In this document: positions 1-64,000 of the stretch, piece by piece
Numbering within the stretch: position 1 is the stretch's first letter
Layout of the letters: each line of letters opens with the position of its first letter
DNA from: Flavipsychrobacter stenotrophus
GTDB taxonomy: Bacteria > Bacteroidota > Bacteroidia > Chitinophagales > Chitinophagaceae
Length of the DNA: 64,000 nt
Reading direction: 5' to 3'
NCBI RefSeq assembly: GCF_002954265.1
Contig: NZ_PPSL01000006.1
Span: 1-64,000, forward strand
Position numbers and translations under genes: made by a program
Notes under the pieces: model-generated
Database searches by the model: none
What the model was told of the DNA's origin: nothing
What the model saw: the letters and a program-made list of their open reading frames with translations, nothing else

Positions 1-2955
1 TGATCCGGTAGCACCAATCGGCCCTGTAGCGCCGATTAAACCAGTTAGTCCAGTAGCACCAGTTGACCCTATTGGACCAGTAGCACCCGTAGCTCCATCT
101 ATACCATTACTTCCTGATGCACCAGTTGATCCCGTAGCACCAGTTGCACCAATCGGCCCAATAGCACCCGTTAAACCAGTTAATCCCATAGCACCCGTTG
201 ATCCTGTAGCACCAGTTAATCCCATTGGCCCTATTGGACCAGTGGCACCCGTAGCACCATCTATTCCATTACTTCCTGCAGCACCAGTTAAACCAATTGG
301 CCCTGTAGCACCAGTTAAGCCTGTCGGGCCTATCGGACCAGTAGCGCCGGTTAAACCAGTCGCACCATCTATCCCATTAGTACCAGCTGCACCAGTTAAG
401 CCTGTAGCACCATTTATTCCATTAGTACCTGCGGCACCAGTTAATCCTGTAGCTCCTGTTATGCCAGTCGGGCCTATTGGACCAGTCGAACCAGTGGCAC
501 CATCTATTCCATTATTTCCAGCTGCACCAGTTAAACCAATTGGCCCTGTGGCACCAGTTAAGCCTGTCGGGCCTATCGGACCAGTAGCGCCGGTTAAACC
601 AGTCGCACCATCTATCGCATTAGTACCAGCTGCACCAGTTAAGCCAATAGCACCATCTATTCCATTAGTTCCAGCTGCACCAGTTAAACCTACTGGGCCA
701 GTAGCTCCAACTGCTCCAGTTAAACCATTTGAACCAGCCGCACCATCTATTCCATTAGCACCCGCTGAACCATTGGTACCAGCTGAACCTGTCAAACCAA
801 TCGGTCCTATCGGACCAGTAGCACCTGTAGCACCATCTATTCCATTAGTTCCAGCTGCACCAGTCAACCCGATCGGGCCAGTTGGGCCTGTAGCACCGGT
901 TAAACCAATACCTCCAGTTGATCCTGTCAAACCAATTGGACCAATTGGTCCTGTAGCACCGGTTAAGCCAATAGCACCATTTGTTCCAGCTGCGCCAGTC
1001 AAACCAATAGGACCAATTGGGCCTGTAGCGCCACTTAAACCAGTAGCTCCAGTTGCACCATCTGTTCCATTAGTGCCAGCTGCACCGGTTAAGCCAATAG
1101 CACCAATCGGGCCTGTAGCACCATTTATTCCATTAGTACCTGCGTCACCAGTTAATCCTGTAGCTCCTGTTATGCCAGTCGGGCCTATTGGACCAATCGA
1201 ACCAGTTGCACCATCTATTCCATTGGTACCAGATGTGCCAGTCAAACCTATTGGGCCTGTTGCACCATCTATTCCATTAGTTCCAGCTGCGCCAGTTAGT
1301 CCTGTAGCCCCTGTTAAACCTGTCGAACCAGTAGCGCCATCTATTCCATTAGTTCCAGCTGCGCCAGTCAAACCAATAGGACCAATTGGGCCTGCAGCGC
1401 CAGTTAAACCAGTAGCTCCAGTTGCACCATTTGTTCCAGCTGCGCCAGTCAACCCTACAGGACCAATTGGACCAGTAGCGCCAGTTAAACCAGTAGCTCC
1501 AGTTGTACCATTTGTTCCAGCTGCACCAGTTAATCCTATTGGGCCAGTAGCTCCTATAGAACCGGTTGCACCATCTATTCCGTTAATTCCGGCTGCGCCA
1601 GTCAAACCTATTGGGCCAGTAGCTCCAACTGCTCCAGTTAAACCAGTTGAACCAGCCGCACCATCTATTCCATTAGCACCCGCCGACCCCGTTAGCCCTG
1701 TCGGGCCTATTGGGCCAGTAGCACCCACTGAACCATTGGCACCAGCTGAACCTGTCAAACCAATTGGTCCTATTGGACCAGTAGCGCCAGTGGCACCATC
1801 TATTCCATTAGTTCCGGCTGCACCAGTTAAACCTGTAGCACCGGTTAAGCCAGTTGCACCATCTATTCCATTAGTACCAGCTGCACCAGTTAGACCAATT
1901 GGTCCTGTCACACCGGTTAAGCCAATCGCACCTGTAGCACCATTTGTTCCAGCGGCACCAGTCAACCCAATTGGTCCTGTTGCACCAGTTAAACCAGTAG
2001 CTCCGGTTGCACCATTACTACCTGCTGCACCAGTTAAACCTGTAGCACCAATTGGTCCTGTCAAACCAGTAGCACCATTTATGCCATTAGTTCCGGCGGC
2101 ACCAGTTAAACCAGTTGATCCTGTCAAACCAATCGGTCCTATTGGACCAGCTGCTCCTGTTAAACCAGTAACACCATCTATTCCATTAATACCTGCTGCA
2201 CCTGTCAAACCAATCGGTCCTATTGGACCAGTAGCACCCGTAGCACCAGTTAATCCATTAGTACCAGCTGCACCAGTTAATCCTGTAGCTCCGGTTAAAC
2301 CAGTTGCACCAGCCAAACCATTTATTCCATTAGTACCTGCTACTCCTATCGGGCCAGTAGCACCTGTAGGTCCTTTGATATTAGCCAATATTGTCCAGCT
2401 ACCTCCGGCTTTCACGTAAACATCTCCTGTTGTAGTTTCTAGGTAATAATCCGAATCCGTACCGATACCAGGCGAGGGGATTCCACTACCCGAAAGCCAT
2501 ACATTTCCATTTGTTCCTGCTACACCTTGAGCTCCCTGTACCCCTGTATCGCCCTTTACACTAGGACTGTACAATGCATATGGAACACTCAACAATTCAG
2601 AACTACCCATCGAAACGTAACCTGAGCCGAAATCAATTTCCACCTCCATGTACTTGGCTCCGGCACCCCAATTGATAGCTGTAAAAACACCGGATGTTAC
2701 CATCCCTGTTCCTATAGATAAATTGAACAAGCCAAAAGGATTTGTCGTGGCCGTCTGTATTTCCTGGTAAACGATAGTACCATTTTGAGAAAAATCATGT
2801 ATACCTGCACGCACCTTAATAAAGGTACCCGCAATTGGCTCTCCTACTGCATCGCGCGCTATGGCCTGATACCTGATCGCTTGGGGTGGTTGCGCCAGTA
2901 CCGACCCGGCAAACAAACACAAGAATGTGATAATCGTTAGTAATATTGTTCTCAT
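1..2955 (-). CDS. Collagen-like fibre protein, partial at the left edge
   Basis: An open frame of 985 codons without a stop runs off the left end of the window, so the C-terminus is missing. It starts with a signal peptide ([17 protein letters not shown], cleavage near VLAQ). Residues of about 20-150 form a compact globular domain common at the N-terminus of Bacteroidota fibre proteins (the segment beginning [20 protein letters not shown]). From about residue 190 almost every third residue is glycine, in units such as [17 protein letters not shown] and AGTNGIDG, which is a classic collagen-like Gly-X-Y tract. The likely role is a secreted or surface-exposed triple-helical stalk; that is inferred from the family. 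It begins 15 bp after the stop of the upstream same-strand gene, so the two probably form an operon. The complementary strand also stays open here, which is an artefact of the repeat codons. Confidence 0.9.
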
Positions 2956-2970
2956 CTTTTTCTATGTTTT

Positions 2971-3552
2971 CTATCTTTTAATGAATACCCAGCCTCTTTT
3001 TTCCTGATTATTATACTGTATTATGTAGTAATAGGTACCGTCAGGAAGCATATTGCCGTTCATGTTCTCACCATTAAATACTACACTTTTGTTGTCATAA
3101 TTATCCCTTTTCCACACCTCATTTCCCCACCTATTGATTATGGTTACAGTGTTTTTGGGGTAATCTATAAGCATCGGAACCGACCACGAATCGTTTATGC
3201 CATCCCCATTAGGAGAGAAGCCATTAAAAAATCCACTCTCCACCTCCGGAGTTCTGCGTTTCTTATCGGGTTGATGAAATCCTTGCGTGAGAAAGTAGTC
3301 CGGGGGCGCATAAGTTTCTCCCATAACCTCGCCTACCGTCCAGGCAACCGAAACCGTGGGGGAAGAGAAATAGTCTCCTTGCGATCCTACAACCGTGCGG
3401 GCCAGAGATTGTGCTTGACACACATTGAATACCGAACCTATTATTAGGAGCAGAATGATCTTTTTTATGTTGATGATATTTTTCGCTATTTCAGACAATG
3501 ATCGAAAAGATGCCCTGTCTTGCTCATAACTACACTTATCGTTGAGATACAT
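2971..3552 (-). CDS. Small exported protein with gliding-motility/T9SS-type C-terminal domain
   Basis: The C-terminal 85 or so residues match the gliding-motility-associated C-terminal domain (CHU_C/TIGR04131 type): GFSPNGDGINDSWSVP, then IINRWGNEVWKRDNYDN and a final PDGTYYYIIQY...GWVFIKR. In this family the domain directs export through the type IX system. The segment before it (VVGSQGDYFSSPTVSVAWTVGEVMGETY...LTQGFHQP) is the short conserved module often seen ahead of such domains. The start is uncertain. The hydrophobic signal core is KKIILLLIIGSVFNVCQAQ, but the codon where a Met would be expected (3466-3468) is ATA. The nearest in-frame ATG gives the 3552 start used here, with an unusually long 30-residue leader; the frame stays open to 3717. 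The collagen-like gene follows 15 bp downstream. Confidence 0.8.
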   Translation of the reverse strand: MYLNDKCSYEQDRASFRSLSEIAKNIINIKKIILLLIIGSVFNVCQAQSLARTVVGSQGDYFSSPTVSVAWTVGEVMGETYAPPDYFLTQGFHQPDKKRRTPEVESGFFNGFSPNGDGINDSWSVPMLIDYPKNTVTIINRWGNEVWKRDNYDNKSVVFNGENMNGNMLPDGTYYYIIQYNNQEKRGWVFIKR

Positions 3553-4245
3553 ATCTGCCAATACTTGTCCCTCATTACCGTCATGGGGATATTTATACAC
3601 GTTTAAAACATAAAAAAAATAAGAGTACATAAATATTTGATTATCGATATGATAAATGTGAGCATAAAGCCTAGTAGATACAACAACTAAGCCATCACCC
3701 ATGGACGCAATCAACAATGAATTAATGATATATTTAATAATGAAAATCTTCCTGATAACTCAAATACTGAAATCTGGCAATGTCATGGCGAACACAATTT
3801 TATTTATCTCAAAGTCCCCGGGCAATCTCCTGCTCTTATGCCACACCATCTTTTTCACCTTATTAAAATCGACCGGAATGATTTGTAATCAACAACATGA
3901 TAATTCACTAGCCACTTCTCCTTTTAGAAAATATCGGCCAGATACGAGCATAGCTCTGTACCATGATATATTTGCTTCTTCAATTGATATATTTGGGAAC
4001 ATGATTATCTGCATCTACAAATGAAATAACAGATTATTACCAATGGAAAATTGGAGTCAAGAATGATAGCATATGGTTAGACATGCACATCAGCACGAGA
4101 GCATTAGATTTAAATTGAAGAAGCAAGTGCTGTACTCCCGGAATCACCCCAAGGGTAACAGCCGGCACGTGAGTCACTGTCCCTGAGACTAATTGAACGG
4201 GAGATGCATGTAATAAGGAAGGATGAAAATAACACCCCAAAAAAA

Positions 4246-4659
4246 ATATCCACAGAAAACAACCCACCTCAAAGCCTTACCCACAAAGCCTTTCAGCCGA
4301 TTTTTTCGCAAATTTTGTGGATATGTTTATTTGCAGGGCATTTGCATGTGTATTAATTTAAATTAAATGAAAACCGTGTGCTCTTTGACATTATGAACCC
4401 TAATGAAAACAATTCAACAACCAATACTCTGGTAGAGACGCATTGTCATCCTGAGTTTTTATCGAAGGGTGCGTCTCCACAGCAGCAGGGCTACAAAACA
4501 CAAGGTGGAAGAAAAAGTGGAAGAAACCGGAAAAAAGTGGAAGAAAGTGGAAGTTTTCGGAAATTTGTTAAAACACCCTCAAACACTACACCACACTACA
4601 CTTCAGCCCAAACACACCAAACAAAACTTCCGTAAATAATAAAAAACTTCCACTTTTCG
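4246..4659 (+). repeat. Modular structured intergenic element, copy 1
   Basis: In order it contains ATATCCACA at 4246-4254, a 20-nt block at 4316-4335 identical to 57067-57086, TCTTTGACAT at 4382-4391 followed by TATGAACCC, a hairpin built from GAGACGCA/TGCGTCTC at 4435-4477, and a G-rich array of GTGGAAG units at 4504-4557. The array ends in AAAGTGGAAGTTTT, whose inverted copy AAAACTTCCACTTT lies at 4643-4656. The same parts in the same order recur near 57.1-57.5 kb. No protein-coding potential is apparent. Function is unknown. Confidence 0.6.
4435..4477. repeat. GAGACGCA/TGCGTCTC hairpin module with an inserted sequence in the loop
   Basis: The arms GAGACGCA (4435-4442) and TGCGTCTC (4470-4477) enclose a loop that contains GTCATCCTGAG...CGAAGG, resembling another common Bacteroidota repeat and suggesting a nested insertion. 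It is followed by CACAGCAGCAGG; a shorter copy at 54894-54915 is followed by the matching CACAGCGGCAGG. Confidence 0.6.
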
Positions 4660-4687
4660 AATATCACAAAATACGCACTCCAACTGT

Positions 4688-4817
4688 GTCATTGCGAGCC
4701 CTTCGCGAAGCAATCTCACGTAAGGACGTATTCGTTTTGTACCTATGATCTGTGCAGGCAACCAGATGCGAGAGTGCTCCACAAACGAGCTTGGGACAGG
4801 TTCGTGCCTGCAATGAC
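4688..4817. repeat. Short element with inverted GTCATTGC termini
   Basis: The left end reads GTCATTGCGAG (4688-4698) and the right end TGCAATGAC, so the termini are inverted copies about 130 bp apart. The left end carries a nested palindrome, TTGC...CTTCGCGAAG...GCAA. There is no coding sequence inside. It resembles small palindromic non-autonomous elements with the CATTGCGAG signature that are scattered in many bacterial genomes; mobility is inferred only from the terminal structure. Confidence 0.55.
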
Positions 4818-4846
4818 CGTGTTGGGTAAGCGGACTGCACGAAGTT

Positions 4847-5179
4847 TTACTTCAACTTCTCATTATCCAGATGCCTCGTAGCATCCCTTATATTCTTTTT
4901 TTCAAAGTTTTTTTCAAGCGCATCAGTAAGATCTACGCCGGTTTGATTGGCCAGGCACATAAGCACCCATAACACATCTGCCATCTCATCGGCCATGTCT
5001 TTTTGCTTGTCGCTCTCTTTGAAAGACTGTTCCCCATACTTGCGCACCAGGATGCGGGAAAGCTCCCCTACTTCCTCCATCAGGATGCCGAGATTGGTGA
5101 GCTCGTTGAAGTAACGTACACCCACTGTCTTTATCCAGCCATCTACCTGCTGCTGCGCCTGCCTTATAGTTACATCCAC
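4847..5179 (-). CDS. MazG-like nucleotide pyrophosphohydrolase
   Basis: A 110-residue single-domain protein of the all-alpha NTP pyrophosphatase (MazG/dCTPase) superfamily, whose members hydrolyse nucleoside triphosphates to monophosphates and pyrophosphate as house-cleaning enzymes. The Mg-binding acidic motifs are visible: E36-x-x-E39 in LMEEVGELSR and E65-x-x-D68 in MADEMADVLWVL. The length fits the short single-domain forms rather than the two-domain MazG. It is divergent from the MoxR ATPase gene with a 70-bp AT-rich gap that probably holds both promoters. Substrate cannot be told from the sequence. Confidence 0.9.
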   Translation of the reverse strand: MDVTIRQAQQQVDGWIKTVGVRYFNELTNLGILMEEVGELSRILVRKYGEQSFKESDKQKDMADEMADVLWVLMCLANQTGVDLTDALEKNFEKKNIRDATRHLDNEKLK

Positions 5180-5249
5180 GTTAAAGTATTTGTTTGTTAC
5201 CGCAAAATAATAGAACTTTCCCTTTCTTTATAAAAAGACTTTAGAAACA

Positions 5250-6215
5250 ATGCAGTCATACGCAAATGATATAGAGGCGGCTAACGCGCTCAAGGAAAGT
5301 GTTGCAGGATTACGCAAAGCAATAGGTACAGTAATAGTAGGACAGGACGATGTAGTAGAAAAGCTGATCATTTCAATTCTCTGTAATGGCCATAGCCTGC
5401 TGGTAGGTGTACCCGGACTGGCCAAAACCTTGCTGGTAAAGACCATTGCCGATGCATTGCACCTGTCTTTCAAGCGTATACAGTTCACCCCCGATCTGAT
5501 GCCCAGTGATATTACCGGCGCAGAAATACTCAACGAACAACGCCAGTTTCAATTCATAAAAGGTCCTTTATTTGCCAACATAGTACTGGCCGATGAAATT
5601 AACCGTACGCCTCCTAAAACACAGGCTGCATTACTTGAAGCCATGCAGGAGCGTAACATTACTGCGGCTGGTGTGCTATATAAACTACCTGCGCCATTCT
5701 TTGTACTCGCTACACAGAACCCGATAGAGCAGGAAGGTACATACCCGTTGCCGGAAGCACAGCTGGATCGTTTCATGTTCCAGATAACACTCGACTACCC
5801 AAGCTTTGCAGAAGAAGTAAGGATAGTAAAGAGCACAACCGGTGCAGTTACAATGGAGATAGAAAAGGTACTGAGTGCCGAAGATATTCTTGCATTCCAG
5901 GATCTGGTAAGACGAGTACCTGTTCCTGATAATGTTTTGGAATACGCAGTAGGACTGGTGCAGAAGACCCGTCCTAATACTTCAGGCGCATCACCGATAG
6001 CCAACCAGTTCATAGCTTACGGAGCAGGCCCGCGTGCGTCGCAATACCTGATACTCGGTGCTAAATGCCATGCATTGCTTAGAGGTAAATATTCACCCGA
6101 CATTGAAGATGTAAAGGCTATGGCATTACCTGTGCTCCGCCACAGAATTTTGCGCAACTACAAAGCAGAAGCCGAAGGCATGTTGCAGGAAAACCTGATC
6201 AAACAATTACTCTAA
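5250..6215 (+). CDS. MoxR-family AAA+ ATPase
   Basis: 321 residues with the typical MoxR layout. Walker A is GVPGLAKT (residues 53-60) and Walker B is IVLADEINR (111-119). These are followed by ALLEAMQE, the sensor-1 stretch LATQNPIEQEGTYPLPEAQ, the arginine-containing LDRFMF segment and a C-terminal lid. MoxR ATPases act as chaperone-like helpers that activate partner proteins, usually with von Willebrand factor A domains. The usual downstream partners (a DUF58 protein and vWA proteins) are absent here: the next gene, 21 bp away, is a DinB-like protein. The partner is therefore encoded elsewhere or the gene stands alone. Start is the ATG at 5250, shortly after an AT-rich promoter region. Confidence 0.93.
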   Translation: MQSYANDIEAANALKESVAGLRKAIGTVIVGQDDVVEKLIISILCNGHSLLVGVPGLAKTLLVKTIADALHLSFKRIQFTPDLMPSDITGAEILNEQRQFQFIKGPLFANIVLADEINRTPPKTQAALLEAMQERNITAAGVLYKLPAPFFVLATQNPIEQEGTYPLPEAQLDRFMFQITLDYPSFAEEVRIVKSTTGAVTMEIEKVLSAEDILAFQDLVRRVPVPDNVLEYAVGLVQKTRPNTSGASPIANQFIAYGAGPRASQYLILGAKCHALLRGKYSPDIEDVKAMALPVLRHRILRNYKAEAEGMLQENLIKQLL

Positions 6216-6236
6216 CTTGACCAATATCCTTTTGTC

Positions 6237-6704
6237 ATGGAAAACGCAATAGACAAAGCACACTTTCTACAAAACGAATACACAAAAAAGATAGCACAGA
6301 TACCTGCGGGCACTGCTCCTAAGTGGGGCAAAATGAATGTGCAGCAGATGATAGAGCACATGAGTGATTACGTGCGCATAGCCAATGGCAGAACGGCTAT
6401 GGAAATAGTTACAGAAGAAGGGATGATACCCCGTATGCAGGCATTCCTGGCCAGCGACAAGCCATTCAAAGAGAATACGCCAAATGTATTGATGGCCGAC
6501 ACCCCGCCACCTGTTCGCAACGAAAGCCACGAAGCGGCAATAGCAGAACTGCAAGGCGAAGTGGATCACTTCATTCATGTGCATACTACCCAGCCAGACA
6601 CAACACTCGCTAATCCGTTTTTCGGTCACCTTAATTTTGAACAGCAGTTGCAATTGCTATACAAACATAGCACCCACCATTTAAGGCAGTTTGGTGTAGA
6701 GTAA
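6237..6704 (+). CDS. DinB-like / DUF1569-type protein
   Basis: 155 residues, predicted helical, of the DinB/YfiT-like four-helix bundle type. The segment PKWGKMNVQQMIEHMSDYVR (residues 28-47, with H41) and the C-terminal HSTHHLRQ (H144, H147, H148) have the spacing of the histidine metal-binding site in these folds. Members include thiol-dependent metalloenzymes, but many remain uncharacterised, so no reaction is assigned. It starts 21 bp after moxR and probably shares its transcript; the GNAT gene follows after 56 bp. Confidence 0.75.
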   Translation: MENAIDKAHFLQNEYTKKIAQIPAGTAPKWGKMNVQQMIEHMSDYVRIANGRTAMEIVTEEGMIPRMQAFLASDKPFKENTPNVLMADTPPPVRNESHEAAIAELQGEVDHFIHVHTTQPDTTLANPFFGHLNFEQQLQLLYKHSTHHLRQFGVE

Positions 6705-6760
6705 TATGATGGAATGACATCTTTCCAATAAAAGAATGAAGTTGCTTAAACTGAATTTCT

Positions 6761-7312
6761 ATGTACATCTATACCGACGGCCTTGAAACAGAACGATTAC
6801 ACACCCGCTTTCTAAAGCCCGGGGATGCGACGGCATGGATGGAATATGTAACCGACCCCATCGCCACCACCTTTATGCCCAATGACGCAGGCCTTAGCTA
6901 CGAAGACTGGACTAAGCACTGGATAGCATTCAGCATAAAGCGATATAGAGAACAACGATACGGGTTGCAGGCACTCATACACAAAGAAACAGGCGCTTTC
7001 ATAGGCTTATGTGGACTCCTGCTACAAGAAGTAAACGATACAAGCGAAGTAGAAATTGGCTATCACCTGTTCCGTAAAAACTGGGGACTCGGCTATGCCA
7101 GCGAAGCAGCACAAATGTTCAGAGACTATGCCTTTGAAAACGAACAGGCAGACTCTGTTATCTCCATCATTCACCCCCTCAATTTCCCATCAAAAAATGT
7201 AGCCAAACGCAACGGCATGAAACTCAGTGAAAGGGGCATCTTCTTCAGAGACAAAGAAGTGGACGTGTTCAGGATAACGAGAGAGGAATGGCAGATGCTA
7301 ACACAGCAGTAA
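6761..7312 (+). CDS. GNAT-family N-acetyltransferase (RimJ/RimL type)
   Basis: 183 residues with the Acetyltransf_3 layout. The N-terminal LETERLHTRFLKPGDATAW is the usual opening of RimJ/RimL-like proteins. The core strand VEIGYHLFRKNWGLGYASEA contains the acetyl-CoA pyrophosphate-binding loop (here WGLGYASEA, equivalent to Q/RxxGxG/A), and HPLNFPSKNVAKRNGMK is the typical C-terminal helix-strand. The family transfers acetyl from acetyl-CoA to amino groups of proteins or small molecules; the acceptor is not evident. It follows the DinB-like gene on the same strand. Confidence 0.88.
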   Translation: MYIYTDGLETERLHTRFLKPGDATAWMEYVTDPIATTFMPNDAGLSYEDWTKHWIAFSIKRYREQRYGLQALIHKETGAFIGLCGLLLQEVNDTSEVEIGYHLFRKNWGLGYASEAAQMFRDYAFENEQADSVISIIHPLNFPSKNVAKRNGMKLSERGIFFRDKEVDVFRITREEWQMLTQQ

Positions 7313-7363
7313 ATAGCAAATAGTAATACAAAGAGTATAATAAAGAAACCGCTAACCTACCCT

Positions 7364-8077
7364 ATGAGATCAACTAAAATTATAAAATGGACCTTCGGTC
7401 TTACCTTCCTCGGTGTACTCTTATACTCAATTTACCTTTGGAATATAACCGATCAGAGCGCGCAATTGGGAGTACCATTTGCATTTATTGCCTTTCTGAG
7501 TTTGGGCTGGTTTATTGAAAGCGTACTACTTGCCATCATTTTCTTTAAGGATCTAAAGAAAAATTGGCCAATATTACTTTCGTTTTTCCTGCTAACATGT
7601 TTTGCCCCTATAAGCTTTATTAAAGAGACCTATGAGCGCCGCCCGGCTATCATCCCTCAGCCAGGGCCATTAACGGTTCCAATTGAAGTTTATCAGGCAG
7701 ATTGCAAATTAGCGGTCGTTAATTATTTAGCTAAAAACATGGATAGTAACCATGTCACACCTTACGGAGACACGATAACCTATGAGATAGATACCTTATT
7801 CTATTCCCCGGACCACAAGTACTTCTTTGCAATTATTATTGCCTCCAATACCAGAAACGGTCGCACACGATTCCAATCCGAATACAGGGCTGCAAAACGG
7901 AGTAACGCAGGCTGGGATTTGACTGCCCCGGTAAACACATGGAACTATGCCAGCTTTTCAAAACAAGAACTGAAAGATCAAATACGACAATTTCATTATA
8001 AAGAATACTCTATAAATGGATCGTCAAACCGGCGGGAAATCTGGACCGACACAACTCTCTTTTCTTTTAAAAATTAG
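7364..8077 (+). CDS. Predicted membrane protein of unknown function
   Basis: 237 residues. Three hydrophobic segments lie in the first 90 residues (about 10-27, 38-60 and 68-86), followed by a soluble C-terminal region of about 145 residues that contains no recognised motif. The C-terminal part has several beta-like stretches (HKYFFAIIIASNTRNGRTRF) and would face one side of the membrane as a single domain. It lies 51 bp after the acetyltransferase on the same strand and ends at a shared bidirectional terminator. The function is not recognised. Confidence 0.75.
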   Translation: MRSTKIIKWTFGLTFLGVLLYSIYLWNITDQSAQLGVPFAFIAFLSLGWFIESVLLAIIFFKDLKKNWPILLSFFLLTCFAPISFIKETYERRPAIIPQPGPLTVPIEVYQADCKLAVVNYLAKNMDSNHVTPYGDTITYEIDTLFYSPDHKYFFAIIIASNTRNGRTRFQSEYRAAKRSNAGWDLTAPVNTWNYASFSKQELKDQIRQFHYKEYSINGSSNRREIWTDTTLFSFKN

Positions 8078-8130
8078 AATACGTATTTATGTTGCTTTTC
8101 AAAATCATGCTCATAATAAGCAATAAAAAA

Positions 8131-8152
8131 GGGAATCGCTTGAGCAATTCCC
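8131..8152. terminator. Bidirectional intrinsic terminator
   Basis: GGGAATcGC-ttga-GCaATTCCC forms a stem with GGGAAT/ATTCCC arms. It is preceded on the plus strand by AAAAAA, so the minus-strand transcript ends in a U-run. It sits between two convergent genes and most strongly serves the minus-strand flavin reductase gene. Confidence 0.8.
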
Positions 8153-8181
8153 TTCAATATAAAACGTTCTGAAGCATAATT

Positions 8182-9057
8182 TTACGCCAGCAGTACCTGC
8201 CATGCGGTATCTATATGACCACCGTCTAATAGTTCTTTAGCATATTGATGTAATGCTGTTTTGCGGGCATCTGCATCGTGGGTATATGTTTTAAGAATTT
8301 CAGTAAAGCGGGTATCCTGCAGCAATTCTGCAACTACGGGAACTACTGTACTATTGCCCAGCATACCAAGGTTGTTACCTGTAAGAATACGACTGTTACG
8401 GATATGACCCGGCAATGCGTCTACACCTATCCCCAGATTTGTATTAGGCTTGGCTACTTCAAATAGAGCACTACCCGATGCCCTGCAATAAAAGTCGGCA
8501 CCCATGCGGGCCACCAGGTCTATTTTGTTAGGGTCTATCTGGCCATTCTCATTCAGTACATCGTCATTGATATGCATACATACCACCTCACAAATGATCA
8601 GATTAGCCGCACCACCCTCTTTGCCCGTTTCTATTACCTGCATCACCTTACATTCCAGTTGCACAGGAGATTCTTTAACGCGGAAAGGCTTTACAATATC
8701 AGACTTGATAGGGGTAAAACCAGCCTTAGTAAATTCATCTGTGCCCTTAGGGTATTCGCAGCTACTCAGGTTCATCTGCTGAACAATGTTGTAGTTCACA
8801 ATATTGATCACTACCTCATTGGTCTCATATACATTCTCCAGAGTATGCTTAATAGTATTGTCCCTTACCCTGCGGGCAGGAGAGAATATCAATATAGGCG
8901 GCTTAGAACCAAATACATTAAAGAAGCTGAACGGCGACAGGTTAGAATTACCCTCGCTATCTATTGTACTTGCGAAACAAATAGGGCGTGGCGCTACAGA
9001 ACCCAGCAAATAGGCATGCAACTGTGATGTCTTTATATCTCCCGGGAAAATGGTCAT
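8182..9057 (-). CDS. Flavin reductase family (DIM6/NTAB-like) FMN-binding protein
   Basis: 291 residues. The N-terminal 200 residues follow the flavin-reductase-like FMN-binding split-barrel pattern: LLGSVAPRPICFASTIDSEG, NLSPFSFFNVFGSKPPILIF and RDNTIKHTLENV. In this family these segments line the flavin site. Members reduce flavins with NAD(P)H or bind FMN in related reductases; the substrate here is unknown. The C-terminal 90 residues are a helical extension found in Bacteroidota homologues. The gene is convergent with the preceding membrane protein gene and separated from the upstream kinase gene by a repeat-rich 169-bp gap, so it probably has its own promoter. Confidence 0.88.
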   Translation of the reverse strand: MTIFPGDIKTSQLHAYLLGSVAPRPICFASTIDSEGNSNLSPFSFFNVFGSKPPILIFSPARRVRDNTIKHTLENVYETNEVVINIVNYNIVQQMNLSSCEYPKGTDEFTKAGFTPIKSDIVKPFRVKESPVQLECKVMQVIETGKEGGAANLIICEVVCMHINDDVLNENGQIDPNKIDLVARMGADFYCRASGSALFEVAKPNTNLGIGVDALPGHIRNSRILTGNNLGMLGNSTVVPVVAELLQDTRFTEILKTYTHDADARKTALHQYAKELLDGGHIDTAWQVLLA

Positions 9058-9064
9058 AAGCTAA

Positions 9065-9232
9065 GTTAAAAGTCAAAAGTGAAAACCCAAAAATGGCTAA
9101 TAAGGGTGCAAGTGAGTAAACATTTGATTTAAAAGCAAAAAGCGAAAACCCAATTGAATGTACATTTACAGCACACACTTTTAGGTTTTCACCCTGCCTA
9201 CCGGCAGGCAGGTTTTACCTTTTGACTTAAAC
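9065..9232. repeat. Inverted-repeat element between kinase and flavin reductase genes
   Basis: The left end GTTAAAAGTCAAAAGTGA...AACC (9065-9087) is matched in inverted orientation by GGTTTTACCTTTTGACTTAA (9211-9230). Inside are further copies of the AAAAGnGAAAACCC motif and a perfect-looking palindrome at 9193-9212 (CCTGCCTACCGGCAGGCAGG). The right end overlaps the last codons of the kinase gene by a few bases. It is non-coding and resembles small palindromic intergenic elements. Confidence 0.6.
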
Positions 9233-10159
9233 AGCCAGAGCTATCTCTATGTTCACATTCATCAAAGTAACGAAATCACCCAACCTGTTCTCCAGATCAG
9301 CAGGAGTCAATTCCTTCATACGGATAGGACCGAATTTTTCAACACAGAAAGATGCCATTGCTGAGCCTATAACCACAGCTGCCTTCATGTTCTCAAAGCT
9401 GATATCATCAGTACGAGACAGGTAACCGATAAAGCCACCAGCGAAAGTATCACCTGCACCTGTTGGGTCAAATACTTCTTCCAATGGCAGTGCCGGGGAA
9501 GAGAATATCTTGTCGCCATAGAACAGTAATGCGCCGTGCTCTCCTTTCTTAATAATAAGGAACTTAGGACCCATTGCCTGTATTTTCTTAGCTGCCTTTA
9601 CCAGTGAGTATTCACCGCTTAGCTGGCGTGCTTCGCTATCGTTAACCATCAACAGATCAACGCGAGTCAATACCTGCTTTAGTTCGTCCATAGCAATGTC
9701 CATCCAGAAATTCATGGTATCCATGATCACCAGCTTTGGCTTATGTTTCAACTGATCTAGCACCTTCATCTGCACAGCAGGAACAAGGTTACCCAGCATT
9801 ACGTAATCGCAATCCTGGTAGCTTTCAGGTATCTTCGGGTCGAACTGAGCCAATACATTCAGGTCGGTGATCAAAGAATCACGCGTATTCATGTCCATAT
9901 GGTAGCGGCCGCTCCAAAAGAAGCTTTTGCCATCTTCGATCACGTCAACACCTTCGAACTCAACACCACGTGCTTCCAGTGCCGCGATCTCTTCCTTAGG
10001 AAAATCACCACCAATGATAGACACCTGCTTGATAGGCTGAGTGAAATAAGAAGCCGCCCATGCAGCATAGGTTGCAGAGCCACCAATTATACGATCTACC
10101 TTGCCAAAGGGTGTTTCCAACGCATCGAAGGCCATTGTACCAACTATCAATAAAGACAT
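9227..10159 (-). CDS. PfkB-family sugar/nucleoside kinase
   Basis: 310 residues of the ribokinase/PfkB family, which phosphorylate sugars or nucleosides with ATP. The N-terminal GGSATYAAWAASYF is the substrate-side glycine motif. The second PfkB signature DPTGAGDTFAGGFIGYL is at residues 231-247, with D237 as the predicted catalytic base and GAGD as the anion hole. The substrate is not defined by sequence; related Bacteroidota proteins are annotated as sugar or adenosine kinases. It lies downstream of htpG on the same strand, but a 408-bp gap with a terminator and repeats separates them. The last codons overlap the end of an intergenic repeat. Confidence 0.9.
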   Translation of the reverse strand: MSLLIVGTMAFDALETPFGKVDRIIGGSATYAAWAASYFTQPIKQVSIIGGDFPKEEIAALEARGVEFEGVDVIEDGKSFFWSGRYHMDMNTRDSLITDLNVLAQFDPKIPESYQDCDYVMLGNLVPAVQMKVLDQLKHKPKLVIMDTMNFWMDIAMDELKQVLTRVDLLMVNDSEARQLSGEYSLVKAAKKIQAMGPKFLIIKKGEHGALLFYGDKIFSSPALPLEEVFDPTGAGDTFAGGFIGYLSRTDDISFENMKAAVVIGSAMASFCVEKFGPIRMKELTPADLENRLGDFVTLMNVNIEIALAV

Positions 10160-10340
10160 AGTCTGTTTTTAAATTTTGCGCAAAGGTAATTAAAGTTGTT
10201 TAGTGATAAACCTCTGTAAGATACATATTAATGAAATGTGAGTAAATGGTTAAATGGGATTGTTTGTCTGAATCACGATGGTCACGATAATAAGAAAAGA
10301 TGGTTAAAATAAGCGGATTTCAAACTGAACTGGCCCGATG

Positions 10341-10410
10341 GCTAATAACCACCTCCCCCGCCGAAAAGGCGGGTACTCCTCCTTCAAAAGGAGGAGAGTT
10401 TGTTATTAGC
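10341..10410. repeat. Palindromic element with three hairpins
   Basis: The outer arms GCTAATAAC (10341-10349) and GTTATTAGC (10402-10410) are perfect inverted copies. They enclose CCCGCC-gaaaa-GGCGGG (10357-10373) and CTCCTCCTT-caa-AAGGAGGAG (10376-10396). The structure would fold as a multi-branched hairpin in either strand and is typical of small dispersed palindromes. Confidence 0.65.
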
Positions 10411-10438
10411 GCATCTCAAAGAGAGCCTGCCCGATGTG

Positions 10439-10485
10439 CCGGTCAAAGAACCGGCAACCGCTCGAGCGTAGACAGAGTCTGCGCT
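10439..10485. repeat. Dispersed hairpin repeat related to 19838-19890
   Basis: It contains TGCCGGT-caaaga-ACCGGCA followed by CGGCAACCGC and then AGCGTAGAC-aga-GTCTGCGCT, and ends CAGCA. The block CGGCAACCGC...AGA...CTGCGC.CAGCA recurs at 19848-19882 with a stem that pairs by different bases around the same AGA loop. Confidence 0.5.
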
Positions 10486-10514
10486 CAGCATAGCTTTGAG
10501 GATTGTGTAAGATA

Positions 10515-10550
10515 AACAGGCCGCATTTCTTTGCGGAAATACGGCCTGTT
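10515..10550 (-). terminator. Intrinsic terminator of htpG
   Basis: AACAGGCCG (10515-10523) pairs with CGGCCTGTT (10542-10550), and the stem continues inward through ATTTC/GAAAT. It lies 18 bp beyond the htpG stop codon. The following U-run is weak (TTTAT). Confidence 0.7.
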
Positions 10551-10567
10551 ATTATTTGCTTTCGTTA

Positions 10568-12454
10568 TTAGATCAATTCCAGGCTGCGGGTAACGAACTC
10601 GGTGAGTTCGGCACCGGTGAGCATACCCTGAGAAAGTAGGGCAAGATCATATGCCTGCTTAGCCAACTGAGCCTGCTGGACTTCGTCGGCCTTAAGGATC
10701 TTATCTACGAGCTTGTGGTTACCGTTGATAGCTACCTTATACCTGTCTGGCAATGAACCATAGAAGCCCATACCAGCACCACCGCCCATGCGAGCCATGT
10801 CTTTCATGCGGCGCATGAATTCGTCCATGGTGATGGTTACCGGAAGTTCGGAAGGATTCATTGCATCTACTTCTACCTGGAAGTTAGCGCTAGAGATTGC
10901 TTTTTCGAATATTTCCTTCACCTTTCCTTTCTGTTCGTCGTTCAATACCAAAGATATCGTTTCGCCCTTGTCGATCAGTTTGTCAGCAACATCAGCGTCT
11001 ACACGCTTCAATGAAGTCTTATCCAGCTTCTGCTCCAGCTTACTGATGAAATGGGGATCAATTGGTGAATCCATCAACATTACATCGTAGTCCTTCTTGT
11101 TAGCACTCTGGATAAAGCTATCTTGTTTTGCAGGATCTGATGCGTAGATATACACTACAGTACCATCCTTATCAGTCTGATTAGGCGTTACTTTTTCTTT
11201 GTATTCATTCAGCGTAAAATGCTCTTTCTTAGTATTGGTGATCAACGCAAAATCTACCGCTTTATCGTAGAATTTCTCTTCGCTGATCATACCATACTTA
11301 ACGAACATACCTATATCGCTCCACTTTTCTTCGTAAGCCGTTCTGTCGTTCTTGAACAATTCATTCAGCTTGTCTGCAACCTTGCGGGTTACATAACTAT
11401 TGATCTTCTTTACATTGCTATCGGCCTGCAGAAAGCTACGGGATACGTTCAACGGAATATCCGGAGAGTCTAAAACACCGTGCAACAGCATAAGGAATTC
11501 AGGAACTACATCCTTTACCTCATCGGTAATGAATACCTGGCGGCTGAACAATTTGATCTTATTGCGCTGCAGGTCCATATCGTTCTTCACCTTAGGGAAG
11601 TACAATACGCCGGTAAGGTTGAATGGATAATCTACATTCAAGTGGATCCAGAACAAAGGATCTTCGCTCATCGGGTACAATTCCCTGTAGAAATTGAGAT
11701 AGTCTTCGTCCTTCAGTTCTGTTGGAGACTTAGTCCAGATAGGAGCGGTATTATTTACCTTATTCTCTACCTGTATTTCCTTACGCTCCGGCTTGCCGTC
11801 TGCATCTTCGCCTTCCTCAACCCAATCGGGCTTAGTACCGAAGAATACCGGTACAGGTAAGAATTTGCAGTATTTATCTAATATACCCTGTAGTTTCCAC
11901 TGGTCAAGGAATTCTGTGCTTTCTGCATTTACATGCAAAATGATGTCAGTACCACGGGTGGTGCGGTCGCCTTCTGAAATTTCGAATTCAGTGCTACCGT
12001 CACAGATCCAGCGGGCAGATTCTGATCCTTCTTTGTATGATAGTGTATTGATCTCTACTTTTTCAGCAACCATGAAGGCTGAGTAGAAGCCCAGACCGAA
12101 CTTACCTATCAGTTCATTAGCATCTTTAGCATCTTTGAATTTTTCCAAAAACTCAGTTGCACCTGAAAACGCGATCTGGTTAATGTATTTTTTAATTTCT
12201 TCGGCAGTCATACCAAGACCGTTATCACTGATAGTGATTGTCTTTTTGTCAGCATCGAACGCAACATCTACCCTACCTTCGCCAACCTCACCACTGTACT
12301 GACCCAATGCACCCAATCTGTTGATCTTTTGCACCGCATCTACCGCATTACTTACGAGTTCACGTAAGAAAATCTCATTGTCTGAGTATAAAAACTTCTT
12401 GATGATCGGAAATATATTTTCCGTGTGAATGGATATCGTTCCTTTTTCCTGCAT
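10568..12454 (-). CDS. htpG: Molecular chaperone HtpG (Hsp90)
   Basis: 628 residues, the usual length of bacterial HtpG. The N-terminal GHKL ATPase domain shows FLRELVSNAVDAVQK, the DNGLGMT nucleotide-binding motif and IGKFGLGFYSAFMVAEKV. The middle domain carries the NVSRSFLQAD stretch, and the C-terminal part ends in a dimerisation domain. HtpG is a cytosolic ATP-dependent chaperone. The gene stands alone: the upstream gap of about 200 bp faces a divergent small gene, and a terminator lies 18 bp downstream. All expected motifs are intact. Confidence 0.97.
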   Translation of the reverse strand: MQEKGTISIHTENIFPIIKKFLYSDNEIFLRELVSNAVDAVQKINRLGALGQYSGEVGEGRVDVAFDADKKTITISDNGLGMTAEEIKKYINQIAFSGATEFLEKFKDAKDANELIGKFGLGFYSAFMVAEKVEINTLSYKEGSESARWICDGSTEFEISEGDRTTRGTDIILHVNAESTEFLDQWKLQGILDKYCKFLPVPVFFGTKPDWVEEGEDADGKPERKEIQVENKVNNTAPIWTKSPTELKDEDYLNFYRELYPMSEDPLFWIHLNVDYPFNLTGVLYFPKVKNDMDLQRNKIKLFSRQVFITDEVKDVVPEFLMLLHGVLDSPDIPLNVSRSFLQADSNVKKINSYVTRKVADKLNELFKNDRTAYEEKWSDIGMFVKYGMISEEKFYDKAVDFALITNTKKEHFTLNEYKEKVTPNQTDKDGTVVYIYASDPAKQDSFIQSANKKDYDVMLMDSPIDPHFISKLEQKLDKTSLKRVDADVADKLIDKGETISLVLNDEQKGKVKEIFEKAISSANFQVEVDAMNPSELPVTITMDEFMRRMKDMARMGGGAGMGFYGSLPDRYKVAINGNHKLVDKILKADEVQQAQLAKQAYDLALLSQGMLTGAELTEFVTRSLELI

Positions 12455-12652
12455 AGTATTATGTTGTTTATTTTTTCTACTTATGCAACATCAATACCTG
12501 TTCCAAAGTGTGAGATGGGACAAAATGACAGTGCATTTGTCTGAACCAGGATTAAAGAATTAAAGGATTTCCATGATTGTATCGTCTGTGTATCGTCCTG
12601 AAAAAAGTTGACAGTTTTTAGTCCAATTTTAGATATAACGTATCTTTATTTC

Positions 12653-12991
12653 GTGAAAAAGAAAATACTGTTTGTTTGCACGGTAAATAGAATGAGAAGT
12701 GCAACAGCTCATAAGATCTATGAAAATGACGAACGGCTTGAGGTAAAGTCGGCAGGGACAGACATAACTGCTAATGTTGTAATCAACGAAGAGCTACTCA
12801 ATTGGGCCGATGCGGTAATTGTGATGGAGAAACATCACAGAAATTTCATCAGAAGGGAGTTTCCGGGAATCTATGAGTCGAAGAAGATAGTGTGTCTGTA
12901 CATTCCGGATGACTATGATTTTATGCAGCCGGAATTGGTTTCAATTTTAGAAGACAAGTTTGAGAGTGTGTATAGGAGGGGGTTGGTTTAA
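12653..12991 (+). CDS. Low-molecular-weight protein tyrosine phosphatase-like protein
   Basis: A GTG start at 12653 gives a 112-residue protein opening VKKKILFVCTVNRMRSATAH. The phosphate loop Cx5RS is present (C9 to R15-S16), which is the catalytic signature of low-molecular-weight tyrosine phosphatases. An acidic DDYDFMQPEL segment (IPDDYDF) near the end sits where the general acid Asp is expected. At 112 residues it is shorter than canonical 150-residue enzymes but matches a short family common in Bacteroidota. The frame extends upstream to a 12608 ATG, but that would add non-family residues overlapping a TATCTTTA promoter-like motif. The substrate is unknown. Confidence 0.8.
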   Translation: MKKKILFVCTVNRMRSATAHKIYENDERLEVKSAGTDITANVVINEELLNWADAVIVMEKHHRNFIRREFPGIYESKKIVCLYIPDDYDFMQPELVSILEDKFESVYRRGLV

Positions 12992-13169
12992 ATAGTGGCG
13001 ATTAGCATTTCAACCAGAATCGACCATATGGGCTAGAGAAACGAATAAGTCCTCCTGACCTTATGTCGGGAGGGCAATTAGAGAGCCTCACCGTAACAAT
13101 CTTCGACCGACTACAAACAGCGTTTATCTATAGAATTTGCATTACTTTTACGTCCAAATAACCACTGTT

Positions 13170-13973
13170 ATGAGCGATACAAATGAGCAACTGATACCAT
13201 ACCGCAAGCAGGAAAGCTGGGGTTTTTGCACTCCTGACAAGAAAATAGTGATTGCGTGTACTTATGAGAACACCAATCCGTTTTCTGAGGGCCTGGCAGA
13301 GGTGAGGAATAACGATAAAAGCGGTTATATAGATAAGGCCGGCACACTGGTGATACCGTACAAGTATGATTATGGTTCCCTATTCAAGGAAGGACTGGCG
13401 GCTGTTGAGAAGTTTGGCAAGTATGGTTATATAGACCAGACGGGCAAAGAAGTGATCCCTTTCCTGTTTACCGACGCTGAAGATTTTATAGATGGGCTGG
13501 CTATAGTAGAGCAGAAAGATAAGTGGGGTTTTATAGATAAGACCGGCAAGCTGGTGATCCCTTGCAAGTATGACCTGGTGACCGAATTTAAGAATGGTGT
13601 TGCGTTTGTAGAGCTGAACGGCAAGAACAAATACATAGACAAGAAGGGCAATTTTGTGCCTGAACCTGCCGATCAGGACTTGTATGAAGGTCTGGCGCTG
13701 GCTTATGACGATACGGACAAGGTAGGCTATGTGAATGCTGACAATAAGATGATCATACCGTGTGTGTATGATGATGGCATGGACTTCAATGAAGGCATGG
13801 CTGCTGTTTGCCAGAAAGGCAAATGGGGCTTTGTTAACCTGAAGGGCGAGCAGGTGATACCTTGTATCTATGAAGATTTTATAGATGATTTCCAGGATGG
13901 ACTGGCACTGATGCAGATAGGTGAGGATTTCGGGTTTATTGATAAGAAGGGAACTGAGTATTGGGAAGATTAG
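13170..13973 (+). CDS. WG-repeat (KWG) protein
   Basis: 267 residues from the ATG at 13170, chosen because a further upstream ATG (13137) overlaps a TACTTTTA promoter-like motif. The protein is built of about six WG repeats, each of the form G-(F/Y)-I-D-K-x-G-K-x-V-I-P-x-x-Y-D followed by F-x-x-G-L-A-x-V: examples are KSGYIDKAGTLVIPYKYD, KYGYIDQTGKEVIPFLF and KWGFIDKTGKLVIPCKYD. There is no signal peptide, so it is probably cytoplasmic. The repeat folds as a beta structure used in protein interactions; no enzymatic role can be assigned. It stands alone between two intergenic repeats. Confidence 0.9.
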   Translation: MSDTNEQLIPYRKQESWGFCTPDKKIVIACTYENTNPFSEGLAEVRNNDKSGYIDKAGTLVIPYKYDYGSLFKEGLAAVEKFGKYGYIDQTGKEVIPFLFTDAEDFIDGLAIVEQKDKWGFIDKTGKLVIPCKYDLVTEFKNGVAFVELNGKNKYIDKKGNFVPEPADQDLYEGLALAYDDTDKVGYVNADNKMIIPCVYDDGMDFNEGMAAVCQKGKWGFVNLKGEQVIPCIYEDFIDDFQDGLALMQIGEDFGFIDKKGTEYWED

Positions 13974-13982
13974 GCTTTGCCA

Positions 13983-14172
13983 GTAGATAGTCGTTAGCAC
14001 ATAGTAGATAGTTCCGATATTTAGTTTTTTCGGGAGATTTGACAACTTTTTAGAAAGTTGTCAAATCTTATCGGACAATGTTAATAATGCGTCCTCGCTG
14101 CTATTTACCAATGGCTAATTACTATTAACTAAAGAAACCGGAACTATCTACTATGTACTAACGACTATCTAC
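13983..14172. repeat. 190-bp element with 34-bp inverted termini and a central 15-bp hairpin
   Basis: The left arm (13983-14016, beginning GTAGATAGTCGTTAG) and right arm (14139-14172) are inverted copies with 33 of 34 positions matching. In the middle AGATTTGACAACTTT (14035-14049), loop TTAG, and AAAGTTGTCAAATCT (14054-14068) form a perfect 15-bp stem. No coding sequence is inside. The layout is that of a non-autonomous miniature element or a large palindromic structure. Confidence 0.75.
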
Positions 14173-14200
14173 TTTTATAAAAAAACTATATTTTTACGAC

Positions 14201-15106
14201 ATGTCAAATATTAAAACAGTAACCGTAATAGGTTCAGGAACAATGGGCAATGGCATATGCCATGTGTTTGCCCAGAATGGCTTTAACGTGCACATGATGG
14301 ATATTAACCAGGGTGCGCTGGACAAGGCAATGGGTACCATAGGCAAGAACATGGATCGCCAGGTAGCTAAGGGTACGCTTACACAGGAAGATAAAGATGC
14401 TTCTGTAGGCCGTATCAAGACCTTTACTGATATGGCTGAGGCCGTAAAGGATGTGCAGCTGGTAGTAGAAGCCGCTACTGAGAATGTAGACCTGAAGTTG
14501 AATATATTCCGCCAGCTGGATCAGCACTGCAATGCAGACTGTATACTGGCTAGTAATACATCGTCTATATCTATTACCAAGATTGCCAGCGTAACCAAGC
14601 GTCCGGGCAAGGTGATAGGTATGCACTTTATGAACCCTGTGCCGGTAATAAAGCTGGTAGAGATCATTAATGGCTATGCTACTGATGCATCTGTTACAGA
14701 GACCATCACCGAACTGAGCAAGGCAATAGGTAAGATACCTTGCAGTGCCAATGACTACCCTGGCTTTGTGGCCAACCGCATACTGATGCCTATGATCAAT
14801 GAGGCCATCATAACCCTGCAGGAAGGTGTAGCCAGTGTAGAGGCTATCGATTCTATAATGAAACTGGGCATGGCCCACCCTATGGGTCCGCTGCAACTGG
14901 CTGACTTTATAGGACTGGATACCTGCTTGTCGATACTTAATGTATTGCACAATGGTATTGGTAATCCTAAGTATGCCCCTGCTACCCTATTGGTAAACAT
15001 GGTACAGGCTGGTTACCTTGGCGCTAAGAGCGGTGAAGGTTTTTATAAGTACACACCAGGCAGTAAGGATATAGTGGTGAGTGAAAGGTTAGCGCATATA
15101 AAGTAA
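14201..15106 (+). CDS. 3-hydroxybutyryl-CoA / 3-hydroxyacyl-CoA dehydrogenase
   Basis: 301 residues. The N-terminal Rossmann fold has the NAD-binding GSGTMG motif (residues 11-16). The substrate side shows SNTSSISITKIA, then GMHFMNPVPVIKLVEII with the catalytic His, and GFVANRILMPMINEA. The C-terminal domain contains GMAHPMGPLQLADFIGLD, the usual 3HCDH end. The enzyme oxidises (S)-3-hydroxyacyl-CoA with NAD and serves butyrate or beta-oxidation metabolism. It is a single-function protein rather than the FadB fusion. It ends at a strong terminator 24 bp downstream; the upstream gap is filled by the 190-bp inverted-repeat element, with TATTTTTA just before the ATG. Confidence 0.94.
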   Translation: MSNIKTVTVIGSGTMGNGICHVFAQNGFNVHMMDINQGALDKAMGTIGKNMDRQVAKGTLTQEDKDASVGRIKTFTDMAEAVKDVQLVVEAATENVDLKLNIFRQLDQHCNADCILASNTSSISITKIASVTKRPGKVIGMHFMNPVPVIKLVEIINGYATDASVTETITELSKAIGKIPCSANDYPGFVANRILMPMINEAIITLQEGVASVEAIDSIMKLGMAHPMGPLQLADFIGLDTCLSILNVLHNGIGNPKYAPATLLVNMVQAGYLGAKSGEGFYKYTPGSKDIVVSERLAHIK

Positions 15107-15130
15107 GATAGTTTTGAATTTGAATAGTGA

Positions 15131-15154
15131 AAGCCGCCCGATGGGCGGCTTTTG
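15131..15154 (+). terminator. Intrinsic terminator of the hydroxyacyl-CoA dehydrogenase gene
   Basis: AAGCCGCCC-gat-GGGCGGCTT followed by TTT (15131-15154) is a 9-bp GC-rich stem with a U-tail. It can also act on the convergent minus-strand gene. Confidence 0.85.
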
Positions 15155-15215
15155 TAGTATTAGGTAAGCCCTTAAAGACCTCCCCTGTAGTCGAGTAAAT
15201 CCGAGTAGTAGGCTA

Positions 15216-16004
15216 TCAATAATAAGTAATGTGTCTGAATATAACCTTTGAAGCATGGCACTTAGGGTCGTTGTATTCGGTTTGTTTGATCCAGTTACCA
15301 TGATCGTCGTATTGATAACAGAATGCCCGGTATGGTTTGGGGTTAGTATGATCTTCTATTAAAGTGACGTTGTTGTGCTCATCGTAACTGAAAGAGCGTT
15401 TCGTCTCGCTATGTAAGGCATTAACGCGCGGCGGTAATATTGCAAGGTGATTGCCCCTGCTATCATTCAGGTAGTTGGTCACTACATCATCCTGCACTTC
15501 CTCACCCTTGTGTAGCTGTTTTACCAGATACCCTTTACTATCGTAGGTATTGATAACGAGAGCTGATAACTTGCGTGGTTTATTGCGGTAAAATTCCTGC
15601 TGCGCTAACCGTCCCTGTTCGTCATATCTATTTACCGTAACAAACGTGTTAGCCGAACGAATATCTCCCTTGCGCACCGATTTGATCATAGAGTCTTTTC
15701 CAAACCAGGTGAAATACTCAACCAGATCGCCGGTGGTTCTGTACTTCACCTCATTACCTACTTTTTTTACCAAGTGCCCCGAAGTATCATAATACAATAC
15801 TCCCCTGCTCTCTGCAATTCCCTTACCCATAGTATCTGCAAATGTGTCGGGGCGGTAGTCTATACCTTCCATCATTTTTACCTTACCATGTACTTTGAAA
15901 ATATCAGGCAGCATTTCTTCTTCAAAACCGGCCTGTGCCTGCACAATTGTAACAGCAAAGAGCGCAATGAGGGTGGTGCAAAAAAATTTTAAGTTATTGT
16001 TCAT
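15216..16004 (-). CDS. Exported YD-repeat-like protein of unknown function
   Basis: 262 residues with a clear signal peptide (KFFCTTLIALFAVTIVQAQ). The mature protein has at least six degenerate tandem repeats resembling the YD/RHS motif: YDTSGHLVKKV, YDEQGRLAQQEFY, YDSKGYLVKQL, NDSRGNHLAIL, YDEHNNVTLIED and YDDHGNWIKQTEY. This pattern gives extended beta structure in RHS-like proteins, but there is no RHS core or toxin tail. It is likely periplasmic or outer-membrane associated; the role is unknown. The gene is convergent with the dehydrogenase gene and divergent from the histidine kinase, with a 169-bp shared promoter gap. Confidence 0.75.
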   Translation of the reverse strand: MNNNLKFFCTTLIALFAVTIVQAQAGFEEEMLPDIFKVHGKVKMMEGIDYRPDTFADTMGKGIAESRGVLYYDTSGHLVKKVGNEVKYRTTGDLVEYFTWFGKDSMIKSVRKGDIRSANTFVTVNRYDEQGRLAQQEFYRNKPRKLSALVINTYDSKGYLVKQLHKGEEVQDDVVTNYLNDSRGNHLAILPPRVNALHSETKRSFSYDEHNNVTLIEDHTNPKPYRAFCYQYDDHGNWIKQTEYNDPKCHASKVIFRHITYY

Positions 16005-16142
16005 ATAATGTGACAGCTATCTTAATGTGTATCAATTTCTGTACCATGTTTTTGTAGTAGTTATTGATTTTTACTGTAGCCCGCGTAACGGAAAGTATAT
16101 CTGAAACTAACCTGCCGGCGGCTATCTGCAGCAAAAATCTGC

Positions 16143-16150
16143 TATTTTTG
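16143..16150 (+). promoter_or_regulatory. Candidate -7 promoter element TATTTTTG
   Basis: TATTTTTG matches the Bacteroidota TAnnTTTG consensus and lies 24 nt before the TTG start of the histidine kinase gene. No clear -33 TTTG was found at 19-20 nt upstream, so this is a tentative call. Confidence 0.4.
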
Positions 16151-16173
16151 GTAACACCATAAAACAAAAACTA

Positions 16174-16941
16174 TTGACACCGAAAGCAGCTCCTTTTGCC
16201 AATAATGAAATAGGCAGGATAACAGCACTTGCTGACCTGAACCTGGATTACCTGAAGCTGGATGATACTTTTAAAGACCTCACGAAATTAGCAGCCAAGA
16301 TAACAGGCACTCCCCTGTCTATGGTCAACATAATAGATAATTATACGGTTTGGACGGTATCGGGCTATGGGTTTGAAATACAGCAAACGCCGCGTGAAGA
16401 GAGTGTATGCCAGTATACCATACTGGAAAAGGAAGAATTTGAAGTGAATGACCTTTCTGTGAATCCTAATTTTAAGGATGCCGATTTTGTGACCGGTGAT
16501 GCACACTTCCGTTTCTATCATGGAGTGCCTATATCTATAGGAGATCATAACCTGGGTGCGCTGTGCGTGATGGATATGGCTCCCCGGCAGCTATCGGCAG
16601 AAAAGGTGGAGATGCTGAAGATCATATCTGACGAGATAACCAACAGGCTGAAGACGCTGCATTACATTGAGTCGCTACGGGATAAGGTAAAGGAAGCAAA
16701 GCAAACGCAAAATAAGGTAGCGCATGACATACGCGGACCTATTGCCGGCATAATGGGCCTGGCCGACATAATGATAGAGCAAGGCAAGAATAATAACCTT
16801 GATGAGGTGCTGGACTTTATAACGCTGATCTATAAGGGAGGTAAGTCGGTACTGGAGCTGGCAGATGAGATACTTAGTGAAGCAAAGAATGCGCAGAAAA
16901 AGATAAGTAGCAAAGGTGGCACTGCCGCACTACAGGGCTGA
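16174..16941 (+). CDS. GAF-domain sensor histidine kinase, N-terminal part before an in-frame TGA
   Basis: 255 residues from a TTG start at 16174. Residues of about 25-165 form a GAF sensor domain (LAAKITGTPLSMVNIIDNYT...HFRFYHGVPISIGDHNLGALCVMD). Residues 175-240 are the dimerisation/phosphoacceptor domain, with the H-box KVAHDIRGPIAGIMGLADIM and phosphoacceptor H184. The frame meets TGA at 16939-16941 and then continues open in the same frame straight into the ATPase domain, so this is the front of one kinase gene rather than a complete protein. Translated alone it would lack ATP binding. There is no signal peptide or membrane segment, so the kinase would be cytoplasmic. No response regulator lies next to it. 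Confidence 0.85.
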   Translation: MTPKAAPFANNEIGRITALADLNLDYLKLDDTFKDLTKLAAKITGTPLSMVNIIDNYTVWTVSGYGFEIQQTPREESVCQYTILEKEEFEVNDLSVNPNFKDADFVTGDAHFRFYHGVPISIGDHNLGALCVMDMAPRQLSAEKVEMLKIISDEITNRLKTLHYIESLRDKVKEAKQTQNKVAHDIRGPIAGIMGLADIMIEQGKNNNLDEVLDFITLIYKGGKSVLELADEILSEAKNAQKKISSKGGTAALQG

Positions 16942-17001
16942 AAGCAAACGTTTGAGCAATTATATACACCACAGGCCAGGAGCAAGAATATAGAGCTGAA
17001 A

Positions 17002-17379
17002 GTGGCAGTAAAAGAATACGAAGAAGATGTGCAGCTTCCGCAGAATAAGCTGATGCAGATAGCGGGTAATCTTATCTCTAATGCTATAAAGTTTACACCA
17101 AGATTTGGCGATGTAACCGTGATGCTGGAGATAGCTGCTACTGAAACCGGGCAAAAGCTGTTGATAACCGTAAAGGATACCGGCGCTGGCATAAGCAAGG
17201 ACCAGATAATCGCACTGCTGTCGGACAGCGATGCATCAACTGACGGTACTGACGGCGAGAAGGGTTATGGTTTTGGCCTGACGCTGGTTAAGCACCTAGT
17301 AAAGGGGATGAATGGAACGTTTAATATTGTTTCGGAAGAAGGTAAGGGGTCGGAGTTTGTGGTGGTGTTGCCGGTGTGA
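17002..17379 (+). CDS. Histidine kinase, C-terminal ATPase domain after the in-frame TGA
   Basis: This is the same reading frame as the preceding piece; the frame is open from 16942 and the first in-frame ATG is at 17002. It encodes the HATPase_c domain: the N-box LMQIAGNLISNAIKFTP, the G1 box VKDTGAGIS and the G2 box GYGFGLTLVKHL, ending at the usual GSEFVVVLP. The residues between the stop and this ATG (KQTFEQLYTPQARSKNIELK) are typical linker sequence of such kinases, which shows that the gene was once continuous. It is most likely the back half of a gene broken by a single nonsense change, unless TGA is read through or is a sequence error. Confidence 0.8.
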   Translation: MAVKEYEEDVQLPQNKLMQIAGNLISNAIKFTPRFGDVTVMLEIAATETGQKLLITVKDTGAGISKDQIIALLSDSDASTDGTDGEKGYGFGLTLVKHLVKGMNGTFNIVSEEGKGSEFVVVLPV

Positions 17380-17713
17380 GCGCGGGGTGTTGTTTGTCTG
17401 AACTGTGATTCACTTGATTGAAGGAAAAACATAATGTCATTATTTTTTTTTGGGGGGGGGGGATTCGGCAATATATACAAGAGAGACACTCCTACCAATG
17501 GCATATAAAACCAGTGCAATTCCGTGAGGATAAAACAATAGCACTGAGAATGATGATAAAATGTATCGGCTAAATAAATTTATACTTACTTTGCCCAATA
17601 TTCACTTTTTTGGATAAAGTGAACAACTAAAATCTACCGGCTTTCTTAAACCAGCATTCTATTCTTGTCGCTACAACGATAAGTTATTATTATTATTGTA
17701 ATGAACATGAAAT
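17380..17713. other. Intergenic region with a T9G11 tract
   Basis: No gene is supported in these 334 bp. It contains a homopolymer block of nine T followed by eleven G (17443-17462), which is striking in an otherwise AT-rich spacer. Upstream of the acyltransferase gene the sequence is AT-rich and presumably carries its promoter. Confidence 0.6.
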
Positions 17714-18790
17714 ATGAAAGATAATAAAGGAACTACCGGGCATAGCAGGTTATTAGAATTAGATGCGCTCAGAGGTGCTGCAGCATTATTTGTTGTACTC
17801 TTTCATTTCACTAAAGGATTTACTCCGGCTGAACTGGGTTTCAATAATTACCTATTACATTTTGGCGCAACAGGTGTTGAGTTATTCTTTATTATCAGTG
17901 GCTTTGTTATTTTTATGAGCATCACCAAACTGGCTAGCGGTAAAGAATTTATTATTAATAGAATTGCCCGCTTATACCCCACCTATTGGGCTACTGTAGT
18001 ATTTACCTTCCTCGTTATTGTGTTCACACAAATGTTACTATTTCATAAAGGGGTGAACACTACTCCTCTAGCACAATTTCTGGTTAACCTCAGTATGTTT
18101 CAATATTATTTTAACGTCAAGGATCTTGACGGGCCATACTGGACATTAATAATTGAAATAATCTTCTACATATACATTTATATATTATTTATTTCTAAAA
18201 CTATAAAGTACATAGAAAAAATAAGCTTTGCTCTGCTGGCGTCAACCGTACTTATATACGCAGGAAGGTCTGTTTTTGCTAACTATAATTTAGCTTCACA
18301 TATCTTCGGTTTAATACCATTATTACCGTATTTCCCCCTTTTCTATTCAGGAATCATTTTCTACAAAATGTTTACAGAAAAGGAAACCCTTACTCACTAC
18401 CTGGTGCTTGCTGTTTGCTTTTGCGCGCAACTGTATTTATTTACAACCAGAGGGCTTGTAAATGTAAATATCTATGAATATGCGGTTATTCTATTAACGT
18501 ATTATGGGTTGTTTGTTTTGTTCATAAAAAATAAAATTGGTTTTATTGTTACCAAACAAACGGTATTCTTAGGCTATATTTCTTATGCGCTTTATGTAGT
18601 TCATAATTATGTATCAGCTAGTGTAGTGTTGCCAGCTTTGGTTCGCAGACTTCACGTCAACTTTATTTTGGCAGGCATTATTCAGCTGGCTTTTGTTATC
18701 GCTTTGGCTTACCTTATTACAAAATATATTGATGTACCCAATCGTAATAAATTCAGAAATTATCTCCGAAAGAAATTCATTAAAAGTTAA
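17714..18790 (+). CDS. Acyltransferase family 3 membrane protein (OafA/YrhL type)
   Basis: 358 residues, with about ten hydrophobic segments spread over the protein. It starts with LLELDALRGAAALFVVLFHF, the family opening with its conserved RG and catalytic-type His. It continues with LHFGATGVELFFIISGFVIF, RIARLYPTYWATV and DGPYWTLIIEIIFYIYIY, all matching acyltransferase_3 signatures. The family O-acylates cell-surface sugars such as O-antigen, exopolysaccharide or peptidoglycan from the inner membrane. The acceptor is unknown; no polysaccharide gene cluster surrounds it. It stands alone after the histidine kinase and before the accessory islet. Confidence 0.92.
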   Translation: MKDNKGTTGHSRLLELDALRGAAALFVVLFHFTKGFTPAELGFNNYLLHFGATGVELFFIISGFVIFMSITKLASGKEFIINRIARLYPTYWATVVFTFLVIVFTQMLLFHKGVNTTPLAQFLVNLSMFQYYFNVKDLDGPYWTLIIEIIFYIYIYILFISKTIKYIEKISFALLASTVLIYAGRSVFANYNLASHIFGLIPLLPYFPLFYSGIIFYKMFTEKETLTHYLVLAVCFCAQLYLFTTRGLVNVNIYEYAVILLTYYGLFVLFIKNKIGFIVTKQTVFLGYISYALYVVHNYVSASVVLPALVRRLHVNFILAGIIQLAFVIALAYLITKYIDVPNRNKFRNYLRKKFIKS

Positions 18791-19050
18791 GATAAACTGA
18801 ATTGTCGAACGATTGTGGAATTAATTTGATGCCTGTAGCATTGGAGAGGAAAAGGATAAAATTAGGGTGGTTTGAACGAAGCCAGACGCTTAAATACACC
18901 AGAAATGAGGCGGTAAAATTCACCAGTAAGAGCCAGCCGGAACAGAATTGGAGGGATTAATGTATTAGCATGATATCCAGTTCGAGCGCATAGAGGTATT
19001 GGTGAAGACATTCCGTTTCGCTATAAAACGACTACGTCCAGCGCTGGGGA

Positions 19051-19323
19051 TTAAAAATCGGCTTCGTAACCGTGTCCATTCTTTCCGTAAAATATAAGCC
19101 ATTTAGCGAGAGAATATACTATGTGTAATTTCCACTCTATGGTATCCTCGCCCGTATCAGGCGGCTCTCTCTGCGTTTTCAGATATTGAAGATTATTATT
19201 GTTCGCAATCTTGTCGGCTACTTCCCAAAGTCTATTACCGTAGTCAAGGGTTTCATCCGCCATTTTAGTATCCCATGCTTCATATACTAACTCCTTCCCT
19301 ATCAGATCAACACAATCCTTCAT
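19051..19323 (-). CDS. Small protein of unknown function, second gene of a pair
   Basis: 90 residues with no signal peptide and no membrane segment, predicted mostly helical and acidic. It has no recognised motif; the C-terminus reads LAKWLIFYGKNGHGYEADF. It begins 3 bp after the stop of the upstream 134-residue gene, so the two are co-transcribed and may work together. A GACTACG repeat lies just beyond its stop codon, at 19029-19040, resembling the repeats flanking the neighbouring toxin-antitoxin pair. Function is not recognised. Confidence 0.65.
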   Translation of the reverse strand: MKDCVDLIGKELVYEAWDTKMADETLDYGNRLWEVADKIANNNNLQYLKTQREPPDTGEDTIEWKLHIVYSLAKWLIFYGKNGHGYEADF

Positions 19324-19326
19324 AAA

Positions 19327-19731
19327 CTACCCTCTGAAGACGTTCTCGTCCTGCCCCATGGCAATATACATAGGTACACCGTCCAGTTCTTTCGCTAACT
19401 CAATCACATAGTATCCGTCGTATTCCCGAATAAAATCCGCTTCAGATAGTTCTGTATTCGATTCCTTGTATTTTTCTACGATCCAATCATTCGCCTCGCT
19501 ATCCCTACCAACTCTTGGCGCCTTAATAGTTTCATAAGCTGGTATCTGCATCGCCAACCATTCTTCCTGCAACTTCTCCTTGCTTTCGTGTGGCGGCACT
19601 TTCTTTCCTCGCAGTTTATCCAACCAACTCAATTCAGTTGTTTTGGTATTCGACAGCCTCTTAAATAGTTCATTAAACTGCTGTTCGCACCCCGGCTTGG
19701 GTTTTCCCATTGGCCTCATGTCTAGTCCCAT
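19327..19731 (-). CDS. Protein of unknown function, first gene of a pair
   Basis: 134 residues, soluble, opening MGLDMRPMGKPKPGCEQQFNELFKRL. The Trp/Lys-rich middle (ELSWLDKLRGKKVPPHE) and the end DGYYVIELAKELDGVPMYIAMG suggest a compact alpha/beta domain, but no family is recognised with confidence. It is followed after 3 bp by the 90-residue gene. Both lie in a small accessory islet between the acyltransferase gene and rpoC. Immunity or toxin-related roles would be guesses and are not assigned. Confidence 0.65.
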   Translation of the reverse strand: MGLDMRPMGKPKPGCEQQFNELFKRLSNTKTTELSWLDKLRGKKVPPHESKEKLQEEWLAMQIPAYETIKAPRVGRDSEANDWIVEKYKESNTELSEADFIREYDGYYVIELAKELDGVPMYIAMGQDENVFRG

Positions 19732-19837
19732 AGTAATGAAGAAATATTAGTGCATTTACTCTAATTGAAAATATCGGTAGCTAATGTATAAAAAATAGGA
19801 ACTGCTTGATGAATTGAAACTGCAGTTTAGTCAGTCG

Positions 19838-19925
19838 GGAGAACGGCAACCGCAAGGCCGGAGTCAGAGACTGCGCCCAGCAAGGGACCGCACGTCAAAT
19901 ATGGCGTAGTCGGAACGACTACGCC
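19838..19925. repeat. Repeat flanking the toxin-antitoxin pair, downstream copy
   Basis: It contains CGGCAACCGCAAGGCCGG, then AGTC-aga-GACT, CTGCGCCCAGCA, and a perfect hairpin GGCGTAGTCG-gaa-CGACTACGCC (19903-19925). The motifs ACCGCAAG.CCGG and GACTACGCCGAGC recur in the same orientation at 20555-20600, on the other side of the toxin-antitoxin operon. Confidence 0.6.
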
Positions 19926-19942
19926 GAGCTAGAATTGATGAA

Positions 19943-20269
19943 TTATTTATAATCCTTTAAAAGCATATCGATCTCTGTATCCGATATGTTGTTTTTATCC
20001 CCCTTGTTGTAGATAGAAAAAAGAAGTACGGTAGTGTTGGTAACTTTTACATAAGACATTACTCTTGCGCCACCTGACTTACCTTTCCCTTTTGAAGCAA
20101 TTGAGAGCCGAATTTTATATACATCATTACCCAAAGGTTTCCCCATTTTCGGACACTCTTCAAGTTGCTGAAAAAGATTGGCTAGTTCAACTTTCAATGA
20201 TGGATATTTGTTGATCAGCTTTTTTGCTTCTTTCTTGAAGTTGACTGATAATTCGACATTATAGCTCAT
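19943..20269 (-). CDS. RelE/ParE-family toxin of a type II toxin-antitoxin pair
   Basis: 108 residues with the RelE/ParE outline: the opening YNVELSVNFKKEAKKLINKY, a central GKPLGNDVYKIRLSIASKGKGKSGGARVMSY with basic residues, and the closing VLLFSIYNKGDKNNISDTEI. In this superfamily the fold acts as a ribosome-dependent mRNA endonuclease or a gyrase inhibitor; which applies cannot be told here. It overlaps the antitoxin gene by 11 bp (the antitoxin stop lies inside the toxin start), the usual coupled arrangement. The pair is bracketed by direct repeats, suggesting recent acquisition as a unit. Confidence 0.85.
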   Translation of the reverse strand: MSYNVELSVNFKKEAKKLINKYPSLKVELANLFQQLEECPKMGKPLGNDVYKIRLSIASKGKGKSGGARVMSYVKVTNTTVLLFSIYNKGDKNNISDTEIDMLLKDYK

Positions 20270-20489
20270 TCAAAAAGTCTTTAGCTGAAGTAGTTTTCAA
20301 TTTACCCTTTTTAAAGAGTTTTACCTCTTCCAGACCCTTCCTGATGTTTGATAATATCTCTTCTTTGGTTTCATCATTTTCTAAAGCAGCCAGATCCTTA
20401 TTGTGCTTTTTGAGTTCCTGCCATTCTTTATAAGGAATAAATACCCCTGTATTTTTGCCGCTGCTATCGTGGATTACTTGTAAGCTCAT
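20259..20489 (-). CDS. Antitoxin partner of the RelE/ParE toxin
   Basis: 76 residues from the ATG at 20489, opening MSLQVIHDSSGKNTGVFIPYKEW. This start is chosen because upstream in-frame codons enter the flanking repeat and give a poor protein. The N-terminal VIHDSSGKNTGVFIPYKEWQEL pattern is the small beta-strand-helix DNA-binding type seen in Bacteroidota antitoxins of this class. The charged, Lys/Glu-rich C-terminus (KEEILSNIRKGLEEVKLFKKG) would wrap the toxin. It overlaps the toxin start by 11 bp and is presumably autoregulatory. Confidence 0.8.
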   Translation of the reverse strand: MSLQVIHDSSGKNTGVFIPYKEWQELKKHNKDLAALENDETKEEILSNIRKGLEEVKLFKKGKLKTTSAKDFLNEL

Positions 20490-20554
20490 ACTTATAGATT
20501 TCTTGTAGTACTCAAAATTACGAAAATGTTGCAAACAATGTAAACGGCGGTCAG

Positions 20555-20600
20555 ATACCGCAAGCCGGTTATGGCGCAATCAGGAAGACTACGCCGAGCG
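20555..20600. repeat. Repeat flanking the toxin-antitoxin pair, upstream copy
   Basis: ATACCGCAAGCCGG is followed by a degenerate hairpin (GGCGCAATC...GACTACGCC, 20573-20595) and GAGCGCGG. It is a diverged direct copy of the module at 19847-19930; the hairpin loop and right arm are kept while the left arm has decayed. Confidence 0.5.
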
Positions 20601-20673
20601 CGGGGCCTTCACTATTCGAGAAGTTTTACTAGCTTTATAAAAACATATATTTCGGCAGAATTCCATCACGCTT

Positions 20674-21192
20674 ATGAAACACCTTGTACTCTTTTCAATC
20701 TTATTGATATCCAGTTTTGGACTAACGGCGCAAACAAGTAACTATAAAGATATGCGGCCGCCACTCAATTTGAAACTAGCAGTTTCTGACTCCACATTTT
20801 ATGAATCAAGTATAGCTTCATCCCGATATATAAATGGGCCTAACGTTTTGCAAATTTATCCGGGAGAGACTGTTTACATTGAAGTGGAATTGGCAGATGA
20901 TTCTATCAAGAGCTTTAGAAGTGTTTCAGAAATTAAACACCCGGGCAAAACGCTAGAAATACAGTTTACTCAAAATGTCGTGAACAAAAAACATGAAGGA
21001 ATGATGCTAAAAATTAAAAATCCCTTTAATAGAGATCTGACGTACGAGGCAGGAATGTTCCGCATGAACGATAGTAAGTGGATTGGCACGACTGTTCTGC
21101 CGGTATCAGCAAATTTGTCTTCATACGAAACCTGGCCCGATGTTATTGTTACGTTGGCATTAATCAAATGGTCATTTTCAAAGAAACTATAA
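20674..21192 (+). CDS. Exported protein of unknown function
   Basis: 172 residues with a signal peptide (MKHLVLFSILLISSFGLTAQ). The mature part is beta-rich and ends in a Trp- and Lys-containing tail. The segment SRYINGPNVLQIYPGETVYIEVE resembles immunoglobulin-like strands. No family is recognised. It faces away from the toxin-antitoxin pair and is convergent with a small unknown gene 22 bp downstream of its stop. It probably resides in the periplasm or outer membrane. Confidence 0.7.
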   Translation: MKHLVLFSILLISSFGLTAQTSNYKDMRPPLNLKLAVSDSTFYESSIASSRYINGPNVLQIYPGETVYIEVELADDSIKSFRSVSEIKHPGKTLEIQFTQNVVNKKHEGMMLKIKNPFNRDLTYEAGMFRMNDSKWIGTTVLPVSANLSSYETWPDVIVTLALIKWSFSKKL

Positions 21193-21214
21193 ACAAGTAA
21201 ATTATTAAATCCTA

Positions 21215-21517
21215 CTAGATTCGAGATAGACTCGCCCAGTCATAATCATGACTAACTGGTTTGTCCACTTCTATTATCTTCATTGTCCCGTTAAGAAATA
21301 ATTTATCCCACACTTCACCTTCCTCTCCTTCTCCATGAAGCCGGAATAGTGTCTCCGGATTATTGCTGCTTATAATTTTCATGTGGTCTTCATGTTCATA
21401 CCACTTAATTTCATGATCTAAAGAACCGTAATCAGATAATACTGTAATTTCCTTTATATAGTCCTTGTCTATATTCCCACTTACTACTGAAAGAGAATAT
21501 TTCGTGTAATAGCCCAT
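21215..21517 (-). CDS. Small soluble protein of unknown function
   Basis: 100 residues, opening MGYYTKYSLSVVSGN and containing the acidic, Trp/His-rich stretch HEIKWYEHEDHMKIIS followed by FRLHGEGEEGEVWDKLF. Proteins starting MGYYT(R/K)Y with this acidic GEGEE...W pattern occur in phages and in bacterial accessory regions, but their function is not known to me. It is convergent with the exported protein gene upstream and lies beside the rpoC terminator. There is no signal peptide. Confidence 0.65.
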   Translation of the reverse strand: MGYYTKYSLSVVSGNIDKDYIKEITVLSDYGSLDHEIKWYEHEDHMKIISSNNPETLFRLHGEGEEGEVWDKLFLNGTMKIIEVDKPVSHDYDWASLSRI

Positions 21518-21572
21518 AGTAAACTAAATTGCCTTATAAATTTAAGCAAAATATTATTGGCTTTCAAGAACA

Positions 21573-21604
21573 CAAAAGCCGCTCCAAAAATGAAGCGGCT
21601 TTTG
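21573..21604. terminator. Intrinsic terminator of the rpoBC operon
   Basis: AAAAGCCGCT (21574-21583) pairs with AGCGGCTTTT (21594-21603), a 10-bp stem followed by a run of T on the minus strand. It lies 25 bp past the rpoC stop codon. Confidence 0.85.
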
Positions 21605-21628
21605 CAATATTGATTGTAACTAAATTGC

Positions 21629-24600
21629 TTATTCTTCGTCGTCAAACTGAAGTACATCGCGGTTGGTCATCAGGAGGTCGAATTCTTCCTTAGAACCTAC
21701 TACCATGTCATCGAAGTCGCGCATACCTGTACCTGCTGGTATGAGGTTACCGGTGATAACGTTTTCCTTCAATCCTATCAGGCTATCAGACTTACCGTTG
21801 ATGGCTGCCTGAGACAATACCTTGGTAGTTTCCTGGAACGACGCAGCTGATATCCAGCTCTGTGTACCCAATGACGCCTTGGTAATACCCAACAACATAG
21901 GTGATGAAGTAGCAGGGTTAGCATCGCGGTATTCTACGAGCTTCTTGTCTGCACGGCGCAGTCCGCTATTCTCTTCGCGCAGTTCGCGGAGGGTAACGAT
22001 CTGGCCAGGGTGCAGCTTTTCTGAATTGCCTGCTTCTGTTACTACCTTCTTATCAAAGATCCAGTCATTCTCATCCATGAAGTCGAACTTATCAACTGTA
22101 TCTTCTTCAAGGAACTTAGTATCACCCGGATCAACGATATTCACCTTACGCATCATCTGACGCACGATAACTTCCACGTGCTTGTCATTGATCTTCACAC
22201 CCTGCAAACGATATACTTCCTGTATCTCGTTTACCAGGTATTCCTGCACCGCAAATGGTCCCTTGATAGACAGGATATCGCTAGGTGTAGTAGCACCATC
22301 AGACAATGATGTACCGGCCTTTACGAAGTCACCATCCTGAACCATGATGTGGCGGGTAAGTGGTACCAGGTACTTCTTAACCAGGCCTTCACGGCTTTCC
22401 ACAACTATTTCACGGTTACCACGCTTGATGCTACCGAACGATACAACACCATCGATCTCCGCAACGATAGCCGGATTGCTCGGGTTACGTGCTTCAAACA
22501 ATTCTGTTACTCGCGGTAGACCTCCCGTGATATCTCGGCTACGACCCATAACACGTGGCAACTTAACGATAACCTGTCCATTATGAACTTCATCGTCTTG
22601 TGCTACTATGATGTGTGATCCAACCGGTAAGTTATACAACTTAGTTTCCTTGCCTTCAACAATGATGGCAGGGATCTTCGTCTTATCCTTAGTTTCAATA
22701 ACCACCTTCTCACGGTGACCTGTCTGTTCGTCAGACTCATCGCGGTATGTAACGCCATCGATAATGTTATCGAACTTGATAGAACCACTAACTTCCGATA
22801 TGATAACGGCGTTAAACGGATCCCATGTGCAGATCACATCACCCTTGGCTATTTTCTTGCCATTGCTTATTTTAAGTGTAGAACCATAAGGTACGTTGTT
22901 AGTGATCAACAAACGATCGTTTGCCATATCTACTATACGCACTTCACCTGTACGGCCTATTACTATGATCTGCTCTTCGCCTTCAGCATCTTTGTACTTG
23001 GTAGTACGCAGACCATCGAACTGGATAGTACCGTCGAAACGAGCTACCAACTGAGATTCTGTCGAAGATGAGTTGGCCACACCACCCACGTGGAACGTAC
23101 GTAGTGTCAACTGTGTACCCGGCTCACCAATAGACTGTGCAGCTATAATACCTACCGCATCACCCTTCTGCGTCATGTAACCTGTTGCCAGGTTCTTACC
23201 ATAACACTTAGAGCATACTCCGCGGCGGCTTTCGCAAGTCAGCACAGAACGTATTTCTACAGTTTCAATACCGGCTTCTTCTATCTTCTTGCCTATTTCT
23301 TCTGTTATTTCCTCACCCGCAGATACCAACAAAGTATCAGTGATAGGGTCAATAACATTATGCAATGAGGTACGACCTAAGATACGGTCATACAATGGTT
23401 CAACGATGTCTTCATTATCCTTAAGCGCTGAAGTTGCATTACCACGTAGTGTACCGCAATCTTCATTAGTGATAACGACATCCTGCGCCACATCCACCAG
23501 ACGACGGGTAAGGTAACCCGCATCCGCCGTTTTAAGGGCGGTATCCGCAAGACCCTTACGCGCACCGTGCGTAGAAATGAAGTACTCCAATACACTTAGA
23601 CCAACCTTGAAGTTAGAAAGGATCGGATTTTCAATGATCTCAGATCCTGATGAACCACTACGACGTGGTTTTGCCATCAAACCTCTCAAACCGGCCAGCT
23701 GCTTAACCTGCTGCTTACTACCACGCGCCCCCGAATCAAGCATCATGTACACAGAGTTAAAGCCCTGCTTGTCTGCTGCCATTTCACGGATCAACGTTTC
23801 TGTAACGCGGGTATCCACACGAGACCAGATATCAATGATCTGGTTATAACGCTCGTTATTGGTAATAAGACCCATGTTGTAGTTTTCCCACACTTCGTCT
23901 ACTTCTACCTGTGCGTTAGTGATCAGCTGTTCCTTAGTATCAGGAACCGTAAGATCGTTTATATTGAACGACAATCCACCACGGAAGGCAGTACGGAAAC
24001 CAAGCGTCTTGATATCATCAAGGAAAGCTACAGTCTTAGGTATGTTAGTATTCTTAAGGATCTCACCGATGATCTCACGAAGAGACTTCTTGGTCAACAA
24101 TGCGTTTACGAAACCATTTTCCTTAGGTACAAACTGGTTGAAGATAACACGACCTACAGTTGTATCAATGAACTTGTTTTCAAGAACGCCCTCTGCATTA
24201 CGTATTGGTGCTTTGATCTTGATCCATGCATGCAGATCAGCCTTGCCTTCGTTATGCGCAATGATAACTTCTTCAGGGCTGTAGTATGCTTTGTTCTCGC
24301 CCTTAACCTTTTCGGTTTCGGTCGATTTCTTACCCTTAGAGATGTAATACAGACCAAGTACCATGTCCTGTGAAGGAAGGGTGATTGGTGTACCATTCTG
24401 CGGGTTAAGGATATTGTGAGAAGCCAGCATCAATATCTGAGCTTCAATAATTGCAGCATTGCTCAAAGGCACGTGTACCGCCATCTGGTCACCATCGAAA
24501 TCCGCATTGAACGCCGAACAAACCAATGGGTGCAACTGTATTGCCTTTCCTTCGATCAGTTTTGGCTGGAATGCCTGTATAGACAAACGGTGAAGCGTTG

Positions 24601-25951
24601 GGGCTCGGTTCAGCATGATCGGGTGGCCTTTCAGGATATTTTCAAGGATATCCCAAACTACCGCTTCCTTACGCTCAACCAGTTTCTTTGCGCTCTTAAC
24701 AGTCTTTACTATACCGCGCTCTATAAGCTTACGGATGATGAATGGTTTGAACAACTCAGCAGCCATGTCCTTAGGAAGTCCGCACTCGTGCAACTTCATT
24801 TCAGGACCTACCACGATAACCGAACGACCGGAATAGTCAACACGCTTACCCAGCAAGTTCTGACGGAAACGACCTTGTTTACCCTTCAGTACATCAGAGA
24901 GTGATTTCAATGCGCGACCGCCTTCAGCCTTAACGGCGTTAGACTTACGGCTGTTATCAAACAATGAGTCTACGGCTTCCTGCAGCATACGCTTTTCATT
25001 ACGCAGGATCACCTCAGGTGCTTTAATTTCTATTAACCTCTTCAAACGGTTATTACGGATAATAACACGACGGTAAAGGTCATTCAGATCAGATGAAGCG
25101 AAACGACCACCATCCAATGGAACCAATGGGCGCAATTCCGGTGGAATAACCGGGATATACTGCATTACCATCCACTCCAGGCGGTTTTCGATACGGGTGT
25201 TAGCGTCACGGAAAGCTTCTACCACGCTCAAGCGCTTCAAAGCTTCCTGCTTACGCTGTTGTGAAGTCTCATTAGCTGCTGCATTACGCAGGTCGTAAGA
25301 CAACTTATCAAGGTCGATACGTGCTAGCAACTGCTGAACAGCTTCTGCACCCATCTTACCAATGAATTTCATTGGATCTTCATCAGGCAACATCTGATTT
25401 TCCTTAGGCAAAGCATCCAGAATTTCCAGATACTCGTCTTCAGTCAGCAATTGCTGATGTGTCCCTTCTGAATCCTTAAGGTTCAGCTTGGTACGGATCA
25501 TTTCTTCTGCATCACCTGCATTTACTACTACATAACGCTCGTAGTAAACAATGCTCTCCATTTTCTTTGAAGAAACACCCAACAGGTAACCTATTTTATT
25601 AGGTAAGCTCTTGAAATACCAGATGTGTACGATAGGTACAACCAACTTGATATGTCCAAGACGCTCACGACGTACTTTCTTTTCTGTTACTTCAACACCG
25701 CAACGGTCGCACACAATACCCTTATAACGGATACGCTTGTACTTTCCGCAGAAGCACTCATAATCTTTAACCGGACCAAATATCTTTTCGCAGAACAAAC
25801 CATCACGCTCAGGTTTGTAAGTACGATAGTTAATGGTCTCAGGCTTTAATACTTCGCCATATGAACGATCAAGAATCGCATCAGGAGAAGCAAGACTAAT
25901 CGTTATTTTATTGAATCCGGGCCTAGGCCTGTTATCTTTTTTAATAGCCAT
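21629..25951 (-). CDS. rpoC: DNA-directed RNA polymerase subunit beta prime
   Basis: 1440 residues, the normal length for Bacteroidota. The N-terminal zinc-binding Cys residues are C66, C68, C81 and C84. The catalytic Mg-binding motif NADFDGDQ is at residues 482-489. The second zinc site ([16 protein letters not shown]) and the trigger-loop region ([16 protein letters not shown]) are present. It forms the catalytic core of RNA polymerase with RpoB. It follows rpoB after 85 bp on the same strand and ends at a strong terminator. No truncation is visible. Confidence 0.99.
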
Positions 25952-26036
25952 TGTGTATATTATAATATTTTGTAGAGAATAATGAGAAAATTTTGCAAGA
26001 GACGTGAACCATCACATCTCCTGCACTATAATTCAT

Positions 26037-29000
26037 TTACTCGAACTTTAATTCCAAACCTAAACCTCTCAACTCATTCACCAATACATTGAATGATTCC
26101 GGTATACCTGCCTTAGGTATATTGTCACCCTTCACAATTGCTTCGTAAGTTTTCGCACGACCAACAATATCATCCGATTTCAGTGTAAGCAACTCCTGCA
26201 GGATGCTGGATGCACCATATGCCTCAAGAGCCCAAACCTCCATTTCACCGAAACGCTGTCCACCGAACTGCGCCTTACCACCCAATGGCTGCTGTGTGAT
26301 CAAGCTGTACGGTCCGATAGAACGGGCGTGCATCTTGTCATCAACCATGTGATGCAGTTTAATGATATAGATGATACCTACGGTAGCCTTCTGGTGGAAA
26401 CGCTCACCTGTTTCACCATCGAACAAGTATGTATGACCAAAGTCAGGTAAACCCGCCTGATTAACCAGATTTTCGATCTCACTTACGGAAGCACCATCGA
26501 ATATCGGGGTAGCAAACTTGATACCCAGCTTTTCACCGGCCCATCCTAAGATCGTTTCATAGATCTGACCCAAGTTCATACGAGAAGGTACACCCAGTGG
26601 ATTCAGAACAACGTCAACCGGAGTTCCGTCTTCCAGGAATGGCATATCTTCCTCACGAACGATACGAGCCACAATACCCTTGTTACCGTGACGACCCGCC
26701 ATTTTATCACCCACCTTCAGCTTACGCTTGCTGGCAAGATATACCTTAGCTAGTTTCAACACACCTGCAGGCAACTCATCACCAATGCTCAGGTTGAATT
26801 TTTCACGCTTGTAACGGCCTATTTCTTCGTTGTACTTGATGTTGTAGTTGTGCAGCAACTGGTTGATCAAACCATCTACTTCAGCATCTCCAGACCAACC
26901 CAGCGGATTTACATTCGCATAGTCAAGTGAACCTAAAGTTTTGGTGTTGAACTTACCACCCTTGCTCAATACTGTTTCACCAAAGTTGTTGGTAACACCC
27001 TGAGAATTCTTGTCTTTCAACAGGATCATCAGTTTCTCCAACAGGAAGTTCTTCAGCTCTTCTTTATTCTTTTCGTGAGTTTTGTCGATCTTTTCGATAG
27101 ACGCCTTTTCACGAACCTTAGAGTTCTTATCTTTCTTAGCACGCTGGAACAACTGCTTGCTCACAACGATACCTTCTGTACCACTTGGTGCTTTCAGAGA
27201 CGCATCTTTAGCATCACCTGCCTTGTCACCGAAGATAGCGCGCAAAAGCTTTTCTTCAGGAGTCGGGTCAGTTTCGCCCTTAGGAGTAATCTTACCGATA
27301 AGGATATCGCCTTCCTTAACATGGGCACCTATACGGATGATACCATGCTCATCAAGATCCTTAGTAGCTTCTTCAGATACGTTTGGTATATCTGGTGTCA
27401 ACTCTTCTTCACCCAACTTAGTATCACGAACTTCAAGTTCGTACTCGTCGATATGTACTGAAGTGAACCAGTCATCCCTAACCACCTTTTCATTGATCAC
27501 GATCGCATCCTCAAAGTTGTAACCCTTCCAAGGCATGAATGCCACCTTCAGGTTACGACCCAGTGCCAGCTCACCATCCTGTGTTGCATAACCTTCAGTA
27601 AGGAAGTCGCCCTTCTTTACCTTCTGGCCCTTGCGTACTGCCGGACGAAGTGTGATACTTGTACTTTGGTTGGTCTTCTTATATTTTGTAAGTGTATATA
27701 CCTTCAGGTCATCTTCGAAAGAAACAAGGCGCTCTTTCTCACCACGATCGTAACGAACGTATATGTTCACTGCATCTACATACTCAACAACACCATCACC
27801 TTCAGCATGTATCTGGATACGTGCATCGCGTGCAGCCTTTGCCTCAAGACCAGTACCTACGATAGGTACCTGCGGCCTGATCAACGGAACTGCCTGACGT
27901 TGCATGTTCGAACCCATCAATGCACGGTTGGCATCATCATGCTCAAGGAACGGAATCAGGGAAGCACTCAAACCAACGATCTGGTTTGGCGCCACGTCCA
28001 TGTACTCCACTTCCTGTGGCTCAAGGATAGGGAAGTCACCTGTCTGACGAGATTTGATCTTGTCTTCTGTGAAGTTACCCTTATCATCCATAGGTACGTT
28101 GGCCTGGGCGATCTTAGCAAGATCTTCCTCTTCAGCACTCAGGTACTTATAGCTCTTCAGGTCTACCCTGCCTTCTTTTACTTTACGGTAAGGTGTTTCA
28201 ATGAAACCCATCGGGTTGATCTGCGCATGTACACAAAGTGTAGAGATCAAACCAATGTTCGGACCTTCCGGTGTTTCGATGGTACACAAACGGCCGTAGT
28301 GGCTATAGTGTACGTCACGAACTTCAAAGCCTGCACGCTCTCTACTCAAACCGCCGGGTCCGAGCGCCGAGATACGACGCTTGTGCGTGATCTCTGACAA
28401 CGGATTGGTCTGATCGAGGAACTGTGATAGCTGCGATGTACCGAAGAATGAATTGATAACTGATGATAAAGTACGTGCGTTGATCAGATCTATCGGCGTA
28501 AATACTTCATTGTCACGAACGTTCATACGCTCGCGGATAGTACGCGCCATACGTGCCAGACCTACACCAAACTGAGCGAATAACTGCTCACCTACTGTAC
28601 GTACACGACGATTGCTCAAGTGGTCAATATCATCTATTTCTGCCTTACCATTGGTGAGACGTACAAGGTACTTGATGATAGATATGATATCTTCCTTGCT
28701 CAATACTTTCGTATTCAGGTTGATATCGATACCCAGTTTACGGTTGATCTTGTAACGGCCTACTTCACCCAGATCATAACGCTTATCACTGAAGAACAAT
28801 TTTTCAATGATACCACGTGCTGTTTCGTCATCCGGAGCGTCAGAGCCACGGAGCTGGCGGTAGATATGCTGAACAGCTTCCAACTCAGAGTTAGAAGTAT
28901 CCTTATTCAATGTATTATATATGATAGAGTAATCACCGCTTACTTCTTCCTTCTGCAGGAACACGGTCTTGATACCCATTTCAATGATCATATTGGCATT

Positions 29001-29849
29001 GTCCTCATCAAGTACGCTGTCGCGGTCAAGCACCACTTCATTACGCTCAATGGTAACAACTTCACCGGTGTCCTCATCTACGAAGTCTTCAGTCCAGCTG
29101 CGGAGTACGCGTGCTGCAAGACGACGGTTAAGATTCGCATCCAATGTTTTTCTGTCACCCTTCACCTCATCAGCCATGCCGAAAAGTTCCAGGATGTCCT
29201 TATCTGTTTCGTAACCGATAGCACGCAACAAAGTAGTTACAGGGAACTTCTTCTTACGATCGATGTAAGCGTACATCACATTGTTGATGTCTGTAGCAAA
29301 CTCCATCCATGCACCCTTGAACGGGATAACACGTGCACTATAGATCTTGGTACCGTTAGGGTGAACGCTCTGACCGAAGAATACGCCCGGAGAACGATGC
29401 AACTGTGATACTACAACACGCTCAGCACCATTGATAACGAAAGTACCACGTGGGGTCATGTATGGGATATTTCCCAGGAACACATCCTGTACGATAGTTT
29501 CAAAATCCACGTGCTCCTCATCGTTACAGCTCAGCTTCAACTTAGCTTTCAGCGGCACTGAGTAAGTAAGACCACGCTCCATACACTCTTCGATAGTGTA
29601 ACGGGGAGGATCAATGAAATAATCGAGGAATTCCAGCACGAAGATGTTTCGTGTGTCGGTGATAGGAAAATTTTCCTTGAACACCCGGAATAAACCCTCA
29701 TTATCTCTCTTATCAGGCGTTGTTTCAAGCTGGAAGAAGTCTTGAAACGACTGAAGTTGGATGGCCAGCAGGTCGGGAGATGCAGCTACGTCATGTAGCT
29801 TTGCAAAATTGTGCCTTCCGGCTGCGGTCTTTTTTTGCGGTATAGCCAT
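26037..29849 (-). CDS. rpoB: DNA-directed RNA polymerase subunit beta
   Basis: 1270 residues. The rifampicin-binding region is intact ([20 protein letters not shown] and [21 protein letters not shown]), followed by [20 protein letters not shown] and the conserved [12 protein letters not shown]. The C-terminal [18 protein letters not shown] is typical. It forms the RNA polymerase catalytic core with RpoC. In most bacteria rplJ-rplL precede rpoB; here the upstream neighbour is a divergent unrelated gene, so the polymerase genes must be transcribed from their own promoter. A candidate promoter and a terminator-like leader hairpin lie in the 650-bp upstream region. Confidence 0.99.
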
Positions 29850-29883
29850 AGTATAAATAAAAGTCCTTTTTTACAATAAAAAT

Positions 29884-29915
29884 CCTGTAAGGGCAAGCCA
29901 GGCTTGTCTTACAGG
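29884..29915 (-). promoter_or_regulatory. Terminator-like hairpin in the rpoB leader (possible attenuator)
   Basis: Read on the minus strand, CCTGTAAG pairs with CTTACAGG and the stem continues inward through CAAGCC/GGCTTG with a small bulge. It is followed by ATTTTTATTG, a U-rich tail. It starts about 35 nt upstream of the rpoB ATG, inside the predicted transcript. This makes it a candidate attenuator that could tune rpoBC expression. Confidence 0.55.
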
Positions 29916-29984
29916 CAATATAAAATCAATAAAAAATTATCAAAATTGTTTTGTGCACGTACGTTTCCTAAGAAAAAAGGAAAA

Positions 29985-30016
29985 CAAAGGTAACAAATAC
30001 CGCCTAATTAATCAAA
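29985..30016 (-). promoter_or_regulatory. Candidate rpoB promoter (Bacteroidota sigma type)
   Basis: On the minus strand TTTG (complement of 30013-30016), a 20-nt spacer and TACCTTTG (complement of 29985-29992) match the Bacteroidota -33 TTTG and -7 TAnnTTTG consensus with normal spacing. The transcript start would fall about 130 nt before the rpoB ATG, leaving room for the leader hairpin. Confidence 0.55.
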
Positions 30017-30505
30017 AAATATTCCACAATTTTAAATTGCCCCAAAATATTTGCAAAATACTAACAAAATCAATATCAATTTATTATTTCATCATGTGAA
30101 ATGTGCAGCATATTAGGTAAATATAACATTTTTAATTCAAACAGCCAGACCATCACTTTCAAACATGGTCACGGTTATAACTTTAAACATATATATCAAT
30201 CGATGTCAACGCGCACTATATCAATTGCCAAGACCTTCAGGTCGTGGAGAAAAGTGCAATTATGAGACGGCTTTAGCCGAAATTGCCCAACCACCGAAAA
30301 AAAGAGTTCTTACAGATTTCGGCTAAAGCCTTATGTTTTTTCAATTTATCCACGACCTGAAGGTCGTGGCAACTGGTATAATTTTGAGTCGCGTTCGCTC
30401 CTCTGTCGCCATTGCCAGCCTTTCACCCAACAACCATCCAACCGATATGCTGTGAATCTCTTAATCCCCCACCACAAACCAAACATTTATTATCTTGCAG
30501 GCCTT
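30017..30505. other. AT-rich intergenic region with a nested palindromic element
   Basis: No gene is supported. Apart from the palindromic element at 30217-30380 the sequence is strongly AT-rich and non-repetitive. A TATCTTG motif near 30489-30496 may be the -7 element of the following plus-strand gene. Confidence 0.5.
30217..30380. repeat. Nested inverted-repeat element (four hairpins)
   Basis: The outer arms (30217-30250 and 30347-30380) are inverted copies that centre on GACCTTCAGGTCGTGG, itself a hairpin. The inner arms GGCTTTAGCCGAAAT (30269-30283) and ATTTCGGCTAAAGCC (30316-30330) share the same centre of symmetry. No coding sequence is inside. The element can fold as one large cruciform or four smaller hairpins. 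Confidence 0.7.
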
Positions 30506-30979
30506 ATGATACACGAGAACTCAGAAGCAATAATCAACCTATATCAATCGTGGCTGGATGCCTGGAACAGTCGCAATGCTACCGCCATGGCTAAATTATT
30601 CGCCGAAGATGGCAATCTGATAGGATTTGATGGTAGCCAGCTTATAGGCCGCGACGACCTGCATGTTACTTTAGATAATATATTCTCTCACCACCCTACT
30701 GCTGCATATGTAGCGATAGTAAGAGAAATACGCCACCTGGCAGCAGGCGTGGCGTGGCTAAAGGCAGATGTAGGCATGGTGCCATCAGGCAAGGAAGATA
30801 TTAGTCCTGCACTCAATGCCGTACAGACGCTTATTGCTCTTAAAACAGCCGATAGTTGGCAGATCTCCCTCTTCCAGAACACTCCCGCCGCTTTTCATGG
30901 CCAGCCCGAACTTGGAGAGGCAATGACAGAAGAACTGAGGAAAGTACTGAAAGGCGATAGTGGGGTTAATTTGAATTAA
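30506..30979 (+). CDS. SnoaL/DUF4440-like (NTF2-fold) protein
   Basis: 157 residues from the ATG at 30506. The pattern NLYQSWLDAWNSRNATAMAK followed by LFAEDGNLIGFDGSQLIGRDDL is the typical opening of NTF2-fold SnoaL-like and SgcJ/EcaC proteins, and WQISLFQNTPAAFHG closes the beta sheet. In this fold the cavity can hold an enzyme site or a small ligand; the substrate is not evident. An upstream in-frame ATG at 30452 lies before a TATCTTG motif and is less likely. The gene is divergent from rpoB with a large repeat-filled gap. Confidence 0.82.
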   Translation: MIHENSEAIINLYQSWLDAWNSRNATAMAKLFAEDGNLIGFDGSQLIGRDDLHVTLDNIFSHHPTAAYVAIVREIRHLAAGVAWLKADVGMVPSGKEDISPALNAVQTLIALKTADSWQISLFQNTPAAFHGQPELGEAMTEELRKVLKGDSGVNLN

Positions 30980-31016
30980 ACTTTTTCGTATTTTTATATC
31001 ATCTAAAAAAGAGACA

Positions 31017-31210
31017 ATGGTGTACGGACACGTGAGCATTGACCCTGAAATAATGAGCGCCCCCCCGTTTTAAAAGGATCGAGAGTACCTATACAAAATC
31101 TGTTTGATTACATTGAAGGAGGGAATGATCTGCCTTTTCTCGACGATTTTCCGTCAGTTTGTAAAGAAGCTGCGTTAGCAATTTTGGAAATGGGCAATAG
31201 AATAAATTGA
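31017..31210 (+). pseudogene. Frameshifted DUF433 antitoxin-like gene
   Basis: The frame from the ATG at 31017 reads MVYGHVSIDPEIMSAPPF and stops at TAA. A different frame resumes at 31067 with VLKGSRVPIQNLFDYIEGGN, then DLPFLDDFPSVCKEAALAIL, to a TGA at 31208-31210. Together they match the DUF433 family (VapB-like antitoxins): DPEI-M-SG-P-V-x-KG-(S/T)-R-V-P followed by LDDFPSV. The break falls in a run of seven C (31060-31066); eight or five C would restore the frame. No partner toxin gene is seen downstream. It is either a decayed antitoxin, a slippage-switched gene or a sequence error. Confidence 0.75.
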
Positions 31211-31218
31211 CGTCTATT

Positions 31219-31252
31219 CCAATGAATTTCATATAATTATGAATTTCATTGG
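31219..31252. repeat. Imperfect palindrome downstream of the DUF433 remnant
   Basis: CCAATGAAtTTCATA-taat-TATGAAtTTCATTGG forms a stem of about 15 bp with one mismatch. It could be a weak terminator or an operator; nothing else supports either role. Confidence 0.5.
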
Positions 31253-31287
31253 AAGTTAAGCATTAAATAAAAAATCGTAGTTAATTT

Positions 31288-31338
31288 AATATATACTAAA
31301 AATGCCCTGCAACATGCAGGGCATTTTTAGTATATATT
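31288..31338 (-). terminator. Long perfect terminator hairpin
   Basis: A 24-bp perfect stem with a 3-nt loop (ACA): the left arm starts AATATATACTAAAAATGCCC and the right arm ends in the exact inverse. The T-rich outer part provides the tail. It lies 12 bp beyond the stop of the minus-strand gene at 31350. Confidence 0.85.
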
Positions 31339-31349
31339 CGTGAAAGATA

Positions 31350-31895
31350 TTATCGACCGGCGGCCACACGTGGCGTAACATAGGTCGTTTTACGATTATT
31401 TGTCTTAGATGTTGCCGGAGCATCGCTATAGCTGTAATAGCCATTCTTGTCTCTGGTTATGTGAATGCCGGGTCTTTGTATATAGCATACTACCTTGCCG
31501 GTTGCAGAATCACGAACACATTTATTCATATTCGGATCTTCTTCGTTGATCACCAATGTGGGTACACCAAACTTCATCTTCGCACTTCCCGGAACGGGAC
31601 CAGTGCTGCCATAGTGTTTTACTTCGTTACCATATGGTGCCAGGGTTTCCAGATCAATGGTCTTGTAGCAGGTCACCGACCTGCGATCTGCGGAAATTTT
31701 ACATACTTCCTTTGGCACCAGCCTGCACGCTTCTGCCTCAGTAGCTGAGACCGTAGCCGCAGACGCCGGAATGGAAGATGTTCTATGTTTGGCTGCAGTA
31801 TGCTTTACCGTTTTCTTACAAACGCACTTTTCCTGGGCTTGTACGCTGGTAAACGCCATAGCAGTTATTACAAGCGTCATTAATATATTTTTCAT
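31350..31895 (-). CDS. Exported Cys-containing protein, paralogue of its upstream neighbour
   Basis: 181 residues with a signal peptide (MKNILMTLVITAMAFTSVQAQ). The mature protein carries paired cysteines (CVCKK, ACRLVPKEVCKISADRRSVTCYKT, MNKCVRDSATGKVVCYIQ), which suggests disulphide bonding outside the cytoplasm. The motif C-K-I-S-A-D-x-x-S-V-T-C-Y-K-T is matched by C-S-T-S-A-D-G-K-T-V-T-C-C-K-T in the gene upstream at 31937, so the two arose by duplication. Function unknown. It ends at the perfect hairpin terminator. Confidence 0.75.
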   Translation of the reverse strand: MKNILMTLVITAMAFTSVQAQEKCVCKKTVKHTAAKHRTSSIPASAATVSATEAEACRLVPKEVCKISADRRSVTCYKTIDLETLAPYGNEVKHYGSTGPVPGSAKMKFGVPTLVINEEDPNMNKCVRDSATGKVVCYIQRPGIHITRDKNGYYSYSDAPATSKTNNRKTTYVTPRVAAGR

Positions 31896-31936
31896 GGTTG
31901 TGTATGTTTTAATGTAAATAAGATGATTAGTTGATA

Positions 31937-32272
31937 TTATTTAACTGCCTGTGCGACAGGAGTTTCAGCAGGTGTTGTAACAGGAACTTTCTTTGTCACC
32001 TTGGTTGTCTTTTTATACTGACAGCAGGTGTAAGAGCCACCATGTTCTTTACAAACCTGATACCGGCTCGTCTGTGTGGTTGTCTTATTCATTGTTTCCT
32101 TTTTAGCGACAACAGCTGTACCCTTGTAGGCCGGATTGGCGGTTGTCTTGCAGCAGGTTACAGTCTTACCATCTGCCGATGTTGAACATTTTTCAGTTGC
32201 CTTCTTGGTCTGTGCTTCAACACTGCAATAAGTAAGTGTTGTCATTGCCAGTGCTATCAATATCTTTTTCAT
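31937..32272 (-). CDS. Small exported Cys-containing protein, paralogue of the 31350 gene
   Basis: 111 residues from the ATG at 32272, giving a good signal peptide (MKKILIALAMTTLTYCSVEAQ). An upstream in-frame start at 32356 would place 28 non-signal residues ahead and is rejected. The mature part has STSADGKTVTCCKT and HGGSYTCCQYKKT, Cys pairs shared in pattern with the downstream gene, and a Lys/Thr/Pro-rich tail (KKTTKVTKKVPVTTPAETPV). It is likely periplasmic or surface associated. It is 41 bp from its paralogue and probably co-transcribed. Confidence 0.75.
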   Translation of the reverse strand: MKKILIALAMTTLTYCSVEAQTKKATEKCSTSADGKTVTCCKTTANPAYKGTAVVAKKETMNKTTTQTSRYQVCKEHGGSYTCCQYKKTTKVTKKVPVTTPAETPVAQAVK

Positions 32273-32562
32273 ATCTGTTGTATTTATTGTGATCAATACA
32301 CAACTTGTTGCAAAAACCACGCTACCGGGTGTGGCACACACCGCCTGTAACAGCAAACTGCTGAATTACAATACAAAAAACATGAATAAATTATTTCGCT
32401 AAAGACTTTAGGGGAAGAACGATGTTATTCCGAGGCTTTGTACTGGGTAAGGCTTTCCCCAAGGAATGAGAATGAGTGGTAAGGACTAGAATGATTCACC
32501 TATTTACAAAATAACAAACCTTTTCACAGTTATGCGAAGTCGTAACCATGCTGTGAAGTTTT

Positions 32563-32952
32563 CTAATTTAGTCTGCGCATCATATATATGAATATAAATG
32601 CCACACTAACTATCGTGTTATAGATGCCATTTATCGGGTCTATTTGAGAAAACAGCTTGGTATAGGTATAATATTCAATAGGTAACAAAAAGGCAAAAGC
32701 AAGTAAAATATACCTCCTGTTCTTTATTCTAAGAGTAATTAAAATAGGAAAAAAGAAAATTATCGATAACAAAAAAGCACCGAAGGAAATATATAACACG
32801 TACCATCCTGTATTTCCCATCAGACTGGCGAGCCCGTTCGAATTTGCTATTACCATCGTTTTGTATCTGTTGCATATAGCGATAAATACAAAAAAAATAT
32901 AGTATTTAATCAGAATACAAATGGCAATACTCAACGGCTTATTGTTCGTCAT
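32563..32952 (-). CDS. Small integral membrane protein of unknown function
   Basis: 129 residues with four predicted transmembrane segments (around 8-26, 44-68, 78-92 and 110-126) and very few charged residues apart from loops such as LRIKNRRY. No family is recognised. It follows the DUF1003-like gene after 17 bp on the same strand, so it is probably in the same operon. The upstream partner is also a membrane protein, hinting at a shared membrane-related role that cannot be specified. Confidence 0.7.
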   Translation of the reverse strand: MTNNKPLSIAICILIKYYIFFVFIAICNRYKTMVIANSNGLASLMGNTGWYVLYISFGAFLLSIIFFFPILITLRIKNRRYILLAFAFLLPIEYYTYTKLFSQIDPINGIYNTIVSVAFIFIYMMRRLN

Positions 32953-32969
32953 CTTACATCAATTGAAAA

Positions 32970-33638
32970 TCACCTGGCCTTCAATTGCTCAATCTCTTTC
33001 TGCAGCAAGGCCAGGGTGGCCTGTATAGACAATAGTAGTTCTTTCTCGTTCTTGTTGTTGCCCGTACTCGGCACTATCTCTTCTTCTTCATCTTCCTCAA
33101 ACTCTTCTTGTATCTCATCTACATCTTTCTGTATCTCTTCTATATCTTCACCAAGTTCTTCGATATCCTCTCCAAGTTCCTCAATATCAGTACCTAACTC
33201 ATCTACGTCTTTCTGTATCTCTTCGATATCGCCACTTATTTCTTCCAGGTCTTCTCCCAACTCTTCAATGTCGGTACCCAACTCATCTACATCTTTTTGT
33301 ATCTCTTCAATGTCATCTCCCAGTTCCTCAATGTCCGTACCGAGTTCCTCAATATCTGTTCCCAACTCTTCAATGTCTCCCTGAATGATCTCTATATTCT
33401 GGTTATTCATATTCAGAGACATCTGAATAAATATAGATAAGTAGATCGCCTCTAATGATACAATAGTGGTCAAAACCAGCAACATTCGCTCAAAACTCAC
33501 TATTTCCAGCAAAGGCAATGCAAATGCCACAATGAACATTATGGTATGCGCCGTAACAGATGCAGCCGACCCCACCCACTTGGTGATGTTCTCCGCACCC
33601 TTCTCCATAATGATCCTCTGCCTTTCTCTTATGCTCAT
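32970..33638 (-). CDS. DUF1003-like membrane protein with a long acidic heptad-repeat coil
   Basis: 222 residues. The N-terminal 80 residues resemble DUF1003: two membrane segments, then LTTIVSLEAIYLSIFIQMSL followed by NMNNQN, which is close to the family end (SLEAxxLxxFILMSQNR). After that come about twelve nearly perfect seven-residue repeats of the type DIEELGx (DIEELGTD, DIEEIQKD, DVDELGTD). They form a strongly acidic coiled coil of some 100 residues, and the C-terminal KELLLSIQATLALLQKEI helix closes the protein. The repeat DNA (about 33090-33390) is itself tandemly repetitive in 21-bp units, so length may vary between strains. Confidence 0.8.
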   Translation of the reverse strand: MSIRERQRIIMEKGAENITKWVGSAASVTAHTIMFIVAFALPLLEIVSFERMLLVLTTIVSLEAIYLSIFIQMSLNMNNQNIEIIQGDIEELGTDIEELGTDIEELGDDIEEIQKDVDELGTDIEELGEDLEEISGDIEEIQKDVDELGTDIEELGEDIEELGEDIEEIQKDVDEIQEEFEEDEEEEIVPSTGNNKNEKELLLSIQATLALLQKEIEQLKAR

Positions 33639-33700
33639 TATTCCGGTTTAGGGTGCAAAGTTAATTGAATGTAGGTTTAGTATTGATTAAGTTTGGGTAT

Positions 33701-34942
33701 TTAAGCCCACTTTCCTTTCAACACAACCTTATCCACATTACCATTTCCATAATCATATGGTATATAAGACAAAGACGGAATGGGTTTAGTAATGATGAGG
33801 TTGGCTACTTTGCCCGCCTTTATCGTTCCATAAGTGCCCTCCAGTTCCATTGCCGCAGCACCATTCAGGGTCACAGCATTTATCGTTTCTTCGGGTGTCA
33901 TCTTTAACTGAGTGCAGGATATAGACAACAATAATGGGACATTTCCGGATGGACAAGACCCTGGATTATAATCTGTTGCCAAACATACCGGAAGTCCTGC
34001 ATCAATAATTTTACGGGCTGGCTGATAGTGCATACCCAAAAAGAAAGCAGCACCAGGCAACAAAGTCGGCATTGTTTCACTTGCCATGAGCGAGGCAATT
34101 TCTTCGTCACCCACACATTCCAGGTGATCTACACTGATCGCTTTGTGCTTTACTCCTGCCTGTACCCCACCTGAAAAGTGGAGCTGATTAGCATGTATCT
34201 TTGGCTTCAATCCGTATTTCCAACCGGCTTCCATCAGCCGCTCGCACTCCGGTACGCCAAAGAAACCCTGCTCACAAAACATATCCATGTAGTCGGCCAG
34301 ACCTTCACCGGCTACCCGAGGTAGCATCTTCTCAATGATCAGCTTTATATAACCTTCCTTGTTTTCTTTGTATTCAACCGGGTAAGCATGTGCCGCAAGG
34401 AACGATGCCTTGATGGCAACCGGGCTGTTTTCTTTCAGCTTGCGGATGACCCTCAGCATTTTCAGCTCCCCTTCTTCACACAAACCATAGCCGCTCTTTA
34501 TCTCTATTGCACCGGTACCCTGCCCAATTACATTATGTAATCTTACCAGGCTTTGGTCGTGTAATTCACTTTCACTCATCTCATTGAGCTTGCGGGCCGA
34601 GTTCAGTATACCCCCACCCTGCCGGGCGATCTCTTCATAACTTACACCCTTTAACCTGTTCACAAACTCACCATCGCGGGGAGCAGCAAATACCAGATGG
34701 GTATGCGAATCGCACCAGGTGGGCAGCACCAACCTGCCGGTAGCATCAATAATCTCATCAGCCTGCATTTCAGGCATGGTCGCCATCTCTCCAAAACTAT
34801 GTATCAGTTCGCCTTCCACCAGCAGCCAGGCATTGTCTATAGATGGCAAAACAGCCATATCCTTTCCACTTACCTTCTTCTTATTTTCTGACGATAGCTC
34901 TACCTGACAGAGCTGCTTGATATTAGTTATGAGCAAACACAT
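33701..34942 (-). CDS. hutI: Imidazolonepropionase
   Basis: 413 residues of the amidohydrolase superfamily. The metal-binding HxH is in CDSHTHLVFAAPRDGEFV. This is followed by GVSYEEIARQGGGIL, then HANQLHFSGGVQAGVKHKA, ISVDHLECV and ATDYNPGSCPSGNVPLLL, all diagnostic of HutI. The enzyme opens 4-imidazolone-5-propionate to N-formimino-L-glutamate in histidine degradation. Neither hutH nor hutU is beside it, so the pathway is split in this genome or in another part. It is unlinked to its neighbours. A downstream terminator is visible before the T9SS cargo gene. Confidence 0.96.
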   Translation of the reverse strand: MCLLITNIKQLCQVELSSENKKKVSGKDMAVLPSIDNAWLLVEGELIHSFGEMATMPEMQADEIIDATGRLVLPTWCDSHTHLVFAAPRDGEFVNRLKGVSYEEIARQGGGILNSARKLNEMSESELHDQSLVRLHNVIGQGTGAIEIKSGYGLCEEGELKMLRVIRKLKENSPVAIKASFLAAHAYPVEYKENKEGYIKLIIEKMLPRVAGEGLADYMDMFCEQGFFGVPECERLMEAGWKYGLKPKIHANQLHFSGGVQAGVKHKAISVDHLECVGDEEIASLMASETMPTLLPGAAFFLGMHYQPARKIIDAGLPVCLATDYNPGSCPSGNVPLLLSISCTQLKMTPEETINAVTLNGAAAMELEGTYGTIKAGKVANLIITKPIPSLSYIPYDYGNGNVDKVVLKGKWA

Positions 34943-34976
34943 AGCCCAAAATTAGACAAAATGGGACAGCAATAAA

Positions 34977-35016
34977 AAGAAAGCGTCCCACTCTTTTCAG
35001 AGCAGGACGCTTTCTT
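34977..35016 (-). terminator. Intrinsic terminator of the T9SS cargo gene at 35038
   Basis: AAGAAAGCGTCC (34977-34988) pairs with GGACGCTTTCTT (35005-35016), a 12-bp stem with an inner CTC/GAG extension. It lies 21 bp past the stop codon of the minus-strand gene. Confidence 0.8.
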
Positions 35017-35037
35017 GAAATTGCTAAAAATACTTCA

Positions 35038-37722
35038 CTACCAGATCACTACTTTATCATAATATGTTTTACCGCCTGCGACCACTTTTACAAAGTAAGC
35101 ACCAGATGGCAGGCCGGGGATGGAAACGGGTATACTTACCTCATTAGCAGCTGATGTTATTTCTCCCATCTTCTTGCCTGTGATATCCATGACTGTAATT
35201 ACCGCAGTAGTTGATACAGGCAAATTGACTATGAAAGAACCTGAATTAGGATTGGGGAATATTGATATAGATTTATTTCCTATATTATCGGCAATACCGG
35301 CCTGACAGTCGGCGGCAGACTTTACATATAAAATGAAATCAACTACAGCAACCCCACATGAATTAGTGACAATGTAACCAATAAGAACAGCTCCTGCGCT
35401 TATGGCCGTTACTAGTCCTGAAGACGAAACAGTTGCAATAGAAGGACTACCACTACTCCAGGTGCCTGGCCCCGTTGCTGTTACTGTAAATGTACCCGAT
35501 ATTCCCTCACACAAAGTGTCAACACCATAACTTGAAAAAACAATTGGCGGCTCTGAGCCTGCAATTATTTTATAAGCCGTGTCGGCACCGCATGCGTTAG
35601 TTACTATGTAAACTATTGTGTCAGCACCGGTAAATACGGGAGCAACTACCCCTGCTGCAGATACGGTAATAACCCCGGTTGTATTCGACCAGATTCCTCC
35701 GGCCAAACCAACAAATAATGTATCAGTAGCGGATGCACATAATGTATCTGGCCCTGTTATCACACCCACTACGGGCACAGCATCAACAATAATTGGGAGT
35801 ATAGACGTACTTGTTCCGCAACCATTGGTAAGACTATAGGTAATCGTATCTAAACCTGGTAACACACCTGTCACCGCCCCCGAAACAAGCGATGCACTGC
35901 TATTGGTTACACCCCAAATGCCACCGATTGAATCTGTCGAGATCGTCAGTGTTGTACCCACACATAGCGTAGTGACTCCGGAAATATCGCCTGCAAAAGG
36001 CAGAGGATTTACAGCTATTACAAATGTATCATTGGCCATACCACAACTATTAGTATGCGAGTAAACTATCATAGACGTACCGGGTATAACGCCGGTTACC
36101 ACCCCACCAATTACCGTTACCCCAAATGAACTATACCAAATACCGCCAGTAGCCATATTGCTTAATGTTATGGCACTTCCTACACAAACGGATGTTGGGC
36201 CTGTTATGTTACCGGCATCAGGTAGCGGATTAACAGTGACTGGAAGTATTGTATTGTCTGACCCACAGCCGTTTGTAACCGTATAGATTATTGTATCTGC
36301 ACCTGCTGTCAAACCTGTGATTGTACCGGCAGAAACAGAAGCATGGGTATTTACAACGCTCCATGTTCCGCCTGCAGAATCGGCCGAAACCGTGATGGTT
36401 GAGCCAACGCAAACAGTTCCAACACCGGATATCGCGCCCGCATGAGGGAGAGGATTTACAAGTATCGCAAACGTGTCGTTTGCCATGCCGCAACTATTAC
36501 TGTGCGAATTTACTACCAACGTCGTACCAGGTGAAATACCGGTTACTACACCTCCACTTGTCGTTACGCCGAAAGAACTGTACCAAATACCGCCCCCAAC
36601 AGCATTGCTTAATGTGACAGTACTACCAACGCAAACCGCCGCCGGACCTGTAATATTACCTGCAACGGGAGTTGGCTGCACATTGATATGTACATGATAA
36701 AAGGAATCACGCGCATAAAGAGCATTTTCATGTATATGAAATATGTAATCCCCGCTGTCTGACAATGAAAGGCCATTAATAATGAGCACAGTGTCGGTAG
36801 ACAGCAAATTCATATTACGATCGAGCCATTCAAATGAGTAAGGACTGCGACTCATACGTACATACGGGTGAAAAGCATCATCAGCGTCATCGAAAGCGAC
36901 ATACCCTCTGTCTCCGGAACCGGCAGTATCAGCGTTATGAAACATATTATGGAATTGCAGAGTAGTATCTGATGCTACAAGGCGCAATGTATCACCGACA
37001 CAATAAGTGGTATCACCTGAAATAAGTGGCGTAGCTAGTGGGCCTGGCAAACGGGCTGATATTTGTGACAACGGCATAGAAGGACAAATCAAAGTACCCA
37101 ACCTGATCGTCATACTGCCCGCAATATTATATTCTCCTCCGTATAAATAGTGTGGTGGATTAGAAAGCCAAACCCCTTCAAAATAGTCTTCTCTGGTCGT
37201 AGTTGTGCCGTTTCCCCAATCAATTGTGCCAATTTTTGTCGCAGTTAAGTCCGGTAAATTATCTACGGAAAATTCTGGCGCAATGGTCGCGCTTACTGTA
37301 GTGGTATTTATGTTTAAAGGGTCAATTATTACTATTGGTCCTCCAAACGAAAAAAAAGAACTTTCCCACACGGAAGTAAAATTACATTTGAACACAAAAT
37401 GAGCATAGTTTTCTTCCCATAAAAAAGTGCTCGCACAACCGCCGGGATCTGTTGTGGTAAGCGTGAAGCTAAACATCCCACCAGACACCGCAAATGGGTA
37501 TTCGACCACAGGACCTGAAAGAACCGTACCATCTGTAAATACCCAGTTATAGGTATATCCTGAAGTACTCAAACCGGTGTCTGTACCATACTTATAAAAG
37601 GTAGTATCTATTGCATATCGGGTAGATATGAAGTAAGCCGAATTTACACATTGTGCAAAAAGGTTACTCTTCGCACATAAAAGGCATAGTATTGCGAGTA
37701 CTTGGAAAAATTTCAATTTCAT
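35038..37722 (-). CDS. Large T9SS cargo protein with tandem Ig-like/PKD-like repeats
   Basis: 894 residues from the ATG at 37722, giving the signal peptide MKLKFFQVLAILCLLCAKSN; the longer start at 37788 adds 22 residues before it. After an N-terminal region of about 250 residues come about nine beta-sandwich repeats of around 80 residues. They alternate between two types, one with ITGPxxVCVGSxITLSN and GGIWYSSFGV and one with ISGVxTVCVGxTxTxSxDS. The last two resemble BIG2-type folds. The C-terminal 75 residues (ISIFPNPNSGSFIVNLPVST...GLPSGAYFVKVVAGGKTYYD) are a type A T9SS sorting domain, so the protein is exported and anchored or released. A surface adhesive role is likely. Confidence 0.88.
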   Translation of the reverse strand: MKLKFFQVLAILCLLCAKSNLFAQCVNSAYFISTRYAIDTTFYKYGTDTGLSTSGYTYNWVFTDGTVLSGPVVEYPFAVSGGMFSFTLTTTDPGGCASTFLWEENYAHFVFKCNFTSVWESSFFSFGGPIVIIDPLNINTTTVSATIAPEFSVDNLPDLTATKIGTIDWGNGTTTTREDYFEGVWLSNPPHYLYGGEYNIAGSMTIRLGTLICPSMPLSQISARLPGPLATPLISGDTTYCVGDTLRLVASDTTLQFHNMFHNADTAGSGDRGYVAFDDADDAFHPYVRMSRSPYSFEWLDRNMNLLSTDTVLIINGLSLSDSGDYIFHIHENALYARDSFYHVHINVQPTPVAGNITGPAAVCVGSTVTLSNAVGGGIWYSSFGVTTSGGVVTGISPGTTLVVNSHSNSCGMANDTFAILVNPLPHAGAISGVGTVCVGSTITVSADSAGGTWSVVNTHASVSAGTITGLTAGADTIIYTVTNGCGSDNTILPVTVNPLPDAGNITGPTSVCVGSAITLSNMATGGIWYSSFGVTVIGGVVTGVIPGTSMIVYSHTNSCGMANDTFVIAVNPLPFAGDISGVTTLCVGTTLTISTDSIGGIWGVTNSSASLVSGAVTGVLPGLDTITYSLTNGCGTSTSILPIIVDAVPVVGVITGPDTLCASATDTLFVGLAGGIWSNTTGVITVSAAGVVAPVFTGADTIVYIVTNACGADTAYKIIAGSEPPIVFSSYGVDTLCEGISGTFTVTATGPGTWSSGSPSIATVSSSGLVTAISAGAVLIGYIVTNSCGVAVVDFILYVKSAADCQAGIADNIGNKSISIFPNPNSGSFIVNLPVSTTAVITVMDITGKKMGEITSAANEVSIPVSIPGLPSGAYFVKVVAGGKTYYDKVVIW

Positions 37723-37853
37723 AGCTTTTTGTTTTATAGTTAATGTAAAAATAAAACATCTCAGCTCCAAAAAAGCTCTTTTTCTCACGTACGGTCAATT
37801 TTGTTCACGAACGGCATTGAAACGCTAGCCGTTTTAACCAAAAGGAAATAAAA

Positions 37854-37879
37854 AAAGGCTGTCGGTTACGACAGCCTTT
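37854..37879 (-). terminator. Intrinsic terminator of the lipoprotein gene at 37900
   Basis: AAAGGCTGTCG-gtta-CGACAGCCTTT is an 11-bp stem, with a run of A on the plus side giving the U-tail on the minus strand. It lies 20 bp past the stop codon. Confidence 0.85.
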
Positions 37880-37899
37880 AGTAATCTAATATATTATCC

Positions 37900-38463
37900 T
37901 TACCCCTGTACGTGTACAGAATATTGAACATCTATTTTTACCCGGATAGAATCGGAAGTTGCACGGCGCAGACTGCCACCTACTGTGTAGGTAAAGTTAG
38001 TTCCGTTCAAATAGCCTTTCAATTCTACATTAGGATCAACAGGCATATCCAGCACTGTGCCATATGTATCGGGGTTACTCAAAGACAATGAGTATGGAGT
38101 AGTATTGGTGTTTGAATAAAACGAACCCGATGCTGACCTGAAATTAGCAAAGTTGTTGGCTGTTGTAGGGTTCAGCAATGTAAGTTTGCATGAAGTCAGT
38201 TTTGCGCTGGTAATATTGGCGATACCCAACACATTAGCAGTATTGGCTTTGATAAATGAATCGACATTGTAGTGAACTTCCTGCGAACCGGTAGCAGCAC
38301 CTACTGTATCTGAAGATGGCGGTAATACAATTTCGGTTGATGCAGTTTGTAAGGTTAGGTCATACTGAACCAGGCTAGCAATTTTGCTGCACGACTGCAA
38401 ATAAGCAGTTCCCAAACACGTCATTACCATTGCCGAAGCGAATAATATTCTGGATTTTCTCAT
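37900..38463 (-). CDS. Predicted lipoprotein of unknown function
   Basis: 187 residues. The N-terminus MRKSRILFASAMVMTCLGTA leads to a lipobox (YLQSC, Cys at about residue 25), so it is a lipoprotein exported by Sec and lipidated. The mature part is a Ser/Thr/Asn-rich beta-type domain (NFANFRSASGSFYSNTNTTPY, ELKGYLNGTNFTYTVGGSLR) with no recognised family. Such small Bacteroidota lipoproteins often sit in the outer membrane, but no partner gene is adjacent. It stands alone between the T9SS cargo gene and the methyltransferase gene. Confidence 0.75.
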   Translation of the reverse strand: MRKSRILFASAMVMTCLGTAYLQSCSKIASLVQYDLTLQTASTEIVLPPSSDTVGAATGSQEVHYNVDSFIKANTANVLGIANITSAKLTSCKLTLLNPTTANNFANFRSASGSFYSNTNTTPYSLSLSNPDTYGTVLDMPVDPNVELKGYLNGTNFTYTVGGSLRRATSDSIRVKIDVQYSVHVQG

Positions 38464-38583
38464 AAATAAAGTTTAGTCAAAGATAAGTTTAAATGAATAA
38501 ATAAAAAAATGTCATTGGTGGCTAGCCTTCCACCTCATAGTATCAACAAGCGTGCCAGTTTTAAAGGATTGTTAAATTAAATT

Positions 38584-39114
38584 TCAGAATAAACCCAGCT
38601 GGCCGGTCTTGCCAGAATGCTTCCGCTCGTGGTCGAGCAACCATTGTTTCTTAGGTAGTCCACCTCCATAACCTACCAGGCTACCGTTCTCCCCTATCAC
38701 CCTGTGGCAGGGCACTATAATAGCAATGCCGTTTTCGCCGTTAGCGCCTGCCACTGCACGGATGGCTTTTTCATTGCCCAGCATAATCGACTGCTTTTTA
38801 TAAGACCTAGTTTCGGCATAAGGTATCTGCATCAACAATTTCCATACACTCACCTGAAATGGACTACCCACCAAATGCAATGGCAGATCAAAGTCTTTGA
38901 GCTCACCTGTAAAGTACTCACCCGCCTGCCGTTTAAGTTTCTCGAAATGCGGATGCTCACCCGGTGTAAAACTGCAACCCATATGTTTCTCTATCCGATT
39001 CATGATCGTATCGATACTTCGTCGGTACTCAAAGTCAAACAAACAGATACCCTCATCAGATGCGCCCATGCGCATAATGCCTAAAGGTGTTTTTATGGAT
39101 GATAGATACAGCAT
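38584..39114 (-). CDS. ogt: Methylated-DNA-protein cysteine methyltransferase
   Basis: 176 residues. The alkyl-acceptor motif PCHRVIG is present with the reactive C136, followed by NGSLVGYGGGLPKKQWLLDHE, and the DNA-binding segment GNEKAIRAVAGANGEN lies before it. It directly reverses O6-alkylguanine damage by transferring the alkyl group to its own Cys. The N-terminal part is the short ribonuclease-H-like domain; there is no Ada regulatory domain. It is 11 bp downstream of the hydrolase gene in the lpxK operon, which is an unusual partner for a DNA repair enzyme. Confidence 0.95.
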   Translation of the reverse strand: MLYLSSIKTPLGIMRMGASDEGICLFDFEYRRSIDTIMNRIEKHMGCSFTPGEHPHFEKLKRQAGEYFTGELKDFDLPLHLVGSPFQVSVWKLLMQIPYAETRSYKKQSIMLGNEKAIRAVAGANGENGIAIIVPCHRVIGENGSLVGYGGGLPKKQWLLDHERKHSGKTGQLGLF

Positions 39115-39125
39115 ACAACTCTAAA

Positions 39126-39767
39126 TTACTTTATATTCTCTAGTATCCCCGCCAATATCTTATTTACCTTTTCTGCATTAATAAACACCATCAGATGCTG
39201 ACCACCCTTCACAGTGTGAGTCGCTTTTACATTTCTACCGGGTATCACAATATCCAATGTACCATGTATGTGACTTATGTTTTCGGGGTAGGTTGTGTTT
39301 TGCCACTCCATCACCACCTTTAGTGCCCATTGCATAAACCGGCCACTTACCGCATTAAATTCACTCATGCGTTCGGTCAACGGCACTATACCTCTCAACC
39401 CCATCAATAGCCTGTTAGGTATAGAGAAGCAAAAAGGAGGAATCAATCTTTTCTTTACTATATACCTTGCCAGCCTACCCGGCTCGGGTAGTTCGTCTTT
39501 TGTCTTGGCGCTTGATATTAATATAATGTGGCGTACATCTATCAACTTACCTATCTCCACCGCCAGCATACCACCAAAGGACAAACCAAGAATAATGGGA
39601 TTGGACTCTTTAATATTAACCGCCATCTTACCTGCATAAGATTCCAGTGTATCCGTATCATCATACGACACCCAAGACAATGGCACAAACTCATAGCCAT
39701 CCACGCTCAGCCGTTTAAAGGCCCGGTGATCGCAACCCATACCGCTTATGCAATACACCTTTGTCAT
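39126..39767 (-). CDS. Alpha/beta hydrolase
   Basis: 213 residues. The nucleophile elbow is GLSFGG (PIILGLSFGGMLAVEIG), with its Ser as the catalytic residue; the acid is in HGTLDIVIPGRN and the His in KGGQHLMVFINAEKV. The short opening VYCISGMGCDHRAFKRL is typical of small Bacteroidota hydrolases whose substrate is unknown. It overlaps the upstream lpxK gene by 4 bp (ATGA-type coupling), so the two are translated together. Confidence 0.88.
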   Translation of the reverse strand: MTKVYCISGMGCDHRAFKRLSVDGYEFVPLSWVSYDDTDTLESYAGKMAVNIKESNPIILGLSFGGMLAVEIGKLIDVRHIILISSAKTKDELPEPGRLARYIVKKRLIPPFCFSIPNRLLMGLRGIVPLTERMSEFNAVSGRFMQWALKVVMEWQNTTYPENISHIHGTLDIVIPGRNVKATHTVKGGQHLMVFINAEKVNKILAGILENIK

Positions 39768-40900
39768 GCGCCGCCCAACCCTACATACTCGATCGGTCCG
39801 TTGAAATCATCACTGTTTTCGGTAATGGTTCGCTCTACATATTTATGCACGAGGTAGTTCAGCTCTTCGCCCTTACCCAATAGTACCACCACCTTTATGG
39901 GCACTACCACTATTTTCACTCCCAGTTCTACTAGTTTTTCATAATGCAGGTGCAGACGCGTAGCGTCCTTTTCTGTGGTCACTATTACCTTGTTCTCTAC
40001 ATTCCAGTTTTTGTATGCCGCCATTATCTCCTCAATATCGGTGGTCACAAAATAGTGGTGATCGGGGTAGCTAAGCAAATGCAGATCAGCAACACCCTGC
40101 TTCAGGTAACTTATGAGTGGTTCCGGCCTTGCAATACCACACACCAATATTGTATGCGTGTTCGCCAGGTTTTCAGGTTCGCGGGTAAAGAAGTTGAATG
40201 GGGTACCATATTGAATACCGGTAAAGAACACACTCTGGTGTGGTAGCGGGTTTATATGTTTGGTTATCTCGCTGGCCTGCGCTGTAGTAATGTTCAGCGG
40301 ACTCTTAGAAACTACTATTACCTCCGCCCTCTTATAAGCGCCACGACTTTCACGCAGATTGCCAAAGGGAAGGATATGGTCTTTATAAAACGGGCGGGAG
40401 TAATCAGTGATCAGAATGTTCAAGCCCGCCTTTACCGAGCGGTGCTGATAGGCATCATCCAGCAGTATCACATCTATGCCCGGCCGGCGCTGTAGTAATG
40501 CAGGTATCCCGGTAAGTCTTTCTTCGGCCACACACACTACCGCGTCGGGGTACTTCATGAAGTACTGCATAGGTTCATCACCAATGCGCAGGGCATTGGC
40601 TTTCTCATCGGCAATAATAAAACCCTTGGTATAGCGCTTGTACCCGCGACTCATGGTAGCAACAGTATATTGATACTGCAGCAGATCCAACAGGTATTCT
40701 ACATGTGGTGTTTTACCGGTACCACCGGTAGATAAGTTACCTACAGTAATGACAGGTACACTGAAACTGATAGAATTGAAGAACTTAATATCATAGAGCC
40801 TGTTGCGCAGCCATACCAATGACCCATATATAAGGGTGAACGGATACAAGGCCAGTCGCAACACAGTTGTTACATAATAAAGGAAGCTGTTTTCTCGCAT
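39764..40900 (-). CDS. lpxK: Tetraacyldisaccharide 4'-kinase
   Basis: 378 residues. The Walker A loop is in VGNLSTGGTGKTPHVEYLL (about residues 52-70). It phosphorylates the 4' position of the lipid A disaccharide precursor at the inner membrane, using ATP. The downstream DDAYQHRSVKAGLNILITDY segment is the conserved second motif of the family. The first residues (SFLYYVTTVLRLALYPFTLIYG) provide a membrane-anchoring helix. It is the first gene of an operon with a hydrolase and ogt. All expected motifs are present. Confidence 0.96.
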   Translation of the reverse strand: MRENSFLYYVTTVLRLALYPFTLIYGSLVWLRNRLYDIKFFNSISFSVPVITVGNLSTGGTGKTPHVEYLLDLLQYQYTVATMSRGYKRYTKGFIIADEKANALRIGDEPMQYFMKYPDAVVCVAEERLTGIPALLQRRPGIDVILLDDAYQHRSVKAGLNILITDYSRPFYKDHILPFGNLRESRGAYKRAEVIVVSKSPLNITTAQASEITKHINPLPHQSVFFTGIQYGTPFNFFTREPENLANTHTILVCGIARPEPLISYLKQGVADLHLLSYPDHHYFVTTDIEEIMAAYKNWNVENKVIVTTEKDATRLHLHYEKLVELGVKIVVVPIKVVVLLGKGEELNYLVHKYVERTITENSDDFNGPIEYVGLGGA

Positions 40901-41049
40901 GTAATGATTGTAATATAGGTGTCAAAGGTCGCTAATAAATGTTTACACGCTGAAGGATAATTGCAAATACAGTTATAAAAAACAAAAAGTTCACCGGCTT
41001 ATGGAAAATTCGCGGATCTGTATCTTATATTTATAAGTACATTTTTGTT

Positions 41050-41625
41050 ATGGGTAAGGTCTACATTTCCCGAAGGCTGTCATTGATTTTGCTGTTGGCA
41101 ACAGCAATGGTGTCTATTGCATCTATGGCATGTACCGGCAAAACACCCGACAAAACGGATTCCACCACCCGCACGCGTTTTCATGAAACTACACTAAAGA
41201 CCGACGTTGATAGCATAGTGGTCGTAAAGAGATTCCGCCACATTTATGTATTTAATAGTGGCAAACTGCTGAAGGTATATAACATATCATTGGGCGAACA
41301 ACCGGTAGGTGCCAAACACTTTAAGAACGACCGCAAAACACCTGAAGGCGTTTATTACATTACCAGGCGCAATCCATACAGCATGGCCCACAAATCGCTG
41401 GCCATCTCCTACCCCAACGAACGCGACCGCAAATATGCCCGTGCACAAGGCAAAGACACAGGCGGAGATGTGATGATACACGGCATACTGAACGGCTACG
41501 ACAAACAGGCCGCCGACTTTGTGGGCGTAGACTGGACCTGGGGCTGCATAGCCGTAACCAACCAGGAAGTTGATGAACTATATGAGCATGTTATGCTAGG
41601 GTCGCCTATTAATATATTGCCGTAG
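41050..41625 (+). CDS. L,D-transpeptidase (YkuD/YafK-like) lipoprotein
   Basis: 191 residues. The signal sequence ends in SMACTGK, a lipobox with Cys around residue 28. The catalytic domain has the YkuD pattern: FNSGKLLKVYNISLGEQPVG, then VMIHGILNG with H144 and WTWGCIAVTNQEVDEL with the active-site C166. It cross-links or trims peptidoglycan stem peptides outside the cytoplasm, with YafK-like members often amidating or linking lipoproteins. It faces the TonB receptor gene convergently (16 bp between stops). The role within this cell is inferred from the family. Confidence 0.9.
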   Translation: MGKVYISRRLSLILLLATAMVSIASMACTGKTPDKTDSTTRTRFHETTLKTDVDSIVVVKRFRHIYVFNSGKLLKVYNISLGEQPVGAKHFKNDRKTPEGVYYITRRNPYSMAHKSLAISYPNERDRKYARAQGKDTGGDVMIHGILNGYDKQAADFVGVDWTWGCIAVTNQEVDELYEHVMLGSPINILP

Positions 41626-41641
41626 GGGTTAGCATTTAGCA

Positions 41642-44056
41642 TCAATCCACCTTCATCCTCCCCTTCTCCTCCAGCGCATTATTATGTTGGCGGGCCTGGC
41701 CATTACCGAAGTTGTAGGTGAATGACAGGTAGGCCATCTGGCTGGCAATGCGGGTGCGGGAATCGGAGCGGAAGTTATTGAGCACGTTATGGCTCGTGAA
41801 TTTAGACAGGTAGAACGGATCTTCAAGTGATGCTTTTATGTTGATGTGGTCGCCTATTCGCTTAGATACACCCGCAGAAGTATAAATGTAATCGCCACTG
41901 GTACCCATAACCGAACTCACATATTTTGATGTATAGTAGACCTGCGCCTCCGCTCTCCATCCCTTACCCAAATCGAATTGCGAGAACATACTCGTATTCC
42001 AGCCTACGCCATCATTCACTATATTGTTATTGGCTACCATGCCTGAGTAGTAGAGATAATACCCATCGGCGGTCAGGTTTAGCGACCACCATTTGGTCAC
42101 ATCTTTATTGAAGGCAATGCTCAGGTCGGCCATGCGGTTCTCCCCTATATTTTTGTTGGTGCCGTATATGATGCGGGTGGCATTATCTGCCAGGACTACC
42201 TCACTCATCACATCTTTGGTCTGCGCCAGGCTCAGTGCGGTAATGATCATATTCTTATAGCTATGCTTCAGCTCTATACTATTGGTATACTGCGGCTGCA
42301 GGTAAGGGTTGCCTGCTGTATAGTTATATTGGAACGAATAGTAGATAAACGGATTGAGCAACTTATATCCCGGTCTGTCTATTCGCCTGCCATAGTTCAG
42401 CTCAAACTGGTTATTACTATCTGCCTTGTAGCCAATAAATGCCGTGGGGAACAATGATAGATAGTTTCTTGAAAAATGGTCGGAATGTACATGCTGCAAA
42501 CCATCTGCAATGGTTTGCTCTGCTCTCAGCCCTACCCTGGCGTTCCATTTATCATTCATATCTTTAGCTGCTGCTGCATAAACAGCATTGATGTTCTCTT
42601 TATACACAAACCTGTTGCTGCGGCTGGTGTCATTTACCCAATTATTGTTCTGCAACAAACTGAACCCCGCATCATTATCAGTTTTCACCAGGCTACTCTT
42701 GGCACCTGCTTCCAGCCTTATACCATTCTTAAAAGCATAGGTATAATCTACTTTCGCACTTACCACGTTGATGATCGACTGTTGTTTACTTTTCAGCATC
42801 AATGCGGGTGACGATGCCTTCATCTGGTCATTGAGTGTTGCATTGGTGAAATCCTGCCGGTAGTCGTTTCCATAGGTCAGGTAATCCAGGTTAACATCCA
42901 GGCTGCTTGCGCCGCTGAATTTATGCGACAGGTAAGCATTTGTGGTCACATCTTTGCGAATAAAACCATCCGGATTAAGGATATCATTGTAGCTTATCGT
43001 ATTGGTCAGGTTATCGTAACGTGTTGCAAACACATGACTGGTCATGTCATTGGGGTGATAGGCTCCTCTGGCACTTATGCCTATCGTTGTCTTTTCAGTG
43101 AGATCATAGTCTGCAGACAACCTTAGTGTAGTTATAGAGAATTTCTCTTTGGGAGTACTATGTATAAAACTGCTCGCCTGCACATTGCCAGTTACAGCAT
43201 CGATGAAGTATTGATTATCTGTAAAGTCGGCAAAGCCGGTGGCATGTACATCTGTAGCGTTTAATGAGAGATTCAGCTTGTTCTTCTTATAGTTCAGCAT
43301 CAGGCTGCCGTGCTCATTGCTATAAACACCTTGACCAAGCGTTAGCGACGCATTCCCACTCACCCCCAGCTTTTTATTCTTCTTCAGCTTTAAATTGATG
43401 ACACCCACATTACCTGCGGCATCGTATTTAGCTCCGGGCTGTGTTACCAGTTCAAGCTGGGCAATCTCAGCCGCACTCATGCTCTTCAGGTATTCGGCCA
43501 GCTGATCGCCGCTCAGGTAAGTAGGCCGGTCGTTGATCAATACCAATACCCCCTGCTTGCCATGCATAGATATGTTGCCCGCCTGATCCACGCTCAGCCC
43601 CGGCAGGCGCCGCAGCAATTCCAATGCATTATTACCAATGGCCGATGAAGAGCCTTCTACATTCACCACCAGTTTACCCAATACCATTTCTATGAAAGGC
43701 CGCCTGGCGCTAACGGTAGCTTCTGCAAGGGTGCCGTTACTTTTATGTAGCAAGATATCAGTTGTATAAGTTGCTGCATCTTTAACCACTAATTCCTGCA
43801 TTACAGCCCCATAACCCACCAGGGAAATACTCAGCAAATAATTACCAATAGTCACATCTGAAAACGTATACTGCCCTTTATCATCGGTGAGCTCGGTTTT
43901 TACCCACGATGAATCTGCGGCATTGAGCAGAAAAACCGAGACCGACGATAAAGCCTTATCCTGCTCCATCACCTTACCAGATATGATGGCACCGTCGGCT
44001 ACAGATCTGAACACAATACAGAAAAGCAAACAAAGAAGAACAGAGAATCTGTGCAT
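41642..44056 (-). CDS. TonB-dependent receptor-like outer membrane protein
   Basis: 804 residues from the ATG at 44056, giving the signal peptide MHRFSVLLCLLFCIVFRSVA; the longer start adds 13 residues before it. Residues 25-100 are a CarboxypepD_reg-like domain (GKVMEQDKALSSVSVFLLN, YTFSDVTIGNYLLSISLVGY). Residues 115-230 are a plug-like domain (LELLRRLPGLSVDQAGNISM, GVLVLINDRPTYLSG). The rest is a long beta-barrel, ending in FNFGNGQARQHNNALEE. Such proteins import large or scarce ligands through the outer membrane, or act as siderophore or glycan receptors. No SusD partner is adjacent, which argues against a polysaccharide-utilisation locus. Confidence 0.9.
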   Translation of the reverse strand: MHRFSVLLCLLFCIVFRSVADGAIISGKVMEQDKALSSVSVFLLNAADSSWVKTELTDDKGQYTFSDVTIGNYLLSISLVGYGAVMQELVVKDAATYTTDILLHKSNGTLAEATVSARRPFIEMVLGKLVVNVEGSSSAIGNNALELLRRLPGLSVDQAGNISMHGKQGVLVLINDRPTYLSGDQLAEYLKSMSAAEIAQLELVTQPGAKYDAAGNVGVINLKLKKNKKLGVSGNASLTLGQGVYSNEHGSLMLNYKKNKLNLSLNATDVHATGFADFTDNQYFIDAVTGNVQASSFIHSTPKEKFSITTLRLSADYDLTEKTTIGISARGAYHPNDMTSHVFATRYDNLTNTISYNDILNPDGFIRKDVTTNAYLSHKFSGASSLDVNLDYLTYGNDYRQDFTNATLNDQMKASSPALMLKSKQQSIINVVSAKVDYTYAFKNGIRLEAGAKSSLVKTDNDAGFSLLQNNNWVNDTSRSNRFVYKENINAVYAAAAKDMNDKWNARVGLRAEQTIADGLQHVHSDHFSRNYLSLFPTAFIGYKADSNNQFELNYGRRIDRPGYKLLNPFIYYSFQYNYTAGNPYLQPQYTNSIELKHSYKNMIITALSLAQTKDVMSEVVLADNATRIIYGTNKNIGENRMADLSIAFNKDVTKWWSLNLTADGYYLYYSGMVANNNIVNDGVGWNTSMFSQFDLGKGWRAEAQVYYTSKYVSSVMGTSGDYIYTSAGVSKRIGDHINIKASLEDPFYLSKFTSHNVLNNFRSDSRTRIASQMAYLSFTYNFGNGQARQHNNALEEKGRMKVD

Positions 44057-44140
44057 AGTTATTACAAAGTGTGCGGCCAAAAGTAAACTACACAATGCCG
44101 AACTTAAAGAAGTTTAACCATAATTAACCAGGCATCAAAA

Positions 44141-44170
44141 AAAGGGTCTCCGAAGAATCGGAAACCCTTT
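44141..44170. terminator. Terminator-like hairpin upstream of the TonB receptor gene
   Basis: AAAGGGTcTCCGA-agaa-TCGGAaACCCTTT forms a 12-bp stem with one mismatch, flanked by A-run and T-run. It sits in the gap between the giant adhesin gene end and the receptor gene start, and most likely ends the adhesin transcript. Confidence 0.7.
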
Positions 44171-44244
44171 GTTCACATACTATTCTCTGAAAATCCGCCT
44201 TTCGAATAGATCCTTTATAGCTAACTATTATTATTTTTTGCTCT

Positions 44245-44267
44245 GGGTAAAGGTTTTCCCTTTATCC
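44245..44267 (-). terminator. Second hairpin after the adhesin gene
   Basis: GGGTAAAGG-ttttc-CCTTTATCC forms a 9-bp stem with one wobble; the minus-strand tail is A/T-rich. It is 85 bp beyond the adhesin stop and would act in tandem with the hairpin at 44141-44170. Confidence 0.5.
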
Positions 44268-44351
44268 GGCATTTCAAAATTTCAGGCAAAAAATAAGGGT
44301 TACCCCTACCATGGATGAATATGCTTATCATTTATTCAATACATGCTAATA

Positions 44352-47300
44352 TCAATTCCTCACCAACTTTGTTGTGCCAACTTTCACCCCATTATGAAAG
44401 CACGACACGACGTAGATACCGGATGCAAGCCTATTTACATTAAGAACCGTCTTCCCCTCTACAAGCACTTCAGTGGCTATGACCTTACCGGTAATATCAG
44501 TCAGCTCAACAGTGTTAGTGCCATCATTCAGGCCACTCACTTCTACTACTGCATTATCCGATGTTGGGTTAGGGAATACATTTACAGAAGCTTCATCAGC
44601 TATACCTACCGTTATTACACCGGTTGGTGCATTGTAATAGGTCTTCGACCCGCAACCACCCTTTGTAGTCATTACCCAGTACTTTTTATTTGTAAAGTCA
44701 GGAGATGGCTGATAGAAATTCTGATCTACCTGCCCTGAATAGATCGTTGAATCCAACGATGAAGCATCGTCAAATCCCCACTGGTAGCTATCCACCGTAT
44801 TGTCAATACAAATAAAATGGTCGTGTACATAGTATATCTCAGGATTGATTGCCGATGCACCGCTTACTGTTACTTTAAACGTATCACTGGTATTACACAC
44901 GAAACCTGTTGCATTGGCCGTCAGGATCACATTTGCAATACCTGCATTAGGGAAATTCACTATCGCATTTTTATGTCCGGCTCCCTGTGCAAATACCGTT
45001 GCACCTGTTGCGCTCCATGTATATTGTACTGTATCGGGTGCATTTGTTGCCGCACCAAAGTTTTGATACCTGGCATCCCTGCATAATGAAGACGTAGGCA
45101 TAGTAGCTATCACTGGGGGTGCCGGTGCCGGATTTACTGTAACCAATAGATTCTGATTGTTTGCGCAGGCATTCGCACTAAGTATGTAGTGATAAGTAAC
45201 CAGTTTCGGTGCTAATGTAATGTTGTTCAACACCTCGTTGATTATACCGGCCGAACCTGATGAGGTACCTGCTGCATTACTTAGGCCTCCTGTAGCAGCA
45301 CGTGTCCAGGCAAATGTAGTACCCGTTGTAGCGCACGCTGGTGTATAGTTAAATGGTGCTCCGCTACAAACAGTTCCACTCAATGAAGATGTCAGCTTTG
45401 GTGTTGGATTAACTGTGAAACTAAAGCTCTGCGGTACACCCACACAACCATTGGCCGATGGTGTCACCATTACATTGGCTGTAATAGTGGCTACTGTTGT
45501 GTTGGTTGCGCCAAACGCGGAGATGTTTCCTATACCACTGGCAGCAAGTCCTATCGTAGTATTGGTATTGGTCCAGTTATTAGCTGTTCCCGATACAAGT
45601 CCGGTAAATATGACACCGGTTGTAACCGTATTATTACACAATACCTGACTTGTTACAGGATCAACATTTGGAGTCGGCTTTACAACTATTGTAAGGCTCT
45701 GCGTGCTACCGGTACAAGTACCGATCGCGGGAGTTACCGTAATGGTAGCCGTATCGAAAATGCTGCTTGTATTTACCGACGTAAATGAAGCAATATCGCC
45801 GGCACCGGTTGATACAAGACCAATACCTGAATTGCTGTTGCTCCAGTCGTAGACTGTAGCGGCTACCGCACCTGTAAAGTTAACGGCAGTAGTAGTATCT
45901 GTATTGCACAATACCTGGCTGCTCACTGCATTTACTGTTGGCGTTGGGGTAACAGTATAGGTGAACGTATCAGCAACACCTGTACAGCCGTTTGCGGTTG
46001 GCGTAACAACAACCGTTGAAACCAGCGTACTGATACTGGTGTTCGTAGCCGGGAACGAAGGTATAGATGGTGTGCTGCCAAATAATGCCAGGCCTATCAG
46101 CGAATTATCATTGGTAAAGTTATAAGAAGATCCCACCACATTGCTGCCAAACACAACTGTTGTAGTTGCAAAACCATTACACAACTGTTGGTCGCTGATG
46201 GCATTTGCGTGCGGAGTTGGATTAACAATGATCAGGAAATTACCTGTCGGGCCATCGCACCCATTAGCTGTAGGCAATACCGAAATGATTGCAGTATCAA
46301 TATTGTTGCCAGTATTCATACCTGCAAATGTGGCAATATCACCTGTACCTGAAGATGCAAGTCCAATTGTACTATTGTTGTTCGTCCATGTATAGGTAGT
46401 ACCACTTACCGTCCCTCCGAAATTGACAGCGGCCACAGACTGTGTATTACATACTGTTTGGTTGGCAACGCTATTGACAGTAGGTGTTGGATTAATTGTA
46501 ACCGTCACACTCTCCGTGTTATTGCAGCTGTTGGCTGTAAGCGTGTATACATAAGTAACAACAATAGGCGCTGTTGTAGTATTGGTCAACACTTCATTAG
46601 GGTCGTTTGTTCCAGCTCCTATTGTATTGCTGATGCCAGCTACTATAGCACGGCTCCAGTTAAACGCTGTCCCGGTTGTAGCACTTGTTGGCGTGTAGTT
46701 GAACGTGGTATTGTTACAGATAGCAGTTGGGGTCAAAGTACTGCTCAGCATTGGTGTTGGCTGAACTGTTACAGTTACATTCTGTGTGTTGGTGCAGCTG
46801 TTGGCTGTCAATGTATACACATAGGTAACCACTATAGGATCTGACGTTGTGTTGGTCAATGTTTCGTTAGGATCGCCACTACCATTGCTAGCTGTGTTGC
46901 TGATGCCCGCTATTGCTGCCCTGCTCCATGCGAATGTTGTAGTAGCAGTAGTACTTGTTGGCGTGTAGCTAAACAAGGTATTGTTACATACAGGTGACGG
47001 AGTGAGTGCACTTGAAAGCACAGGTGTAGGATTGCTCGCTATTACAAATGTATCGCTGATACCTACGCAACCGCCTACTGAAGGAATAACGATTACTGTC
47101 GAGAATACTCTGTCGGTAGTACCATTGGTCAGCGTAAGCGAAGTGATACTGTCTGAAGCTGTAGCAGGAATACCTGTTGTTATATTGTCATTGGTCCATG
47201 TAAATAATGTACCTGATACAGCTCCTGTAAATATTACCGGTGTAGTTGCAGCTCCGTTACATACAGATTGATCTGTAGTTGCGTCAACTGTAGGGAAAGG

Positions 47301-47501
47301 CTTTACAGTGACCACTGCATTACCGGTTGATGGGTAAGTGCAGGTACCTTCTGTAATATCTACCAATGCATATGTTGCTGTTGCTATAAGTGCGCCACTA
47401 TTGATAGTGTCAGCGCCATTAGCATTCATCAGTGCATTTAGTGGTGATCCACCATTAATAGTGTAAGACACAGACGTTCCGGCAGGGCCGTTGATGATCA
47501 C
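44352..47501 (-). CDS. Giant T9SS adhesin, C-terminal part after an in-frame TAG
   Basis: 1049 residues from the first in-frame ATG after the TAG at 47679-47681; the frame itself is open from 47678. The residues bridging the gap (SPIGGTGATGTGFSVGSYTC and TVTDNHGC) finish a SprB repeat begun before the stop. The rest consists of about ten beta-sandwich repeats of roughly 75-80 residues of PKD/Ig type with the recurrent PTPxVNxVxxQxxCN and VTxxxNGCxG motifs. The end is a type A T9SS sorting domain (ASVNVFPNPTSDNAVVEVSG, LASGIYVVSCFHNG). This part carries the export signal of the protein, so loss of it by the TAG would leave the N-terminal part unable to be secreted normally. Confidence 0.85.
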   Translation of the reverse strand: MIINGPAGTSVSYTINGGSPLNALMNANGADTINSGALIATATYALVDITEGTCTYPSTGNAVVTVKPFPTVDATTDQSVCNGAATTPVIFTGAVSGTLFTWTNDNITTGIPATASDSITSLTLTNGTTDRVFSTVIVIPSVGGCVGISDTFVIASNPTPVLSSALTPSPVCNNTLFSYTPTSTTATTTFAWSRAAIAGISNTASNGSGDPNETLTNTTSDPIVVTYVYTLTANSCTNTQNVTVTVQPTPMLSSTLTPTAICNNTTFNYTPTSATTGTAFNWSRAIVAGISNTIGAGTNDPNEVLTNTTTAPIVVTYVYTLTANSCNNTESVTVTINPTPTVNSVANQTVCNTQSVAAVNFGGTVSGTTYTWTNNNSTIGLASSGTGDIATFAGMNTGNNIDTAIISVLPTANGCDGPTGNFLIIVNPTPHANAISDQQLCNGFATTTVVFGSNVVGSSYNFTNDNSLIGLALFGSTPSIPSFPATNTSISTLVSTVVVTPTANGCTGVADTFTYTVTPTPTVNAVSSQVLCNTDTTTAVNFTGAVAATVYDWSNSNSGIGLVSTGAGDIASFTSVNTSSIFDTATITVTPAIGTCTGSTQSLTIVVKPTPNVDPVTSQVLCNNTVTTGVIFTGLVSGTANNWTNTNTTIGLAASGIGNISAFGATNTTVATITANVMVTPSANGCVGVPQSFSFTVNPTPKLTSSLSGTVCSGAPFNYTPACATTGTTFAWTRAATGGLSNAAGTSSGSAGIINEVLNNITLAPKLVTYHYILSANACANNQNLLVTVNPAPAPPVIATMPTSSLCRDARYQNFGAATNAPDTVQYTWSATGATVFAQGAGHKNAIVNFPNAGIANVILTANATGFVCNTSDTFKVTVSGASAINPEIYYVHDHFICIDNTVDSYQWGFDDASSLDSTIYSGQVDQNFYQPSPDFTNKKYWVMTTKGGCGSKTYYNAPTGVITVGIADEASVNVFPNPTSDNAVVEVSGLNDGTNTVELTDITGKVIATEVLVEGKTVLNVNRLASGIYVVSCFHNGVKVGTTKLVRN

Positions 47502-47678
47502 ATCTGCGCTGTCATCTTTACAGATAGCTGTTGTGCCACTGATCGACGCAACAGGTAGAACAGGCTCTGTTATGGCAACTGGCTGGTCGTGGATACAACC
47601 GTGGTTATCAGTAACAGTGCAGGTATATGAACCTACGCTAAACCCTGTACCCGTTGCCCCTGTGCCACCTATTGGCGA

Positions 47679-50600
47679 CTATGAATACGTATAAGGCGCA
47701 GTGCCGCCTGTTGGCAATACCGTTGCGGCACCGTTGTTACCGCCATGGCAGGTAACATTGGTCTGTGTGCTGATAGTTGAGGTAAGTACAGTAGGCTGTG
47801 TGATAGTAACCGTCTGGCTATGCTCACACAGATTATCATCTGTTATGGTACATGTATAAGCACCAGCGGTAAGACCGGTAGCAGTAGCAAATGTGCCACC
47901 TGTTGGTGCCCATGAATAAGTCAATGTTCCTGTACCTCCGCTTGCAGTTACAGCCGCAGCACCCGTAGCATTACCGTTACAATCTACATTGGTCTGCGCG
48001 GTCACTGATGAAGTGATAGTAGTTGGTTCTATGATCGTAGCTGTCTTTATTACAGCGCAGAGATTAGCATCCATAACTGTTACCGTGTAAGATCCTGCCG
48101 TAAGATCAGTTGCCGTCGCTGTTGAAATTTCGACTGGCAGCCATGAATAATTGAGCACTCCTGTTCCTCCACTTGCAGTTACTGTCGCAGTTCCGTTGTT
48201 GCCGCCGTTGCAGCTTGCATTGGTAGTTGCTGTAATGCTGGCTGTTAGCGCTGTTGGTTCTGTGATCGTCGTGGTTGCTGTTTGTGTACAACTATTAGCA
48301 TCTGTGATAGTAACCGTGTAACTACCCGCGGCAAGAGCGGTAGCGGCAGTGCCACCGCTCGGGGCCCATGAATAGTTGTATGACGGTGTGCCACCACCTA
48401 CAGTTACTGATGCACGCCCATTGCTGCCGCCGTTGCAGCTAACATTGGTTGTCGCGCTGATGCTTGCTGTAAGCACCACCGGTTGCGTTATGGTTACGGT
48501 TTGTGTTGTGGCGCACAGGTTGGCATCAGTTACTGATACCGTATAAGTACCTGGAACAAGTCCGGTAGCTGTTGCAGCAGCGCCACCAGTTGGCGCCCAT
48601 GAATAAGTATATGAAGAAGTACCACCGCTCGCCGTTACTGTGGCTGCACCATTGCTGCCGCCATTGCAGCTTACATTGGTTGTTGCCGTCATTGTTGCTA
48701 TAAGGGCCGCAGGCTGGGTTATTGTAACTAATTGGTCATGCGTGCATGCATTGCCATCCGTAATAGTGCAGGTATAAGTGCCCGCGGTAAGGCCCGTTGC
48801 CGTGGCAAGGGTTCCGCCTGTTGGTGCCCATGAATAACTGAGTGTACCCGACACACCCGATGCAATTACTGTTGCAGCACCATTATTATTGCCATTACAG
48901 TCTACATTGGTCTGTGGTGAAACACTTGATGTAATGCCCGAAGGTTGTGTTAACGTTACAGTTTGTATGGCAGCGCAAAGATTTGCGTCACTCACAGTCA
49001 CAGTATATGTTCCGGCGCTGAGCCCTGGTGCAGTGGCAGCGGTAGCGCTACCTGGTGCCCATGAATAAGTATATGGTGCTGACCCGCCCGATGCTGCTAT
49101 GGTTGCGTCACCCGTGCTGCCGCCATTGCAAGCGATGTTGGTTTGAGAAAATACCGATGTAGTAACAGCCGTAACCGTCACATTCACCACCATATCCGCA
49201 GTTGCTGTGCCATCACTCACTCTTACCGTAAACGCGTCGCTACCGCTATATCCTGTTGTTGGCTGGTAAGTTATTGTACCACCGGGGGTAATATTTGTTG
49301 AGCCTGAAGACGCTGTGGCCGATGTAAACACAAGTGTACCATGCGCGGGTGCGCTCTGCTGTGTCCACGTTTCTGTCTGCCCTGCGTCCGCATCATTTAC
49401 ATGAAGCAGCGATTTTATGTCGCCAGCCGCGTTATTCTTGCAAACCGTAAGCGATTGCGGTGCGCTTAGCGTATAGGCTGGCGCCACATTGGTTACCACA
49501 TTACATCCACCTACTACCCGGACACGATTGATCGAAGCATCGGCAATGTACAAACTACCACCCGCGTCAATTGATATACCGGTTGGGGCAGTCAGTTTAG
49601 CCGCAGCGGGAGCACCGCCATCGCCGCTATAACCAGCCACAGTAGTACCTGCAAAAGTGCTGATCACCCCGCTACTATTTATTTTACGAATACATGAACT
49701 ACCATATTCAGCAATGTACACATTACCGCTGCCGTCAACCGCAACATCCCTCGGATCATTTAATGTAGCCGCGTTCGCGGCTCCACCATCGCCCGTATGT
49801 CCTGGAGAAGAGACACTACCCGCAATAGTGAAAAGCAGACCGGCTGCATTTATTTTGCCTACTCGATTTGCGTCGCAAAAAAACATATTCCCACTTCCAT
49901 CTATTGCAATGCCATTTATATTATATAAGTAGGTTGAGGTAGCCGGTTGTCCATCGCCAGTTAGGCCGCCTGAGCCGGCAATGAGGTGGAGAGCGCCACC
50001 ATTATCAATTTTAAGGATGCGACTGGATGAGAAATCTTCATGTGAGAAATATATGTTACCACTGCCATCAACACATATACCTGATATACCAAAAAAATTC
50101 GCTGAGGTTGCTGGAGTGCCGTTAGTACTAAAAGAAGAACCAGATAGATTTCCAGCTATAGTACTTATAACACCACTGCTGTTGATCTTGCGGATGTAAC
50201 CACCAAATGTGAAGCCGCCACCGGTGAAGTCACAAACAAACAAATTGCCACTGCCATCCATTGCCATGTAAGTGGGATTGCGCAATGTAGCAGCGGTAGC
50301 GGGGCCACCGTCACCACTGTGTCCGGCACTGCCAGTTCCGGCAAAAGTGGTAATCACCCCGGTGGTGCTTATTTTACGGATCACATTATTGTCCTTGTCT
50401 GATACGTATATGTTGCCTGCCGCGTCTTTAACCACGTCTGTTGGTGTATTTAAAGTAGCTGCGGTAGCTAGACTACCATCGCCGGTATATGCCGCGGTAC
50501 CATTGCCCGCTATAGTGCTGATAATGCCGCAATTAGCGGGTGGTGCCGCGGGTTGGGTAAGCGTCACGGTCTGAACGAGCGTGCAGCTATTAGCATCAGT

Positions 50601-51530
50601 AATTGTGCAGGTATATGAACCTGCAGTTTTACCGCTAATGCTTGCCGCAGTGCCACCGCTTGGTGCCCATAAATAGGTATAGCCCGGCGTACCACCAATT
50701 GCAGCAATAGTTGCACTGCCATCGCTGCCACCTGCAGTAGTCACATTGCTTTGTGCAGTAACGGAGGAGGTCAACACCGGTGGCTGAGTAATAGTAAAGG
50801 TCTTGGTCAGCGTTGCGCTGGCTCCATCAGTGATGGTACACGTATATGATCCCGCACACAAACCCGTTGCAGTGGCGCTTGTGCCACCAGATGGGCTCCA
50901 GGAGTATGCGTATGGCGCGGTACCACCTGAGACAGTAACGGAAGCAGAGCCGGCACATACTGCATTACAACTAAGATTTGTTTGACTAGTTGTTGCCGAC
51001 AGAGAGGTAGCCCCATTGGTGAGAATAACAAAATAATTCTCCGTTTCGCCATACCCTCCACCAATGCCGTTTGTGCAAGCCTGTGAAGCTCTTATTTCAG
51101 ATTCATAAGCACTTCTTACACGCATGCTCAACTGCACCCCGGTAATGCCACCTGGCATAACGAAGCTTCGGCTATGGGTATAATTACGAGCAGAAGAATC
51201 GATATATTCTGACGATTCATAAAAACCATTATTGTTTAAATCAATCCAGATTCCTACGCCATCCCGATATTCCGCATTACCTACAGTGGCAGACCAGGTT
51301 ACAGTAGACCCTATAGCAAGTGTCCTTACAGGTGTAGAAAATGTGTAATAACCATTTGAATTGCAAGTATTGCTATTATTATTTCCAACTGATGCCACAC
51401 CTCCCATAGAAAATGTATTAATGGGATCATAAGTGCAGTCACTTGTGGTAGCAAATGTGGTACTGCATTGCGAATAACCGGAAAAATTGAGGGTTACCAA
51501 ACAAAAAATAAACAGTAAAACAGACTTCAT
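47679..51530 (-). CDS. Giant T9SS adhesin, N-terminal part up to an in-frame TAG
   Basis: 1283 residues with a signal peptide (MKSVLLFIFCLVTLNFSGYS). The domain order is: a GEVED domain (residues about 60-175, GVGIWIDLNNNGFYESSEYI), two SprB repeats, six NHL beta-propeller blades (about 330-690, with IYVSDKDNNVIRKI as blade 1), a cadherin/VCBS-like domain (TWTQQSAPAHGTLVF, GSDAFTVRVSDG), and seven further SprB repeats (TNVSCNGGSNGAATVTASGG type). The last SprB repeat is cut after APYTYS by TAG at 47679-47681, exactly where the conserved Trp of YSWAPTGG stands. Together with the next part it would form a protein of about 2392 residues. A gliding or surface adhesin role is inferred from SprB family relatives. 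Confidence 0.88.
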   Translation of the reverse strand: MKSVLLFIFCLVTLNFSGYSQCSTTFATTSDCTYDPINTFSMGGVASVGNNNSNTCNSNGYYTFSTPVRTLAIGSTVTWSATVGNAEYRDGVGIWIDLNNNGFYESSEYIDSSARNYTHSRSFVMPGGITGVQLSMRVRSAYESEIRASQACTNGIGGGYGETENYFVILTNGATSLSATTSQTNLSCNAVCAGSASVTVSGGTAPYAYSWSPSGGTSATATGLCAGSYTCTITDGASATLTKTFTITQPPVLTSSVTAQSNVTTAGGSDGSATIAAIGGTPGYTYLWAPSGGTAASISGKTAGSYTCTITDANSCTLVQTVTLTQPAAPPANCGIISTIAGNGTAAYTGDGSLATAATLNTPTDVVKDAAGNIYVSDKDNNVIRKISTTGVITTFAGTGSAGHSGDGGPATAATLRNPTYMAMDGSGNLFVCDFTGGGFTFGGYIRKINSSGVISTIAGNLSGSSFSTNGTPATSANFFGISGICVDGSGNIYFSHEDFSSSRILKIDNGGALHLIAGSGGLTGDGQPATSTYLYNINGIAIDGSGNMFFCDANRVGKINAAGLLFTIAGSVSSPGHTGDGGAANAATLNDPRDVAVDGSGNVYIAEYGSSCIRKINSSGVISTFAGTTVAGYSGDGGAPAAAKLTAPTGISIDAGGSLYIADASINRVRVVGGCNVVTNVAPAYTLSAPQSLTVCKNNAAGDIKSLLHVNDADAGQTETWTQQSAPAHGTLVFTSATASSGSTNITPGGTITYQPTTGYSGSDAFTVRVSDGTATADMVVNVTVTAVTTSVFSQTNIACNGGSTGDATIAASGGSAPYTYSWAPGSATAATAPGLSAGTYTVTVSDANLCAAIQTVTLTQPSGITSSVSPQTNVDCNGNNNGAATVIASGVSGTLSYSWAPTGGTLATATGLTAGTYTCTITDGNACTHDQLVTITQPAALIATMTATTNVSCNGGSNGAATVTASGGTSSYTYSWAPTGGAAATATGLVPGTYTVSVTDANLCATTQTVTITQPVVLTASISATTNVSCNGGSNGRASVTVGGGTPSYNYSWAPSGGTAATALAAGSYTVTITDANSCTQTATTTITEPTALTASITATTNASCNGGNNGTATVTASGGTGVLNYSWLPVEISTATATDLTAGSYTVTVMDANLCAVIKTATIIEPTTITSSVTAQTNVDCNGNATGAAAVTASGGTGTLTYSWAPTGGTFATATGLTAGAYTCTITDDNLCEHSQTVTITQPTVLTSTISTQTNVTCHGGNNGAATVLPTGGTAPYTYS

Positions 51531-51808
51531 ATGAATATATTTTAAATTTACCTTTAATAAATAGTTTTCCCAATTGATGGTCTCATCAAAATGACTAAGG
51601 CAACATCCTGGGACATTTAGATACCACTAACCAGAAGTACTCTTCACCAACTTACAACGTGTTTGAGGCTCGGGATTACTAGTTTGGGACAATAATCGGT
51701 GCTACACCGTCCAATTTCACAGTTGTGGGACTAAACTGTCTTCTTTTTGTGGGCGAATGTGAGTAGTTTTGAATGCAAGCTAACTGAGCAATCAGTCAAT
51801 CTCTATTT
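51531..51808. promoter_or_regulatory. Shared regulatory gap between the adhesin and the LytTR gene
   Basis: 278 bp separate the divergent genes. TAGTTTTG at 51764-51771 matches the -7 consensus for the LytTR gene. AGTTTGGGAC (51681-51690) and AGTTGTGGGAC (51721-51731) are near-direct repeats, and ACAGTT-n9-AACTGT (51719-51739) is an inverted repeat. Any of these could be binding sites of the adjacent regulator, which is not demonstrated. Confidence 0.45.
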
Positions 51809-52555
51809 ATGAAAACAGACGAAATAAGGATAGCAATTATTGACGATGAGCAAACATGGTCGAAAGTAATAGCAAACGTGGTTACAGAATACGGCTATAC
51901 AGTGGCATGGGTAGCGCATACTTTCGAAGAAGCTATAATTAAATTGAACGGCAAAGATTACGATCTCATACTATTAGACATTAATCTTGATAACAATATA
52001 AGCGGAACAGAATTAGGCAAAATGATACATAGCTTCTACAAGAAGCCCTTCATTTTTATTACCTCAAACCTCGACCCACATACATTAAAAGCGGCCATTG
52101 AAGCAAAACCCTCTGCTTACCTCACCAAACCTTTTCAACAAGCGTCGTTGATCGGCACATTACAGAGTGCTATTAATAATTTTAACGATAATATACAACC
52201 TGGTCTAGCATCAACTGGCGACAGCGACATGTTCTTTGTAAAACAAGGACTTAAATACAAAAAAATACATTGGGCCAATATTGTTTATCTCCGATCAGAA
52301 GATAACTACACGGTCATTTTCAATTCAATTGATGGCAATGAATATTACGTTAGAAGTACACTAACAAAGACCATGAATCACATCATCCCTACAAGCTTGC
52401 AGGATGCATTTATACAAGTTAATCGAGCCGAAGCCGTAAATCTAAAATTCGTGCTTGAGGTTACAACAGACGAGATAAAAACAGCCTTTAAAGCAATTGT
52501 ATTAACTAAAACCTTTGCTGGCAGCCTTCGGAAAGTGATGAATCTGATTGAGTAA
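51809..52555 (+). CDS. LytTR-family response regulator
   Basis: 248 residues. The receiver domain has the acidic pocket IIDDEQ, the phospho-acceptor D57 in LILLDINLD and the conserved K107 in YLTKPF. The LytTR DNA-binding domain (about 140-245) has HWANIVYLRSEDNYTVIF and YYVRSTLTKTMNHI, ending in RKVMNLIE. It is a cytoplasmic transcription regulator of two-component type. It is divergent from the giant adhesin gene with shared upstream DNA, so control of that adhesin is plausible. No histidine kinase partner is adjacent; LytTR systems in Bacteroidota often have a distant kinase. Confidence 0.92.
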   Translation: MKTDEIRIAIIDDEQTWSKVIANVVTEYGYTVAWVAHTFEEAIIKLNGKDYDLILLDINLDNNISGTELGKMIHSFYKKPFIFITSNLDPHTLKAAIEAKPSAYLTKPFQQASLIGTLQSAINNFNDNIQPGLASTGDSDMFFVKQGLKYKKIHWANIVYLRSEDNYTVIFNSIDGNEYYVRSTLTKTMNHIIPTSLQDAFIQVNRAEAVNLKFVLEVTTDEIKTAFKAIVLTKTFAGSLRKVMNLIE

Positions 52556-52766
52556 CTGGCAGCAATATCGTCCTCGGTTAACTTGCACAGGCATCTCTTT
52601 CGCAAATACGGAGTAAATGAACGACTACAATCATTCAAAGGCAATATCAATATGGTTCGTTCTATTTGATTTAAATTATATTGTATTCGCTCACTATTAA
52701 ATTGACGGATTAGACCCAATCGTCATAAATATATTTTCCTACTTTTACGCCCCAATCAAAAACACA

Positions 52767-54650
52767 ATGATCAAAAGAACTGCCCTCGTTTTATCTTCTC
52801 TTTTAGCGCTCAATGCATGTGAGCCTAAACCTCAACGAAATATTACCAATGTAGAAACTGCCACCAACAACATAGTGGCGAAAGACGTTCACACACAGTC
52901 TAATGCCAATGAGGTAACCCTCAGTCACCTGGATATGGACATAAAGGTGGATCTGGAGAAAAAACAGATAAGCGGTTGCGCCCTATGGACCATTGATAAT
53001 AAGAGTAAGGTAAAGGAGCTGAAACTGGACACTTATGACATGATCATTGACAGCGTAGCGGTAGATGGCAAACAGGTGGCTTATAAGCGCGGTGTGGTAA
53101 TACCTCACCTGGGCAGCGCACTGCATATACCTATTGAAGCCAACAGCAGGCAGGTAATGGTCTGCTACAAAACCGGACCCAAAGCACGTGCACTACAGTG
53201 GCTTGATCCGCAGCAAACACACGACAAAAAATTCCCTTTCCTCTATACGCAATCTGAATCTATCTATGCGCGCTCATGGATTCCCTGCCCCGATGGACCG
53301 GGTATAAGATTTACCTACACTGCCCGTGTTACCGTACCTAAGGGACTGATGGCATTGATGAGCGCCGAAAACCCGCAGCAGGTAAGCGATAGCGGTGTTT
53401 ATCATTTTAAGATTGATGTACCCGTACCGGCATACCTTATGGCATTGGCCGTGGGCGATATTACCTTCAAAAGCATAGACAACCGCACCGGCGTTTATGC
53501 CGAACCGGGCATGATAGAAAAGGCCCGTTATGAGTTTGAAGACGTGGGTAAAATGGTAACCACCGCCGAAGGGCTTTATGGTCCGTACCGCTGGGGCAGG
53601 TATGATATGATAGTCCTTCCTCCGGGCTTCCCTATAGGTGGCATGGAAAATCCACGCCTTACATTTTGCACCCCTACAATCATAGCGGGAGATCGTTCAT
53701 TGGTAACGCTGATAGCGCATGAGCTGGCACATAGTTGGAGCGGCAACCTGGTGACCAACGCCACATGGAATGATTTCTGGCTTAATGAGGGTTTCACGGT
53801 ATACTTCGAGCGTCGCATTATGGAGCAAATGATGGGCCGCACCTATGCCGATATGCTTTGGGAACTCGGCTACCAGGACCTGGTAAAGGCAGTAGACGAA
53901 ATAGGTCCATCAAGCAACGATACATGGTTGAAGTTATCTCTTGAAGGTCGCGACCCCGATGATGGCCTTACAGATATTGCTTATGAAAAAGGTTCATTAT
54001 TGCTTGAATTGATAGAACAGAATGTGGGCAGGGCTAAGTTCGATAAGTTCCTTGCAGGCTATTTTAACGACCATGCATTTAAGACCATCACTACAGAAGA
54101 GTTTTTGAATTATCTCAATCAAAACCTTATCAATGGCGATACAGCCCTTATCAATAAACTCAACATCAGTGCATGGGTATATGGCCCCGGAATACCTGCC
54201 AACTGTCCGCGTGCCGCTCAGGAGCGCTTTACGAAGGTAGATGCGGAACGAGTTAAGTTTGAAAAAGGTGCAGTACCAGCTCAACTGGCCACTACCGGCT
54301 GGACCACGCATGAGTGGCTGCAATTCCTCCGCAAGATGCCGGCAACATTGTCCGTACCGCAAATGAAGTCGCTCGATGATGCTTATAAGTTTACCACCAG
54401 CGGCAATAGCGAGATAGCCGACCTTTGGTTTGTTATGGCCGTTCGTGCCAACTACAAGGCTGCCTACCCTGCCATGGAACAATTCCTGAGTACTGTAGGA
54501 CGCCGTAAATTCCTGCAACCGCTCTACGGAGAAATGATGAAAACACCCGCCAACACCGAAATGGCCCGTCAACTCTTTATTAAATACCGTGGCAACTACC
54601 ACCCGCTTGCCCAGGAAACACTGGATAAAATGGTGTTGGGCAAGAAGTAA
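52767..54650 (+). CDS. M1-family aminopeptidase lipoprotein
   Basis: 627 residues. The N-terminus has a lipobox (LNAC, Cys18), so it is exported and lipid-anchored. The catalytic zinc motif HELAH starts at residue 318, with the second ligand Glu in WLNEGFTVYFERRIM, and the upstream exopeptidase motif GGMENP is in FPIGGMENPRLTFCTP. The layout resembles leukotriene A4 hydrolase-type M1 peptidases, including the C-terminal ARM-like helical domain. It removes N-terminal residues from peptides in the periplasm or at the surface. It stands alone; a 14-bp hairpin follows the stop. Confidence 0.95.
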   Translation: MIKRTALVLSSLLALNACEPKPQRNITNVETATNNIVAKDVHTQSNANEVTLSHLDMDIKVDLEKKQISGCALWTIDNKSKVKELKLDTYDMIIDSVAVDGKQVAYKRGVVIPHLGSALHIPIEANSRQVMVCYKTGPKARALQWLDPQQTHDKKFPFLYTQSESIYARSWIPCPDGPGIRFTYTARVTVPKGLMALMSAENPQQVSDSGVYHFKIDVPVPAYLMALAVGDITFKSIDNRTGVYAEPGMIEKARYEFEDVGKMVTTAEGLYGPYRWGRYDMIVLPPGFPIGGMENPRLTFCTPTIIAGDRSLVTLIAHELAHSWSGNLVTNATWNDFWLNEGFTVYFERRIMEQMMGRTYADMLWELGYQDLVKAVDEIGPSSNDTWLKLSLEGRDPDDGLTDIAYEKGSLLLELIEQNVGRAKFDKFLAGYFNDHAFKTITTEEFLNYLNQNLINGDTALINKLNISAWVYGPGIPANCPRAAQERFTKVDAERVKFEKGAVPAQLATTGWTTHEWLQFLRKMPATLSVPQMKSLDDAYKFTTSGNSEIADLWFVMAVRANYKAAYPAMEQFLSTVGRRKFLQPLYGEMMKTPANTEMARQLFIKYRGNYHPLAQETLDKMVLGKK

Positions 54651-54681
54651 TTCAAAAAAAATAATCTCTATATAACGCAAC

Positions 54682-54710
54682 CTGTGGCACACTTTGAAAG
54701 TGTGCCACAG
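54682..54710 (+). terminator. Perfect hairpin after the M1 peptidase gene
   Basis: CTGTGGCACACTTT and AAAGTGTGCCACAG form a perfect 14-bp stem around a single G. It lies 32 bp beyond the stop codon. The run of T after it is short, so it may need help or act as a general structural block. Confidence 0.65.
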
Positions 54711-54893
54711 CTATTTATGAGCAACCCGCACAGGGTCTGTTCGTTTTCGGTAAGTAACAACACTCGCTCATCACTCTTATTTTAAGAGGGCCCGATATTC
54801 GGCCGGCCCTTGGGCCAGTTGTCCAATGTCGAGCCTTCCCGCCGGTTCTCTTTGAGATACACTAACAACACACAGAAACAAAACACGTTCGTA

Positions 54894-54915
54894 GAGACGC
54901 AAGATTTTGCGTCTC
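54894..54915. repeat. GAGACGCAA/TTGCGTCTC hairpin module
   Basis: A 9-bp perfect stem with loop GATT, preceded by GTA and followed by CACAGCGGCAGG. It matches the larger, inserted copy at 4435-4477 (TAGAGACGCA...TGCGTCTCCACAGCAGCAGG). Confidence 0.65.
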
Positions 54916-55024
54916 CACAGCGGCAGGACAGAGCAGCAAGGTATCCATCACCAATGTTAGCCATTGTTGGTCTTCTGACCAACACACATCGGCCCGATTC
55001 TCTTTGAATACTTAACAACACACC

Positions 55025-55888
55025 CTACTCCTTCACCACACTATACACTCCTCGCTCACCACTACCATACTGCACCTGCAACAAATACACACCATTACTC
55101 AGACCCTCTATGCACAGCTCATTATCTCCTGCCTGTAGCCCACCATTCATCACCTGCCTGCCGGTTACCTCAAGCAAAGTATAAAAGGCATTAACCACAC
55201 TACAATTCACATGCAAAACACCTTTTGCGGGATTAGGAAACAAATAGATTGAAGCCGTGTTTATATTGCTTATACCGGTATGATCTACAGTTACAATATG
55301 CCCGGCAGCCGTTACAGAATCATAGCAACCACCCGCTGGCACTATACGTGCGGTAATAGTATCTGTACTAGCACCTTTTACGTAGCTTACAAATGGTACT
55401 GACGTAGTTGCAAACACACTACCATGGTTCATCCAGCGGATAAGGTAGCTGCCACCCGCACCACTCACCGTGGCAGTAATGGTTACTGTTGCGCCAGGTG
55501 CTGCAGTACTTAGCCCATTAAGCGAAATAGTTGGTATGCCATTCGCAATGGTGGTTATATGTACAGTATTGCTGGTGTCAGTAAATGCGCCATTACAGTC
55601 TACAAGGCTTTGCACTCTGCAGTTTATGGTATCACCATTAGCAGGTGTATAGCTATAGGTAGCATTGGTGGCACCTGTTATCAGTGTACCGTTCACATAC
55701 CAATTGTAACTTACTATACTATCTGCTCCGCTTACCGCTGCTGTAAGGGTTACAGCACTACCCACACATACGGTATCATTGGGGGCAGGTGTTATAGTGG
55801 CTACAGGTGCGGGTGCCATGCCCGCAAACCATACCTTACGCACACGGGCAGTATTAGCATCAGATATATAGATTTCCACAACCATCAA
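55025..55888 (-). CDS. NHL/T9SS protein, C-terminal part after a frameshift
   Basis: 287 codons in a frame offset from the upstream piece. The first residues in frame (EIYISDANTARVRKVWFAG) complete the sixth NHL blade of the upstream piece; the reading frame changes within a TATATAT stretch at 55864-55870, where one dinucleotide less than needed is present. Then come Ig-like domains (VCVGSAVTLTAAVSGADSIV, GTLITGATNATYSYTP) and a type A T9SS sorting domain (ASIYLFPNPAKGVLHVNCSV, ending QVQYGSGERGVYSVVKE). Without a repaired frame this half is not translated, so the protein would lack its export signal. Confidence 0.75.
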   Translation of the reverse strand: MMVVEIYISDANTARVRKVWFAGMAPAPVATITPAPNDTVCVGSAVTLTAAVSGADSIVSYNWYVNGTLITGATNATYSYTPANGDTINCRVQSLVDCNGAFTDTSNTVHITTIANGIPTISLNGLSTAAPGATVTITATVSGAGGSYLIRWMNHGSVFATTSVPFVSYVKGASTDTITARIVPAGGCYDSVTAAGHIVTVDHTGISNINTASIYLFPNPAKGVLHVNCSVVNAFYTLLEVTGRQVMNGGLQAGDNELCIEGLSNGVYLLQVQYGSGERGVYSVVKE

Positions 55889-56861
55889 ATGCTAAACCAA
55901 TAGATTTACTAAGCTGTGCTGCGGTAGCAACGCCCCCATCACCACCAGAACCGTTTACACCATTGCCAGCAATAGTATGAATTATACCTAACTGATCTAC
56001 TTTTCTTACTATGTGGTTTTGATTGTCAGCAATTATCAGGTTACCGGTATCATCTACATCTACGTCATAAGGGTCAATATTAGCAGTAGTAGCAGGAATA
56101 TTGTCTCCATTATACGAAATACCTGCATTTGTGCCTGCTACTGTTGTGATAATTCCACCAGTATTGACTTTAAATATTCTTGAATTACCAATGTCTGCTA
56201 AGTAGATATTACCTGTTGTATCAGAACAAAGACCAAAAATTCCACCAATACTAGAAGTATCTGCTAGACCACCGTCACTACTATAGCCAGCTATTCCATT
56301 GCCTGCAAAAGTCGATATTATACCCGTTGGGCTTATTTTCCGCACTTTACTACTAAAGTATTCAGCAACGTATAAATTGCCATATTTATCGAAACAAATA
56401 TCCTGCGGATCATTTAAAGCACTCGAAGTTGCAGGAATACCATCAATACCAGCTGCAAGAATGCCATTACCTGCTACGGTGGATATTATACCAGTTATTT
56501 TATCAATCTTACGTACCCTTGCTCCGTCATGCTCACATATATATAAGTTGTCTGCCGTGTCAAAAGCTATAGATGTCGGATGCTTTAGCATAGCTGTTGT
56601 CGCCAGTATACCATCTCCGTTATATCCAGCTGTTCCAGTCCCCGCAATAGTAGTGATATTTCCGGATATGTCTATTTTTCTTATTCTATTCCCTAGGTTT
56701 GATGCAATATAAAAATTTCCATATTTATCAAACGCTCCTTTGCTTGGATTAAGTAGTGACGCATTGGTAGCAGGACCGCCGTCACCCAAACTCGATCCAG
56801 AGCCAGCATACAACGTAATAATCTGCCCTGCACTTTTTTTCCCAAAAACAAACAACAACAA
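55860..56861 (-). CDS. NHL-repeat protein, N-terminal part up to a frameshift
   Basis: 333 codons from a TTG at 56861, carrying six NHL beta-propeller blades: GSGSSLGDGGPATNASLLNP, then DKYGNFYIASNLGNRIRKI, and so on to the last, GLAFDGCGNLYI, which is cut by the frameshift. The start is not reliable. In another frame the ATG at 56890 reads MNLYQLIILFCCCLFLGKK, which looks like a signal peptide; one extra T in the T-run at 56860-56863 would join it as MNLYQLIILFLLLFVFGKKS. The gene thus seems to have two frameshifts. TATCTTTG (complement of 56896-56903) is a promoter-like motif just before that ATG. Confidence 0.75.
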   Translation of the reverse strand: MLLFVFGKKSAGQIITLYAGSGSSLGDGGPATNASLLNPSKGAFDKYGNFYIASNLGNRIRKIDISGNITTIAGTGTAGYNGDGILATTAMLKHPTSIAFDTADNLYICEHDGARVRKIDKITGIISTVAGNGILAAGIDGIPATSSALNDPQDICFDKYGNLYVAEYFSSKVRKISPTGIISTFAGNGIAGYSSDGGLADTSSIGGIFGLCSDTTGNIYLADIGNSRIFKVNTGGIITTVAGTNAGISYNGDNIPATTANIDPYDVDVDDTGNLIIADNQNHIVRKVDQLGIIHTIAGNGVNGSGGDGGVATAAQLSKSIGLAFDGCGNLYI

Positions 56862-56895
56862 AACAGTATGATAAGTTGATAAAGATTCATATATA

Positions 56896-56903
56896 CAAAG
56901 ATA
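56896..56903 (-). promoter_or_regulatory. Candidate -7 promoter element TATCTTTG
   Basis: CAAAGATA on the plus strand reads TATCTTTG on the minus strand, a full match to TAnnTTTG. It lies 6 nt before the ATG at 56890, so the transcript would have a very short leader. No clear -33 element was found at the usual distance. Confidence 0.35.
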
Positions 56904-56924
56904 CAGGGTCGGTTTATAATTTTT

Positions 56925-56942
56925 CTCAGTATATATACTGAG
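56925..56942. repeat. Perfect 18-bp palindrome CTCAGTATATATACTGAG
   Basis: A perfect palindrome upstream of the NHL/T9SS gene and its -7-like element, in the place where a -33 element or operator would sit. It could be an operator for a dimeric regulator, or simply the edge of a repeat. Confidence 0.45.
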
Positions 56943-57657
56943 TATTTGTTTTTACTTGGTATTTTTTTGAACGTTTATAGCACTATAACAAAAAATATAT
57001 GTCACTTCAAATAACCCCACCTAACCCATTGATCCACCAAAACTTACACCCGGCTATTCACAAAAATGTGGATATGTTTATTTGCACGTCACAAAATCAC
57101 GCACTAATTTGCACCCAAAATGGGCACCTTGCCCACCGTTCTTTGACATCTATGAACCCCATCACACCAATCGTAGGGGCTGAAAATCTTCAGCCCTGTA
57201 GCAAAAACCTGCGTAACACATCTTCCTTATCCTGAAATCCTGACCATCCCGATTCAGACAAAATGTAAACCTATTTCGGGACGAGGCCCAACACACAAAC
57301 AAACATTGGCGGAAAAAACTGCGGAAAAGTGCAGAAAAACTGCGGAAAAGTGCGGAAACTGGCGGTTTTGAAAATCAGCCAAAACTCTTTACAGATAAGG
57401 CTTCTGGCGGAAACTCACGAAAAAAAACTGCCGGAAACACAAAAAAACCGCCACTGGCGGAAATTGCCAACCTAATGCCATTCTGAGTTATTACCAACGG
57501 GTGCGGCTCCACATCTTGATCGCACCGCGAATGTCAGCAAACAAACACAGGGGTTATCTAACCAACTTGTAAACCTATTTCGGGACGAGGTAGTGCTACA
57601 TCAGTTACCCAGGAAATGACTGGGTAAAGTGGGGCGCACTATATGAACAAAAAAAAA
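56943..57657. other. Long gene-free region holding copy 2 of the modular element
   Basis: No coding sequence is supported over about 700 bp. Apart from the modular element it contains a direct repeat of TGTAAACCTATTTCGGGACG (57263-57286 and 57568-57591) and a TTACCCAG...CTGGGTAA hairpin (57605-57627). Confidence 0.6.
57067..57465 (+). repeat. Modular structured intergenic element, copy 2
   Basis: It carries the 20-nt block identical to 4316-4335 (57067-57086), TCTTTGACAT (57140-57149) with TATGAACCC, a hairpin GGGCTGAA/TTCAGCCC (57177-57196), and a G-rich array from 57307. The array ends in TGGCGGTTTT (57360-57369), whose inverted copy AAAACCGCCA lies at 57444-57453. The order and spacing match copy 1 at 4246-4659 although the array and stem sequences differ. 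Confidence 0.6.
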
Positions 57658-57678
57658 CCTCCGGAGAATATCCGGAGG
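57658..57678 (-). terminator. Intrinsic terminator of the OMP-like gene at 57705
   Basis: CCTCCGGA-gaata-TCCGGAGG is an 8-bp GC-rich stem, with eight or more A on the plus side giving a U-run on the minus strand. It lies 26 bp past the stop codon. Confidence 0.85.
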
Positions 57679-57704
57679 CTATGAAAAAATCGTTTATCGG
57701 TTAC

Positions 57705-58301
57705 TTATAACTGCAATCCCATGTGTACGTTAAACTCTATGATAGATGCAGGGCCGGTAGCAAACATCAGCCTGTAAATGTTCTTCTCTTCTTTAGAAGC
57801 ATCACTTATTATCGCGCATCCCTTTACACCCAGGTTCCAACGTATGAACAATACACCGTAGTTATACCTGCGGCCAAACCCTAAACCACCACCACCGTAG
57901 GCATTACCGCTCAGGTATTTCAGGTCTTTATCATAATTACCTATCAATATGCCACTCTGATCACCATAAATAGACAATTTACGGCTATCAAAACCAGCAT
58001 CACCCAGCACACCTTTCAAGTACATGTAGTATTGGTGTTTACTTCTGGTTCTCATATAAAACTGCATCTCAGCACCTATCTGGTAACCAGGGTACGCACC
58101 GGTATATTTTGTATAAGAAAACACGTAAGATACGTTGCGGTTGCGCTCCTCAAACTGTCCGCCATACTTGGTGTACGCACTCAGCGGATTGGTAACGCCC
58201 AATGCTATCTTATAATGCCTGCGGCCGTACTCATCAACGCGCGCGCTGGCCACCTGGAACGAACATAAAACTATTAAACACAGTATATAGAGCTTTCTCA
58301 T
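57705..58301 (-). CDS. Outer-membrane-like beta protein, first of a tandem paralogous pair
   Basis: 198 residues with a signal peptide (MRKLYILCLIVLCSFQVASA). The mature part is rich in beta strands with alternating residues, including NPLSAYTKYGGQFEERNRNV and GGGGLGFGRRYNYGVLFIRW, and ends in an aromatic/hydrophobic pattern (IEFNVHMGLQL) typical of outer membrane barrels. It shares the NPL(S/G)AYTKYGG motif and the YGGGGxGFGRR segment with the gene at 58358, so the two are duplicates. Function unknown; it ends at a strong terminator. Confidence 0.75.
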   Translation of the reverse strand: MRKLYILCLIVLCSFQVASARVDEYGRRHYKIALGVTNPLSAYTKYGGQFEERNRNVSYVFSYTKYTGAYPGYQIGAEMQFYMRTRSKHQYYMYLKGVLGDAGFDSRKLSIYGDQSGILIGNYDKDLKYLSGNAYGGGGLGFGRRYNYGVLFIRWNLGVKGCAIISDASKEEKNIYRLMFATGPASIIEFNVHMGLQL

Positions 58302-58357
58302 GAGATTTCCCGATTGAAACGTAAAACTGAATTAGATAAATGCGAAAATAAATTGGT

Positions 58358-58909
58358 TTAAAACTGGAAACCTAAACGCATGTTCAGATCTATGATCGCA
58401 CCAGGGCCTGTAGAATAGAAGTACCTGAAACGCTCGTGATACTCATCCGGAAAATCGGGAGGAAGGAACACATACTTTGCACCAAGATTGAACATAAGGA
58501 AGAAATGTTTGTAGTTAAGCCTGCGGCCAATACCGGCACCACCGCCTACATAGTTCACCGGGCCTATTATCACCTTGGTCTTATCGTCAAGCAAGCTCAG
58601 TTTGCTGCCATCATAAGTAGCATCACCACCACATAACTTTACATAGAAAAAATTCTCGTGTTTCTTATATGTCTTAAAATACTTCTGATACTCAAACCTG
58701 AATTGCTTGCCTGCATAGATACCATTGTACTTAACGCTGCTTATCATCCAGGCACTCTGCCGTATACGTAACTCGGCACCACCACCATATTTGGTGTAGG
58801 CACCCAGCGGATTGGTAATATGCACAGCAAGTGTGTACTTACCGTCCTTAGCCATAACACCATTAAAGGTCATAAGGGCAATAAGTGTGACCAAAATAAA
58901 TTTAGACAT
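58358..58909 (-). CDS. Outer-membrane-like beta protein, second of a tandem paralogous pair
   Basis: 183 residues with a signal peptide (MSKFILVTLIALMTFNGVMA). The motifs NPLGAYTKYGGGAELRIRQS and VGGGAGIGRRLNYKHFFLMF, and the C-terminal DLNMRLGFQF, align with the downstream paralogue at 57705. The sequence has diverged strongly between conserved blocks, so the copies are not recent. It is likely an outer membrane protein; no ligand is suggested. A 56-bp gap separates the two genes, so they are probably co-transcribed. Confidence 0.75.
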   Translation of the reverse strand: MSKFILVTLIALMTFNGVMAKDGKYTLAVHITNPLGAYTKYGGGAELRIRQSAWMISSVKYNGIYAGKQFRFEYQKYFKTYKKHENFFYVKLCGGDATYDGSKLSLLDDKTKVIIGPVNYVGGGAGIGRRLNYKHFFLMFNLGAKYVFLPPDFPDEYHERFRYFYSTGPGAIIDLNMRLGFQF

Positions 58910-59119
58910 AATTGATATATTTACAGTAACTTAGTTACAATAATAATAGAACAAATATCTAAAAATTGTGTGAAATTTCAATGGTTTATAAAAATGAATT
59001 CTCATAGCTGAAATAATTCCGCTTTATATCCCTTAAATTCTGTGCAACACCACAAGGTTGCTTGCACAATTTGTTAGTAATTTTGTGCTGAGACGCTATC
59101 ACAACTAAAATAAACTATT

Positions 59120-60358
59120 ATGACAAAATTTACCCATTCCGCTTTAAAACTGTTTACAATCACATCATTGCTGTTTTCCTCACATGTTTATGCCCAGGAA
59201 AGTAACTGCAATACATTTATGATAGGCAACCATGTTGAAATGGGTGTCAACTGGAACGGTGCATTTGGAGCCAGCACTGCTCCACCGGTAGGCTCGCATG
59301 CCAATACTTCGGCATCATTGCACAACAGGGCCGTGTGCACCGGCGGATTATATACAGGCACATCGCTCGGCATAGTTGCCGACCCCGACCAGACAGGATG
59401 GGCTACCTACTACGGCGATTTTGTACTACCGGGCGGAGCCAAAGAAGGTTGGAGTATCATGTTCGACGGCAATCAGAAAAATGCATGGAACAGTGATGCT
59501 GCTACCCAGGACAGTATAAATAATGTGAGCAGTTATATATATTCCTACTCCGACACATTAGGGACTATTGAAACTAAAACACAGGCTGTATTTAACGGCA
59601 TGTATATAACCCAGTGGATAGACCTCGACACATCTAAATTATTCTTTACGGTTAGTGTATTGATAGAGAACACCACACTTGGTACTATGGGCGACATGTA
59701 CTACATGAGAAGCATAAACCCTCATAACGATCAGTCGATAACCGGCAACCCTAACACATGGAATAAGATAATGGCACAAAATCCCGATACCGGGAACAGG
59801 GCTATTGTGTCGGCTAAAGGAACAGTGCATAACAACGCCTTCCTGGCTATGGGTACTAAAGACGATAGAGCACTGGCATTCATTACTAAGCACAGTCAGT
59901 TACCGGATGCCAACACCCTTGACTATTTGTACGCTATAGATACTAATCTCAATTATACAGTCAATGACAGTGTGAATTCCAATGCCAGCATTGGCCTTAT
60001 TTACCAGATCGGGCAATTGGTGTCAGGCGGATCATCTTACTTTACCTTCTTCTATGCCTTCCGCCCTGATGTCATAGATGACGCCATTTACAACAGCCAC
60101 CTTGCTGTAAATAATGTAAAAATAACTGCCCCTCACTACCACGTTTACCCCAACCCTATTAACAACTCCTTTAAGCTGCTGGGCATAGAACAAGGAGACG
60201 TAGTAATGCTCTTCGATATGATAGGCAGGCAAATGGTATGCAATAAATTGGCGCCAAATGAATATGGTATCAGCGACATAGCAGCCGGCACCTACACCGT
60301 AATTATCAAAGACAAAAACGGCATGGTAAAAGGACGAGTGCCCGTTATGAAAAATTAA
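59120..60358 (+). CDS. T9SS-exported protein of unknown function
   Basis: 412 residues with a signal peptide ending SSHVYAQ. The central 300 residues contain no domain I recognise; they begin with VEMGVNWNGAFGASTAPPVG. The C-terminal 75 residues are a type A T9SS sorting domain (YHVYPNPINNSFKLLGIEQG ... ISDIAAGTYTVIIKDKNGMV). Export through the type IX system is therefore likely. It stands alone, facing the outer-membrane-like genes divergently. Confidence 0.82.
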   Translation: MTKFTHSALKLFTITSLLFSSHVYAQESNCNTFMIGNHVEMGVNWNGAFGASTAPPVGSHANTSASLHNRAVCTGGLYTGTSLGIVADPDQTGWATYYGDFVLPGGAKEGWSIMFDGNQKNAWNSDAATQDSINNVSSYIYSYSDTLGTIETKTQAVFNGMYITQWIDLDTSKLFFTVSVLIENTTLGTMGDMYYMRSINPHNDQSITGNPNTWNKIMAQNPDTGNRAIVSAKGTVHNNAFLAMGTKDDRALAFITKHSQLPDANTLDYLYAIDTNLNYTVNDSVNSNASIGLIYQIGQLVSGGSSYFTFFYAFRPDVIDDAIYNSHLAVNNVKITAPHYHVYPNPINNSFKLLGIEQGDVVMLFDMIGRQMVCNKLAPNEYGISDIAAGTYTVIIKDKNGMVKGRVPVMKN

Positions 60359-60420
60359 CTTACGGCCGGTTGATTCTGGCATGCTTTTTACTACTGTATG
60401 TGTATTAAAAACCCACAACA

Positions 60421-60777
60421 ATGATAGAGCAACAAGATCTTCCGGCATATATAGAACAATCGATACCCGAACTTTCGGGCATATGCAAAAGCGCACAATG
60501 CAAAAACCCTTACGACATAGCCCGGCAAATGATCCGCTACACCGGCGATCAACTAAAGGCTAAAAATGTAAATGCGGCTAAGAAATGTCTGGCACTGGCA
60601 GAAAACCTTTACACATCCGGTAGTAATGTGATAAGAAACGCTATAGAGAATGTTTTTGTGTATTCCTTCTCTCATGCATTCCTGCATGAAGAACAAAAGA
60701 GGCAAAACTTACTCTCCATGCTCCCCCAATCGTTATACACAGTGTATAGGAAGCAGGTAATAAACAGCCATTTGTGA
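60421..60777 (+). CDS. Small helical protein of unknown function
   Basis: 118 residues, no signal peptide, predicted mostly helical. The stretch NAAKKCLALAENLYTSGSNV, followed by VYSFSHAFLHEEQKRQNLLS, suggests a small all-alpha domain. It lies 62 bp after the T9SS cargo gene on the same strand and ends at a strong hairpin terminator. No family is recognised with certainty and no function is proposed. Confidence 0.7.
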   Translation: MIEQQDLPAYIEQSIPELSGICKSAQCKNPYDIARQMIRYTGDQLKAKNVNAAKKCLALAENLYTSGSNVIRNAIENVFVYSFSHAFLHEEQKRQNLLSMLPQSLYTVYRKQVINSHL

Positions 60778-60796
60778 TCACTAACATTAAAACACA

Positions 60797-60828
60797 AAAA
60801 TGGGAACCATAAATTTGGTTCCCATTTT
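60797..60828. terminator. Intrinsic terminator after the small helical protein gene
   Basis: AAAATGGGAACC (60797-60808) pairs with GGTTCCCATTTT (60817-60828), a 12-bp stem. A/T runs on both sides allow action on either strand. Confidence 0.85.
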
Positions 60829-60950
60829 GCTTTCCCGACTTTGAATAACGGACAAACCATTTAAAATATATCCCCATATATCTTTTTGCAGATCTGGTCT
60901 GACGGGGAACAGATCAACATCCGGCAGTTTATTTCAAAGCAGGAATAAGG

Positions 60951-62147
60951 TTACGGCATTAGTGCGCTGAGCGGTTCGGATATAACCAGCTGTGCGGTAA
61001 AACCATCTTTAAATGATGTCCAGCTGCCTTCTGTTGTAGTTACATACCCCAGCCTTACACCACTCTGCAGGTTATTGAGTAGTTTACCCTTGTCATCGCG
61101 CCCCTGTATAAAATAGAAAGGCACCTGGAAGTTGAGCAATTTGCGATCTATAGCTAACGTTACAGAGGGTGCAATAGCGAAGATGTTTTTGTCTTTTGCT
61201 CCATAGAAATTTTGCCTGTATTCTACCGCTACATTGTTAGTAGTACTTTTTTCCGGCTTGCCAAAAGAAAGGGTTTTCCCAAAGAAATTACCTGTTGTAC
61301 CGAATGGCATGGTAAAATTAACATCATCTGCTGCACTATAGCTTTGGCTGTAGGTATATTTGAAAGATAGATAGCCCGTTAATTTAAAAGGATTTCCAAA
61401 AGTTTTTGTTAGAGATGCATTGATAGTGGGAGTGATGAAACTCTGTTTGATCTCTGCCAGCGCCACAGAATCTGTAGCATACGAGAACGAAGTCTTTGTA
61501 AAACTACCTGTCAGGGAAATGTACCATGGATTTCGTTTTGAAACCTTACTAAGTGCCTGTAAGATAGCCTTCTTATCATCGTCATCTCCATCACTAAATA
61601 GTTCCTGGATCGTCAAAGTCAATGTATCAATGTATTCTATCTTTTCACAACAACAGCTGTCATGTTTTTTATTCTTCAATTGTTTATTTTTCTTCTCTGC
61701 ATAATCTCTCTTGACTTTGACAATAGCAATAGCATCAGCATCTGAAAATAAGTTGGGATTCCAAAAACAACGCTGTATACCAAAACCAACTGTCGTTCCC
61801 GGACTAACACCATTCAAATCGATAGGTGTAGCTTCCTTGGAATTTTTGCCTATTTTCTGATCTACAAACCCGCTCCACGTAAAATAATCTTTACCGGAGT
61901 GAACCAATTCAATTCTACCATTTGCACCTTCACTATAGGTCGATGACAAGTTGAAATTTGACAACATATTTGTTATTCCTCCACTGCCCCCCGGTGAAAA
62001 GGCTGCTCGTTTGGATTCAACTGACACAGCATTTTTCTCCTTATTCTCCTTTTTAGCCTTTTTCCCTTTTCCCTTTTTCGTTTCCTGCCCTATAGAGCTG
62101 ACAACAGAAATAAGCAGTAACGACAACACAAATATTTTTCGTTTCAT
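60951..62147 (-). CDS. Exported, possibly outer-membrane protein, last gene of an unknown operon
   Basis: 398 residues with a signal peptide (MKRKIFVLSLLLISVVSSIG). A Lys-rich stretch follows (KKGKGKKAKKENKEKNAVSV), then a beta-rich domain; a HDSCCCEKI segment with three adjacent Cys lies near residue 165. Later parts (WYISLTGSFTKTSFSYATDS, VEYRQNFYGAKDKNIFAIAP) have alternating-residue strands like an outer-membrane barrel. It is 11 bp downstream of the 95-residue gene and is the fourth gene of the operon starting at 63474. Function unknown. Confidence 0.72.
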   Translation of the reverse strand: MKRKIFVLSLLLISVVSSIGQETKKGKGKKAKKENKEKNAVSVESKRAAFSPGGSGGITNMLSNFNLSSTYSEGANGRIELVHSGKDYFTWSGFVDQKIGKNSKEATPIDLNGVSPGTTVGFGIQRCFWNPNLFSDADAIAIVKVKRDYAEKKNKQLKNKKHDSCCCEKIEYIDTLTLTIQELFSDGDDDDKKAILQALSKVSKRNPWYISLTGSFTKTSFSYATDSVALAEIKQSFITPTINASLTKTFGNPFKLTGYLSFKYTYSQSYSAADDVNFTMPFGTTGNFFGKTLSFGKPEKSTTNNVAVEYRQNFYGAKDKNIFAIAPSVTLAIDRKLLNFQVPFYFIQGRDDKGKLLNNLQSGVRLGYVTTTEGSWTSFKDGFTAQLVISEPLSALMP

Positions 62148-62158
62148 AAAAGTTGATT

Positions 62159-62446
62159 TTAAAGTGAAAAAATAAATACTCCGTCCGCACGCTCACCGGC
62201 TGCAAGATCTTTGTTTACTTTAAGTGGTGGAAAACCGGCATTCTCGGGGTCTACACTTGATTCTATATCATAATGGCCTCCACCACCGCCGGCAATAGCA
62301 TGCCATTGATACACATAAGATACCCCCTGTAAGACATTGATCTCCCCTTGACCATTGTCCCGTAAACGCTGCAATAATGCGCCGTTTGTAGTGATAGTCA
62401 CCACCAAATGGCAACCGTTTACGGATGTTTCTGTTTTCAGTTTCAT
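62159..62446 (-). CDS. Small soluble protein of unknown function, third gene of the operon
   Basis: 95 residues, no signal peptide. It has a beta-strand-rich opening (VNGCHLVVTITTNGALLQRL), a glycine run (HAIAGGGGGHYDIESSV) and a hydrophobic end (GERADGVFIFSL). No family is recognised. It starts 41 bp downstream of the membrane protein gene; a repeat module (62463-62505) fills much of that gap and its copy sits one gene upstream. Confidence 0.65.
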   Translation of the reverse strand: MKLKTETSVNGCHLVVTITTNGALLQRLRDNGQGEINVLQGVSYVYQWHAIAGGGGGHYDIESSVDPENAGFPPLKVNKDLAAGERADGVFIFSL

Positions 62447-62462
62447 AAAATAAAATATTAAC

Positions 62463-62505
62463 GCCTACTCTATATACCCTTTTCGGCTTACGGGTGCGTG
62501 TTGTT
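62463..62505. repeat. Spacer repeat in the unknown operon, copy 1
   Basis: GCCTACTC...CCC.TTTTCGGCT.AC.GGTG...TTGTT (plus strand) overlaps the 3' end of the upstream gene and lies 17 bp before the start of the following gene (62446). An imperfect copy is at 63121-63159, also shortly before a gene start. Confidence 0.55.
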
Positions 62506-63102
62506 TATGTCTTTATTTTCCTGTGTTTTTAAAGCCAGATAAGTGCTGGCACTCAGCCCGAGCAAGGCAAGGTTTTTAGGCTCTATCAGCGGCATAACGT
62601 GATCAATTACACTTTGGTCAACATCTGCCTTTACTTTTGCTATTGCCTTCCACACCTCATAGATAAACCATAACCCAAAGACGAAATTGAACAGTACAGC
62701 CTGTAACCTGTGTACGCTCACTCCTGTTTTGTCTGAGAGAATGTCTATGATAAAGCTCTCACCATTTTCATTTCGGCTGAGGTAATTAAGATTTTCGGTT
62801 GCAGCTGCAATATTACCATCAGATATATCGGTTATACGTGCCGCTACAGTAGTAAGCGACCCTATACCCAATAATATAAGAGTAGACTCCCACAGTGTAG
62901 GCACTTTGCCACCAGACAATACTGTGGCTACAAATGAGCTCATAACTATCCATGTCCACCATACCAGTTGTGTTCTGGCAAAACTATAGGGCTTCTTATC
63001 GGCAGTGCTGGCATCTTTAAGTAAGCCATACTTTACCTGCAGATATACAATTAAAGCCAAAATGCAAACCATTGTAATGATGAAAATAATCTGACCGTTC
63101 AT
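62488..63102 (-). CDS. Integral membrane protein of unknown function, second gene of the operon
   Basis: 204 residues with four hydrophobic segments (about 5-23, 45-63, 70-88 and 140-160). The segment PYSFARTQLVWWTWIVMSSF then LLGIGSLTTVAARITD resembles a broad group of bacterial membrane proteins of unknown role (R-x-Q-x-x-W-W motif). It begins 72 bp after the 99-residue gene. A short repeat sits between the two genes. Function not recognised. Confidence 0.68.
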   Translation of the reverse strand: MNGQIIFIITMVCILALIVYLQVKYGLLKDASTADKKPYSFARTQLVWWTWIVMSSFVATVLSGGKVPTLWESTLILLGIGSLTTVAARITDISDGNIAAATENLNYLSRNENGESFIIDILSDKTGVSVHRLQAVLFNFVFGLWFIYEVWKAIAKVKADVDQSVIDHVMPLIEPKNLALLGLSASTYLALKTQENKDINNTHP

Positions 63103-63120
63103 AATTAAAGTTTTTCATTT

Positions 63121-63159
63121 GCCTACTCTTGGTCCCGTTTTCGGCTAACCGGTGTTGTT
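63121..63159. repeat. Spacer repeat in the unknown operon, copy 2
   Basis: GCCTACTCTTGGTCCCG...TTTTCGGCTAAC.GGTG...TTGTT, an imperfect copy of 62463-62505 in the same orientation, again 18 bp before a gene start (63102). Confidence 0.55.
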
Positions 63160-63174
63160 ATTTTTTATATTTTT

Positions 63175-63474
63175 TCAGCTCGCTCCCTTATTCATTTTGT
63201 CAGTTCTGCCCAATAATAATTGTATGAATACCGCTGTATACTTTAGTGCACCCAGCACCTGCACAAAAGCTACCAAGTGATAGTGCCTGAGTAGCGCATA
63301 AGCACCTAACAGGCCATAGGAAAGCACACCAAGTAATAAAAAGGCAATCCTGCTTCGCCGGGTGCGCCCACCGGCATTTGCATTTTTCACTACAGCGGGA
63401 AAACTCACCGCTGTATACAATGCCATCAATATAGCCCCCGCAATACCTGCTAGTTCCGTTGTGTCAATATTCAT
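63175..63474 (-). CDS. Small membrane protein (three helices, SemiSWEET-like outline), first gene of the operon
   Basis: 99 residues with three hydrophobic helices (about 8-28, 43-62 and 66-88). The segment LMALYTAVSFPAVVKNANAG followed by RTRRSRIAFLLLGVLSYG has the shape of the half-transporter (SemiSWEET/PQ-loop) family, but the Pro-Gln signature is not clear (FPAV), so the assignment is tentative. It leads a four-gene minus-strand operon and is divergent from the partial gene at the right edge. Confidence 0.6.
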   Translation of the reverse strand: MNIDTTELAGIAGAILMALYTAVSFPAVVKNANAGGRTRRSRIAFLLLGVLSYGLLGAYALLRHYHLVAFVQVLGALKYTAVFIQLLLGRTDKMNKGAS

Positions 63475-63680
63475 AGGTATTACTATTGAGTCTTCATTGT
63501 AAAAGGCTAAACCCGATTACGATGTAAAGGTCTTCTTGATCAAAAAATTGCGCAACGGGAGTTTGTGCATAAAGACCCCGTGAGAAATCCCGTATTGCCA
63601 GGGTGGTTTTTCACGTACTTACTTATTATGATAATCAATTTTTTATGTGGAGTTTCGTACTTCATAAAACACACACAATT

Positions 63681-64000
63681 ATGCTATACATCATTCAAGA
63701 CAAACAGAAATCGCTTTCCCAGTTCAGCGAGTACATTGCAGGAAACAACAAAGCCCGGTCTTATTACAACAAGGGTATGATAGCAGATAGCTATGATGCC
63801 GCTGAACTCTTTAGCAGAGCAGCCACCCAACAACTGGAACTTAATCTAAAAATGTTTTATGGCTGCCTTGATACGTTCAGGCAACAGTACAATTCTTCGG
63901 CACACAACCCGGAATATAGTACAGCACTCACAGTAAACTGGGAAGATTTTGCAAGCGAGGTTGCAAAGCAGGTATATGGTATTATTGACTTAAAGGACAC
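63681..64000 (+). CDS. Partial gene of unknown function at the right edge
   Basis: An open frame from the ATG at 63681 runs off the window with no stop (106 complete codons). It begins MLYIIQDKQKSLSQFSEYIA, is predicted mostly helical and has no signal peptide, and continues DSYDAAELFSRAATQQLELN. A competing short frame at 63565-63780 is not supported. It is divergent from the four-gene operon, sharing about 200 bp of upstream DNA. No family is recognised from this fragment. Confidence 0.65.
   Translation, partial: MLYIIQDKQKSLSQFSEYIAGNNKARSYYNKGMIADSYDAAELFSRAATQQLELNLKMFYGCLDTFRQQYNSSAHNPEYSTALTVNWEDFASEVAKQVYGIIDLKD

Follow-up and report, generated by a model that had tools for sequence, protein, structure and literature searches.

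In this study, we report a dispersed, multicopy, non-coding element of Flavipsychrobacter stenotrophus, properties by which MITEs are also recognised, and propose that its copies are best interpreted as free-standing noncoding transcription units, about 40 in all, with antitermination of the rRNA type, a reading judged from sequence to which we give a probability of roughly 0.5. Two full copies lie in the window, the whole stretch of 64,000 nucleotides that was analysed. From 5' to 3', the element consists of an inverted-repeat module, promoter-like boxes, usually a hairpin, a boxA-like motif, GTAG-headed hairpins and a 3' repeat module. What was observed directly is its anatomy and copy number, the fixed spacing of its boxes, its retention at syntenic loci and the conservation of particular segments. 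A noncoding transcription unit is suggested by the order and strand coupling of the parts, from promoter through hairpin, boxA and further hairpins to a terminator-like module. The features identified in the window are as follows.

4246..4324, plus strand: copy 1, 5' module of type I, with ATATCCACA (4246-4254), core CCTCAAAGCCTTACCCACAAAGCCTTTCAGCC and TGTGGATAT (4316-4324); the layout is repeated in other copies and its position is fixed relative to the leader.
4330..4360, plus strand: copy 1, promoter-like boxes, TTTG (4330-4333), N19 and TTAATTTA (4353-4360), spaced as in rRNA promoters.
4380..4400, plus strand: copy 1, boxA-like GCTCTTTGACAT and TATGAACCC, with no predicted hairpin before them; assigned from the 25-copy alignment and the rRNA leaders.
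4432..4478, plus strand: copy 1, GTAG-headed hairpin GTAGAGACGCA...TGCGTCTCC, enlarged by an insert; assigned from its sequence and the family across copies.
4505..4657, plus strand: copy 1, 3' module of type A, with GTGGAAG at 4505, 4517, 4537 and 4547, a loop, CTTCCG (4627-4632), CTTCCAC (4647-4653) and TTTT; R2 match at 4518-4658 (E 3.9e-17) and pairing counts.
54840..54916, plus strand: second repeat family, CGCCGGTTCTCTTTGAGA (54840-54857), then a GTAGAGACGCA hairpin (54891-54916), not a copy proper; assigned from pattern matches and inspection of loci.
56868..57077 (left limit approximate), plus strand: copy 2, 5' part, in which a type II module starts at about 56994 and closes with hairpin TATTCACAAAAATGTGGATA directly before the promoter; common to L138 (84.9% over 305 bp) and, from -93, to L142.
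57081..57111, plus strand: copy 2, promoter-like boxes, TTTG (57081-57084), N19 and CTAATTTG (57104-57111); R1 match at 57072-57172 (E 3.6e-11).
57121..57159, plus strand: copy 2, hairpin TGGGCACCTTGCCCA (L002, p=0.004 against 500 shuffles), then boxA-like GTTCTTTGACAT and CTATGAACCC.
57173..57196, plus strand: copy 2, GTAGGGGCTGAAAATCTTCAGCCC hairpin, of a family with 39 genome matches.
57307..57465 (limits approximate), plus strand: copy 2, 3' module of type C, a GGCGGAAA/CTGCGGAAA array with a CCGCCA inverted part; weak R2 match at 57322-57459 (E 3e-4).

A modular, structured, multi-copy intergenic element had been proposed in a sequence-only reading of the window, and genome-wide matches far above chance bear this out. 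The 20-mer common to both copies (4316-4335 and 57067-57086) and TCTTTGACAT together with TATGAACCC (4382-4400 and 57140-57159) were located as claimed, each with a chance expectation of at most 0.02, and the hairpins and G-rich arrays of both copies were found where they had been placed. The extent given for copy 2 (57067-57465) held the right parts and was misplaced at its left start, as the DNA common to L138 begins at about 56868. The stretch at 54845-54935 had been mistaken for a partial copy; it carries CGCCGGTTCTCTTTGAGA of another repeat, followed by a GTAG hairpin of the same kind.

The search for further copies was performed on the host genome (5.43 Mb, 21 contigs), in which the window corresponds to bases 1-64000 of contig C13. 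With the 19-mer core and at most 2 mismatches, 12 matches were obtained against 0 for the reversed control, three of them (L005, L006, L008) having a variant leader without TCTTTGACAT. Model R1 was built from alignment A1, comprising 25 short-hairpin copies (22 from this genome, 3 from a MAG), with 8 long-hairpin copies left out, and recovered a dispersed family at 42 places in the host genome at E<=0.1 and 44 at E<=1. In this MAG, labelled Flavipsychrobacter stenotrophus, the core and boxA also occur together, in three records. When 38 genomes were scored with laxer filters, R1 matched 39 places in congener G198, 37 in G202, apparently the same MAG to judge from contig numbering and positions, and one, weakly (E 0.048), in G199, and none in the other 34 genomes, seven congeners among these; under strict filters, with 20 candidates scored per genome, the host genome alone matched of 195 family genomes. 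Model R2 of the 3' module, built from 37 B-type modules picked by eye (alignment A2), gave 57 matches in the host genome (G000), 52 in G198, 53 in G202 and 2 in G199, and none in the other 34 of the 38; with strict filters, 3 of 394 family genomes matched, all of the same genus. Among the genomes searched, the element is thus confined to a few species of one genus. Copy 1 had no match in plasmid or phage collections and the array pattern none in viral contigs. A viral link through the boxA 20-mer was rejected, its sole viral-contig match sitting in unrelated-looking high-GC DNA. Rfam 15 gave no match inside the element, either for the whole window at gathering score or for the loci of five copies at E<=1. 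Elsewhere in the window, a DUF805b RNA scored above gathering at 62462-62496 on the minus strand, and at locus L124 an Acido-Lenti-1 match (4531-4575, E 3e-6) lies about 1.5 kb from the element.

For comparison between species, 20 of the 39 G198 matches were fetched and read, one near a contig end being skipped. The 5' module is either of type I, ATATCCACA...TGTGGATAT around a 61-nt core, or of type II, a compact hairpin. The promoter-like boxes, TTT(G)-N19-TTAATTTG, are identically spaced in 60/60 copies of two species; these are the best 40 of 44 host matches and 20 of the top 21 out of 39 G198 matches to R1, a model that includes the boxes, so the copies were chosen for likeness. The -33 box carries the fourth letter G, giving TTTG, in just 21 of the 60. 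Both rRNA promoters before 16S in the host genome read TTTG-N19-TACCTTTG, with the same 19-nt spacing, and we take TTTG-N19-(-7 box) to be the Bacteroidota promoter form.

A boxA-like motif with at most 2 mismatches to TCTTTGACAT was present in 58/60 copies, mostly as G(C/T)TCTTTGACAT, and TCTTTGAC is invariant across alignment A1. The host's own rRNA leaders hold AGATCAATGGATCT and then GTTCTTTGAAAGATTGG before 16S, and GTTCTTTGACATATTGG in the spacer before a putative 23S gene. The boxA-like sequence matches this rRNA leader: GTTCTTTGACAT of copy 2 recurs letter for letter in the spacer before the putative 23S gene (L046), and copy 1 agrees at 11/12 positions. A minimal copy in G199 (L092, minus strand, about 1350-1660) has leader-like boxes close to a GTGGTAG array and lacks CTTTGAC. 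A leader peptide after boxA (ATGAACCC...) was rejected by eye, its frame shifting from copy to copy.

The hairpins before boxA vary in sequence and size (CAGGTGAAAACCTG, GGGCATTTTGCCC, CAGTACATATTACTG or longer inserts). A hairpin 5' of boxA reached p<0.05 individually in 12 of 33 copies (30 from the host genome, 3 from the MAG; Fisher 1.5e-11) and in 8 of 20 copies of G198 (Fisher 2.8e-7), these combined values being too favourable because plain shuffles were used on related copies. The remaining 21/33 and 12/20 copies were not individually significant, and no such hairpin was predicted in copy 1 (L001, p=1.0) or in L113.

On the transcription-unit reading, RNA polymerase would start at the conserved promoter, and the nascent hairpin and boxA would load a Nus antitermination complex as on rRNA leaders. 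Owing to this loading, the untranslated, hairpin-laden spacer could be read without Rho termination. Transcription would then end in the 3' module, through predicted pairing of its last two direct repeats with both inverted repeats, upstream of a U run. The unit may have spread as a composite MITE-like repeat, many copies being kept vertically thereafter. Its RNA, if it serves the cell, could possibly act as a scaffold or sponge for Nus factors. The fuller proposal holds that these noncoding RNAs, about 40 per genome, rRNA-like and subject to Nus antitermination, form a class specific to the genus, that their repeat-built 3' cassettes are interchangeable, and that they are retained because they serve the cell, for example by binding Nus factors or some other RNA-binding protein; it is tentative, and we would sooner doubt it than rely on it.

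Comparison of syntenic loci bears on vertical retention. In G198, 10 of the 20 copies retrieved have a host counterpart flanked by matching genes in conserved order and orientation; the match covers both sides at L103, L104, L112, L113 and L117 and one side at L105, L108, L118, L119 and L122. Ranked among 40 host copies, the syntenic leader (5' module and promoter) came 1, 1, 1, 1, 2, 2, 3, 4, 5 and 11; of the 12 pairs ranked, L116/L162 and L121/L139 (one shared flank, changed orientation; ranks 17 and 25) were dropped from the ten. Per-base alignment scores at syntenic loci were 0.60 for the promoter, 0.54 for boxA, 0.44 for the 3' module and 0.36 for the 5' module, against 0.13 for the upstream flank, 0.03 for the hairpin, -0.07 for the downstream flank and -0.12 for the spacer (n=10, but n=8 for module, spacer and downstream flank), with random DNA at -0.05 to -0.19. 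The parts on which a transcript would depend are kept, and the spacer and downstream flank turn over. Non-syntenic copies are nearly as alike in boxA (0.52) and module (0.41), so that homogenisation between copies could explain part of this conservation.

The foremost rival is a selfish MITE- or REP-like composite repeat without host function, in which promoter and boxA would be helpful or protective cargo and conservation would reflect copying and homogenisation. It is a possible reading, held with less than even confidence; it explains the dispersal and the mosaics equally well and is compatible with a transcription unit. Copying is suggested by a G198 group that shares one abrupt left boundary, with unrelated-looking DNA to its left: L107 and L109 agree at 93.7% over 682 bp, and L119 resembles each of them at about 85% over 567 bp. 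Tandem noncoding cassettes follow a single leader in L107 (two 3' modules) and L109 (three and a fragment), each cassette comprising a hairpin, GGGACGTATTCGTTTTG, a GTAAACCTATTTAGGGACGAGG-like stretch and a GTGGCAG module. Presence and absence at parE, other palindromic repeats inside the units and the lack of strict orientation relative to genes also favour a selfish repeat. Against it stand the ten retained syntenic loci with their high-ranking leaders and the sharply different constraint between segments. The assumed ends AAAACATATCCACA and CTGCCACTTTT are, by eye, not inverted copies of each other, the ends being uncertain since the G198 group has another left boundary. Nor was a target-duplication signal found in 23 copies (mean shared k-mer 3.30 against 3.47 shuffled, 170/200 shuffles at least as high; ends uncertain, in A/T runs). 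Of the identities that the sequence-only reading had offered, a noncoding RNA fits best, with dispersal like that of a non-autonomous repeat, and a transposon end found no positive support.

At parE, the element is present in the host and G198, and reading 850 nt upstream revealed none in G202, G199, G166, G089, G195, G196 and G200; in G197 the locus coincided with the end of a contig, and G201 gave no match. A clean empty site in G202 was rejected, as the intergenic DNA aligns too poorly to place an insertion. The gene preceding parE (L129, L163-L170) appears to be common to G202, G198 and G199 and absent from the host and, by eye, from other congeners, with ParE itself 87-98% identical. At L009 (host contig C14, near 484400), an ORF resembling an IS3-type orfA breaks up the copy a short way past boxA.

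The spacer hairpins carry a GTAG head before an imperfect palindrome, as in GTAG REPs, and five Y1_Tnp (PF01797) matches were found in the host genome. The GTAGGGGC type gave 39 matches genome-wide. For 29 of them an R1 leader lies on the same strand no more than 1 kb upstream, and counting the three variant leaders raises the leader-associated matches to 34; of the rest, 3 arise from reading these palindromes on the opposite strand and 2 have no such association. Three stems that differ completely had been cited as evidence of selection for structure. Their sequences do differ, but they belong to two GTAG-headed palindrome families (GTAGGGGCTGAA... and GTAGAGACGCA...), the member at 4432-4478 carrying an inserted stretch, and compensatory change was rejected. 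Selection for structure is nonetheless supported, by the hairpin before boxA, the stems of the 3' module and syntenic conservation. The second repeat, CGCCGGTTCTCTTTGAGA, gave 113 matches with at most 3 mismatches against 1 in the control; at 54840-54857 and about 54991-55010 of the window, and at 20 loci inspected, it shows hairpins drawn from several unrelated families and, after them, (CATC)GGGCCGGTTCTCTTTGAGA, and its CTCTTTGA tail is also boxA-like.

The direct repeats of the 3' module are GTGGAAG (type A), GTGGCAG (type B) or GCGGAAA (type C, with weak R2 scores), about 4-6 units of 7 nt, mostly 3-5 nt apart with a 10-nt period, followed by a loop and two inverted copies; 1-3 modules occur per copy among the copies read. 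Of 53 listed modules (from 57 R2 matches in the host), 43 follow a leader at a distance of up to 1 kb, without exception on the leader strand, and 10 have no leader within 1 kb. Conversely, an R2 module occurs within that distance of at least 35 of 44 leaders, always on the leader strand. Pairing was assessed in alignment A3, which holds 63 A and B modules of 77 after removal of L105, a near-duplicate, modules read on the opposite strand and cuts that were too long or too short. Covariation, whose absence would have told against the sequence-only reading, is present but modest: 87.4% of 1260 cells are paired (0/500 shuffles as high), yet pairs changed on both sides number 6 against 6.2 in shuffles (375/500 as high), so that much of the pairing signal is the A/B split. 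In a G199 copy, GTGGTAG and CTACCG bring in a third letter, along with its complement, where types A and B differ, the second inverted copy, CACCAC, matching incompletely. Mean folding z was -2.56 on the plus and -2.59 on the minus strand, with 44/63 modules below -2. On the plus strand the inner stem has 63 A-C mismatches against 21 G-U pairs, which fits the minus strand better, and the last direct repeat is GTAGCAG or GTGGCAA in 25/34 B modules, again pairing better on the minus strand.

Binding at the DNA level, by a nucleoid, replication or recombination protein recognising 10-bp-spaced GTGGNAG sites and their inverted copies with the leader as an accessory, is improbable. It would account for the 10-bp period and the nearly constant loop (about 63 columns, 37 copies), and for the finding that all direct repeats within a module change together, even those unpaired in the modelled structure. 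A TTATCCACA-like sequence in some 5' modules, presumably DnaA-box-like, would also fit. A strand-blind site, however, would not need to lie on the leader strand in 43/43 cases. Less probable still is a two-sided terminator or insulator, in which the 5' hairpin with a T-rich stretch and the 3' repeat hairpin with a T run would stop reads from both sides: many modules begin with A runs and end with T runs on the plus strand, folding z is equal on both strands, substitutions lean toward minus-strand pairing and right-hand genes were opposed in 23/32 cases of an earlier count with shorter flanks, but convergent gene pairs flank only 17/58 loci in the larger count and promoter, hairpin and boxA are left unexplained.

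Gene orientation was determined at 58 of the 60 loci, the left gene being 31 plus/27 minus and the right gene 25 plus/33 minus. A leader of the downstream gene is not supported, the right-hand gene being codirectional in 25/58 and, in the earlier count, 9/32 cases. Both window copies had been described as upstream of T9SS genes; they do lie on the 5' side of minus-strand T9SS-domain genes, but point away from them. Copy 1 neighbours CHU_C in 2974-3717 (minus), and copy 2 an NHL-repeat ORF at 55863-56861 (minus), with Por_Secre_tail in the overlapping ORF 55028-55888 (minus). These two overlapping ORFs (55028-56861), which hold the NHL repeats and the T9SS tail, may represent a single gene whose reading frame changes. 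A consistent T9SS-gene link was not found, neighbour orientation alone being counted at the other copies.

Among known systems, CRISPR direct repeats are about 20-50 nt long with unique spacers, and CRISPR arrays led by boxA have reportedly been described by Stringer et al. in 2020. The element, with units of 7 nt, has no CRISPR-sized repeats or spacers; it resembles boxA-led arrays in placing boxA before an untranslated repeat-rich transcript, as far as the available part of PMC7862264 describes them. The closest likeness of the leader is to rRNA antitermination leaders, in which boxB precedes boxA (available part of PMC10250234): TTTG-N19-(-7 box), hairpin and boxA-like G(C/T)TCTTTGA recur in nearly the same letters in the host's rRNA leaders, and in the accessible part of PMC5725501 the gamma-proteobacterial boxA consensus is GYTCTTTAANA, with A where the element has G. 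Unlike rRNA leaders, the element has no rRNA gene downstream and occurs in about 40 dispersed copies. By its own statement, the boxA survey in that part of PMC5725501 left non-coding RNAs out of consideration.

BrickBuilt of Porphyromonas gingivalis, in the portion of PMC4596501 available, has 19 intergenic copies in one strain, internal promoters and no transposase remnant. Both belong to Bacteroidota, are intergenic with a leader, direct-repeat array and tail, and have a limited host range; by that same portion, however, BrickBuilt has unspaced 23-nt repeats and inverted-repeat ends, whereas the element has 7-nt repeats at a 10-nt period, inverted copies and a boxA-like leader, and no unspaced 23-nt tandem repeats between leader and tail. 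Pneumococcal BOX, likened by description only from the accessible part of PMC3049150, is likewise modular and interspersed, varies in how many inner modules it contains and has a predicted RNA structure, but its boxA, boxB and boxC are module names and not Nus sites. GTAG-headed REPs, as covered in part by PMC3733652, share the GTAG head before a palindrome with the spacer hairpins, but the GTAGGGGC type occurs almost exclusively within the element, and in one orientation.

The element was not described among the literature matches listed, from a search that covered few subscription journals. To our knowledge, no other dispersed repeat has an rRNA-type promoter-hairpin-boxA leader, and if the proposed reading is true, this would be the first known to carry one, none having appeared among those matches, and would make it possible to test whether Nus factors serve many noncoding RNAs outside rRNA and CRISPR arrays. 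As a kind, the element stands beside BrickBuilt and BOX elements, and its new features are the boxA leader and the cassette arrays.
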